The notes under the pieces were generated by a model. That model worked only from the letters and a program-made list of their open reading frames with translations, had not been told where the DNA came from and ran no database searches. A stretch of 39,981 nt of DNA, from contig VXRN01000073.1 of assembly GCA_009838465.1 (NCBI GenBank), forward strand, positions 1-39,981. The letters are read 5' to 3'. Position numbers and translations under genes: made by a program. The stretch's first letter is position 1. Each line of letters opens with the position of its first letter. This DNA is from Dehalococcoidia bacterium. Lineage in GTDB: Bacteria > Chloroflexota > Dehalococcoidia > Lucifugimonadales > UBA1123. Shown here in pieces: positions 1-39,981 of the stretch.

Positions 1-77
1 TGGCGACCCCGACCGGATTCGAACCGGCGATCTCTGCCTTGACAGGGCAGTATGTTAAGCCACTACACCACGGGGCC
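1..77 (-). tRNA. tRNA-Asp (anticodon GTC)
   Basis: Read on the minus strand, the sequence folds as a full cloverleaf. A 7-bp acceptor stem (GGCCCCG with CGGGGTC, one G-U pair) is followed by discriminator G and an encoded CCA that occupies positions 1-3. The anticodon stem CTGCC/GGCAG encloses the loop CTGTCAA, so the anticodon is GTC, which reads Asp codons. The T-loop TTCGAAT is intact. CCA lies exactly at the window edge, so the gene is complete. Confidence 0.97.
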
Positions 78-89
78 GCGCGATTATTG

Positions 90-119
90 ATTCTACACGC
101 GGCAGATGCTGGGGGTCAA
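90..119 (-). promoter_or_regulatory. Promoter of tRNA-Asp
   Basis: On the minus strand TTGACC (114-119) and TAGAAT (90-95) are separated by 18 bp. This is a good sigma70-type pair, and it would start transcription a few bases before the tRNA 5' end at 77. It is a match to consensus only. Confidence 0.6.
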
Positions 120-138
120 CGGCAGAATCGCGCGGTTC

Positions 139-181
139 GTTGACACCCCCATACGAGCTAAGTAAACTCGCAGGTGTCAAC
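139..181 (+). promoter_or_regulatory. Promoter of the malate synthase gene with operator-like inverted repeat
   Basis: TTGACA (140-145), a 17-bp spacer and TAAACT (163-168) form a strong sigma70-type promoter. Two perfect 9-bp arms, GTTGACACC (139-147) and GGTGTCAAC (173-181), are inverted around it. The left arm covers the -35 box and the right arm the expected start region, which is where a repressor would bind. The regulator is unknown. Confidence 0.55.
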
Positions 182-205
182 TCATTCACCTGAAAGGCCC
201 TAACA

Positions 206-1909
206 ATGTCCGCAGCAGACAGAGTCGAATTCACCGAAGTATCAGGCGCTAATGAACTCTTCACCTCCGAGTTTCTCGAATACATAACTGAGGCATACGA
301 CAGGTTTTCCCCGTCTATTCGAGACATCAGGAAGAAGCGCGCCGACATGATCAAGCGCGCCGTCCATGATCGTGTTCTGCCTACCTTTCCGCCTAAGTCG
401 GAAGCTAATTCCGGCGATTGGCTGGTACCCTCATTGCCGGCTGAGTTGACCCGACCGGGCATCGAGATCTCGGGTCCCGTTTCCATCACAAACATGGCGA
501 TAAACGCCCTGAACCCAGGCGCAGAGGGTGAACGCGCCACAGGATACCTCGATGATGACGAGGACTCTGCCGGGCATAGCCTCGCCGATACGGTGCAGGC
601 CGCCCTGAATCGCAGAGACGCCACTCTGGGCACGCTGCGATTCGAGAATCCCGCCCGCGGGCGAGTCTATGAACTTCAACCTGGCGAGTTGCCCTTCTTC
701 ATGCACAGGGAACGCGCTACTCACTTGGACGAGTCGGAATTCACAATAGACGGCGAGCCGATCCCGGCGACCATCCTGGGGCTTGGACTGACACTCGCGC
801 ACGGCGGCAGGGCCCAGGTCGAGAAAGGGCAGGGGCTGTATTTCTACCTGCCCAAGGTGGAGGTAATTGAAGAGGCAAGATTCTATCGCGAGTTCTTTGA
901 CTTCGGAAAAGAGCGACTCGGATACCCGGAAGACGCCGAAATCAGGGGGATATTCCTGGTCGAATCGCTGCCCGCCGTCTATATCATGGACGAACTGCTC
1001 TGGGAACTTGGCCCGTATGCCGCCGGTCTCAACGCCGCGCGCTGGGACTTCAAGGCGTCGGTGCTGGAGTACATAATGTCCGACCCCGAACAGGTCTGGC
1101 CCGACAGGTTCGATGTTGACATAAAGACCACCGACTTCATGACGAACATATTCCGCCGACTCGTTGCGGTGTGTCTGAGAAGGGGCGCTGCTCCCATTGG
1201 CGGCATGGCGACTGCGCTGCCGTCCCGGGACGAGGTGGTAAACAAGGTTGCCGGAGAGTCCATTCGCGCCGACAAGGAATGGGAGGCGCAGCAGGGATTC
1301 CTCAGGGGATGGGTGGCGCACATCTTCCACATGAAGACGGCGGCAGACCCGTTCAAGGAACTCCGCAATTCGGGATGGGAACCCTCTCCCGATATGTACG
1401 AACCAGACAGTTTCCCCGTGAACGTCACCGTGCCGGATGGTAAGGTCACCACCGCGGGCTCGCGTCGCAATGCGCGTATGCTGATCGAGTACGTGGAAGG
1501 CTGGCTGAACGGAAGAGGAGCGAAGGGCATAGATAGCCTCGAGGGTCAGCCCGGCGTACATCCCGCGCTCATGGAGGACCTGGCGACAGGGCGTATCTCC
1601 GTAGCCCAGACGGCCCAGCGCATCATACATGGGGCGAAGGACGCAGAAACCGGCGAGGTGCAGGACTTTGCTCTGATAAAGAGACTGCTGGGCGAGGAAC
1701 TCGCCGACATCGGGGAGCGGCGCAGAGCCGAAGCTCCAGCAGACGAGGACTCACAGAAAGCAGCGGACGAGATGGTGGAACGCTACCGCAAGGCCTACAA
1801 AGTAGCGATGCGGTGGATCAAGAACTACACCGAATACGACTTCCGTTCCCTGGGCTCGTACACTCACGCCGACCTGGAGGCTATTGCCGAGGCGCCGGAC
1901 GCGTTCTAG
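206..1909 (+). CDS. aceB: Malate synthase (AceB-like)
   Basis: This enzyme condenses glyoxylate and acetyl-CoA to malate, the second step of the glyoxylate bypass, or clears glyoxylate from other routes. The protein is 567 residues, slightly longer than E. coli AceB. Family blocks are visible in order: GRAQVEKGQGLYFYLPKVE (about 201-219), RGIFLVESLPA (about 247-257) and GLNAARWDF (about 274-282), which carry the Mg-binding Glu and Asp of the TIM-barrel active site. The C-terminal part is helical, as in isoform A. The ATG at 206 has an AAAGG ribosome site 8 bp upstream and lies downstream of a promoter with an inverted repeat. It is transcribed alone, convergent with the next gene. No isocitrate lyase is in the window, so a full bypass cannot be claimed. 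The malate synthase call itself is secure; the isoform symbol is by similarity. Confidence 0.9.
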   Translation: MSAADRVEFTEVSGANELFTSEFLEYITEAYDRFSPSIRDIRKKRADMIKRAVHDRVLPTFPPKSEANSGDWLVPSLPAELTRPGIEISGPVSITNMAINALNPGAEGERATGYLDDDEDSAGHSLADTVQAALNRRDATLGTLRFENPARGRVYELQPGELPFFMHRERATHLDESEFTIDGEPIPATILGLGLTLAHGGRAQVEKGQGLYFYLPKVEVIEEARFYREFFDFGKERLGYPEDAEIRGIFLVESLPAVYIMDELLWELGPYAAGLNAARWDFKASVLEYIMSDPEQVWPDRFDVDIKTTDFMTNIFRRLVAVCLRRGAAPIGGMATALPSRDEVVNKVAGESIRADKEWEAQQGFLRGWVAHIFHMKTAADPFKELRNSGWEPSPDMYEPDSFPVNVTVPDGKVTTAGSRRNARMLIEYVEGWLNGRGAKGIDSLEGQPGVHPALMEDLATGRISVAQTAQRIIHGAKDAETGEVQDFALIKRLLGEELADIGERRRAEAPADEDSQKAADEMVERYRKAYKVAMRWIKNYTEYDFRSLGSYTHADLEAIAEAPDAF

Positions 1910-1965
1910 CGGACTTTCGGGGGAGACTACCTTTAGCATACGTGGCGCGTAGGTAGCCGTGCGAC

Positions 1966-2862
1966 TTACTGCTGTCTGCTTCTGTCCTCGGACAAGTCTT
2001 CTGCTTCCTGGACATCCAGGCGGGCTTCGAGTCGCTGTAAAGCCTCTTGAGTTGAGCGCAGTTCGCGCAGAATCTCTTCCTGGGTGGCAGGTTCCTGCAA
2101 TTCCTGGAGTCGTTCGAGCTTGGCTTCATCCAGGTTGTTGATGATGATGGCGATGAAGAAATTTATCACCACGAACGTGGCTATGATTATATAGGTCACG
2201 AAGTACACCCATGCCCAGTCGTGCAACTCCATGGCCGTCACCATTATCTCCGTCCAGCCCTCCAGAGTTATCATATTGAACAGGGTCAGGACACAGATGC
2301 CCAGGTTCCCCCAGTTGGTAGGGTCGTGTTGGTGGAAGAGCTGGTAGCCGACGATGGCGTAGATGTAGATGATGATGCTCATCAGCATTATCACGTGGAA
2401 GACGCTCGGAATCGAGCGCACTAGCGCGGACACTATCAGCCGCAACTCCCTGATTGTGGAGATCAGACGCAGCGCGCGCAGAAGACGGGCCAGGCGCGCT
2501 ATCATGGCGAATTCGCCGGTAGCGGGTATCAGGGCAAACACGATCACCGAGAAATCGAAGATGTTCCAGCCGTCCCGGAAGTACCTGTCCATGCGCGGCG
2601 CGAGCGCGATCATCTTCAACAGCGCCTCTATGATGAATATGCCCAACGCAATCCAGTTCCCCATGTGCATCCAGCTGCCATAGCTGTCGTTGAGCGCGGG
2701 AGAAGTCTCCATACCGAGAAGTATGGCATTGACAATTATGACCGCGATGATTCCCCACTCGAAGGCTGGCGCGTTTACCAGCCGATCCGAGAAGCGGATC
2801 AAGTTCTGCGTCCAGCCCTGGGAGGCCAGACTGTTGGAATACTCTGTGAGTCGTTGTCGCAT
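1966..2862 (-). CDS. Single-domain voltage-gated cation channel (NaChBac/CavMr type)
   Basis: This is a 298-residue, six-transmembrane ion transport protein that would form a tetrameric voltage-gated channel. S1 is near 36-50 and S3 near 100-112. S4 carries regularly spaced arginines at 123, 126, 129 and 132. The pore helix and filter read LFNMITLEGWTEIM, with the filter TLEGWTE at 199-205. S6 (about 220-243) ends in FFIAIIINNLDEAKLE and is followed by a long charged coiled coil to the C-terminus, as in bacterial Nav channels. The filter differs from the usual sodium form TLESW: glycine follows the filter glutamate, as in CavMr and in repeat I of animal Cav channels. Ion selectivity is therefore uncertain, and calcium is possible. 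The gene follows the LLM oxidoreductase by 27 bp on the same strand. The ATG start lacks a clear Shine-Dalgarno. Confidence 0.9.
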   Translation of the reverse strand: MRQRLTEYSNSLASQGWTQNLIRFSDRLVNAPAFEWGIIAVIIVNAILLGMETSPALNDSYGSWMHMGNWIALGIFIIEALLKMIALAPRMDRYFRDGWNIFDFSVIVFALIPATGEFAMIARLARLLRALRLISTIRELRLIVSALVRSIPSVFHVIMLMSIIIYIYAIVGYQLFHQHDPTNWGNLGICVLTLFNMITLEGWTEIMVTAMELHDWAWVYFVTYIIIATFVVINFFIAIIINNLDEAKLERLQELQEPATQEEILRELRSTQEALQRLEARLDVQEAEDLSEDRSRQQ

Positions 2863-2889
2863 CGGTACAGTTTGGTTTTCCGGACTATG

Positions 2890-3846
2890 TCATGCTGTTC
2901 GTGCGGAAGGCAACAGGGGCGCGACCTCGGAGGCCAGTCTTTCCAGATAGTCTTCGTAGTCGAAGACAGGATTCAACATGAGCATTCCCGCCCCGGCCTC
3001 GATAACTTCTGTTAGTCCTTCGGCGCACTCTTCGATGCTGCCCCAGACCGATACCTCGGAGCCCATTTCCGCCCTGCCGTACCAAGCACCGAACCAGTCT
3101 CTCAGCCGGCTCTCGGCGCGGTCGGAGTCGTCATCTAGCGCTACGTAAACTCTCTTCGCGATAGGGAACGATTCCACATCCCTGCCTCTGCGGTCCAGCT
3201 CGGCGCGGATTATCTGGACGTGCTCGCCGAACTGGACCGTGCTCGTAGAACCCGCGCCCATGAATCCGTCCGCGAGCCGGGCCACCCTGCGCAGGCCGAC
3301 AGGATGGCGTCCTCCGAACCACAGAGGGGGGTGAGGGTGCTGCACAGGCTTGGGAGTCATCGGCACGCCTTCCATCTTCCACAGTTCACCGTCGAAGAAC
3401 GCACGGTCCTGAGTCCAGAGCGCCCTCATCACTCCAACACTCTCGATGAAGTGTCTCACCCTGCGTTCGGACGGGCCGCCGAACAGCGGATACGTCCATG
3501 GTCTGCCGCCGAGCGCGGTACCAACTATCAGCCTACCTTCGCTGAGCGCGTCCACCGTACTTAGCTGCTTGGCGAGCATTGCCGGATTGCGCGTGGTGGC
3601 GATTATGACCGCGGCGCCAAGACGAATGCTCTTGGTGACGGCTGCAAGATAGCTCAGGAACGCTACCGGCTCCGGCGTTGGGGTGGACCCAACAAGCTGT
3701 TCCGCCACCCAGAGGCTGTGGTATCCCAACTTCTCAGCGCGAGTAGCGTATGACCGGATCATACCCAAGTCTATATTCCCGTCGGGGAAAGTCTGGGGGA
3801 CCGCTATGGCCAGCGGCACAGGGAAGGGCGAATCTTGAGAGTTCAT
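2890..3846 (-). CDS. LLM class flavin-dependent oxidoreductase (luciferase-like monooxygenase)
   Basis: The 318-residue protein has the luciferase-like TIM-barrel signature. The N-terminus LAIAVPQTFPDG leads into YHSLWVAEQ, then RLGAAVIIATTRNPAMLAKQ and LSEGRLIVGTALGG, then PHPPLWFGGRHPVGLRRVARLADG near 170-195. These are the FMN- or F420-binding blocks of the family. The reaction is a flavin- or F420-dependent oxidation or reduction of an unknown organic substrate. Such enzymes are greatly expanded in SAR202 Chloroflexota, where breakdown of recalcitrant organic carbon has been proposed (recalled knowledge). It sits between larB and the channel gene in a same-strand run with gaps of 55 and 27 bp. 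No obvious ribosome site precedes the ATG at 3846, so the start is uncertain. Confidence 0.85.
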   Translation of the reverse strand: MNSQDSPFPVPLAIAVPQTFPDGNIDLGMIRSYATRAEKLGYHSLWVAEQLVGSTPTPEPVAFLSYLAAVTKSIRLGAAVIIATTRNPAMLAKQLSTVDALSEGRLIVGTALGGRPWTYPLFGGPSERRVRHFIESVGVMRALWTQDRAFFDGELWKMEGVPMTPKPVQHPHPPLWFGGRHPVGLRRVARLADGFMGAGSTSTVQFGEHVQIIRAELDRRGRDVESFPIAKRVYVALDDDSDRAESRLRDWFGAWYGRAEMGSEVSVWGSIEECAEGLTEVIEAGAGMLMLNPVFDYEDYLERLASEVAPLLPSARTA

Positions 3847-3901
3847 GGTGGAATGATCTGCCTTGTATAGAGAAGGACTTTACGACTCTCGTGTCCAAGC
3901 G

Positions 3902-4669
3902 CTAGTCGGACGGTCTGGACCGCGAGGTCAAGTTTATCATGGCCGCTAGATAGCCTGCTCCGAAACCGTTGTCTATGTTCACCACGCCCACTCCCGGAGC
4001 GCAACTATTCAGCATACCAAGCAGCGCTGCGAGGCCGCCGAAACTTGCCCCGTATCCTACGCTGGTTGGCGCCGCGATAATCGGGATGTCCACCAACCCT
4101 CCTACGACCGACGGCAGCGCACCTTCCATACCTGCGACTACCACCAGGGCACGGCACTCCCTGATCCTGGGCAGGTGATCCAGAAGCCGGTGCAGTCCGG
4201 CCACCCCGACATCGGATATTCTCTCGACCTGGCAGCCAATTAGCTCCGCGGTTATCGCCGCCTCCGTCGCCACGGGCAGGTCCGAGGTACCCGCGCAGAG
4301 GACCGCGACACCAGGGACTCCCCTGGTATTCTCCCGACGGTCAACCACTATGCAGCGTGCTGTCTCATCGAACACAGCGTCGCCAATACCCTGCCTGGTA
4401 GCCTCGAACGCTTCCAAAGATGCTCGTGTAACCAACAGCCTGTCGGATCGAGTGAGTACCGCAGCCGCGATAGAGGCAATCTGTTCAGGTGTCTTGCCTT
4501 GTCCGAAAACCACCTCAGGGAATCCCTGGCGTATGGCGCGATGGTGGTCCACCTTGGCGAAATCCAGGTCTTCATAGGGGAGGTTTCGTAGCTGAGAAAC
4601 AACGTCGTCAACGCCAACATCGCCTCGCCTCAACTGTTCCAGAACCGCGCGTAGCCGAGTCTCTTCGAT
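3902..4669 (-). CDS. larB: LarB: pyridinium-3,5-biscarboxylic acid mononucleotide synthase
   Basis: LarB carboxylates and hydrolyses nicotinate adenine dinucleotide in the first step of nickel-pincer cofactor synthesis. The protein is related to PurE. Diagnostic blocks are YEDLDFAKVDHHRAIRQGFPE near the N-terminus, VLCAGTSDLPVATEA, GVAGLHRLL, VVAGMEGALPSVVGG, PTSVGYGASFGGLAALLGM and NSCAPGVGVVNIDNGFGAG. The first ordinary start codon in frame is a TTG at 4633 without a good ribosome site. I extend the gene to 4669 because family-like residues (EETRLRAVLEQL) continue upstream. A perfect AAGGAGG (4677-4683) stands 7 bp before an ATC codon (4667-4669), and the frame closes at a TAA just above. 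The conservative alternative is 3902-4633. LarC, LarE and LarA are not nearby. Confidence 0.88.
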   Translation of the reverse strand: MEETRLRAVLEQLRRGDVGVDDVVSQLRNLPYEDLDFAKVDHHRAIRQGFPEVVFGQGKTPEQIASIAAAVLTRSDRLLVTRASLEAFEATRQGIGDAVFDETARCIVVDRRENTRGVPGVAVLCAGTSDLPVATEAAITAELIGCQVERISDVGVAGLHRLLDHLPRIRECRALVVVAGMEGALPSVVGGLVDIPIIAAPTSVGYGASFGGLAALLGMLNSCAPGVGVVNIDNGFGAGYLAAMINLTSRSRPSD

Positions 4670-4755
4670 GTCGAAACCTCCTTAGAAAAGTTGGCGCTCC
4701 AAGCCCCGTGCAAGTATATAGCCGAGATTCAGTGCAGGTAAAGCTCCGAGTGGCT

Positions 4756-4783
4756 TTGAGCGTGGCTCTGCAGGTGTTATAAT
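4756..4783 (+). promoter_or_regulatory. Promoter of the MFS gene
   Basis: TTGAGC (4756-4761), a 16-bp spacer and a perfect TATAAT (4778-4783) lie about 50 bp before the MFS start. The gap is shared with the divergent larB gene. Confidence 0.65.
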
Positions 4784-4835
4784 CCCAGCCGCAAATGAGA
4801 ATCAATCTTCTAATTCTTACCCACGGCGGCTCGAA

Positions 4836-6122
4836 TTGTCCATAGGAAATGCCGGCGGCCGACCGGAACGGGACGGACAGCGCAGACCCGGTCCAGATCC
4901 GCGCGAACAGCCTCCGCTTCGGCCCTGGTCGGCGTTCAATTTCCGAGACTACCGCATCCTCTGGCTTTCGTCCGCAGCCGGTCTGGTCACGATGCAGATG
5001 CGGCTACTCGTGACTGGTGTGTGGCTCTACGACGTCACAGGTTCGGGACTTCAACTCGGTCTTCTGGGCGCCGTGCAACTGGCCGTGCAACTCCCGGCGA
5101 TCCTGTATGGCGGCGCTCTCGCTGATCAGATGGACCGCAAGAAGTTGATCGCTGTCACACAGTCATTCAGCTTCATATTCATCGCGCTGATGACGGCGCT
5201 GGTGATGTTCGACCGTCTCGTGCCGTGGCACGTGTACGCGGTTACCGCGATACTGGGAGTCACCAGCATTCTGGGAGGTCCGGCGCGCTCCGCAATTACG
5301 GCAAACGTGGTTCCACGCTCCCACTTGCTGCACGCTGTTACCTGCAACACCGCGACATTCCAGATAGGAGCGATAGCCGCCCCGCTCGCGTTTACCGTGG
5401 TGATAGAAACGCTTGGAATCACCGCCGCGTTTGCCGCGTCTGCCGTCTTCGCTTTGCCTGCCTCTGCGCTTCCGCTACTCATCAGGGCCAAGATGGACCG
5501 TCCCCAGAGTGAGGGTTCTATGCTCCAACGTATCTGGGAAGGTGTCGTCTATGTGAAGTCGCACCCTATACTGCCCGGCCTGTACATAATGGACATCGGC
5601 GTAACCATAGTGAGTTTCTACCGCCAGATATTCCCACTGATTGCGGACAGAATGTTCAAGTCCGGGGCGGGAGCGGTTGGAATAATGTCGGCCGCTAACT
5701 CGGTCGGCGGCGTCATTGGGACGTTCGCCGTACTCTATATGAACAGGTTCAGGGCGAAGGGCATGATTGTCATCTATGCGACTCTGGCCTACACCATACT
5801 GCTCATAGCCTTCGGACTCAGCCCATACCTGTGGCTCGGCTCGATTCTTCTGGTCGGGCTGGGAGCCACGGACGCCATTGGCATGACGACACGCCAGACT
5901 ACCGTTCAGCTTACTACCGAAGACCACATGCGCGGGCGGGCCGTCAGCGCGCACTCAGTCAGCGCTATGAGCGCAAACAATCTGGGGACGCTCGAGGTGG
6001 GTTATATGTCCGACCAGATAGGCGCCAATAATACGATGATACTGGGGGGTGTCATCGGAATTGTCGTCGTCTTTGCTGTCTGGCGCCTTGTAAGGGGAGT
6101 GCGTGAGTACCGCTATCCCTGA
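4836..6122 (+). CDS. MFS exporter (MFS_3 / enterobactin-exporter-like family)
   Basis: This 428-residue major facilitator superfamily membrane protein has about twelve transmembrane segments. A basic, proline-rich cytoplasmic tail of about 35 residues precedes the phrase FNFRDYRILWLSSAAGLV, typical of this family. The loop after the second helix carries motif A as GGALADQMDRKKL (92-104). It probably exports a small molecule or drug by proton antiport; the substrate cannot be told. The start is a TTG at 4836 with only weak ribosome-site similarity. A possible 16-codon leader ORF (4795-4845) overlaps it. The gene is transcribed alone from a strong promoter and runs convergently to within 13 bp of the next gene. 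Confidence 0.85.
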   Translation: MSIGNAGGRPERDGQRRPGPDPREQPPLRPWSAFNFRDYRILWLSSAAGLVTMQMRLLVTGVWLYDVTGSGLQLGLLGAVQLAVQLPAILYGGALADQMDRKKLIAVTQSFSFIFIALMTALVMFDRLVPWHVYAVTAILGVTSILGGPARSAITANVVPRSHLLHAVTCNTATFQIGAIAAPLAFTVVIETLGITAAFAASAVFALPASALPLLIRAKMDRPQSEGSMLQRIWEGVVYVKSHPILPGLYIMDIGVTIVSFYRQIFPLIADRMFKSGAGAVGIMSAANSVGGVIGTFAVLYMNRFRAKGMIVIYATLAYTILLIAFGLSPYLWLGSILLVGLGATDAIGMTTRQTTVQLTTEDHMRGRAVSAHSVSAMSANNLGTLEVGYMSDQIGANNTMILGGVIGIVVVFAVWRLVRGVREYRYP

Positions 6123-6135
6123 AATAGACGGTTAC

Positions 6136-6411
6136 TCACGAGTCATAGGCTACGAGGTGCGATTCTTCTGCATCTCTTAGTGCGGCCTCTATCGCCCGAA
6201 CTAACTCCCGGGCCGATTTCGCCGACAGTTCCACGGGGACGCGGGCGTCAAGTCCCAGTTCTTCATTGATGAAATCTATGTTGAGCGTGTGGTCGGCTTG
6301 CGAATGAAAAGGATGGTCGTAGTAAACTCGCGCGCTGGTCAACTTCATCCAGCCCTTGTTTCCCCGACCGCTCCCCTTAATCTCCGCGTGTTCGGTAACG
6401 TATGTGCACAT
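6136..6411 (-). CDS. Small DUF6295-like protein
   Basis: This is a 91-residue soluble protein beginning MCTYVTEHAEIKGSGRG, followed by GWMKLTSARVYYDHPFH and an ADHTLNIDF segment, and ending in a helix SAKSARELVRAIEAALRDA. I recall this pattern from DUF6295, a short family without known function. The regular His/Asp positions (YYDHPFHSQADHTLN) could bind metal, but this is a guess. A GGGGAG ribosome site lies 7 bp before the ATG. It is 66 bp downstream of lipB on the same strand and may be co-transcribed with it. Confidence 0.7.
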   Translation of the reverse strand: MCTYVTEHAEIKGSGRGNKGWMKLTSARVYYDHPFHSQADHTLNIDFINEELGLDARVPVELSAKSARELVRAIEAALRDAEESHLVAYDS

Positions 6412-6477
6412 GACAGGTCTCCCCGCGTTCCGGCCGCAAGGCCGACACTTTTTCTTTAATATTGCAAGCGAAGCCTA

Positions 6478-7179
6478 CTACCAGCCCGCGACACTGTCAA
6501 CGAGTGGACTGGAAAATGACTGTTCCATCCGAAGCCCGAACACCGACCCGAATCGCTCCACCAATACGGCCGCCACGTCGCCGACCACGACCTCACGGCC
6601 AAGTTCCAGGCTCAGAGACGTAACACGGCTCTCCGGCATTCCGCAGGGGACTATGTGATCGAAATAGGACAGGTTGGGACATACGTTCAACGCAAATCCA
6701 TGCGTAGTAGTGCGCCGGCTCACCTTCACACCGATGGCAGCTATCTTGCGGTCCTCGACCCACACTCCGGTAGGATGCCCCTCGCTCTCTGCGCTGACTC
6801 CGAATTCAGCCAGCGTCTCTATCAGGACACGCTCCAGCGCACGCACGTACTTCAGCGGACCGCCGCCCCAGCGACGCAGATTGAGGATTGGATAACCAAC
6901 CAACTGCCCCGGTCCATGATAGGTGACCTCTCCGCCTCTGTCCGTATGGTGAACCTCGACGTCAAGCCGCGCGAGTTCCGCCGAGTCAACCAGTATGTCA
7001 TCTTCCTGGCCGCGTCGCCCCAGCGTGTAAACGTGCGGATGCTCCACAATAAGCAGCGTATCCGGCTTATGTCCGTCCGCGACCTCCGTATGCAGCCGCA
7101 GTTGAATATCCCAGGCCTCCCTGTACGGGACTAGGCTAAGCGATACCGCGACTGCTTGATTCTTAACGTCTGTTGTCAT
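6478..7179 (-). CDS. lipB: Octanoyltransferase LipB
   Basis: LipB moves the octanoyl group from acyl carrier protein to lipoyl domains, the first step of lipoate synthesis, in the cytoplasm. The signature TDRGGEVTYHGPGQLVGYPI is at 79-98. The conserved lysine is K152 in AAIGVKVS, and the acyl-accepting cysteine is C179 in VPCGMPESRVTSL. At 233 residues it has the normal length. The open frame continues far upstream, but homology begins only at this ATG, which has GGAG about 10 bp before it, so I take 7179 as the start. LipA is not in the window. Confidence 0.95.
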   Translation of the reverse strand: MTTDVKNQAVAVSLSLVPYREAWDIQLRLHTEVADGHKPDTLLIVEHPHVYTLGRRGQEDDILVDSAELARLDVEVHHTDRGGEVTYHGPGQLVGYPILNLRRWGGGPLKYVRALERVLIETLAEFGVSAESEGHPTGVWVEDRKIAAIGVKVSRRTTTHGFALNVCPNLSYFDHIVPCGMPESRVTSLSLELGREVVVGDVAAVLVERFGSVFGLRMEQSFSSPLVDSVAGW

Positions 7180-7272
7180 CTGTGATAGGCTCCGTAGCGC
7201 GTTTCGAGTATATAGCGCGTAATTCCAAATTCGCAATTCTGAATTCATCATTCCCGAGGAGCCTTTAGCGCA

Positions 7273-8481
7273 ATGAAGATTGCCGACCTGAAAACTTACG
7301 TCGTCGAGAATCCGCCTCCACACCATGGTGGACCCTACTGGGTATTCCTGAAGCTGACGTCCGACACCGGAATAGAGGGATTCGGGGAGGTTTACGGAGT
7401 ACCTTTCGGACCTCACCGTGTTACGCAACTCATCGAGGATATAGCCGAACGCTACGTGGAAGGGCATGATCCCTTCAAGATTGAAACCATGTGGCGTAAT
7501 GTCTATTCCAGCGGCTACTCCCAGCATCCGGACCACACGCTTGTCGCCGTCCTGAGCGGACTCGAAATCGCCTGCTGGGATATTATCGGCAAGGCGCTGG
7601 ACCAGCCGGTCTACAACCTGCTCGGCGGGCAGGTTCACGAGAAGCTGAGGTCATACACCTACCTGTATCCGCCGTCGCCCGAAGAGAGTGACGATGACGA
7701 CGCCCTCGCTGTCGGCAACATATTCGGCGACCCGGTTCGCGCTCCCAGGCGTGCCGCGCAGTACATGGAGATGGGCTTCACCGCCGTCAAGTTCGACCCG
7801 GTTATGCCTATGGGAGCGTTCGACCCCAGACAGCTTTCTCTCGAAGCGTTGAGCAATGCTGAACTGGTCACCCGTAACATCAGGGAGGCGGTGGGCGACA
7901 AAGTTGATCTCTTGATAGGCACGCACGGACAGATGACGACGTCGAGCGCGATACGGCTGGCCAAGCGTCTGGAACCGCAGGATCCTCTGTGGTTCGAGGA
8001 GCCGGTGCCGCCCGAAAACAGGCGAGAGATGTCCCGTGTCGCTCAGCACACTTCGATTCCGGTGGCGACAGGCGAGCGTCTCACTACCAAGTACGAATTC
8101 GCCGATCTGCTCGGACAGCAGGCCGCCGCCATATTGCAGCCCGCGCTTGCCCGTGTTGGGGGCATACTGGAGGCGAAGAAGATAGCCGGAATGGCGGAGG
8201 CTCACTACGCACAGATGGCGCCACACCTGTACTGCGGTCCGCTGGAAGCTGCCGCGAATATTCAAATATCCGCGTGCAGCCCGAATTTCCTGATTCAGGA
8301 GAGCATCGAGCGTTTCGACGGATTCTACGCCGAGATACTAAAGTGGCCTATCCAGTGGGAAGACGGCTACATAATCCCGTCAACTAAGCCCGGCATCGGC
8401 ATCGAACTGGACGAAGAGGTCGCCGCCCGCCACGCATACGGCGGGGGAGTCTTCCCCCAGATAATAGACGAGCCGATCTGA
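7273..8481 (+). CDS. Enolase-superfamily sugar-acid dehydratase (mandelate racemase/MLE family)
   Basis: This 402-residue protein has an N-terminal capping domain (MKIADLKTYVVENPP...) and a TIM barrel. Barrel motifs are GFTAVKFDP (about 168-176), DLLIGTHGQM, PLWFEEPVPPENRREM, IPVATGERLTTKYEF and MAPHLYCGP. These supply the metal ligands and the catalytic lysine and histidine. The GTHGQ block resembles a gluconate/galactonate-type dehydratase subgroup, as I recall it. Dehydration of an aldonate to a 2-keto-3-deoxy acid fits the next gene, a KDG-type kinase 7 bp downstream. GAGGAG stands about 11 bp before the ATG. The exact sugar is unknown. Confidence 0.88.
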   Translation: MKIADLKTYVVENPPPHHGGPYWVFLKLTSDTGIEGFGEVYGVPFGPHRVTQLIEDIAERYVEGHDPFKIETMWRNVYSSGYSQHPDHTLVAVLSGLEIACWDIIGKALDQPVYNLLGGQVHEKLRSYTYLYPPSPEESDDDDALAVGNIFGDPVRAPRRAAQYMEMGFTAVKFDPVMPMGAFDPRQLSLEALSNAELVTRNIREAVGDKVDLLIGTHGQMTTSSAIRLAKRLEPQDPLWFEEPVPPENRREMSRVAQHTSIPVATGERLTTKYEFADLLGQQAAAILQPALARVGGILEAKKIAGMAEAHYAQMAPHLYCGPLEAAANIQISACSPNFLIQESIERFDGFYAEILKWPIQWEDGYIIPSTKPGIGIELDEEVAARHAYGGGVFPQIIDEPI

Positions 8482-8488
8482 GGTCAGT

Positions 8489-9493
8489 GTGACCAAATTC
8501 CTCACATTCGGCGAGACGCTTGTGCAGCACAACGCCGACTACATCGGCCCCTACGACTCGGACGGCCCCTACACCCGCCACGTCGCGGGTGCGGAGTCCA
8601 ACGTCGCCCTCGACCTGCGAAGGCTTATGCCAGAGGTCGAGGCTGTCTGGGTGAGCCGCTTGGGTCAGGACGCCGATGGCGACATGATCTTAGGACAGTT
8701 GCGTGACCGCATAACCGTCCGTGCCCCGCAGTTCCACGGAGAATTCACCGGCATCCAACTGCTGAACCACTTGGGCGGCGGAGAGGTCATCCGCCGCTAC
8801 AGACGGGCGGGAAGCGCAGCCAGTCGGCTGACCGCAGCCGAGGTTCTGTCTCACATGGATGTCAGCGACCTCGTTCATGTGACCGGAATCACGCCCGCGC
8901 TGAGCGACACCTGCCGCCGGACTGTGATGGAAGTCATGGGCGCCTCGGTCGAGCGAGGAATCCCGGTCAGCATGGACGTGAACTACCGCGACGCTCTCTG
9001 GAGTCCGAGCGAGGCAATGGCGGTCTGCGACGAGATGCGACAGTACGCCACCCTCTTCAAGGTAGGCCACGACGAGGCCGAAACCATCTGGAGTCTTGGT
9101 CTGTCAGCAGGGGAGTACGCCCGATACTTCTTCGGCGGAGATACGCGCCTCACCGTGATCACGACGGGCGACAGCGGGGCAGTCGCTTTCGACGGGGAAA
9201 ACCTGGCAGAGCATCCCGGCTTTACTGTGGACGTTATTGACCCCGTAGGCGCAGGCGACGCGTTCGTCGCCGGATTCCTTGCGGGCATCTTTGAGAGAGG
9301 TGGGCTGCCGGACCTTCTCGAACTGGACACGGACGCCCGTGCTCAGATATTCCACCGCTCTCTGGAGATAGCCAACGCCTGCGGCGCGCTGGTCTGTACC
9401 CGGCATGGCGACACCGAACCCATGCCGGATTTGGGTCAGGTCGAGAAGTTTGTCAACCGCCCCGGCGCTGTATCCGGGCCCAGGTGTCCCTGA
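8489..9493 (+). CDS. kdgK: PfkB-family sugar kinase, probably 2-dehydro-3-deoxygluconate kinase
   Basis: This is a 334-residue ribokinase-fold enzyme. It opens with [12 protein letters not shown] and has the substrate-side motif [16 protein letters not shown], typical of KDG kinases. The ATP site and catalytic base lie in [19 protein letters not shown] near 248-266, where the last Asp is the base. It would phosphorylate 2-keto-3-deoxy-gluconate or -galactonate made by the dehydratase upstream. The start is a GTG 7 bp after the dehydratase stop, so the two form an operon. Its last 41 bp overlap the end of glnS on the other strand. KDPG aldolase is not in the window. Confidence 0.85.
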
Positions 9494-11141
9494 GCGGTAC
9501 GGCGCGGTTGAACACTGGAGTATCGGGTGTGGAGTCCCTGTCCTTGGCGAAGTAGCCGACCCGCTCGAACTGGAAGATTTCGCCGACCTCGGCGCAAGAT
9601 AGCGAAGGCTCCACCTTGCATCCAGACAGGACTTCAAGCGAGTTCGGGTTGATGAATTCCGTCCACTCTCTGCCGTCCGGCGTGTCGTTCGGGTTCGGGA
9701 TGGTGAACAGGCTGTCATATAGCCGGACCTCCGCCTCCACCGCGTGGTCCGCGGATACCCAGTGCAGTGTCGCGCGCACGCGCCGTCCGTCTGGCGCAGA
9801 GCCGCCGCGCGTCTCCGGGTCGTATGTGCAGCGCAATTCGACAACGTTGCCGTCCCCGTCTTTGATGACCTCCTCGCACTTGATGAAGTATCCGTATCGC
9901 AGCCTCACCTCTCGCCCGGGAGCGAGGCGGTAGAACCTGCGAGGCGGGTCCTCCATGAAGTCGCCGCGCTCTATACAAATCTCCCTCGTGAATGGAACCT
10001 GGCGTGTTCCCGCGCTCTCGTCTTCGGGGTTGTTGATTGCGTCCAAGTAGTCAGTCTCGCCTTCCGGGAAGTTCTCTATGACTACTTTCAGCGGATCCAG
10101 AACCGCCATGCGCCGCTCGGCGCGCCGGTTCAGGTCATCACGCAAATTGTGTTCCAGCAGAGCCATCTCAGTCAGCGACTCGGTCTTGTTGATTCCCACC
10201 TCCACGCAGAATTTGCGAAGCGCCTCTGCCGTGTACCCGCGCCTCCGCATTCCCGCCAGCGTCGGCATTCGCGGATCGTCCCAGCCGTCAACGTGACCGT
10301 CCTCTACCAGCCTTATCAGCCGTCGCTTGCTGAGGACCGTGTGCGAGATGTTGAACCGAGCGAACTCTATCTGCTGCGGCCTGTACAGCCCAAGCTCCTC
10401 CAGGAACCAGTCATACAGCGGGCGGTGGTCCTCGTACTCCATGCTGCAAAGCGAGTGGGTGATGCCCTCTATCGAGTCCGAGATCGGGTGCGCGTAGTCA
10501 TACATAGGGTAGATGTGCCACTTATCGCCCGTCTGGTGATGTGGCACGTTCCGAATGCGATAGATTGTCGGGTCCCGCATGTTCATGTTGGGCGACGCCA
10601 TATCAATCTTTGCGCGCAGCACGTGAGCGCCGTCCTCGAACTCGCCGTCCCGCATCCGGCGCAGCAGTCCCAGACTCTCCTCCACCGACCTGTCGCGGTA
10701 CGGGCTGTCACGCCCGGGCTCAGTCAGCGTTCCGCGGTGTTCACGTATTTCCTCTGCGCTCAGGCTGTCAACGAATGCCTTGCCCTCCAGCACAAGCTGC
10801 TCGGCGAGTTCATACAGCCGCTCGAAGTAGTCCGACGCGAAGAACTCTCGCTCCTCCCACTCGAAGCCCAGCCAGCGGGTATCTTCCTTCTGCGACTCGA
10901 CGTACTCCATCTCCTCCGCGAGCGGATTCGTGTCGTCGAAACGGAAGTTGCACAGCCCTGCGAAATCGTCGGCTATCCCGAAGTTTAGGCAGATAGCCGT
11001 CGCGTGGCCCAGATGCAGGTATCCGTTGGGTTCCGGCGGCCAGCGTGTATGCACCCTGCCTCCGAACTTGCCCGTTTCATTGTCCTCTACGATCTGCGCG
11101 CGGATGAAGTCCTTCGACGCTAGCGTGGTTTTATCTGACAT
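9453..11141 (-). CDS. glnS: Glutaminyl-tRNA synthetase
   Basis: This class I synthetase charges tRNA-Gln with glutamine. HIGH is present as [13 protein letters not shown] (about 35-47) and KMSKS as VLSKRRL. Between them lie [16 protein letters not shown] and [17 protein letters not shown]. The C-terminal half is the anticodon-binding double beta-barrel of the GlnRS type, ending in [18 protein letters not shown]. At 562 residues the length is normal. GAGG lies 8 bp before the ATG. Many bacteria lack GlnRS and use GatCAB, so direct charging is informative about this lineage. It follows pgi by 89 bp on the same strand and ends inside the convergent kinase gene. Confidence 0.96.
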
Positions 11142-11230
11142 AGCTGAAGCCTCTACAAAAATTTGGAATTGCTTGAAAGTATATTGAAATTCAGAGGCGG
11201 CTTACAATCCAAGATGGGCAAAACTCTCAG

Positions 11231-12811
11231 CTAGAGTGCCCGCGTCAGAGAATCCACAGATTTCGATAACTGGTTGCCTAACTTGATGTATTCCGTCCGC
11301 CGACCTGCGTCTTTCAGCACCCGGAGGTCGGCGGCGGCTTGAGCGTCCGCAAGCGCGCCGAATGTGAAATTCTCGCCCGGAATCTCGACGTCTTCTCCGT
11401 GAGGCGACACTATCATCAGCGCCGTCACGCTGTCCGGCCCGCCCTTGTGGAGTTGGCCTGTCGAGTGCAGATAGCGCGGCCCATAGCCCAGCGTCGTCGG
11501 AACTCTGTACTTGCGCAGAATCTTAGACCTTAGTCGCGATAACGCGTCGTCGTTCTCTGGCGTCTGCGGCATATAGGCGAGGATGGCCAGATAGTCGCCC
11601 GATTTCGTACTAGAGAGAAGTCCTGCGAGAGAATCCTCCGAACTTGGCGACGCGACTCCCGTGTTCGACCCTGAGGTCTCCAGCGCCTGCCGCGTCAAAA
11701 TCTTCGCACGCTCGACATCAGGCTGATTGAAGGGATGAACGCCGATGAGTGCGGCGGCTGTCGCCACGGCAAACTGCCAGCGGTAGAATTCTCCACCCAG
11801 AGCGCGCAAATCATCAAGTTCATGTCGAATTACGGGATGGCCCGCCTGCTCCAGTTCTACAGCCAGCGCATCCGCCTCCGAATCCTCACCGGCCAGTTTC
11901 AGGTACGCGAACTGCCTGTCATTCCCATACAGGCTGGCTTCTCCAAGCGGCTCCGAAGCCACAGGAACTATCCCCAGGCCATCTTTACCCAGGCTCTCCG
12001 CGATAAGCTGCTCTGCCCAGAGGCCAAACGAGTCCAGGGTAGGGGATGTGAACAGCGTCAGCTTGTCGTGTCCCGATTGAGCCAGAGACGCGATTGTCGC
12101 GCCGAGACACGCTCCTGCGTTGAGATGCGTAGCGACTCCGGCGGCGCACCTGGCGCGCATCTCATCTGCGCTGTCCAGAATAACCGGGACGTCATACCCC
12201 GCGAGTGCCGCCGGTACGAGTCCGAAGTAGCTCAGAACTGAATAGCGTCCGCAAACGTCGGGAGGATTCAGAAATGTCTTCCTGAATCCCTCGCACTTCG
12301 CCAGATCCTCCAGAGGCGTCCCGGGATCGGTGATAGTGACAAACCTCCCACCGTCGCCGCCCACTTCCTGAACTAGCTCTCTGAAGTACCTGTACAGTAG
12401 ATTAGGCTCAGCCGTCGTACCGGACTTGGACGACACCACGAACAGCGTCCGACCCATGTCAACAGAGTCCGATACGCGCCTGATCTGGGCGGGCAGGGTG
12501 GAGTCCAGAACGACTAACTCCGGCCAGCCCTTACGTCGCCCGAAACACTGCCTCATCACCTCAGTGCCCAGGCTGCTGCCCCCCATGCCCAGCAGGACGA
12601 TGTGCCGGATTCCCTCGTCCCGCACTCGATGAGCGAATCGCGTCAGCGCGCCGACTTCGCTCCGCATCGCATCCGTTATATCCAGCCAGCCCAGCCTGTC
12701 GCTGATCTCGGTCGGACTGTCTGCCCAGAGCGTGTGGTCCTTCGCCCAGATACGGCTTACGACCATCTCCGCTTCCAGCCGCTCGACTGCCTCCTGGACG
12801 ACGTTCGTCAT
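11231..12811 (-). CDS. pgi: Glucose-6-phosphate isomerase
   Basis: This cytoplasmic enzyme interconverts glucose-6-phosphate and fructose-6-phosphate. It has the SIS-type motifs LGMGGSSLGTEV (about 74-85) and VVSSKSGTTAEPN, then FTSPTLDSFGLWAEQLIAES and GVHPFNQPDVERAK. At 526 residues it resembles the Pgi half of the bifunctional Tal-Pgi proteins found in several phyla. Here the two activities are separate genes: the ATG of pgi overlaps the TGA of the transaldolase gene by 4 bp, which implies translational coupling. No frameshift is needed to explain the split. Confidence 0.93.
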   Translation of the reverse strand: MTNVVQEAVERLEAEMVVSRIWAKDHTLWADSPTEISDRLGWLDITDAMRSEVGALTRFAHRVRDEGIRHIVLLGMGGSSLGTEVMRQCFGRRKGWPELVVLDSTLPAQIRRVSDSVDMGRTLFVVSSKSGTTAEPNLLYRYFRELVQEVGGDGGRFVTITDPGTPLEDLAKCEGFRKTFLNPPDVCGRYSVLSYFGLVPAALAGYDVPVILDSADEMRARCAAGVATHLNAGACLGATIASLAQSGHDKLTLFTSPTLDSFGLWAEQLIAESLGKDGLGIVPVASEPLGEASLYGNDRQFAYLKLAGEDSEADALAVELEQAGHPVIRHELDDLRALGGEFYRWQFAVATAAALIGVHPFNQPDVERAKILTRQALETSGSNTGVASPSSEDSLAGLLSSTKSGDYLAILAYMPQTPENDDALSRLRSKILRKYRVPTTLGYGPRYLHSTGQLHKGGPDSVTALMIVSPHGEDVEIPGENFTFGALADAQAAADLRVLKDAGRRTEYIKLGNQLSKSVDSLTRAL

Positions 12812-13956
12812 GATCCGTCCGCAGGCGCGCCCACCGGGGCCGCCGCGCTCGCCATGAGCCGTTCTCTCTTCGCTTCTATGTCTCCAAGCAGCAGTTCGAA
12901 CGAGTCCGCGAACGCCTTCACGCCCTCGTGCATCAGGTTAGTGGTAACCGCGTCCATACTGATGCCAGCCTTCTCTAACTGGCATATCACATCGCGCGAC
13001 TCTTCCACGTCACGCTCAATCGAATCGCTCGCCCTGCCGTGATCCAGGAACGCCTCAAGCGTGGCGTCCGGCATGGTATTCACCGTGTCCGCGCCTATCA
13101 GCGTCTCGACGTACATCACGTCGCTGTACAGCGGATTCTTCGTGCTGGTCGAGGCCCAAAGCGGCTTCTGAGCGCGCGCTCCCTTTCGCGCCAGCGCGCC
13201 GAACCTGTTCGTGCCGAAGGTCTTCTTGAAGTCCTGGTAGGCTATCTTCGCGTTGGCGACCGCCGCCTTGCCCATGAGCGTCTCCAACGTACCGTCTCTG
13301 TCCTCTATCAGCCCGTCCACAGCCGTATCAACGCGGCTCACGAAAAACGAAGCCACCGACGACACTGCGCTCAGGTCGCCGCCCGCGCGCTCCAGATCTT
13401 CCAGACCCCTGACATACGCTTCCCGCACCCGCGTGTACATATCCAGCGAGAATATCAGCGTCACGTTGACATTCACTCCCTTGCCTATGAGTGCGCGTAT
13501 GGCGGGTATCCCCTCCGGTGTAGCCGGAACCTTTATCATCACGTTTGGCCTGTGCAACGCGCCAAACAGTCTCAGCGCGGCCTCGATTGTGCCATCCGTA
13601 TCGTGAGCAAGGCGCGGGCTGACCTCCAGCGACGCGAACCCGTCCGACCCGCCGCTGCGCTCGTACACGGGACGCAGTATGTCCGCCGCTGCACGTATAT
13701 CCTCCGTCGCCAGAGATTCGAATAACTGCTCCGGGTTCAGACCGCGCGAGGCGTGTTTCACCAGTGAGTCGTCGTACTCGCTCCCGGACGATATCGCCTT
13801 CTGGAAGATTGTCGGGTTGGAAGTCAGGCCGGTCACGCCCATCTCGACGAGCCGCGCCAGCTCGCCGGATGTTATGAGTGAGCGGTACATATTGTCGTAC
13901 CACACGCTCTGGCCAAGCCTGCCGAGTTCCTGGATAGAATTGAGTGTTTCGGACAT
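12808..13956 (-). CDS. tal: Transaldolase
   Basis: Transaldolase moves a dihydroxyacetone unit between sugar phosphates in the pentose phosphate pathway, through a Schiff base on lysine. The protein begins MSETLNSIQELGRLGQSVW and contains GVTGLTSNPTIFQKAI, ASLEVSPRLAHDT, NVMIKVPATPEGIPAI (with the catalytic Lys), NVTLIFSLDMY, FFVSRVDTAVD and LWASTSTKNPLY. It has 382 residues, typical of the long TalB-like or Tal-Pgi subgroup. I start it at 13956, where GGAGG stands 6 bp before the ATG, although the frame is open further upstream. Its TGA overlaps the ATG of pgi. Confidence 0.95.
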   Translation of the reverse strand: MSETLNSIQELGRLGQSVWYDNMYRSLITSGELARLVEMGVTGLTSNPTIFQKAISSGSEYDDSLVKHASRGLNPEQLFESLATEDIRAAADILRPVYERSGGSDGFASLEVSPRLAHDTDGTIEAALRLFGALHRPNVMIKVPATPEGIPAIRALIGKGVNVNVTLIFSLDMYTRVREAYVRGLEDLERAGGDLSAVSSVASFFVSRVDTAVDGLIEDRDGTLETLMGKAAVANAKIAYQDFKKTFGTNRFGALARKGARAQKPLWASTSTKNPLYSDVMYVETLIGADTVNTMPDATLEAFLDHGRASDSIERDVEESRDVICQLEKAGISMDAVTTNLMHEGVKAFADSFELLLGDIEAKRERLMASAAAPVGAPADGS

Positions 13957-14037
13957 TGTCGTCCTCCGCGAGAGTTGTGTCGAAGTCGGCGGTGTAAACA
14001 AGCCGTCATAATTGCTATGACACACTTGTTGGATGGT

Positions 14038-14526
14038 CTATCGCATTGCGACATTGGGGTTTGCTGCGAAATCTATGTCTGCGGCGGACGGGCATCGGAA
14101 TGTGAACTGTGTATTGCCGCTCGGATGCGTAATCGCGAAGTCTCCAAAACCAATGATGTCCATGCCAATCAGAACATCTTCCACGCCCAGCATACTGCCT
14201 TCAGCGACGCGAACATCGGAGACCACAAGGCCGTTGGGCAACTCTATGTCAACAATGTAGGTCGCCGCTCTATACGAATCTTGAATCTGATTTACCTGCG
14301 TAAATCCGGATAGTTCTAAGCCACAGTAGTCAACGACAGCCGTAGAAATCATGCTGTTTGTCGCGCCTGTGTCCCAAATAGCTTGGAAAGGTCGCATCCG
14401 TGATTCCGGCCCGTCCGTTTCTTCCTCATTCAGAACCGACGATACACCACAGGGTGTCGCCAGTTCATCTACTCGCTGGTCATACCTGAAAGTAAAACTA
14501 TCTGGAGTTTCAGACCACTCAGTCAT
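14038..14526 (-). CDS. Retropepsin-like aspartic protease family protein
   Basis: This 162-residue protein has one aspartic protease motif, AIWDTGATNSMIS (D52-T53-G54), and the second signature of the fold, VLIGMDIIGFGDFAI near 118-132. It is a single-lobe, retropepsin-like domain that would need to dimerise. There is no signal peptide, membrane anchor or reverse transcriptase nearby, so this is a cellular gene, not a retroelement. The substrate is unknown. Its ATG overlaps the TGA of the preceding DUF5678-like gene by 4 bp, so the two proteins are probably made together. Confidence 0.8.
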   Translation of the reverse strand: MTEWSETPDSFTFRYDQRVDELATPCGVSSVLNEEETDGPESRMRPFQAIWDTGATNSMISTAVVDYCGLELSGFTQVNQIQDSYRAATYIVDIELPNGLVVSDVRVAEGSMLGVEDVLIGMDIIGFGDFAITHPSGNTQFTFRCPSAADIDFAANPNVAMR

Positions 14527-14786
14527 TGAGCGATCATACGTTGCGAGCGTCTCGCTGGAGAAAGGTAAATCGTGTAATCCTTGTCGCCTTCGGAAACCTT
14601 CTGGATTATGAACGTGCCTGGTTGGTGGCTTTTGCTTGTCTCACGCAAGGCGTCGCCATGACTATCATACACTCCCAGCACTCTGGTTCCTTTGATCGCG
14701 ATGACCTTGCCATCGTATAGCTTGACCATCTCGTCTTGATGAGCGAGATAGTAATCGAATGACCTTAGCGTTTTCTCTTTGTCCAT
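14523..14786 (-). CDS. DUF5678-like small protein
   Basis: This is an 87-residue protein of the form FDYYLAHQDEMVKLYDGKVIAI, then GTRVLGVYDSHGDALRE, then HQPGTFIIQKVSEGD. It matches what I recall of DUF5678: a short alpha/beta domain in which a Lys-Tyr-x-Gly-Lys strand is followed by a turn and a helix. I start it at 14786, where AAGGG lies 8 bp before the ATG, although the frame is open to 14849. It is translationally coupled to the retropepsin-like gene. A role as partner, inhibitor or substrate adaptor of that protease is possible but is inference. Confidence 0.7.
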   Translation of the reverse strand: MDKEKTLRSFDYYLAHQDEMVKLYDGKVIAIKGTRVLGVYDSHGDALRETSKSHQPGTFIIQKVSEGDKDYTIYLSPARRSQRMIAQ

Positions 14787-14946
14787 GTCGCGGACCCTTG
14801 CCCAGTGTATGATCAAGTGTAGCAAGCCTACTATCTGCAAGCAATTCACTCAGACCCCAGAGATTAAAGAATTGTGTGAGTTCTTCAGACTACCCCTGTC
14901 TGAGGCTCAGAGTCTCTCGACTCATTCGTCTTCAGAGAGGCAGCCG

Positions 14947-16188
14947 TCACACGATTATCAGCGGTATCAGCATTTCGTCCGGTGTCAGACCCGAGTGGTG
15001 TCCGTTCAGTTGAAGCATCCTGCCCGCGCCACGTGATGCGTTGTATTCGAGTATATCCGCGCCCGACGACACCACCACAAGGTCGCCCAGTCGCTCCCGT
15101 GTTTCGTCCGTCGGCTCCGTCGGACCGAATAGCTGGATCTTGATCGCGTCCTCCGTGTCCACCACCATGAATACCTGATCGAAGCGCTGCTCGAAATAAC
15201 GCCGCACACGCTCTCTGGCCCACTCAAGAGTATAAAGGTACATGACCCTTGCGTCTCCCGATGGCATGAGCCTGAAAAACGGCTGGAGCTGACGATTGAC
15301 TCTCAGCGTGTGGCGTTTCGGCGGCGGAGCGTCCAGGAAGCCGTGGTCCGCCGTAACCACTATGCGGGCCTTGTCCTTCAGCGCCCCCGCCAGGCGTTTG
15401 ATCTCCCGCTCCACCTCGCTGAGCGCGTGCTGGACTTCCGGTCGCGTCATTCCGTACATATGCGCCTCGCTGTCCACTCGAGACGAATACAGATAGCTGA
15501 AAGTCCTGCCCTCCGACTCGCAAACGTGCTTGACGACCGAATCCACGCCGCCCGCCAGCGACTCGTAGCCGATTGTCTCGCGTCCACCGGAGAAGTATTT
15601 GGAATACACCGATCCCACGATGGCCTTCGGAACGACGACCAGCGCGTCCCGGGGCATACGCTTCCATAGCGACTCCACGGGAAATGTTGTCTCCGGCATA
15701 ATCCCGCGCTTCAACAGGTCCTGGTTGTTGCTCCGAGCCGTGTAGCTCAGAATCGTGGCCGCCGACCCAAGCGCGGGTAGCTGAGTCCACCATCCGGTGA
15801 CGGCATGATCCTGCGGCCACTCACCCGTGGTAAGAGAGGTGAGCGCGACCGCCGTGCTGGACGGAAACACCGTTTGCGCCTGCTCCCAGAGGTGTCTTCT
15901 CAGAAACGAGTCCGCTGGAAGGCGTTCCAGCAGGTTCATCCCCATGCCGTCGATCAGAACCAGGACGATGTGGTCCGTGTCCCCAATGGTCTCGACGATT
16001 CCCTGTGCGTTCTCGGACAATTCGATGCCCTCCACACCGCACAGATGGGCTACCGACCTGGAAAGGTCAACCAGGTTGCGTACCTCTGGGCGGGGGCGCA
16101 ACAGGTCGCCTTCCGCGAACGCCTCTATCAGATACGCTATTCCGGTCATGAAATACCCCAGGTTGACTGGCCCACTGTGCCATGTCAC
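14947..16188 (-). CDS. Alkaline phosphatase superfamily hydrolase (nucleotide pyrophosphatase/phosphodiesterase type)
   Basis: This 413-residue protein has the two-metal site of the alkaline phosphatase superfamily: HIVLVLIDGMGMN (metal Asp near 79), VFPSSTAVALTSLTTG (nucleophile Ser/Thr), SSRVDSEAHMYG (Asp/His), RIVVTADHGFLD (Asp-His pair) and NGHHSGLTPDEMLIPLI near the C-terminus. It should hydrolyse a phosphodiester or phosphate monoester; the substrate is unknown. There is no signal peptide, so a cytoplasmic site is likely. The frame begins at a GTG (16188), and an ATG at 16149 preceded by GGGG is a possible alternative. It is divergent from the ACT-GlnE fusion gene, with 76 bp between them. 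Confidence 0.85.
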   Translation of the reverse strand: MTWHSGPVNLGYFMTGIAYLIEAFAEGDLLRPRPEVRNLVDLSRSVAHLCGVEGIELSENAQGIVETIGDTDHIVLVLIDGMGMNLLERLPADSFLRRHLWEQAQTVFPSSTAVALTSLTTGEWPQDHAVTGWWTQLPALGSAATILSYTARSNNQDLLKRGIMPETTFPVESLWKRMPRDALVVVPKAIVGSVYSKYFSGGRETIGYESLAGGVDSVVKHVCESEGRTFSYLYSSRVDSEAHMYGMTRPEVQHALSEVEREIKRLAGALKDKARIVVTADHGFLDAPPPKRHTLRVNRQLQPFFRLMPSGDARVMYLYTLEWARERVRRYFEQRFDQVFMVVDTEDAIKIQLFGPTEPTDETRERLGDLVVVSSGADILEYNASRGAGRMLQLNGHHSGLTPDEMLIPLIIV

Positions 16189-16264
16189 GCGAACTGAATG
16201 ATGTTACCATATAGTCATAGGTACTCTCACCAGACTTTTCCGGTCCAACTGGACATACAGCGCT

Positions 16265-18481
16265 ATGACATCCCAGGCTACATCCGACGCTCTCGACGCG
16301 CTCACATCCCAATGGGAAGACGCGCTCTCCGAACTCGATCAGTCGAGCGTCTCAATATTTGCCCAATTGCTGGAGGGCGAAGCCACGTATGGCGAGGTCC
16401 GGATGCGCGTCGAAGAGAGTGGCGCGGGCTGGCGGGTAGGGGTTTCTACTGACGCGAGGTCCAACGCCCTGCCACTGGTTGCCGGACTTCTCACGTCCAA
16501 CGGACTGGACATCCACCAGGCCGACATATTCACCATCGGCGCGGCTTCCCGTCCGACTACGCCACTGCCGCGCCGTCAGCCCCCCAGGCGACCGCCGCCG
16601 TCCGATTTCGGGTGGCGAAGGCGCAGAAGGCCACGCTCCCAGCCTGCCACTCGCGGAACGCAGCGCCGTGTTGCCATGCTCTTCGACCTCAGCGAGCGTT
16701 CAGCCAGTATCCCGGGCTGGGACAAGATCGAGCGCGACATCAGGACCGCGGTCAGAGATTCTCTTTCAGGCCGGACCGAATCTGCCACGTCCGCCGTAAT
16801 TGATCGTTTCGCTGAGGCTCTGCGCGACGCCGGACAGGGTGGGGCCGACCAGCTTCCCATAGACATATTCACCGACGTGGAATCTTCGGAACGACACACG
16901 CTCATCACGATTAGCTCAATAGATACGCCCGGATTCCTGTTCTCCTTCACCAACGCGCTCGCCAGCATACACGTCAACATCGCGAGAGCCACGATACGCA
17001 CTTATGACGATGTCGTTAAGGACACCTTCTGGCTTACCGACTCGTCGGGCGGCAAAATCGAAGATGAACACAGGCTGAACCAGTTGTGGGTTGCCGCCGC
17101 GCTCATCAAGCAATTCACTTTCTACCTGCCAATCGCGCCTGATCCCGCGCAGGCACTGCGCCAATTCAACTCCCTGACATCCCAGCTACTCACCATGCGA
17201 GACTGGACTTCCAAGCTCCACGACCTGGATTCCCCCGACGTCATGGAGACCCTCGCCAGGATGATGGGCACGAGCCGCTTCCTCTGGGAAGACTTCCTGA
17301 GAATGCAGCATGAAAACCTCTTTCCCGTGCTGCTAGACTCTGAATCCATGGAAAAGTCCCTCTCGCTCAGGGAACTGGAAGTCTTGATTGACTCGGACAT
17401 TGAAGCCTGCGAAACGCACGAAGAGCGGGTGCGGGTACTCAACGACTTCAAAGACCGCGAGATGTTCAGGGTTGACCTGCGCTACATTACTGGCAGGGTT
17501 GACCTCGGACGATTCGCGCGCGAACTGACCGATGTCGCCGACGCTCTCATTCGCAAGGCGTTCCAGATTAGCTATCGCCTAGCGTCCGAACGTCACGGCA
17601 TCCCCCACACGGTCAGCGGCTCAGTCTGCGGCTGGGGGATCTTCGCGCTCGGCAAGTTCGGTGGGCGTGATATGGGATTCGGCTCCGACATAGAGTTGAT
17701 GTTCGTCTATGAGTCTGAAGGCATGACCGATAGAGATGAGCCTGTTCCAAACTCCATGTTCTTCGAGGAGGTGGTGAGGGAGTTCCTGAACGTTCTGGAT
17801 ACCAGGCAGCAGGGCATATTCGAGATAGACATGAGGCTGCGCCCCTACGGGAACAAGGGGCCACTCGCCTCTTCTCTCGCTGCGTTCCGGGGCTACTACT
17901 CGCCGGACGGCGACGCCCGCCAGTTCGAGCGTCTGGCCATGGTCAGAATGCGTCCAGTGCTTGGCGATGATGGACTGGTGAGCGGAGTGATGTCTGTCCG
18001 CAACACCTTCGTCTATTCATCCCAGCCCATTGACGTTGACGACATTCTGCACATGAGACACAGGCAGGCTAGTGAACTGGTAAAACGAGGAACCCTGAAC
18101 GCCAAGCTGAGCCGGGGCGGCGTTGTTGACATCGAGTACTACGTGCAGGCGTGGCAGATTGCAAAAGGCAGATCTGACTGCGAACTACGGCTGACCAACA
18201 CGCTGGAAGCGGTCGAGGCCCTGCGCCTGAAGGGACACTTTAGCGAAACGCTTGCTATAAGCCTCAGTGAGTCCTACTCGATGCTGCGCAAGCTGATAGA
18301 CGGACTGCGGATGGTGCGAGGCAACGCCAAGGACCTGGACATCCCGAACCGCGACTCCAAAGAGTTCCAGAGTCTGGCGCACCGTATGTCCGAACACGGC
18401 GCCGATCACCTCAGCGCCCACATCTCAGAGCACATGAACTTCTCCAGGCTCCTCTGGGAAGAACACCCTCCGCCGCGATGA
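16265..18481 (+). CDS. ACT-domain / GlnE-like nucleotidyltransferase fusion
   Basis: The 738-residue protein joins two regulatory families. Residues about 54-92 look like a first ACT domain, interrupted by an Arg/Pro-rich stretch (about 93-135). Residues about 211-265 form a clear GlnD-type ACT domain (ITISSIDTPGFLFSFTNALA, then KDTFWLTDSSGGKI). The C-terminal half is a GlnE-type nucleotidyltransferase: IFALGKFGGRDMGFGSDIEL (459-478), IFEIDMRLRPYGNKGPLASS (518-537) and KLSRGGVVDIEYYVQAW (614-630). In GlnE this domain adenylylates or deadenylylates glutamine synthetase. Only one such domain is present, not two. The second metal carboxylate of G-S-D-x-D is Glu477 instead of Asp, while Asp522 is kept. 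I infer a nitrogen-sensing modifier of glutamine synthetase or a related target. The ATG at 16265 lacks a clear ribosome site. Confidence 0.8.
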   Translation: MTSQATSDALDALTSQWEDALSELDQSSVSIFAQLLEGEATYGEVRMRVEESGAGWRVGVSTDARSNALPLVAGLLTSNGLDIHQADIFTIGAASRPTTPLPRRQPPRRPPPSDFGWRRRRRPRSQPATRGTQRRVAMLFDLSERSASIPGWDKIERDIRTAVRDSLSGRTESATSAVIDRFAEALRDAGQGGADQLPIDIFTDVESSERHTLITISSIDTPGFLFSFTNALASIHVNIARATIRTYDDVVKDTFWLTDSSGGKIEDEHRLNQLWVAAALIKQFTFYLPIAPDPAQALRQFNSLTSQLLTMRDWTSKLHDLDSPDVMETLARMMGTSRFLWEDFLRMQHENLFPVLLDSESMEKSLSLRELEVLIDSDIEACETHEERVRVLNDFKDREMFRVDLRYITGRVDLGRFARELTDVADALIRKAFQISYRLASERHGIPHTVSGSVCGWGIFALGKFGGRDMGFGSDIELMFVYESEGMTDRDEPVPNSMFFEEVVREFLNVLDTRQQGIFEIDMRLRPYGNKGPLASSLAAFRGYYSPDGDARQFERLAMVRMRPVLGDDGLVSGVMSVRNTFVYSSQPIDVDDILHMRHRQASELVKRGTLNAKLSRGGVVDIEYYVQAWQIAKGRSDCELRLTNTLEAVEALRLKGHFSETLAISLSESYSMLRKLIDGLRMVRGNAKDLDIPNRDSKEFQSLAHRMSEHGADHLSAHISEHMNFSRLLWEEHPPPR

Positions 18482-18564
18482 TCTCTGTCTGCTACCTGAG
18501 AGCGAAAGTACCATCTCCTACTGGACTAATACCAATTCGGAGTAATGTCGTTGTGTTCCCACGG

Positions 18565-18623
18565 CAGGGTCTTTCGTTTTCGCCTCGTCTTCGATCTCTC
18601 GTTCGTCCTGAGCCTGTCGAAGG
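18565..18623 (+). repeat. Partial copy of the CAGGGTCTTTCG element
   Basis: It begins CAGGGTCTTTCG and continues to CGTTCGTCCTGAGCCTGTCGA, the same order as in the left half of the element at 33252-33397. The right inverted end is absent here. Confidence 0.7.
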
Positions 18624-18780
18624 ACTATCTTGCCTGCCTCTGAGGTTCATGTCCTAATCAGAATGAAATGGTATTACAAGTGTACATAAATGGGCAAATT
18701 GGCTATGAATGTCAACAGAAGTTCCCCTTTCCCTGGGCCTTTGCAAAGTTGCCGTTCATGGCCAAAAATTGTGCATTTGT

Positions 18781-18838
18781 CACTCCCGCGAAGGCGGGAA
18801 CCCCGAAGGGCTCGCCGCTCGGCAATCCGGGGGAGGGG
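18781..18838 (+). repeat. GNRA-hairpin dispersed repeat, copy 1
   Basis: CACTCCCGC-GAAG-GCGGGA forms a 6-bp hairpin with a GAAG loop. It is followed by CCCCGAAGGGCTCGCCGCTC and GGCAATCC, which recur at 19385 and 30153. Confidence 0.85.
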
Positions 18839-18880
18839 CGTGGCCGAATCCTGGATAGACTGGACTTTGGAAAGGCCCTG

Positions 18881-18914
18881 ACCTTTCCCAGAGGGAGAGG
18901 TTTAGGGTGAGGGC
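18881..18914 (+). repeat. CCCTCTCCC-type dispersed repeat, degenerate copy
   Basis: CCTTTCCCAGAGGGAGAGG followed by TTTAGGGTGAGGGC resembles the better copies at 28252 and 33736. Confidence 0.6.
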
Positions 18915-18921
18915 AATATCC

Positions 18922-19359
18922 TCACCGCCTCTGAAATCTTCTCTGCCGAGCTGCCCCAACCAGGTCGAAGAGTATCGGAACCGCGTTCGCCCCTATCAGC
19001 GCACCCCACACCAGCCCGCGCAGGTCCGGTATGCCCGGCATACCTATCATAATGTAGGTGCCCTTGCCGTACTGAAAACCGAGCCACGCGCCCAACAGAC
19101 CTGCGAGTATTCCTAGGACAATCCTTCTAGCCAACTGCGGCCGGTTCATTTCCAGCATCCATGAACCTGCCGACGCCCCTACGCCCGCCGCTATGCCAAT
19201 CGAGCAGATATTCATGACTTCATTGAACAGCGGGGTCACTAGGAAAAACGAGTGCATGATGAACCGCACGATCACCCAACTCACGAAACCCAGCACACAC
19301 GAAAAAAACACTCCCGTGCAGCTTCGGAACAGGAACCACGCTAATCCAACGGACGGCAA
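18922..19359 (-). CDS. Small integral membrane protein, unknown function
   Basis: This 145-residue protein is mostly hydrophobic, with about four transmembrane segments (near 7-33, 38-68, 82-98 and 107-131) and a basic C-terminus AARQRRFQRR. The middle helices are rich in small residues, IGIAAGVGASAGSW and GILAGLLGAWLGF. I do not recognise a family. The start is a TTG at 19359 with a very good GGGAGGAG 7 bp upstream, which supports a real gene despite its position between two copies of a dispersed repeat. It is downstream of the ABC permease operon on the same strand, but a repeat lies between them. Confidence 0.65.
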   Translation of the reverse strand: MPSVGLAWFLFRSCTGVFFSCVLGFVSWVIVRFIMHSFFLVTPLFNEVMNICSIGIAAGVGASAGSWMLEMNRPQLARRIVLGILAGLLGAWLGFQYGKGTYIMIGMPGIPDLRGLVWGALIGANAVPILFDLVGAARQRRFQRR

Positions 19360-19384
19360 CCGACTACTCCTCCCGCACCTGCGT

Positions 19385-19444
19385 CACTCCCGCGAAAGCG
19401 GGAACCCCGAAGGGCTCGCCGCTCGGCAATCCAGGGGGTGGGGC
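19385..19444 (+). repeat. GNRA-hairpin dispersed repeat, copy 2
   Basis: This is a near-identical copy of 18781-18838 with CCCGC-GAAA-GCGGG as the hairpin, ending GGCAATCCAGGGGGTG. It lies just after the stop of the dppC-like gene and could end its transcript. Confidence 0.85.
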
Positions 19445-19471
19445 CGCAGAGCGAACTCCATAGCTTATTGG

Positions 19472-20404
19472 CTACACCTGCCGCAGTCGCGGGTCCAGAT
19501 GGTCACGCAGCCAGTCGCCCGTGAAGTTCAGCGACATCACCGTCAGGAATATCGCAAGGCCGGGCCAGAAGGAAATCCACCACGCCAGCCGCAAATCGCC
19601 CTGGCCTTCACCCACCATAAGGCCCCATGCCGGTATGTTCGACGGGAGACCCGCTCCAAGGAACGTAAGGGTAGCTTCGGCCAGAATCAATCCGCCCACG
19701 TTCAACGTCGCGATGACCACGATGGTGTTTATCACGCCCGGCAGTATGTGCTTGTACATAATGTAGAAAGGCGATGCGCCCGCGACCTTGGCCAAGGCCA
19801 CGTAGTCCCTCTCCTTCAGCGATAACACCTCAGCACGTACATTGCGGACGAACGGGCTCCACGCGGTGAGCGCCAGAACGAACATCATCACCACGAGCGT
19901 TTGCCCAAGCACGATTACCACCACAAGCGCGACTAGTAGGAAGGGCAGCGCGTACCAGATGTCCACCAGGCGCGCGACTAACTCGTCAACTATCCCGCCG
20001 TACCAGCCGCCTATCAGTCCCAGCGTAGATCCGACCAGAATCCCGCTCGTTAGAGATACGAGCGCGACCATCAGGGATATGCGCGCTCCATATATTATGC
20101 GGCTGAGTATGTCCCGGCCCAGGTTGTCCGTCCCAAGAAAATACTCGAAACTGCTGTCCACCCGGCCCTCCAGCCGTTCCGACCGTTCCTCTGTCGCCCA
20201 AACTGGCGGCACGTACTGAAGCGGGAGAGACTGCTTGAGCGGTTCGTTGGGCGCGATCCAAGGAGCGAAGATAGCGAAGATAGCCATGACGGCAAGAATA
20301 AACAATGGAATGACCGGCCACCTGCGGAACACGATCCACACCTGCAAAAGACGGTTGCGCTGTTGCCGCTCGAGCTGGGCCTCGAATGCTATGCCTTCGT
20401 TCAT
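19472..20404 (-). CDS. ABC transporter permease, DppC/OppC family
   Basis: This 310-residue inner-membrane permease of the peptide/nickel importer type has an N-terminal cytoplasmic tail, a first transmembrane helix near 28-50, the family phrase FLGTDNLGRDILSRIIYGAR, and five further helices. The coupling loop that touches the ATPase reads DYVALAKVAGASPFYIMYKH. The end DWLRDHLDPRLRQV is typical of DppC. It is the second permease of a three-gene operon with the binding protein and DppB-like permease upstream. No ATP-binding subunit follows, so the ATPases must come from elsewhere. Confidence 0.9.
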   Translation of the reverse strand: MNEGIAFEAQLERQQRNRLLQVWIVFRRWPVIPLFILAVMAIFAIFAPWIAPNEPLKQSLPLQYVPPVWATEERSERLEGRVDSSFEYFLGTDNLGRDILSRIIYGARISLMVALVSLTSGILVGSTLGLIGGWYGGIVDELVARLVDIWYALPFLLVALVVVIVLGQTLVVMMFVLALTAWSPFVRNVRAEVLSLKERDYVALAKVAGASPFYIMYKHILPGVINTIVVIATLNVGGLILAEATLTFLGAGLPSNIPAWGLMVGEGQGDLRLAWWISFWPGLAIFLTVMSLNFTGDWLRDHLDPRLRQV

Positions 20405-20439
20405 TATCCGCTTGGCCTCTTGATTCTACTCTTCTCTAT

Positions 20440-20481
20440 CCCTTCCCCCTTGATGGGTGAAGGCTAGGATGGGGGTGAAAA
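20440..20481 (+). repeat. CCCTCTCCC-type dispersed repeat, degenerate copy
   Basis: CCCTTCCCCCTTGATGGG followed by TGAAGGCTAGGATGGGGGTG is a diverged copy between the two permease genes. Confidence 0.6.
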
Positions 20482-20498
20482 CCTTATCTACTGTAATA

Positions 20499-20562
20499 TC
20501 CCCTCTCCCTCAATGTGAGAGGGCTGGAGCCTGCCCCGTACCTCGATACGGGGTGAAGGTGA
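20499..20562 (+). repeat. CCCTCTCCC-type dispersed repeat, long form
   Basis: It contains two hairpins: CCCTCTC with GAGAGGG, then CCCCGTA with TACGGGG around CCTCGA, and ends GGTGAAGGTGAAAC. It has the same two-hairpin arrangement as the copy at 33736-33799. Confidence 0.8.
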
Positions 20563-20566
20563 AACT

Positions 20567-21544
20567 TTATGAATACCGTATCCGCGGGTCCGCCCATGCG
20601 TACAGCATATCCGCCACGAAGTTCATCACCAGGTAGATGATGGTGAATATGAAGATGGCCCCCGTCAGCAACGGGAAGTCATTGTTGTTCACCGCCTCCA
20701 CCAGCGCTATCCTTCCAAGCCCTGGCCACGCGAAAACCACCTCCGCTACCACCGCACCGTTCATCAGACCCGCCAGCAGCAGCGCCGAAACGGTCAGGGG
20801 TGGTATCAGGGCGTTCTTGAAGGCATGCTTCCAGATGACGGAACTGGTGCTGGCCCCTTTGGCGCGCGCCAACTTCACGAACTCAGAGTCCATCACCTCC
20901 AGCATCGCCGAGCGCGTGATTCGCAGGTAGCCCGCCGCCGCCCCCCAGCCGATGGTTATAGTGGGCAGGATGAAGTATTCCGGATAGAACCCCCACGGAT
21001 TCCAATGCACATAATCATCCGACACGCTGGGCGGAGCTTTGAATGCGGTGGGTAGCAACTCCCATGTCACCGAGAAGACCAGCACCAGCATCACGCCGAC
21101 CCAGAAGGCCGGCAGCGCTTGGCCGAACAGCGCGAATCCCCTTCCGATATAGTCCCAGAAAGTCCCGCGTTTGACCGCGGAAAGCACCCCGAGCGGCACC
21201 CCCAATACGGTGGCGAAGAGCCAGCCCGTGAACGCCAATTGGAACGTGTTCCATATCTTTTCCCCGATAACGTCAATCACCGGGCGCCGCGACAGAAGCG
21301 TAAGCCCGAGGTCGCCCTGTGCCAGTTGCCAAACCCACTTGACGTATTGCACGACCAGCGGCTGGTCCAGTCCCAGATGCGCCCGAAGATTGTTCAGATA
21401 CTCTTCCGTATCGCCGTAACCGTATGGTTTGGCATAGAGCAGGATCGGGTCGCCCGCCATCCTGGACAGCGCGAACACGATTGCCGTCGCTCCAATCAGC
21501 GATACAAACACGAAGGCCATTCGACGAATCAGGAAGGAAGACAT
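20567..21544 (-). CDS. ABC transporter permease, DppB/OppB family
   Basis: This 325-residue permease has six transmembrane helices. It opens SSFLIRRMAFVFVSLIGATA and contains HLGLDQPLVVQYVKWV, then the ATPase coupling loop DSEFVKLARAKGASTSSVIW, and ends with ADMLYAWADPRIRYS, all typical of DppB. It imports a peptide, nickel chelate or similar solute together with the adjacent binding protein and DppC-like permease. A 237-bp gap with two hairpins separates it from the binding-protein gene, and two dispersed repeats separate it from the other permease. Confidence 0.9.
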   Translation of the reverse strand: MSSFLIRRMAFVFVSLIGATAIVFALSRMAGDPILLYAKPYGYGDTEEYLNNLRAHLGLDQPLVVQYVKWVWQLAQGDLGLTLLSRRPVIDVIGEKIWNTFQLAFTGWLFATVLGVPLGVLSAVKRGTFWDYIGRGFALFGQALPAFWVGVMLVLVFSVTWELLPTAFKAPPSVSDDYVHWNPWGFYPEYFILPTITIGWGAAAGYLRITRSAMLEVMDSEFVKLARAKGASTSSVIWKHAFKNALIPPLTVSALLLAGLMNGAVVAEVVFAWPGLGRIALVEAVNNNDFPLLTGAIFIFTIIYLVMNFVADMLYAWADPRIRYS

Positions 21545-21661
21545 ATCTTGACTATCTTTCTCTCAGACCAGGCTGCTAAATCAGAGCGCTTGTTAACGCT
21601 TGATTGACATACGAAAATTCTCAAAAGGATACTGGAGGCACATCGCCGAAGAGAGTTTGAC

Positions 21662-21706
21662 GATGGCCTGACCGTCTTTCCGTTTCCAGTTTCGGGCCAG
21701 GCCATC
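21662..21706 (-). terminator. Hairpin between binding protein and permease genes
   Basis: Perfect 9-bp arms GATGGCCTG (21662-21670) and CAGGCCATC (21698-21706) enclose a 27-nt loop. There is no T-run, so it is not a standard rho-independent terminator. It may stabilise mRNA ends or lower permease expression. Confidence 0.35.
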
Positions 21707-21739
21707 ACTCTAGGTTGCACTAAGTTATGCGGTAGGTAA

Positions 21740-21758
21740 GGCGGCGACTTCCGCCGCC
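21740..21758 (-). terminator. GC-rich hairpin after the substrate-binding protein
   Basis: Arms GGCGGC and GCCGCC with a 7-nt loop lie 24 bp after the stop of the binding-protein gene, without a following T-run. It is a likely mRNA-stabilising or attenuating stem. Confidence 0.4.
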
Positions 21759-21781
21759 GCCCGGTTATTGCTGGTAATTGA

Positions 21782-23878
21782 CTACCGGCCTACCGGCACG
21801 ATTGACTCGGGATTGTTCCACTTGGAGAACAGCGCGGGGTCCATCGGCCAGGAAGCGATCTTGTTCGGGTTGTACGTGATGGGAGCCGGAACTCCAACCA
21901 CACCGAAGCTAGGCGCGGTCTCGAACAGGTAATCTGCCAGAGCGTTGTTCAGCTCTATCTTCTTGGCGACGTCCTGTTCCGCCGCGACGGCTACCCAGGT
22001 GTCCGCCGACACTTTGATCTCAAGGCCGCAGCCGAAGCCGCCGCGAGTCAGAGACGTATGGTCAGCTGACTTCGGCCACTCCCAAGGCCAGGAGCTCTTG
22101 CCGTCGTCGCACTCGGTTACCCATGGCATCGTCGTAGCGCGCGCGACGATTGTCGGGCGATACACCGAGTAGGCGTACTTCTGCACTGCTGTCCTCACGC
22201 CAATCTCTTCCCAGTATCCGGCTATCGCGTCAGCCAGTTCCTGGTATCCGCCGGGGTTCGGTGCGTACAGAGGCATCTCGAAGCCATTCGGATAGCCCGC
22301 CTGGGCGAGCAGGTCCCTCGCCATGTCAGGATCGTATGGGTAGTTCCACTTGTCCTGCCAATTCGGGTTGTTCGGGCTGAAAGCGTTCAGGTAGATCGGA
22401 TGTCCAATGCCGTTCAGCAGGAATTCGTTGATCTCTTCCCTGTTGATGGCCCTTGCCAGCGCGTTACGCACAAGCACGCCTTCCTCGAAGTCCGAGCATC
22501 CTGCCGGGCAGGCGCCGCTGTCGTTGGGAGACGGGTTGCTAATCCAAGGCAGGTCTCTCATGTAAACCGCTGCGGTGTCCAGAGGAGTGCCGAATAGCAC
22601 GTGCTCGGTCTCCCACAGGTTGCCGGAGAACGAGATCGAAGCCTGGCCTGCAAGTCCGTTGTCGGCAATGGCGAATCCGCCCTCGAGCATACGAGGAACG
22701 CTCTTGAGCAGAATGGGAGCGGCGTCAATTGTGCCGGTCTCCATCAGCGCGATCTGCGCGTTCTGCTCGCCCACTTCCTTGAAGACTATCTTGTCCACCT
22801 TGCTGTTCACGTCCCAGTGGTCATAGGGCACCGCCGCCAGTACCGCGGTGTCGTCCTGTATCCACTCCTCTACGTGCAGCGGGCCGGTGCCGATGAAGGC
22901 AGTATCCTTCATCTCCGTCTCGCCAACGGTGTTGTAGCGATTCAGGCTCTGTACGCTGTACGCCTGCGCGGCGTCGTTCATGATGTTGGCGTCCCAGCGC
23001 GGGTCGTACAGGGTATTGCCTTCGGCGTCTTTGGCAAACGTCACTTTCAGCGTGGTGTCGTCAATCGCCTCCGCCGGGATGTTCCCGAACACGGTCGCGA
23101 AGTCGCCCGCCTGCCAGTGAATGCTGGCTGTGTTGATAGCGCCGTTTCCGTCGTTGATCGTGAACGCGATGTCTGCTGCGGTCATCGGACCCCAGCTTCC
23201 GCCCATGTCGCTGCGGTCGCCAAGACCCTCGCCATGGAAGATCACGTCGTCACGAATCTTGAGCGTGGCCCCAACCGGGGAGCCCATGTCCATGTCTAGT
23301 TCCCAGGATGCGGCCAGCATCGGCGCGACCACTCCGGGATCCACGAACTTCATCGTGACTTCGCCGACGCCCCAGTAGTGCATCGCGTCGGTCAACTGCG
23401 CGGAGCCTAGTCCGACGCCGGGAGCTACGTCTGTGATGGCGATGTTGATGACACCCGCCTCACCCATGGCCTCCGGAGCGTTGACGGCAGCTTCCACTAC
23501 GATCACAGGTGTCGGGGTCACGACGAGCTCGACGGTCTTCTCGACCTCGACCACCTTCTCGACCTCAACCACCTTCTCGACCTCGACCTCTTTCACCACT
23601 TCCTTCTCGACCACGACGGTCTCGCCGGGTACCTCGACGGTCTTCACGACCTCTTTCTCGACCACCATGGTCTCGCCAGGCACCTGGACTTCCTTCACCA
23701 CTTCTTTCTCGACCACGACGGTCTCGCCGGGTACCTCGACCTCTTTAATTACTTCCTGCGTTACGACTTTCTCTACCGTGACGATCTCCGGTTCCGCCTG
23801 ACACGCAATCGCGAACGCCAATGCGAACACAGCGACGATGGGTATCAGTATCCCCGCCTTTCTAAATCTGCCTAACAT
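21782..23878 (-). CDS. ABC transporter substrate-binding lipoprotein (SBP family 5) with repeat stalk
   Basis: This 698-residue lipoprotein has an N-terminal signal with hydrophobic core ILIPIVAVFALAFAIAC, the lipidated cysteine being C26. A stalk follows at about 33-125: three 17-residue repeats of the type EVEVPGETVVVEKEVVK (46-96), then three 6-residue VEVEKV units (98-114) and a VVTPTP linker. Beyond it is a periplasmic-binding domain of the peptide/nickel class: LAASWELDMD, VTFAKDAEGN, GTGPLHVEEW, LARAINREEINEFLLNGIG and YPYDPDMARDLLAQAGYPNG. It captures a solute outside the membrane and delivers it to the DppB/DppC-like permeases. GGAGGT lies 6 bp before the ATG. The ligand is unknown. 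V/E/K stalks of this kind are common in Chloroflexota, as I recall. Confidence 0.93.
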   Translation of the reverse strand: MLGRFRKAGILIPIVAVFALAFAIACQAEPEIVTVEKVVTQEVIKEVEVPGETVVVEKEVVKEVQVPGETMVVEKEVVKTVEVPGETVVVEKEVVKEVEVEKVVEVEKVVEVEKTVELVVTPTPVIVVEAAVNAPEAMGEAGVINIAITDVAPGVGLGSAQLTDAMHYWGVGEVTMKFVDPGVVAPMLAASWELDMDMGSPVGATLKIRDDVIFHGEGLGDRSDMGGSWGPMTAADIAFTINDGNGAINTASIHWQAGDFATVFGNIPAEAIDDTTLKVTFAKDAEGNTLYDPRWDANIMNDAAQAYSVQSLNRYNTVGETEMKDTAFIGTGPLHVEEWIQDDTAVLAAVPYDHWDVNSKVDKIVFKEVGEQNAQIALMETGTIDAAPILLKSVPRMLEGGFAIADNGLAGQASISFSGNLWETEHVLFGTPLDTAAVYMRDLPWISNPSPNDSGACPAGCSDFEEGVLVRNALARAINREEINEFLLNGIGHPIYLNAFSPNNPNWQDKWNYPYDPDMARDLLAQAGYPNGFEMPLYAPNPGGYQELADAIAGYWEEIGVRTAVQKYAYSVYRPTIVARATTMPWVTECDDGKSSWPWEWPKSADHTSLTRGGFGCGLEIKVSADTWVAVAAEQDVAKKIELNNALADYLFETAPSFGVVGVPAPITYNPNKIASWPMDPALFSKWNNPESIVPVGR
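23537..23743 (-). repeat. In-gene tandem repeats: 3 x 51 bp then 3 x 18 bp
   Basis: Three 51-bp units (23591-23743) encode the 17-residue VPGETVVVEKEVVK-type repeat. The following 18-bp units encode VEVEKV. They keep the reading frame, so they are coding repeats. Confidence 0.85.
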
Positions 23879-24207
23879 GCACTTACCTCCTATGTCTTTC
23901 CCTTGCTATCCGTCCGACGGGCAGAGATCGTATCCTTGCCCTCCGCTACAAGTGAACTCGCTCAACAGTCCATTCATGAACGCCTCGCAAATTCATGCTA
24001 CAGATCGGTTTGCTCAGCTCATTTATATGACTGCTAAGCGAATGGGATGCTACCAAACAGATTATTATGTGTCAAACGAATAGGGCCATATTCGTGCGAA
24101 ATATCACAAATTCACGCCTTTCGGTCAGGTTGGAGGGTGGTTGAGACGATTGCGAAAGCTCCCTCTTCCTTTGTAAACTCCGATTATTCCACAGATTGGA
24201 CAGCGCG
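23879..24207. promoter_or_regulatory. 329-bp divergent intergenic region with a 20-bp palindromic operator candidate
   Basis: This region drives the binding-protein operon on the minus strand and the dehydratase-tsaD genes on the plus strand. The perfect inverted repeat ACGAATA-GGGCCA-TATTCGT at 24076-24095 has the size of a dimeric repressor site. No gene or confident promoter pair is visible in the rest. Confidence 0.4.
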
Positions 24208-25347
24208 ATGAAGATAACCGGAATAAAGACCAACATTTTCTCCTCGCAGCACAGGAACGCCAAGCGTAACTGGCTTGTACTGCGCCTCCAGACCGACGAG
24301 GGCATCGAGGGCATTGGCGAGGCATCTATGCTCTCCTACGATCCCCTCGTAGCGAGCCTGCTGGAAGCCTGGACGGATCATTACCTTGTCGGCAAAGATC
24401 CCATGGCCCACGAGCTCCATTGGATGCGTATGCACCAGGACAATGCCGACCGCGGCGGACGGCTTTTCTCCACCGCCCTCTCAGGCATAGACATCGCGCT
24501 CTGGGACCTCAAGGGCAAGGCGCTCGGTGTCCCCGTTTACCAACTGCTCGGAGGCCCAATCCGCGACAGAATCAGGGTCTATGCCAACGGCTGGTACACC
24601 AACCCCGGCTCTCCGGAACAAAACGCTGAAGAAGCCCTTCGAGTTGTAGAGATGGGCTACACCGCCATGAAATTCGACCCCTTCGGCCAGCACAACTATT
24701 ACACCATCTCCCCCGAGGAGGCCCAGCTCGCCGAGGACAGGGTGGCCGCTGTCCGCGAGGCCGTAGGTCCCAACGTCGAGATACTCGTCGAAGTCCACGC
24801 GAAGTTCAACGTCCACACTGCCATCCACCTTGGCCAGCGTCTGGAGAAGTACCGCCCCTTCTGGTTCGAGGAACCCGTCTCCCAGGAAAACGTAGGAGAG
24901 ATGGCGCAGGTCAGACAGCACGTCAACATCCCCATAGCCACCGGGGAGCGTCTATACCTCAAGTTCCCGTTCTACGAACTTGTCAAAGCCGACGCCGTGG
25001 ACATCCTCCAGCCCGATATGTGCAACGCAGGCGGCATCACCGAGCTCAAGAAGATAGCCGCCATCGCCGAACCCAGGCACGTGCTCATGGCTCCGCATAA
25101 CACCAACTCTGCCGTCGGAACGGTCGCCAGCTTCCATCTTGATGCCGCCACTCCCAACTTCCTGATTCAGGAATACCACGCCGAGTTCTACGAACCCCAC
25201 TACTTCGAGGTATTCGACGGTCTGCCCCGACAGAAAGACGGCTACGTGGACATTCCCACAAGCCCGGGCCTCGGTCTCACATTCAACGAAGACGTAGTGA
25301 ACGCACACCCTTATCTGCCGCTCACGCCCGGCGAAAGGGGGATATAG
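24208..25347 (+). CDS. Enolase-superfamily dehydratase (galactonate dehydratase-like)
   Basis: This 379-residue mandelate racemase/MLE-family enzyme starts MKITGIKTNIFSSQHRN. Barrel motifs are GYTAMKFDPFG (catalytic Lys side), ILVEVHAKF (first metal Glu), PFWFEEPVSQEN (second), IPIATGERLYLK (third) and LMAPHNTNSAVGT with the catalytic His. The HNTNS block is like D-galactonate-type sugar-acid dehydratases. I choose the ATG at 24208 over the in-frame TTG at 24196 because family proteins begin with MKI. Its stop codon shares one base with the GTG start of tsaD, an odd pairing of a sugar catabolic gene with an essential tRNA modification gene. It is diverged from the dehydratase at 7273. Confidence 0.9.
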   Translation: MKITGIKTNIFSSQHRNAKRNWLVLRLQTDEGIEGIGEASMLSYDPLVASLLEAWTDHYLVGKDPMAHELHWMRMHQDNADRGGRLFSTALSGIDIALWDLKGKALGVPVYQLLGGPIRDRIRVYANGWYTNPGSPEQNAEEALRVVEMGYTAMKFDPFGQHNYYTISPEEAQLAEDRVAAVREAVGPNVEILVEVHAKFNVHTAIHLGQRLEKYRPFWFEEPVSQENVGEMAQVRQHVNIPIATGERLYLKFPFYELVKADAVDILQPDMCNAGGITELKKIAAIAEPRHVLMAPHNTNSAVGTVASFHLDAATPNFLIQEYHAEFYEPHYFEVFDGLPRQKDGYVDIPTSPGLGLTFNEDVVNAHPYLPLTPGERGI

Positions 25348-26375
25348 TGAAGATCCTCGGAATAGAGACATCCTGCGACGAGACCGCCGCCGCCGTCATC
25401 GAGGATGGGCGACACATCGTCTCCAACGTCGTCGCCACACAGGTCGAGATGCACGCTAAGTATGGCGGCATCGTCCCGGAAATCGCCTCCCGTGAACACA
25501 TGCGAGCCTTGCTTCCTGTAGTGGACAGCGCGCTCGAACAGGCGGGTATGGAACTCCCCGAACTCGACGGAGTAGCCGTGACCCACGGACCCGGACTCGC
25601 CGGCGCGCTGCTTGTAGGCGTCAACACCGCCAAGGGCCTTGCCCTCTCACACAACCTCCCCTTCATCGGCATCAATCACCTCGAAGGCCACGTTTACGCC
25701 GCGTGGCTCGAGGAAGGCGTTGACCCCGAAGCACGCCCAGGCTTCCCCCTGATGTGCCTGATAACCTCCGGCGGTCACACAGACCTCATCCTCATGGAGG
25801 GACACGGGATTTACAAGCTCATTGGCAGAACCCGCGACGACGCCGCAGGAGAAGCGTTCGACAAGGCCGCGCGCGTCCTCGGACTCGGCTTCCCGGGCGG
25901 CCCTGAAATCCAGCGAGTTGCCGAGAGTGCGGTCGGGCTAGAACCCGATCTGCCGCGGCCCAGGATAAGAAACTCGCTCGACTTCAGCTTCAGCGGACTC
26001 AAGACCGCCGTCCTCCGCCGAGCCGAACTCAAGGGAATGTACCCCCCGCCCGAAGAAAGCGAACTGGATCCCGCCGAGGTCTCCGAGGTTGCCAACGCCT
26101 TCCAGGAGGCCATAGTTGACTCCATGGTGCTCCGCACGATGGATGCGATCAGGAAGTACCGTGTCAACGGTATTATTCTGGGTGGTGGAGTAGCCGCCAA
26201 CTCCCGCCTGCGTCAGAAGATGACCGAAGAGTCCCCCGTAGAAGTAATAGTCCCTCGCCCCGGCCTGTGTACCGACAACGGTGCGATGATAGGCGCCGCT
26301 GCCTTCTTCTCGCTCGACAGGGGCAGCGCGTTCCAGTGGGACCTCGACGTCATCCCCAGCCTCAGACTCGGCTAG
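25347..26375 (+). CDS. tsaD: tRNA N6-adenosine threonylcarbamoyltransferase TsaD
   Basis: TsaD transfers the threonylcarbamoyl group to A37 of tRNAs that read ANN codons, acting with TsaB, TsaC and TsaE. The ASKHA fold begins ILGIETSCDETAAAVIEDG. Metal-binding histidines H111 and H115 lie in NHLEGHVYA, followed by ITSGGHTDLILM, DDAAGEAFDKAARVLGLGFPG and SFSGLKTAVLR. The ATP-site block GGGVAANSRLR is near the end. At 342 residues it has the standard length. The start is a GTG overlapping the upstream stop by one base, so translation is coupled. Confidence 0.97.
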   Translation: MKILGIETSCDETAAAVIEDGRHIVSNVVATQVEMHAKYGGIVPEIASREHMRALLPVVDSALEQAGMELPELDGVAVTHGPGLAGALLVGVNTAKGLALSHNLPFIGINHLEGHVYAAWLEEGVDPEARPGFPLMCLITSGGHTDLILMEGHGIYKLIGRTRDDAAGEAFDKAARVLGLGFPGGPEIQRVAESAVGLEPDLPRPRIRNSLDFSFSGLKTAVLRRAELKGMYPPPEESELDPAEVSEVANAFQEAIVDSMVLRTMDAIRKYRVNGIILGGGVAANSRLRQKMTEESPVEVIVPRPGLCTDNGAMIGAAAFFSLDRGSAFQWDLDVIPSLRLG

Positions 26376-26413
26376 CACTACACTGACAATTCTCGTTATT
26401 CGTATTTTGAAAA

Positions 26414-26446
26414 TCCCCTCTCCCGAAGGGTTAGGGTTAGGGTGAA
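26414..26446 (+). repeat. CCCTCTCCC-type dispersed repeat, short copy
   Basis: CCCCTCTCCCGAAGGG is followed by TTAGGGTTAGGGTGAAC. The hairpin is shortened compared with other copies. Confidence 0.65.
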
Positions 26447-26457
26447 CTTAACTCAGT

Positions 26458-26482
26458 CATTCCCGCGAAAGCGGCAATCCAT
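26458..26482 (+). repeat. GNRA-hairpin dispersed repeat, truncated copy
   Basis: CATTCCCGCGAAAGCGG then CAATCCA matches the first hairpin of the longer copies and joins directly to the CAATCC end, lacking the middle part. Confidence 0.7.
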
Positions 26483-26485
26483 GCC

Positions 26486-27070
26486 CTAATGCAGCGACAG
26501 CCACTCATCCATGTTGTATGCTGACCGCCTCTTCTGACGGTACAGCGAATTGATGAACTCATAGACCTGTTTCGATTCCTTGTCATGATCGAATGACCAA
26601 TGTATCTCCGTGTCCCGCGCTCTGATGATCGCCGTAGGACGACCTCGAGCCGTTAAGCGGTCCACGATCAGGTAAGCCCCCATTGTCAGGATGATCAGCG
26701 GCACAGCAATCCGGGCAATGCTGTGCTCTATATATGAGAAGAGGATAAGACTCATGACTACCGACAACACCGCCCAGACATAGGGCCCAATCCCTTCGGG
26801 GAAGATCAACCTGACCGACACGGACTCCACGTCCTGAACTGAGATCATAGTAGTTTGGCGCCTGCCCTCTTCACCCGTAACGTGTATAACTCTGGTGGTG
26901 GTGAGCAACAGAGCACCCGGCTCACCGAAAGACCGACTCCCGCCCTGATCATCCGCATTCAACCTGTCCGAAACCCGTTCGCCATCCAGCAGAGCTATCT
27001 CGCCCAGGCCGACTTCCTCTAAATCCAACAAACTTTCCTCCGCTCTCGATTCACCTTTGGTCTCCGTCAC
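26486..27070 (-). CDS. Membrane protein with PH-like domain, unknown function
   Basis: This 194-residue protein begins with an acidic region (TKGESRAEESLLDLEEVGLG). The segment GALLLTTTRVIHVTGEEGRR, followed by TTMISVQDVESVSV, resembles the strands of bacterial PH-like domains, which often contain LTxxRVI. Two hydrophobic helices follow near 98-113 and 118-137, then a soluble end with EFINSLYRQKRRSAYNMDEW. I do not recognise a named family. It is transcribed alone, divergent from the first D-TA-like gene, and separated from tsaD by two repeats. Confidence 0.7.
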   Translation of the reverse strand: MTETKGESRAEESLLDLEEVGLGEIALLDGERVSDRLNADDQGGSRSFGEPGALLLTTTRVIHVTGEEGRRQTTMISVQDVESVSVRLIFPEGIGPYVWAVLSVVMSLILFSYIEHSIARIAVPLIILTMGAYLIVDRLTARGRPTAIIRARDTEIHWSFDHDKESKQVYEFINSLYRQKRRSAYNMDEWLSLH

Positions 27071-27182
27071 ACTGGTAAATTCCCGCCTCTTATGTTATGA
27101 CAGTTTACGCATCGCATGATAGCTCATGTGAGATGAGAATCGCGCGATGCTTCGACACACCCCCAGACTACCGGAGAACGAT

Positions 27183-28238
27183 ATGGAACGCCCGATTATG
27201 AAGCCGATAGGCACGCCCGCGGAGGAACTGGACACTCCGTCCCTGGTCGTGGAACTGTCCGCGCTCGAGTCCAACATCAATCACTTCCACAGCCGCTTTT
27301 TGGATTCTCAAGGCCCAAAACTACGGCCTCACCTCCAGTCCCACCTGTCGCCCGCCATAGCACATATGCAGCTCCGCGCCCCCGGAACCGTCGGCGGAGC
27401 CGCCGTCTCGACGCTCGGCCAGGCGGAGATATTCGCCCAGCACGGCATTGACGACATTCTCATCACCAATCTAGCCGTTACCGCTTCCAAGGTTTCCAGG
27501 GCTGCCGCTCTCGCAAAGCGAATTGGCCTCACCATCGGAGCCGACAGCCGCCGCAACATCTCTGATTTGGGTACGGCGGCAACCTCAGCCGGCTCCGAAA
27601 TAGCCGTCCTGATCGTCGTCCGAGGCGAGTCCGACTTCCTCGGTGTATCTCCAGGAGACGCGCCTGCCCTGGCCGGGATCGTATCCGACACGCCAGGACT
27701 CAGTTTCGCTGGACTGATGTCCTCGAATTCCGGTTCGCTGCTGGACGCGCTCTCAAACTGCGCGGATGAAGGCATTGAATCCCCATCCGCAGCATTGACC
27801 TTGGACGAGATAACTAGCGCTCCGGCGTCCCTGGCAGGAATTACCGAGATGATAGCTGGCTCATACGCCCTCATGGACGCCGCGAACTTGGGCCTCATGT
27901 CCGAACTCCGCCCCGCCGCCAGGATCCTCACCACCGTAATGACCCACCAGGACGAGGGCCTGGTCTGGCTCGACGCCGGACAAAAGGCCACCAGCATAGA
28001 CACGGGACTGCCGTTGGTAGATGGGATTTCCGGCGCGACCGTCAGCCGCATGAGCGCCGAGCACGGCGGCATGGTTCTCGAAGCAGGCGCAAGCTGGGAC
28101 ATTGACCTCGGCAGCAAGGTCTGGCTCATCCCCCACAGCATAGCCAACACCGTCAACGTTTACGACTTCATCCACGCCACACGAGACGGCAAACTCGAAG
28201 CCGTCTGGGAAGTATCCGCCCGCGGCCGCTACGACTAG
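27183..28238 (+). CDS. D-threonine aldolase / alanine racemase-fold protein lacking the PLP lysine
   Basis: This 351-residue protein has the fold-type III PLP barrel and the C-terminal beta domain of the D-threonine aldolase family. It opens with ELDTPSLVVELSALESNI. Members normally read RPHxKTHK at the cofactor lysine, but here the sequence is LRPHLQSHLSPAIA, with glutamine at residue 52 in place of the lysine. The metal motif near the end, usually PNHVCPTVN, reads IPHSIANTVN, so His and Cys are displaced or lost. EHG is kept. It may be a pseudoenzyme or have another chemistry. GGAG lies 6 bp before the ATG. A better-conserved paralogue follows 144 bp downstream. Confidence 0.8.
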   Translation: MERPIMKPIGTPAEELDTPSLVVELSALESNINHFHSRFLDSQGPKLRPHLQSHLSPAIAHMQLRAPGTVGGAAVSTLGQAEIFAQHGIDDILITNLAVTASKVSRAAALAKRIGLTIGADSRRNISDLGTAATSAGSEIAVLIVVRGESDFLGVSPGDAPALAGIVSDTPGLSFAGLMSSNSGSLLDALSNCADEGIESPSAALTLDEITSAPASLAGITEMIAGSYALMDAANLGLMSELRPAARILTTVMTHQDEGLVWLDAGQKATSIDTGLPLVDGISGATVSRMSAEHGGMVLEAGASWDIDLGSKVWLIPHSIANTVNVYDFIHATRDGKLEAVWEVSARGRYD

Positions 28239-28251
28239 ATATCGAAAAATG

Positions 28252-28292
28252 CCCTCTCCCTCGATGGGAGAGGGCTAGGGTGAGGGTGAACT
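28252..28292 (+). repeat. CCCTCTCCC-type dispersed repeat, well-preserved copy
   Basis: A perfect 9-bp hairpin CCCTCTCCC-TCGAT-GGGAGAGGG is followed by CTAGGGTGAGGGTGAAC. It lies between the two D-TA-like genes. Confidence 0.85.
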
Positions 28293-28382
28293 ACAACTCA
28301 GCCATTCTCGAAATCGCCAACCTGCCCATCCTGTAAACACCAACATCCCGCAAATCCTGATTCAGACAGAGAGGCAACTAAA

Positions 28383-29483
28383 ATGACCACGCAACCTCCC
28401 GCCATCGGAACACCCCTATCCGAACTCGACACACCCGCCCTACTCGTTGACCTCGACGCGCTCGAGCACAACTTCGCGCATATCTCCGAACTGTACGCCG
28501 ACTCCGTGTGCAAGATGCGCGAGCACGCCAAGAACATAAAGACGCCCGCGATCCTGCACAAGCAGATTGAGGCAGGCGGCACCGTCGGCGGCGTATGCGC
28601 TGCCAAGGTCGCCGAGGCTGAGGTCATGGTCGAGGGAGGCATCAAGGACATCCTCATCACTAGTCAGGTCGTCACCCCCGACAAGATAGCCCGCGTCTGC
28701 TCCCTCTCCCGCGAAGCCGACACCAAGGTCGCCATAGACGACGAGCGCAACCTCAGGCTCATATCCTCCATATCCGACCGCGCGGACACAGACGTGGGCG
28801 TCCTCATAGAGGTCAACACATCCATGGACCGTGCCGGAATACGCCGGACCGAACAGGGCATCAACCTCGCCCGTCTCGCCACAGACCTCCCCGGAGTCAC
28901 CTTCAGGGGCGTAATGAGTCACCAGTCCATAAGCGGAGACCCGGACACAGAGACCCGCTTCAGCGAGGGCCGACGCTGGATGCAGATGTGCGTTGACGTT
29001 GGGAACGCCATCGAGGACGCCGGAATCCCCGTCGAGATAGTCTCCACTGGCGAGACCTTCACCATAGACGTCGCCCCCGGAATGTCCGAAGTCACCGAAG
29101 TGCAGGGCGGCACCTACGCCCTGATGAACACCACAAGCGCCTACATGGAAGACTTCCAGTTCGCGGCGAAGATTCTGACCACCGTCATCAGCCGCCCCTC
29201 AGACCACATCGCCATAGGCGACGTAGGTTACCGCGCCCTCGCCGCTCCCAACGGCGTCCTCCCCTCCGTCGAGGGTCACGACGATATTGAAGTTGACTCC
29301 CTCGCCCCCGACCACATCATCCTCAAATCCCAGGACGCCATGCCCCTCAGAGTAGGCGACCAGTTCCTCCTCCTCAGCGCCCAGCAGGACATCCTCGTCA
29401 ACCGCTGGGACCGCTTCATAGGAGTCCGCAACGGCCTAGTCGAATCCGTCTGGCCCATCCTTGCCCGCGGATGCCACCACTAA
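28383..29483 (+). CDS. D-threonine aldolase-like PLP enzyme (alanine racemase N-terminal domain)
   Basis: This 366-residue paralogue of the preceding gene has the start ELDTPALLVDLDALEHNF. The expected PLP lysine is kept as K50 in REHAKNIKTPAI. Further blocks are GGTVGGVCAAKVAEAEVM and GGIKDILITSQVV, then IDVAPGMSEVTEVQGGTYAL. The C-terminal metal motif is changed: the HxC positions read SAQQDILVNRWD, that is Gln and Asp by gap-free alignment. The substrate is probably a beta-hydroxy amino acid or related D-amino acid, but metal use is uncertain. AGAGG lies 8 bp before the ATG. It overlaps or abuts the methyltransferase gene downstream. Confidence 0.85.
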   Translation: MTTQPPAIGTPLSELDTPALLVDLDALEHNFAHISELYADSVCKMREHAKNIKTPAILHKQIEAGGTVGGVCAAKVAEAEVMVEGGIKDILITSQVVTPDKIARVCSLSREADTKVAIDDERNLRLISSISDRADTDVGVLIEVNTSMDRAGIRRTEQGINLARLATDLPGVTFRGVMSHQSISGDPDTETRFSEGRRWMQMCVDVGNAIEDAGIPVEIVSTGETFTIDVAPGMSEVTEVQGGTYALMNTTSAYMEDFQFAAKILTTVISRPSDHIAIGDVGYRALAAPNGVLPSVEGHDDIEVDSLAPDHIILKSQDAMPLRVGDQFLLLSAQQDILVNRWDRFIGVRNGLVESVWPILARGCHH

Positions 29484-29485
29484 AG

Positions 29486-30109
29486 ATGGAATACGACAAA
29501 CTCAGCAAGCGCCTCTTCGCCGCCTGGTACGACCTTCTCAACTCCGGCGTCGAATCCCGCGTCATCCCATACCGCAGACTCACCGCCGGCCTCAGCCTCG
29601 GAAGGACCCTCGAAATCGGCGGCGGAACCGGTGCCAACATCCCATTCTATCCCCCTGGAGTACGGCTAATTACCGTCGAACCCAACCCCCACATGACCTG
29701 CCGCTTCATCAGAACATCCCAGGAAAGCCACGCCGACGCCACCGTCGTATCCGCCATAGGCGAGAACCTGCCCTTTGCAGACGACACATTCGACAGCGTA
29801 GTCACCACCCTCACCCTCTGAATGGTGAAAGACCTTGATCTCGTCGTGAGCGAGATACGCCGCACGCTACGGCCCGGAGGCCAGTTCCTCTTCTACGAAC
29901 ACGTCATATCCCAGGACAAGAGGGTAGGGCGGCTTCAGACCCTCGCCAACCCCATCTGGAAATTTGCCACCACCGGCTGCAACCTCGACAGGGACATAGT
30001 GAGCGCGATCAGGGACGCCGGCTTCCAGCGCATAGAACTTCGCCGTTTCTCCCTCTCCGTCGGCCTTCCCATCACCATTCCCAATATCGTCGGCACAGCC
30101 CACGCCTAG
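29486..30109 (+). CDS. SAM-dependent methyltransferase with one in-frame TGA (Sec candidate or nonsense mutation)
   Basis: The two halves form one class I methyltransferase when the TGA at 29819-29821 is read through. The first half has EYDKLSKRLFAAWYDLL, motif I TLEIGGGTGANIPFYP (41-56), LITVEPNPHM and IGENLPFADDTFDSVVTTLT. The second half has EIRRTLRPGGQFLFYEHVIS and ends at 30109. Relatives, as I recall, have cysteine in the segment TLVLCSV exactly where codon 112 is TGA. A perfect 6-bp hairpin, ATCTCG/CGAGAT at 29838-29856, follows about 16 nt later. No other frame damage is visible. It is either a selenoprotein or a recently broken gene. The ATG at 29486 lies just past the stop of the D-TA-like gene; an ATG at 29471 would overlap that gene. 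Confidence 0.7.
29838..29856 (+). promoter_or_regulatory. SECIS-like hairpin after the in-frame TGA
   Basis: ATCTCG (29838-29843) pairs with CGAGAT (29851-29856). A further U-G pair would leave a 5-nt loop CGTGA with G in second position. The loop begins about 23 nt after the TGA, inside the range recalled for bacterial SECIS elements. This is a by-eye match only. Confidence 0.4.
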
Positions 30110-30152
30110 TACCAAGTCCATGTGGAGATGCCATACTCCATTAACGGGCCGT

Positions 30153-30211
30153 CATTCCCGCGAAAGCGGGAACCCCGAAGGGCTCGCCGCTCGGCAATCC
30201 AGGGGTTGGGG
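30153..30211 (+). repeat. GNRA-hairpin dispersed repeat, copy 3
   Basis: CATTCCCGC-GAAA-GCGGGAA is followed by CCCCGAAGGGCTCGCCGCTC and GGCAATCCAGGGG. It lies between the convergent methyltransferase and glutamine-synthetase-like genes. Confidence 0.88.
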
Positions 30212-30246
30212 CAGTCCGAGTATGTCAAGAACAACTGGACTCTGTA

Positions 30247-31629
30247 CTAGATCCGCTCGAAGTATCGCACCCGCTCCCAGTCCGTCACCGCTCTCCGGTA
30301 CGCCTCCGCCTCCGTCGAGTAGAAGTGAGCGTAATGCTCCACCACGTCCGCTCCGAACGCCGACCGCGCCAACTCGCTTCCCGCGAAACCCTCCACCGCC
30401 TCATCAAGGCCGCCGGGCAGCGTCGCCACATCCGACGCCGAGTAAACGTCCCCCATGTATGCCGCTGGCGGTTCTATCCTCCCCTCGATGCCCGCCAGGC
30501 CCGATGCGATGACCGCCGAGTACGCCAGGTACGGGTTCACGTCCGCCCCCGGGATCCGGCACTCTATCCGCAGACTCGCTCCTGAGCCGACAACCCGGAA
30601 CCCCGCCGTGCGGTTGTCTGGCGACCACGCTGTCGCGGTTGGAGCCCAGCTGCCCGCCTGGAACCGCTTATAAGAGTTGACCGTAGGCGCATAGCACACC
30701 ATAAACTCCGGCACGTACCGCATCCATCCTCCCAGGAACCACCGGAACACGTCCGAACACGCAATCCCAGTAAGTTCCCCGTCACCAGAAAATGCGTTAC
30801 TCAACAGGCCGTCCTTCACCTGCCACAGACTCACATGAAGATGCGAGCTGGACCCCGCCTGTTCCGCGTCCGGCTTCGCCATAAAAGTGACACTCGCCCC
30901 AAGTTGCTCCGAAACCTCTTTCACCGCCTGCTTCAGGACAGCGTGCCTGTCCGCCATATCCAGCACGGGCGCGTAACGGATGTTCAGTTCATGCTGACCC
31001 CGCCCGAACTCCCCCTTCGTGGACTCCACCGGCACCCCCGACGCCGCTAGGTGACGACGGTACGCACCGTTCAGGTCCTCCGACCGCGTTCCTTGCAGCA
31101 GGTTATAGTCCTCCAGGTACCACCCCGTCTCCCGCAGCCCTCGATACCCGCTCTGAGCGGCCTCCATGTACGAAGTCCGAAACTGGTAATACTCCAACTC
31201 AGACCCCGCCATCGCCTCGAACCCCGCGTCTCGCAGCCGCTCCACCTGCCCGCGCAGAATCGAGCGCGGCGCAACTTCCACCGGCTCGTGACTCGGCTCC
31301 AGTTCCGCGTCGCATATCACCAGCGCCGTCCGGTCCAGCCAGGACAACTTCCGCATCGTCCCCAGGTCCGGCGCTAGGTGAACGTCCCCATAGCCAAGCT
31401 CCCAGTTCGAGAACTTATACCCCGACACCGGCTCCATCTCCATATCCACCGTGAAGAGATAGTCGCAGGCATGAGTCCCGCCTGCCACGTCCGTCAGAAA
31501 GAACGAGGCATCCAGCCGCTTCCCCATCAGCCGCCCGTACAAGTCAGGAAAAGCCAGGATCACCGTATCAATCGAACCATCCGCCACCGCGGTCCGCAGC
31601 CCCTCGACATCCAACATTCCCCTTTTCAT
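30247..31629 (-). CDS. Glutamine synthetase family protein (gamma-glutamyl ligase)
   Basis: This 460-residue enzyme has the GS barrel. Visible are VILAFPDLYGRLMGKRLD at the N-terminus, AGSELEYYQF (metal Glu), STKGEFGRGQHELNIRY (metal Glu and His), GSSSHLHVSLW (metal His), PTVNSYKRF, NRTAGFRVVG (substrate Arg) and LRIECRIPGADVNPYLAYSA. It may be a true glutamine synthetase relative or a glutamate-amine ligase of the PuuA or GlnA3/4 kind; the amine is unknown. A tyrosine (MGDVYSAS) stands near the place of the adenylylated Tyr of classic GlnA. I start at 31629 because GGAGG ends 5 bp before it; the earlier ATG at 31641 is part of that ribosome site. It is divergent from argC. Confidence 0.88.
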   Translation of the reverse strand: MKRGMLDVEGLRTAVADGSIDTVILAFPDLYGRLMGKRLDASFFLTDVAGGTHACDYLFTVDMEMEPVSGYKFSNWELGYGDVHLAPDLGTMRKLSWLDRTALVICDAELEPSHEPVEVAPRSILRGQVERLRDAGFEAMAGSELEYYQFRTSYMEAAQSGYRGLRETGWYLEDYNLLQGTRSEDLNGAYRRHLAASGVPVESTKGEFGRGQHELNIRYAPVLDMADRHAVLKQAVKEVSEQLGASVTFMAKPDAEQAGSSSHLHVSLWQVKDGLLSNAFSGDGELTGIACSDVFRWFLGGWMRYVPEFMVCYAPTVNSYKRFQAGSWAPTATAWSPDNRTAGFRVVGSGASLRIECRIPGADVNPYLAYSAVIASGLAGIEGRIEPPAAYMGDVYSASDVATLPGGLDEAVEGFAGSELARSAFGADVVEHYAHFYSTEAEAYRRAVTDWERVRYFERI

Positions 31630-31880
31630 AATCGCCTCCATTAACGCGTCGGTTGCCTATCTTACCCTAATTGATTCTAAACACTCTGAGGTCAGTAGCG
31701 TATTCACGAGACTTATGTAATTTTCTTATTCACGCCGCCACTAGACGAACATACATTCCGTCCGCTACAATATACCCATGAAAAACGACATTTCGGCCAC
31801 TCAATACATAAACACAAGGTTATAGTATGAAGAATTCGCAAGCCCCGAAGAATTCTTATGTAGCTAAACTCAGGCAATCT

Positions 31881-31943
31881 CAGGTGAAACTCTGGTGACT
31901 TTTTCACCTGTTGCCACCAGTCGGTCCACCTGTTGCTCACCTG
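31881..31943. promoter_or_regulatory. Cluster of four CAGGTG/CACCTG boxes
   Basis: CAGGTGAAA (31881-31889) is mirrored by TTTCACCTG (31902-31910). CACCTG recurs at 31927 and 31938, 22 and 11 bp apart, which puts the copies on one face of the helix. CACCTGTTGC is an exact 10-bp direct repeat (31905 and 31927). This looks like a multi-site operator. Confidence 0.4.
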
Positions 31944-32009
31944 TACGATTATAAACCGATATATATGAGACCGCTGATATTCAGATGCGATTGATCTAGA
32001 TCATCGGCC

Positions 32010-32039
32010 TTGTATCATATGTTCCCACATCCCTATACT
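32010..32039 (+). promoter_or_regulatory. argC promoter candidate
   Basis: TTGTAT (32010-32015), an 18-bp spacer and TATACT (32034-32039) would start transcription about 35 bp before the argC GTG. The palindrome TGATCTAGATCA lies just upstream. Confidence 0.45.
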
Positions 32040-32080
32040 CATTGAAGAACAATTCAAAGCCCAGCGAAGGAGGCACATCG

Positions 32081-33115
32081 GTGAAGGTAGGAATCATCAA
32101 CGTAACCGGATACGCCGGAATGGAGTTGGCGCGCATTCTGCATCGCCACCCCGAAGTTGAGATAGCAGCCGTCACCGGTCGAAGCGCAGCGGGCAGACGA
32201 CTCGCCGAAATGTTCCCTCACCTTGAGTCCTGCGACATGGAGATAACCCCGGAGATAACCGAAAGCGTTGACTTCGTGTTCTCCGCGCTCCCGCACGCTG
32301 CCAGCGCCGAAAAGCTCGAGCCCTTCATAGAGCAGGGAGTCAAGGCCGTGGACATTTCCGCCGACTTCCGCCTCAAGAACCTGGACGACTACTCCTACTG
32401 GTACAAGATTGACCATCCGTGCCCGCAGTACATGGAGACCGCCGTTTACGGCCTGCCCGAACTCCACCGCGACGAGATCGCCCAGACCTCGCTCGTCGGG
32501 AATCCGGGTTGCTATCCATCCGCGGCAGTCCTGGCCCTCGCCCCCGCTGTCGCTGCCGGCATAATCGAGCCCGATGTCGTCGTTGATGCCAAGTCTGGCG
32601 TCTCCGGCGCGGGCAGGGGAGGTTCCGTTGACCTCAACTTCTCCGAGGTCAACGAAAACTTCAAGGCATATGCCCTCGACGGCCACCGCCATCATCCCGA
32701 GATCATCCAGGAGCTCGGCTCTATGGATGGCGACGATGATCTCAGGCTGACCTTCCTGACCCATCTCGTGCCAATGACGCGCGGCATTCTCGTTAGCTGC
32801 TACGCTCCCATTAAGGATGGCGCGATACCCGACGGAGAAGCCGGCAGGGAAAGAGTGCGCGAGATCTACGAGGACTACTACGCCGGTGAGCCGTTCACCA
32901 AGGCGGTGTCCGCTCCTCCGCAGACCAAGCACACCTCCGGCAACAACGACTGTGTCGTCTATCCTACGATAGACCTCAGGGCCAACCGGCTCATGGCCAT
33001 CGCCTGCCTCGACAACCTGGTCAAGGGCGCCGCCGGAAGTGGAGTCCAGAACATGAACGTCATGTGCGGCTTCGACGAGACCGCCGGCCTCGAACAACTC
33101 GCCCTCTATCCGTAG
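32081..33115 (+). CDS. argC: N-acetyl-gamma-glutamyl-phosphate reductase
   Basis: ArgC reduces N-acetylglutamyl phosphate to the semialdehyde with NADPH, the third step of arginine synthesis. The N-terminus VKVGIINVTGYAGMELARIL binds the nucleotide. FVFSALPHAAS and VDISADFRL follow, then the catalytic cysteine in LVGNPGCYPSAAVLAL and KSGVSGAGRG. The histidine region is HRHHPEI and the C-terminal block is LDNLVKGAAGSGVQNMN. I choose the GTG at 32081 because AAGGAGG stands 7 bp before it; an upstream in-frame start has no such site. The length is 344 residues. The other arginine genes are not next to it. Confidence 0.96.
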   Translation: MKVGIINVTGYAGMELARILHRHPEVEIAAVTGRSAAGRRLAEMFPHLESCDMEITPEITESVDFVFSALPHAASAEKLEPFIEQGVKAVDISADFRLKNLDDYSYWYKIDHPCPQYMETAVYGLPELHRDEIAQTSLVGNPGCYPSAAVLALAPAVAAGIIEPDVVVDAKSGVSGAGRGGSVDLNFSEVNENFKAYALDGHRHHPEIIQELGSMDGDDDLRLTFLTHLVPMTRGILVSCYAPIKDGAIPDGEAGRERVREIYEDYYAGEPFTKAVSAPPQTKHTSGNNDCVVYPTIDLRANRLMAIACLDNLVKGAAGSGVQNMNVMCGFDETAGLEQLALYP

Positions 33116-33148
33116 TTTCCTCTCCCTCAACCAACGAAAGCGAGAAAT

Positions 33149-33180
33149 CCCCTCTCCCTCGATAGGCTCACAGGGTTAGG
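33149..33180 (+). repeat. CCCTCTCCC-type dispersed repeat, degenerate copy
   Basis: CCCCTCTCCCTCGATAGG then CTCACAGGGTTAGG keeps the first arm, but its hairpin is spoiled. Confidence 0.6.
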
Positions 33181-33216
33181 CAAACGTGCGGTCAGCTATG
33201 AATACCACTCAACAAA

Positions 33217-33252
33217 CCCCCTCTCCCTCAGGGAGAGGGCTGGGGTGAGGGC
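33217..33252 (+). repeat. CCCTCTCCC-type dispersed repeat interrupted by the MITE-like element
   Basis: CCCCCTCTCCCTCAGGGAG then AGGGCTGGGGTGAGGGC forms a good hairpin and runs straight into the CAGGGTCTTTCG element. Confidence 0.75.
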
Positions 33253-33397
33253 AGGGTCTTTCGGTTATTTCCCGATACTTCTTCTGTCGTTCGCCCTGAG
33301 CCTGTCGAAGGGCCGCCCGATCATGGTTCGTTCTGAGCTTGTCGAAGGGTCGCCACGAACGTACTTTGTTTAAATGGTTGATAATCGAAAGACCCTG
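33252..33397. mobile_element. MITE-like inverted-repeat element, 146 bp
   Basis: It has terminal inverted repeats of 12 exact bases, CAGGGTCTTTCG and CGAAAGACCCTG, extending to about 16 bases with one mismatch. It is flanked by near-identical GGGTGAGGG sequences, which may be a target duplication. Inside are two copies of the CCTGAGCCTGTCGAAGGG motif (33288-33312 and, diverged, 33326-33349). It codes for nothing. A left-end copy is at 18565-18623. Confidence 0.5.
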
Positions 33398-33416
33398 AGG
33401 GTGAGGGCGACTCTGA

Positions 33417-33446
33417 TTGACACGCCCAAGAGCCTTCACCTAACAT
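33417..33446 (+). promoter_or_regulatory. Promoter of the SRP RNA gene
   Basis: TTGACA (33417-33422), an 18-bp spacer and TAACAT (33441-33446) lie about 8 bp before the RNA 5' end. Confidence 0.65.
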
Positions 33447-33452
33447 GATTGC

Positions 33453-33726
33453 AAGGTCGTGCTAGGCGGGGAGTTAGCGGCGCCCTGCACTCGAAATCCG
33501 CTATAGCGAGGCTGAATTCCTCCCTGAGGTCCTGTACCGGCGGCCTCTGTCGGGCGATTCTTGATGTTGATAGCTGGGCCCCACGCGGCGAAGAGCCGTG
33601 AACCCCGTCAGGTTCGGAAGAAAGCAGCGGTAAGCGGTAATCTTCGGGTGACGCGGGACTACCTGGCTTGAGTCAAGACCGTTTGACACGCCGACGGAAG
33701 GGAACGACGGGATGGTGCACGACCCT
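33453..33726 (+). ncRNA. ffs: Signal recognition particle RNA, large bacterial type
   Basis: The S-domain tip has GTCAGGTTCGGAAGAAAGCA followed by GCGGTAAG, the universal binding site for Ffh, with one change from the usual GGAAGGAAGCAGC. The 5' part, GTGCTAGGCGGGGAGTTAGC followed by GGCGCCCTG and a CCGCTATAGC segment, matches the Alu domain of the long Bacillus-type RNA. The ends pair: GGTCGTGC (33455-33462) with GCACGACC (33717-33724). The length of about 270 nt fits the large form. A promoter sits immediately upstream, and the hairpin repeat downstream may end transcription. Confidence 0.9.
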
Positions 33727-33735
33727 CCGACAAAT

Positions 33736-33799
33736 CCCCTCTCCCTTGATGGGAGAGGGCTAGAGCCTGCCCCGTACTTGATACGGGGGTGAGGGTGAT
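33736..33799 (+). repeat. CCCTCTCCC-type dispersed repeat, long two-hairpin form
   Basis: CCCTCTCCC-TTGAT-GGGAGAGGG is followed by CCCCGTA-CTTGA-TACGGGG and GTGAGGGTGATT. Directly after the SRP RNA, it could act as a terminator or RNA end. Confidence 0.8.
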
Positions 33800-33828
33800 T
33801 AGCTTCAACGCCTCCCCATCTCAGCGAA

Positions 33829-34686
33829 TTGTCCGCGAAAGTTGCCCCAGCCTTGACTACCCGCGCCAACAGACGCCCCGCCCCAGGCCGACGAAGCAGG
33901 CTCGGACAGAACTTCCTCGTTGACTACGATGTCGCCAAGCGCATAGTAGCCGCCGCCCAGCTCGCCGATGCCGACCAGGTTCTCGAAATAGGCCCCGGTA
34001 AAGGCGCTCTCACCCGCATTCTCGTACACTGGGTCCCCAAGCTCTTAGCCGTCGAACTAGACCCCGAACTCACCAACTCACTCTCCCACAGGTTCGCTGA
34101 GCGCGAGAACCTCACCGTCCTCAACCAGGACGCCCTCGACTTCGATCCCGCCCGCTTCTTTTCAGACGGATACAAAATCGTCGCCAACCTGCCATACTAC
34201 GCCGCAACCCCGATCATCAGGAAATTCATATCCGCTCGCCCTCGCCCACATTCGCTGGTCGTCATGGTGCAAAAGGAAGTCGCCGCCAACATCGCTGCCT
34301 CGCCCGGCGACATGAGCCTACTCTCCGTCATGGTGCAGCTATACGGCGCGCCCAGAATACTTTTCTCAGTCCCTCCCAGAAGTTTCAGACCCATGCCGAG
34401 GGTCAACTCAGCCGTGATGCGAATTGAGATCCATGACCTGCCCGCCGTCCCTGTCAACGACCCGGATTCCTTCATAGAATTCGCCGCCGCCGGATTCCGC
34501 GCCCCCCGCAAACAGCTACGCAACAGCCTCCAACTCGGCCTGAAAGCCGACCCCGACCCCGTCCGCGTCACCCTCTCCGCCACCGGAATAGATGGCCGCC
34601 GCCGACCCGCGACCCTCTCCCTCTCCGAGTGGGCTGACCTCTATCATGCTTGGCACACCATTTCAGAAGCGACGGTAACTGCATGA
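33829..34686 (+). CDS. rsmA: 16S rRNA (adenine1518/1519-N6)-dimethyltransferase RsmA (KsgA)
   Basis: RsmA dimethylates two adjacent adenines in the 3' end hairpin of 16S rRNA during small-subunit maturation. The blocks are RRSRLGQNFLVDYDVA (about 21-36), QVLEIGPGKGALTRIL (SAM motif I), LAVELDPEL, the catalytic IVANLPYYAATPII, VVMVQKEVAANI and PPRSFRPMPRVNSAVMRI. It has 285 residues. The start is a TTG at 33829; the ribosome site is weak, so the exact start is uncertain. Its TGA overlaps the ATG of ispE by 4 bp. Confidence 0.95.
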   Translation: MSAKVAPALTTRANRRPAPGRRSRLGQNFLVDYDVAKRIVAAAQLADADQVLEIGPGKGALTRILVHWVPKLLAVELDPELTNSLSHRFAERENLTVLNQDALDFDPARFFSDGYKIVANLPYYAATPIIRKFISARPRPHSLVVMVQKEVAANIAASPGDMSLLSVMVQLYGAPRILFSVPPRSFRPMPRVNSAVMRIEIHDLPAVPVNDPDSFIEFAAAGFRAPRKQLRNSLQLGLKADPDPVRVTLSATGIDGRRRPATLSLSEWADLYHAWHTISEATVTA

Positions 34687-35549
34687 TAACCATAGACGCC
34701 CACGCCAAGCTAAACCTGACCCTTGAAGTCCTCGGTAAGCGCGACGACGGCTACCACGACGTGGCCTCCATCATGCAAACCCTCGACCTAGCCGACACTC
34801 TCACTATCCAGCCCGCCGACTCTCTGAACCTTGCTTGCTCACTCCCCGGACTGAGCGGCCCCGGTAACCTGGCTTTCAGGGCTGCCGAGCTTCTCCGTAC
34901 CGAGACCGGCATCGAATGTGGAGCTGATATTCATATCGAGAAACGCATCCCCGTAGCCGCTGGCCTGGGCGGCGGCAGCGCGGACGCCGCCGCGACCCTC
35001 GTCGGACTCAACAGGCTCTGGGGCCTCGAACTGTCCAACGACCGTCTCAGGCATATCGGCGGGAAACTCGGTTCGGATGTGCCGTTCCTGGTAGAGGGCG
35101 GAACCGCGACCGCGCTTGGCAGGGGCGAGCGCGTCAGGCGTCTGCCCACCCCCAGTCTGCCCTGGATTGTAGTCGCAGTCGCCGACGCCAATCTCCCCGA
35201 CAAGACCGCCGCCATGTACCGCTCCCTCACTCCCGATAACTTCACCCGCGGCGCGCTCACCTTCAAGCTGGAAGCCCGAATTCTTCACCACGACGGAGAC
35301 GTACCGCCCCAGCTTCTCTTCAACACCTTCGACACCGTTGCCAGAACCGTCATACCCGACGTGGACAGGTGCTGGAACGATATGTACGCTGCAGGCGCGC
35401 GAGAGATACACGTCTCTGGAAGCGGCCCCGCGATCTACGCTGCCGTCCAGCGCAAGGAGATCGCCACAACTGTCCAACTCGTGATGGAGCGCATCAAGGG
35501 TTGGCGCTCCCTTGTCACCCGCGCCTGGCCGAACCCTGACGCGGCCTGA
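34683..35549 (+). CDS. ispE: 4-diphosphocytidyl-2-C-methyl-D-erythritol kinase
   Basis: IspE phosphorylates CDP-methylerythritol in the non-mevalonate isoprenoid pathway. It is a GHMP kinase: HAKLNLTLEVLGKRDDGYHD at 7-26 carries the conserved Lys, and PVAAGLGGGSADAAATLVGL is the ATP loop. LGSDVPFLVEGGTATALG holds the catalytic Asp, and HVSGSGPAIYAAV is the C-terminal GHMP block. The length is 288 residues. The order rsmA-ispE is common in bacteria. The ATGA overlap with rsmA fixes the start at 34683, not at an upstream ATG inside rsmA. Confidence 0.96.
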   Translation: MITIDAHAKLNLTLEVLGKRDDGYHDVASIMQTLDLADTLTIQPADSLNLACSLPGLSGPGNLAFRAAELLRTETGIECGADIHIEKRIPVAAGLGGGSADAAATLVGLNRLWGLELSNDRLRHIGGKLGSDVPFLVEGGTATALGRGERVRRLPTPSLPWIVVAVADANLPDKTAAMYRSLTPDNFTRGALTFKLEARILHHDGDVPPQLLFNTFDTVARTVIPDVDRCWNDMYAAGAREIHVSGSGPAIYAAVQRKEIATTVQLVMERIKGWRSLVTRAWPNPDAA

Positions 35550-35962
35550 TGGATATTCTCATAGCCGGATTAGCCTCCGGCGTGTTCATGGCGCAGCTAT
35601 TCATAACCATCGGCTGTATCGCCGCGTTCTTTGCACTTAAAGACCCGCCTCCCGCCATTGCGGTAATGCTCGCGCGATTCCCCCCGGGAGTCTTCGTTAT
35701 GACCATTGTGGTCTTTGCCTACCCCATCTGGGGAGTCATTGGTATTGTGTCGGCCTTCCTGTTTCTCGCCCTCCAGAATGCGACCCCCGGCGCTGGCCTC
35801 GGCAGTCCCAACCTTGTTTACACTGCTTTCGTATGCCTCGCTTCGGTCGCTCTGGCCCTCCCCCTCGTCATCCTGGCCAAGCGTCTTTGGAGCGGAGTGG
35901 CAGGTATGACCCTGTCCGCGATAGCAATATTCGGCTGGTTGCTCCCACTACTCGCGTCCTGA
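35549..35962 (+). CDS. Small four-helix membrane protein, unknown
   Basis: This 137-residue protein has about four transmembrane segments: near 2-28, 47-76, 89-108 and 114-135. There are no recognisable motifs, and no cysteine or histidine pattern suggests a cofactor. Its ATG shares one base with the stop of ispE, so it is translationally coupled to rsmA-ispE and almost surely expressed. I do not recognise a family. Confidence 0.75.
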   Translation: MDILIAGLASGVFMAQLFITIGCIAAFFALKDPPPAIAVMLARFPPGVFVMTIVVFAYPIWGVIGIVSAFLFLALQNATPGAGLGSPNLVYTAFVCLASVALALPLVILAKRLWSGVAGMTLSAIAIFGWLLPLLAS

Positions 35963-36070
35963 TTTCCTGTCGGGACGATTTTCGCCCTTTTTATGACTAT
36001 GCCCCTCATGGGATGAGCCATCTCAATTGCGTTATTATTGTCAATACATTTGAGCGAGTTGAGTGTCCGT

Positions 36071-38899
36071 ATGACCAACGCCCCGTTTTCAGGACTACGC
36101 GAGTGGGTCGCATTCGACCTTGAGACCACCGGATTGTCCGCCAAGACTGATGAGATTATCGAGATTGGAGCCGTCAAGTTCACTGCCAGGGAGACGGTGG
36201 ATGAGTTTCAGACTTTCGTCAATCCTAATCGACAGATTCCCAAGTTCATCACCGATCTGACCAGCATAACCCAGTCTGACGTAAACTCCGCTCCGACGAT
36301 TTCCGAAGTCAGGGGCGAGTTCACCGCTTTCGTTGCGGGTGCTACGCTCATCGCTCACAATGCCGACTTCGATATGGGTTTCCTGCGGGAGGGCGGTGTA
36401 TCCCTCGCCAATCCCGTATGCGACACTATGGAGTTGGCCCAACTTACGCGCCCATATGCCAGGTCATACGCCCTCGAGCAACTGGCCAAAGCCGAGTCCG
36501 ACCCCATCGCCCGCGCGCACCGTGCCCTGCACGATGCCCGCGCCGTCCAAAACGTCTTCTTGGCCCTTATTTCAGACCTCGCAGACATGGACCCCACTCT
36601 CTTGGCGCAGTTCAGAAGGCTCTCTGACCGCTCCGGCTGGCAGATAGCCGCCCTGCTCGAATCCGCCCGTGAGTTTGCCTCTCCTCATGCCTCCCGTTCT
36701 CGCACCGCATCCGCGTCCGGCATAGACGAAAACGCCCTCTTCGAAAGACTGTCCCAGCCGCCTCCGCTGAGAGCCGTTTCGGAAACTCTCACGGTTGACC
36801 CTTATGCTGTAGCCGAAGCGCTTTCCGGCGGCAGCGGATTCTCCGGTAGCGTCCCCGACTTCGAGGAGCGCCCCCAGCAGATAGAGATGGGGACCGCCGT
36901 CGCCGAAACCATCAACTCCGGCGGCAGACTCATGGTCGAGGCTGGAACCGGCGTCGGAAAGTCGCTCGCCTACCTGCTGCCTGCCGCTCTCTACGCCCTC
37001 GCCAACGACAAGCGCGTCGTAATCTCCACCAACACCATTAATCTCCAGGAGCAGCTAATACGAAAAGACCTGCCTATGGTCAAGGATGCGCTGAGAGCCG
37101 TTGACCCCGACATGGCCGAAGGGATGCGCTACACCCAACTGAAGGGCAGGGCGAACTACCTCTGCTACAAGCGCTGGCGGCAGGCCGTCTCGTCCGGCGA
37201 GCTCGAACCCAATCTAGCTCGCCTCGTAGCCAAGACGATGCTCTGGATGCCCCAGACCGATACAGGTGACCGTGCCGAACTCAACCTAGGTCCTAGGCCC
37301 GCCGCCGCCGCTTGGAGCAGGCTATCCGCCGAGCGCGCCCACCAATGCCCATCCCAGGTCGGCCCCTGCTTCCTCAAATCCGCTCGTGACAAGGCCGCGG
37401 GGTCGCACATCATCGTCGTCAACCACGCGCTGCTCCTATCCGATCTCGTCGCGGGCGGAAGCGCAATCCCGGACTATGATGTCCTGATTCTTGATGAGGC
37501 CCACCACCTCGAAGATCAGGCTACCCGGCAGCTCGGCTTCTCCATCGGACCCGGCACTATTGACGACATCCTGTCCGAACTTATCGGCGAGCGCGGCCTG
37601 CTCAACCAGTGTACCCAGACCGTCCAGAGAAGCGTGCTGGCCGAGTCCAGAAAAGAGTCCGCCCGCGAGTCGGTATCTCTCGCGCTCCTGGCCGCCCAGA
37701 GGCTCAGGGAGGATGTATCCGGTCTGTTCAGGACGGTTTCACAAGAGGTCTTCGGTCGCCGAACTCGCTCCTCCGGTGGTTTTGCTATGGACAGGCGGCT
37801 TACCGACGAGGAACGAGCCGCTACAGGCTGGAAGTCGGTCGAAATCGCTTGGGAGAACGCCGAGATCCTGTTGCGGGACCTTTCACGCGCGCTGTCCGGT
37901 CTCGCAACCGCTATGGAGGGTATAGAGGCGGATGAAGAGCCGGGCTACGAGTCTCTTGTCTCCGACGTCGTCTCCAACGCCCAGACTCTCGATACTTTAA
38001 GATCACAAGCGGGTGAGTGTCTCGTAAACCCCGCAGAAGACGGCGTGTACTGGATCAGAGAAGTGCCACAGTCCTCAGACATCACCCTCAACTCCGCCCC
38101 TATCTACGTTGGTGACCTCCTGGAAGACACGCTCTACTCTAAGAAAGAGACTGTCATAATGACGAGCGCGACCCTCAGCGCCTCCGGCAATTTCGACCAC
38201 GTATCCGGCAGGCTCGGCTTCTCCGACTCGCGTCACGTGTTTTTGGGATCGCCTTTCGACTTCTACGAATCTGCGCTGATATACGTGCCCCGCGATATGC
38301 CCCAGCCCAATGCACCGGGCTTCCAGCAGCGAGTGGAAGACCTGGTAATGGAAGCTGCGACAGCCGCGGACGGCAGGACGATGGCGCTCTTCACCTCATA
38401 CGCCGCGCTCAGGGCCACCGCGGACGCGATTCGCGCTCCTCTGACCAGGTCCGGCATACAGGTGCTCGCGCAGGGTGCGGACGGTTCGCCCATGCGTATC
38501 GCCGACCGGTTCATCGAAAACCCCCGCTCCGTCCTGCTCGGCACCTCCAGTTTCTGGGAGGGCGTTGACTTTGCCGGAGACGCCCTGACTGTGTTGATAG
38601 TCGCCCGTCTGCCGTTCTCCGTTCCCTCCGATCCGGTATTTCAGGCACGCGGAGAGCGGTACGCCAATTCCTTCAACGAGTACGCCGTCCCCCAGGCAAT
38701 AATCAGGTTCAGACAAGGATTCGGTCGCCTGATAAGGACGAGCCGCGACAGGGGAGTTGCGGTAGTCCTTGACTCCCGCATAACCGGGCGGCGCTACGGA
38801 CGCGAATTCATAAAGTCCCTCCCAAAGATGCGCGTTACCGACGGTAAGGGCAGGGGAGTAAGCACCACCGTCAAGAGGTGGCTGGAGTATTCTCGATGA
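36071..38899 (+). CDS. dinG: DinG-family helicase with N-terminal DEDD exonuclease
   Basis: The 942-residue protein has a DnaQ-like 3'-5' exonuclease at about 10-170: AFDLETTGLSAKTDEIIEIG (Asp16, Glu18), LIAHNADFDMGFLREGG and ARAHRALHDARAVQ. An XPD/DinG superfamily 2 helicase follows, with Walker A EAGTGVGKSLAYLLPA near 290, DEAH in VLILDEAHHLEDQ near 474, LLGTSSFWEGVDFAGDAL and IIRFRQGFGRLIRTSRDRG (motif VI). Three cysteines lie between Walker A and DEAH (NYLCYKRW, QCPSQVGPCF), where XPD-type enzymes hold an iron-sulphur cluster with four. It unwinds DNA during repair or replication restart. I prefer the ATG at 36071 to a TTG at 36038. The end overlaps the OGG gene. Confidence 0.93.
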   Translation: MTNAPFSGLREWVAFDLETTGLSAKTDEIIEIGAVKFTARETVDEFQTFVNPNRQIPKFITDLTSITQSDVNSAPTISEVRGEFTAFVAGATLIAHNADFDMGFLREGGVSLANPVCDTMELAQLTRPYARSYALEQLAKAESDPIARAHRALHDARAVQNVFLALISDLADMDPTLLAQFRRLSDRSGWQIAALLESAREFASPHASRSRTASASGIDENALFERLSQPPPLRAVSETLTVDPYAVAEALSGGSGFSGSVPDFEERPQQIEMGTAVAETINSGGRLMVEAGTGVGKSLAYLLPAALYALANDKRVVISTNTINLQEQLIRKDLPMVKDALRAVDPDMAEGMRYTQLKGRANYLCYKRWRQAVSSGELEPNLARLVAKTMLWMPQTDTGDRAELNLGPRPAAAAWSRLSAERAHQCPSQVGPCFLKSARDKAAGSHIIVVNHALLLSDLVAGGSAIPDYDVLILDEAHHLEDQATRQLGFSIGPGTIDDILSELIGERGLLNQCTQTVQRSVLAESRKESARESVSLALLAAQRLREDVSGLFRTVSQEVFGRRTRSSGGFAMDRRLTDEERAATGWKSVEIAWENAEILLRDLSRALSGLATAMEGIEADEEPGYESLVSDVVSNAQTLDTLRSQAGECLVNPAEDGVYWIREVPQSSDITLNSAPIYVGDLLEDTLYSKKETVIMTSATLSASGNFDHVSGRLGFSDSRHVFLGSPFDFYESALIYVPRDMPQPNAPGFQQRVEDLVMEAATAADGRTMALFTSYAALRATADAIRAPLTRSGIQVLAQGADGSPMRIADRFIENPRSVLLGTSSFWEGVDFAGDALTVLIVARLPFSVPSDPVFQARGERYANSFNEYAVPQAIIRFRQGFGRLIRTSRDRGVAVVLDSRITGRRYGREFIKSLPKMRVTDGKGRGVSTTVKRWLEYSR

Positions 38900-39789
38900 A
38901 AGACGACTGGACCTCGATTCATCCATCCGGCCCTATGGCGCTGGCCGAGACCCTTGAAAGCGGCCAGGCTTTCCGCTGGCGCAAGAAGTCCTGTGATGAA
39001 TCGGAAGACCATTACGAAGGCGTCATATTCGGCAATCTAGTTAGAGTCAGGCAGGTCGGCGGTGACATCCACTTCAGCTCCGCGCCCGACCCCGAATCCT
39101 CGATCAAGCCGATACTGGAGGACTATCTTGGACTGAACCACGACCTGGAGTCCATCTACGCCGAAATAAAGTGGGACGAACAGGTTGGAAGCGCGATAGA
39201 CGAGTACCCCGGAATGCGCATCCTGCGCCAGGACCCCTGGGAGTGCCTCGTCGCCTTCATTTGCAGTGCGAACAACAACATCCCGCGTATCTCCCAGAAT
39301 GTCGAGGATATAGCCGGCGCTTTCGGTCCTCCCATACACGGCGCCGACACCCACCGCAGGGCATTCCCTGGCCCGGATGCCATCGTTGAAGCCGGAGAGG
39401 ACGCGCTCCGCGAACTCCGCCTCGGCTTCAGGGCCAAGTACATCGCCGCCTCCGCTGAGCGCGTCGCCAACGCCCACATTGACCTATTCGCCCTCCGTGA
39501 GGCTCCCTACAACGAGGCACTTGCCGAGATAACCACGCTCGCCGGCGTCGCCGATAAAGTTGGCAACTGCGTCCTGATGATGTCCATGGATAAGCTGGAA
39601 GCCTTCCCGGTTGACGTCTGGATTGACCGCGCCCTCCGCGAATGGTACTTCTCCGAATCCGAGAGCAAGAGTATGCCCCGAACCCGGATGAGAGAGTGGG
39701 CGCAGAAGCGATTCGGACGCTACGCCGGATACGCTAACCAGTACCTATTCCAAAGCCGACGGTTGCAAGATAAGCGGCAATCTTCTTGA
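38896..39789 (+). CDS. ogg: 8-oxoguanine DNA glycosylase/AP lyase (OGG1 type)
   Basis: This 297-residue base-excision repair enzyme removes 8-oxoguanine from DNA. The N-terminal OGG domain has LAETLESGQAFRWRKKS. The helix-hairpin-helix domain begins QDPWECLVAFICSANNNIPR and continues LGFRAKYIAA. The catalytic pair is K221 in LAGVADKVGNCVLMM and D240 in AFPVDVWIDRAL. The layout is that of eukaryotic OGG1 and its bacterial relatives, not MutM. The ATG at 38896 overlaps the TGA of the DinG-like gene by 4 bp, which links the two repair genes; GGAG lies 8 bp upstream. Confidence 0.92.
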   Translation: MKDDWTSIHPSGPMALAETLESGQAFRWRKKSCDESEDHYEGVIFGNLVRVRQVGGDIHFSSAPDPESSIKPILEDYLGLNHDLESIYAEIKWDEQVGSAIDEYPGMRILRQDPWECLVAFICSANNNIPRISQNVEDIAGAFGPPIHGADTHRRAFPGPDAIVEAGEDALRELRLGFRAKYIAASAERVANAHIDLFALREAPYNEALAEITTLAGVADKVGNCVLMMSMDKLEAFPVDVWIDRALREWYFSESESKSMPRTRMREWAQKRFGRYAGYANQYLFQSRRLQDKRQSS

Positions 39790-39856
39790 TACAATAGACA
39801 AGCTAGAGTAACTGTCCATCATGGCTGGCCTGCAATCACCTTGAGAGCATAAGGGT

Positions 39857-39871
39857 GAAGGCTCAGCCTTC
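39857..39871 (+). terminator. Short palindrome after the OGG gene
   Basis: GAAGGCTCAGCCTTC is a perfect palindrome around one base, able to form a small hairpin. There is no T-run, so it is only a possible terminator. Confidence 0.3.
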
Positions 39872-39872
39872 C

Positions 39873-39902
39873 TTGATGAAATTCTGGCCTGTATGCTATC
39901 TT
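39873..39902 (+). promoter_or_regulatory. Promoter of tRNA-Pro
   Basis: TTGATG (39873-39878), an 18-bp spacer and TATCTT (39897-39902) place the start just before the tRNA at 39911. Confidence 0.6.
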
Positions 39903-39910
39903 ACAGACAT

Positions 39911-39981
39911 CGGGGAGTGGCGCAGCTTGGTAGCGCACTTGCATGGGGTGCAAGGGGTCGCTGGTTCGAATCCAGTCTCCC
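39911..39981 (+). tRNA. tRNA-Pro (anticodon GGG), cut by the window end
   Basis: The 5' acceptor strand is CGGGGAG, and its partner begins CTCCC at the last bases of the window, so the final two acceptor bases, the discriminator and CCA lie outside. The anticodon stem CTTGC/GCAAG encloses ATGGGGT, giving GGG for Pro codons. The T-arm CTGGTTCGAATCCAG is normal. Confidence 0.92.

Follow-up and report, generated by a model that had tools for sequence, protein, structure and literature searches.

The question raised by this locus is whether an in-frame TGA in the middle of a methyltransferase gene terminates translation or is decoded as selenocysteine (Sec). The gene lies in the window, meaning the whole stretch of 39,981 nucleotides of Dehalococcoidia DNA that was analysed here, and the TGA at codon 112 is its sole in-frame stop ahead of the terminal TAG (Table 1). 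According to the initial annotation of this stretch, both halves of a class I methyltransferase share one frame and are separated by nothing but the TGA. The frame was confirmed, and the read-through protein matches the whole length of profile PF08241 (Methyltransf_11; positions 1-95 of 95) with 58.4 bits. The N-terminal half alone scores 28.2 bits over profile positions 1-70, and the C-terminal half alone yields no match to this profile. With Methyltransf_11 over its whole length and the matching fold, the product is a class I SAM-dependent methyltransferase, and both halves are parts of this one enzyme. In an alignment of 42 rows, the invariant columns of the N-terminal half are E43, G45, G47, T48, G49, A50, N51, P66, and H69. 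No second close copy of the gene was found in the same genome, the next best hit there covering only part of the sequence at 34% identity.

Table 1. Positions of the methyltransferase gene, its parts, and its upstream neighbours in the window.
Feature	Position	Strand	Remarks
Second upstream PLP enzyme	27147..28238	+	Same type as the directly upstream enzyme, paralogue
PLP enzyme, alanine racemase N-domain and D-serine dehydratase-like domain	28383..29483	+	Directly upstream neighbour
Methyltransferase frame	29486..30109	+	207 residues when read through; ends with TAG
N-terminal half, 111 codons	29486..29818	+	SAM-binding EIGGGTGAN motif and PNPH motif; PF08241
In-frame TGA, codon 112, predicted selenocysteine	29819..29821	+	Cys in homologues; TGA also in G007
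C-terminal half, 95 codons and TAG stop	29822..30109	+	Identity to G007 like that of the N-terminal half
Predicted bacterial SECIS hairpin	29838..29856	+	Stem 29838-29844 / 29850-29856, loop CGTGA 29845-29849
Cys165 codon, TTGCN motif	29978..29980	+	Cys in 120 of 120 (best 120 of 384 homologues)

The TGA occupies the position of a conserved cysteine. A homologue search found 384 proteins, and among the best 120 of these, which mostly comprise 204-218 residues, 119 have Cys in column 112 and the remaining one has Arg. The closest relative among the homologues listed reads TLTLCMV at this place, where the predicted context in the window protein is TLTLUMVK. Seven class-level relatives with 37-48% identity contain Cys at both 112 and 165, the latter being a possible partner of residue 112, and their motifs around residue 112 are TLVLCSV, TLVLCMV, or LVFCSV. 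The cysteine motif TLVLCSV, which the initial annotation had given for relatives, does occur among them. On the DNA level, a search of 250 genomes of the order (1e-40) retrieved the gene from 38 genomes with 39 matches. A stop inside the gene was present only in the window's own genome and in the sister species G007, and the other 37 matches had no internal stop. In the 30 loci fetched from these 39 matches, codon 112 is TGC (16), TGT (12), or TGA (2). Orthologues with Cys from Dehalococcoidia/SAR202 are up to 89-90% identical to the window protein and have TGC or TGT at codon 112. One of them, in the close sister genome G006, is 89% identical, uses TGC, and has one extra residue near its end. 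Because close relatives manage with plain Cys, Sec is dispensable in this family.

Such a distribution could also result from a plain nonsense mutation of TGC or TGT to TGA that left a pseudogene in one strain, which was the main alternative considered at the outset. A single substitution would suffice, and close relatives including G006 do carry TGC. This explanation is contradicted, however, by G007 (locus L028/L079, OY282441.1), a second species whose methyltransferase is 72% identical to that of the window and has TGA at the same codon 112. The comparison of codon 112 in close orthologues, proposed with the initial annotation, is therefore divided: G006 shows TGC without such a hairpin as follows the TGA of the window, and G007 shares both the TGA and the hairpin with the window. 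The part of the gene downstream of TGA is without decay, in contrast to what a pseudogene would predict. Between the window and G007, the downstream half is 74% and the upstream half 73% identical, and in both halves conservation is lowest at third codon positions. Additional TGA loci were sought in wider samples. Eight of 393 genomes drawn from the class (1e-40) and 66 of 400 genomes drawn from the phylum (1e-25) matched, and in both samples only the window's own genome had a stop. Among 18 loci on contigs of species representatives, codon 112 was readable in 17 and was TGA in one, that of G007. In IMG/VR, 26 stretches fit a pattern and none was a relative.

Protein databases, in which such a gene would be represented by two fragments, broadened this picture. 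A search with the C-terminal half returned 31 hits. In 21 of them the first residue is precisely the Met that follows codon 112; these 21 clusters are 95-98 residues long and 68-98% identical to the window protein. One of them (P0134) is the C-terminal half of G007 and another (P0121), listed without a source, appears to be that of the window itself, which leaves 19 further clusters starting at this point. The search with the N-terminal half returned 34 hits. One of these is a Cys form (P0008), and 20 of the other 33 end exactly at TLTL. P0134 and the N-terminal P0164 both lie on contigs of 3,184,931 bases (G007), P0125 and P0159 on contigs of 127,245 bases, and by this match in length each pair represents the two halves of one gene. 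DNA of the codon 112 stop is available from two loci only; the other clusters reveal the stop through the ends of their proteins, and we infer that it is TGA there as well. The 19 further clusters also speak against a nonsense mutation, as do the placement of the stop at a Cys that hardly varies and the full Sec machinery of the genome (see below), and together with the G007 locus and the intact downstream half they render this explanation very improbable.

Alternatively, the enzyme might be truly split, with TGA acting as a stop, the adjoining ATG restarting translation, and the two chains forming one methyltransferase. An ATG does follow directly after the TGA, and exactly these two pieces are found in the protein databases. 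However, Met is present at this site for other reasons, since it is also found in 86 of 89 Cys forms, and the cut would pass through the motif that follows strand beta-4. Separate chains would explain neither the stop at the conserved Cys nor the retention of Leu119 described below. A split enzyme is thus highly unlikely.

Reading of UGA as Sec depends on a dedicated machinery, and the search for selA, selB, selC, and selD in the same genome recommended by the initial annotation retrieved the whole set. All four exceeded their cut-offs, with 66.2 bits for tRNA-Sec, 334.7 for SelB, 536.6 for SelA, and 384 for SelD, the last of which itself has an in-frame TGA within CAG-TGA-ASK. In a control set of 14 well-known genomes, the cut-offs were passed by tRNA-Sec in five (three at a stricter E-value), SelB in two, SelA in one, and SelD in two. 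The window's own genome consists of 75 contigs with 6.4% contamination, and its machinery might belong to another organism. This doubt is removed by G007, whose single contig of about 3.2 Mb carries SelA, SelB, SelD with TGA, and tRNA-Sec together with the TGA-bearing methyltransferase. Across the eight genomes of the family, SelD was detected in all, with TGA in each SelD locus that covers the N-terminal part, SelB and SelA in seven each (both missing from G002), and tRNA-Sec in seven (not in G005 at E 1e-9). The TGA context in the family SelD loci (L021, L096-L101, and L103) is CAG-TGA-A[SA]K. By eye, the SelD stem-loops of eight loci and the methyltransferase hairpin had no common motif. 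Since G006, the genome with the Cys enzyme, also has all four sel genes, its Cys cannot be attributed to a loss of the machinery. In G003, two tRNA-Sec matches exceeded the cut-off (G003:C124 with 67.6 and G003:C64 with 61.6 bits), which may reflect contamination or a genuine duplicate.

Near-cognate readthrough or a suppressor tRNA, which would insert another residue at UGA without involving selenium, would likewise keep both halves of the gene under selection. Against this stand the regular use of TGA as the stop of 11 of the 21 genes in the window, the presence of the sel genes and of a TGA-bearing SelD, and the fact that selenocysteine is what replaces Cys positions. Decoding as another residue is accordingly extremely unlikely.

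Decoding of UGA as Sec in bacteria would further call for a SECIS element. The hairpin with a small, G-containing loop that had been claimed downstream of the TGA is there; its stem (ATCTCGT/GCGAGAT) has seven pairs, six of them Watson-Crick and one a T-G wobble, and its loop is CGTGA. The stem starts 16 nt and the loop 23 nt after the TGA, and the same 7-bp hairpin is found 16 nt after the TGA of G007. In PMC13188914, the bSECIS model is described as a stem of 4-16 bp with a loop of 3-9 nt, a G in the first two loop positions, a distance of 16-37 nt from UGA to the loop, and an energy of -7.5 kcal/mol or lower. Measured against the model as quoted, the geometry fits. The bare stem-loop (-6.9 kcal/mol) lies above the energy limit, which is reached only with neighbouring bases, the 26-nt stretches having -8.0 (window) and -8.9 kcal/mol (G007). 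A bSECIS-like stem-loop is thus present downstream of TGA, although it is weak by the shuffle test alone: synonymous-codon shuffles reached the hairpin energy in 1327 of 20000 cases for the window and 1336 of 20000 for G007. Hence the suspicion that a hairpin could arise by chance from codons holds for the single hairpin. It does not hold for the recurrence, which exceeds chance because the same TGA and hairpin occur in a second species and about twenty stop-split clusters show a constraint on the residues concerned. Of the Cys loci of the order, 28 in number, half (14) lack a hairpin with bSECIS geometry; the other 14 possess one, which in a single case (L056, -7.1 kcal/mol) is as stable as that of the TGA loci.

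Conservation of the hairpin at the nucleotide level was less telling. Codons 118-125 are identical between the window and G007 in 8 of 8 cases, whereas among the 133 codons outside this stretch whose residue is unchanged, 74 are identical. At that rate the probability of eight identical codons is 0.009, for a stretch that was picked after the fact. The identical run of 26 nt at the hairpin was dropped as strong evidence, because a run of 27 nt exists at codon 160 and the probability that the stem was kept by synonymous drift alone is 0.11. We infer that the hairpin is the SECIS.

A residue-level constraint is a stronger sign than the hairpin alone, as suggested by a comparison of 22 stop-split C-terminal halves (the 21 clusters and the window) with 89 Cys forms of at least 60% identity in this half. 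Leu119, which falls within the hairpin, and Ile124 are present in all 22 and Ser122 in 20 of the 22 stop-split sequences, and the commonest residues of the Cys forms at these positions are Ala (119; 39 sequences), Ala (124; 53), and Arg (122; 43). The exact motif DLVVSEI (residues 118-124) occurs in 17 of 22 stop-split halves versus 2 of 89 Cys forms. Ten stop-split clusters with less than 80% identity to the window agree with it in 96% of residues 118-124 and 69% of residues 125-192; the respective values for 82 Cys forms are 53% and 62%. Column 119 has the greatest contrast of all 95 columns, also against 13 Cys rows of the same clade, a comparison in which columns 122 and 124 fall outside the ten greatest contrasts. 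The imprint therefore partly reflects common descent, as Leu119 is its only residue that differs conspicuously from the Cys rows within this clade. Two Cys rows (P0008 and P0009) retain the complete motif of the hairpin stretch (LDLVVSEIRR), Leu119 included. They may be recent Sec-to-Cys changes in which the element is still legible, like a fossil of the former Sec codon. In a tree of 66 C-terminal halves (22 stop-split and 44 Cys), all stop-split rows fall into one clade of 35 rows (support 89/76), where they are mixed with 13 Cys rows. Six changes between Cys and stop-split forms are needed in this tree, at least three of which are forced by well-supported branches, although it is based on 95 columns and many forks are open. 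Sec and Cys thus appear to have been exchanged for one another repeatedly.

Taken together, selenocysteine at codon 112 is strongly supported, and not by the hairpin alone. The gene very probably encodes one selenoprotein of 207 residues, a reading drawn from sequence evidence, and the suggestion of a new selenoprotein methyltransferase has gained support from the sel gene set, the TGA in G007, the stop-split clusters, the hairpin shared by both TGA loci, and Leu119. In the proposed mechanism, translation would read through TGA 112, with the UGA being decoded as selenocysteine by SelB and tRNA-Sec under the guidance of the predicted SECIS hairpin 16 nt downstream.

The methyltransferase gene follows closely on a gene for a PLP enzyme: only 2 bases separate the stop of the latter from the methyltransferase ATG, and its product is 79.5% identical to that of the gene directly upstream in G007. 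The second PLP enzyme is 50.4% identical to its G007 counterpart and 32% to its paralogue. This tandem pair precedes the methyltransferase gene also in G007 and not in G006. Behind the methyltransferase gene of G007 lie three similar tandem ORFs (L079:3964-5781), and the one that was scanned is of the Uma2 type (PF05685). In the window, copies of the palindromic repeat ATTCCCGCGAAAGCGGGAA with at most two mismatches are located at 30154-30172, 18782-18800, 19386-19404, and 26459-26477; 100 shuffles contained none, and the repeat looks like a dispersed REP-type element.

A 2026 inventory lists 119 selenoprotein families (PMC13188914, Table 1). Its methyltransferases, as far as the accessible part extends, are ArsM (NF008823), ArsM fusions (NF041536 and NF041537), MduS (NF045649), methyltransferase/UXPK-star (NF047649), and a methylated-DNA-protein-cysteine methyltransferase (PMC13188914). 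The window methyltransferase matches no family in the accessible inventory table, and no publication on such a selenoprotein methyltransferase was found in a literature search that mostly covered papers available without subscription. Judged against that table, the protein is most aptly described as a new subfamily of selenoproteins whose enzyme fold is already known. The five profiles named above by accession match the window protein weakly (27.1-37.4 bits). Membership in ArsM was rejected, as the scores stayed far below the cut-offs for NF008823 (27.1 versus 263 bits), NF041536 (36 versus 575), and NF041537 (36 versus 510), and the same applies to methyltransferase/UXPK-star (NF047649, 37.4 versus 460) and MduS (NF045649, 29.4 versus 380). 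The Sec of ArsM is located near the N terminus, and the cysteines of ArsM bind the metalloid. By analogy, Cys112 and Cys165 might bind a metalloid like the ArsM cysteines. ArsM is absent from the VIA-align list, which has no bearing either way. As for the Sec motifs, the inventory gives UxxG or CxxU for these five families, in contrast to TLTLUMVK in the window protein. Arsenic trioxide was not a substrate of METTL7B according to PMC7921093.

Which reaction might the enzyme catalyse? Class I methyltransferases hold the methyl acceptor in the region just after strand beta-4. Residue 112 is placed in the loop just after this strand of the predicted fold (strand 102-108, helix from 117), and a predicted selenolate there would line the acceptor site, where it might bind, activate, or protect the acceptor. 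As Sec and Cys interchange within the clade, Sec would tune the reaction, not create it. The most likely role, proposed tentatively and by analogy, may be that of a METTL7/TMT1-like enzyme that S-methylates a small thiol, sulfide, or selenide. Members of the METTL7 group feature the motifs TLVLCSV and GCNLxR, and the alkyl thiol methyltransferases METTL7A and METTL7B (TMT1A and TMT1B) share with the window protein a PNPH motif that follows an acidic residue. The window protein differs from METTL7 in being bacterial and in having a predicted Sec where METTL7 has Cys. The acidic residue before PNPH has been proposed as the SAM anchor of METTL7B in PMC7921093; the D98A primer given there translates to TCLAPNPHFEKFL, to be compared, for the motif alone, with TVEPNPHMTCRF in the window protein.

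Alternatively, the enzyme could be an N-methyltransferase, for phospholipids or another substrate, with residue 112 in a structural role and Sec as a near-neutral substitute for Cys. The nearest solved structure by both sequence and fold, 8ys9, is indeed a phosphatidylethanolamine N-methyltransferase (from R. thermophilum), with 24% identity to the window protein. However, the residue of 8ys9 that aligns with position 112 is Ser, the cysteines at 112 and 165 are nearly invariant in the family (119 and 120, respectively, of the best 120 of 384 homologues), and Sec is costly. An N-methyltransferase is therefore somewhat unlikely.

Returning to S-methylation, it is plausible, if still short of probable, that these proteins form a new family of METTL7-like S-methyltransferases of Dehalococcoidia-type bacteria that act on thiols or on sulfide/selenide, with Sec in the acceptor site, repeated flips between Sec and Cys, and a fossil SECIS imprint in P0008 and P0009. 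According to PMC13188914, most selenoproteins characterised so far combine a thioredoxin-like fold and a redox motif. If the present reading is true, selenium would serve group-transfer chemistry, not redox chemistry, in these bacteria. Sec at the acceptor site would also suggest a reason for the near-invariant Cys of the family, and the natural Sec/Cys pairs, 89-90% identical, lend themselves to direct comparison. Gene callers cut such genes in two, and about 40 half-gene clusters would be pieces of one kind of protein. Finally, if the kinship to METTL7/TMT1 holds, the bacterial enzymes would have a bearing on the little-understood human thiol-methylating enzymes.
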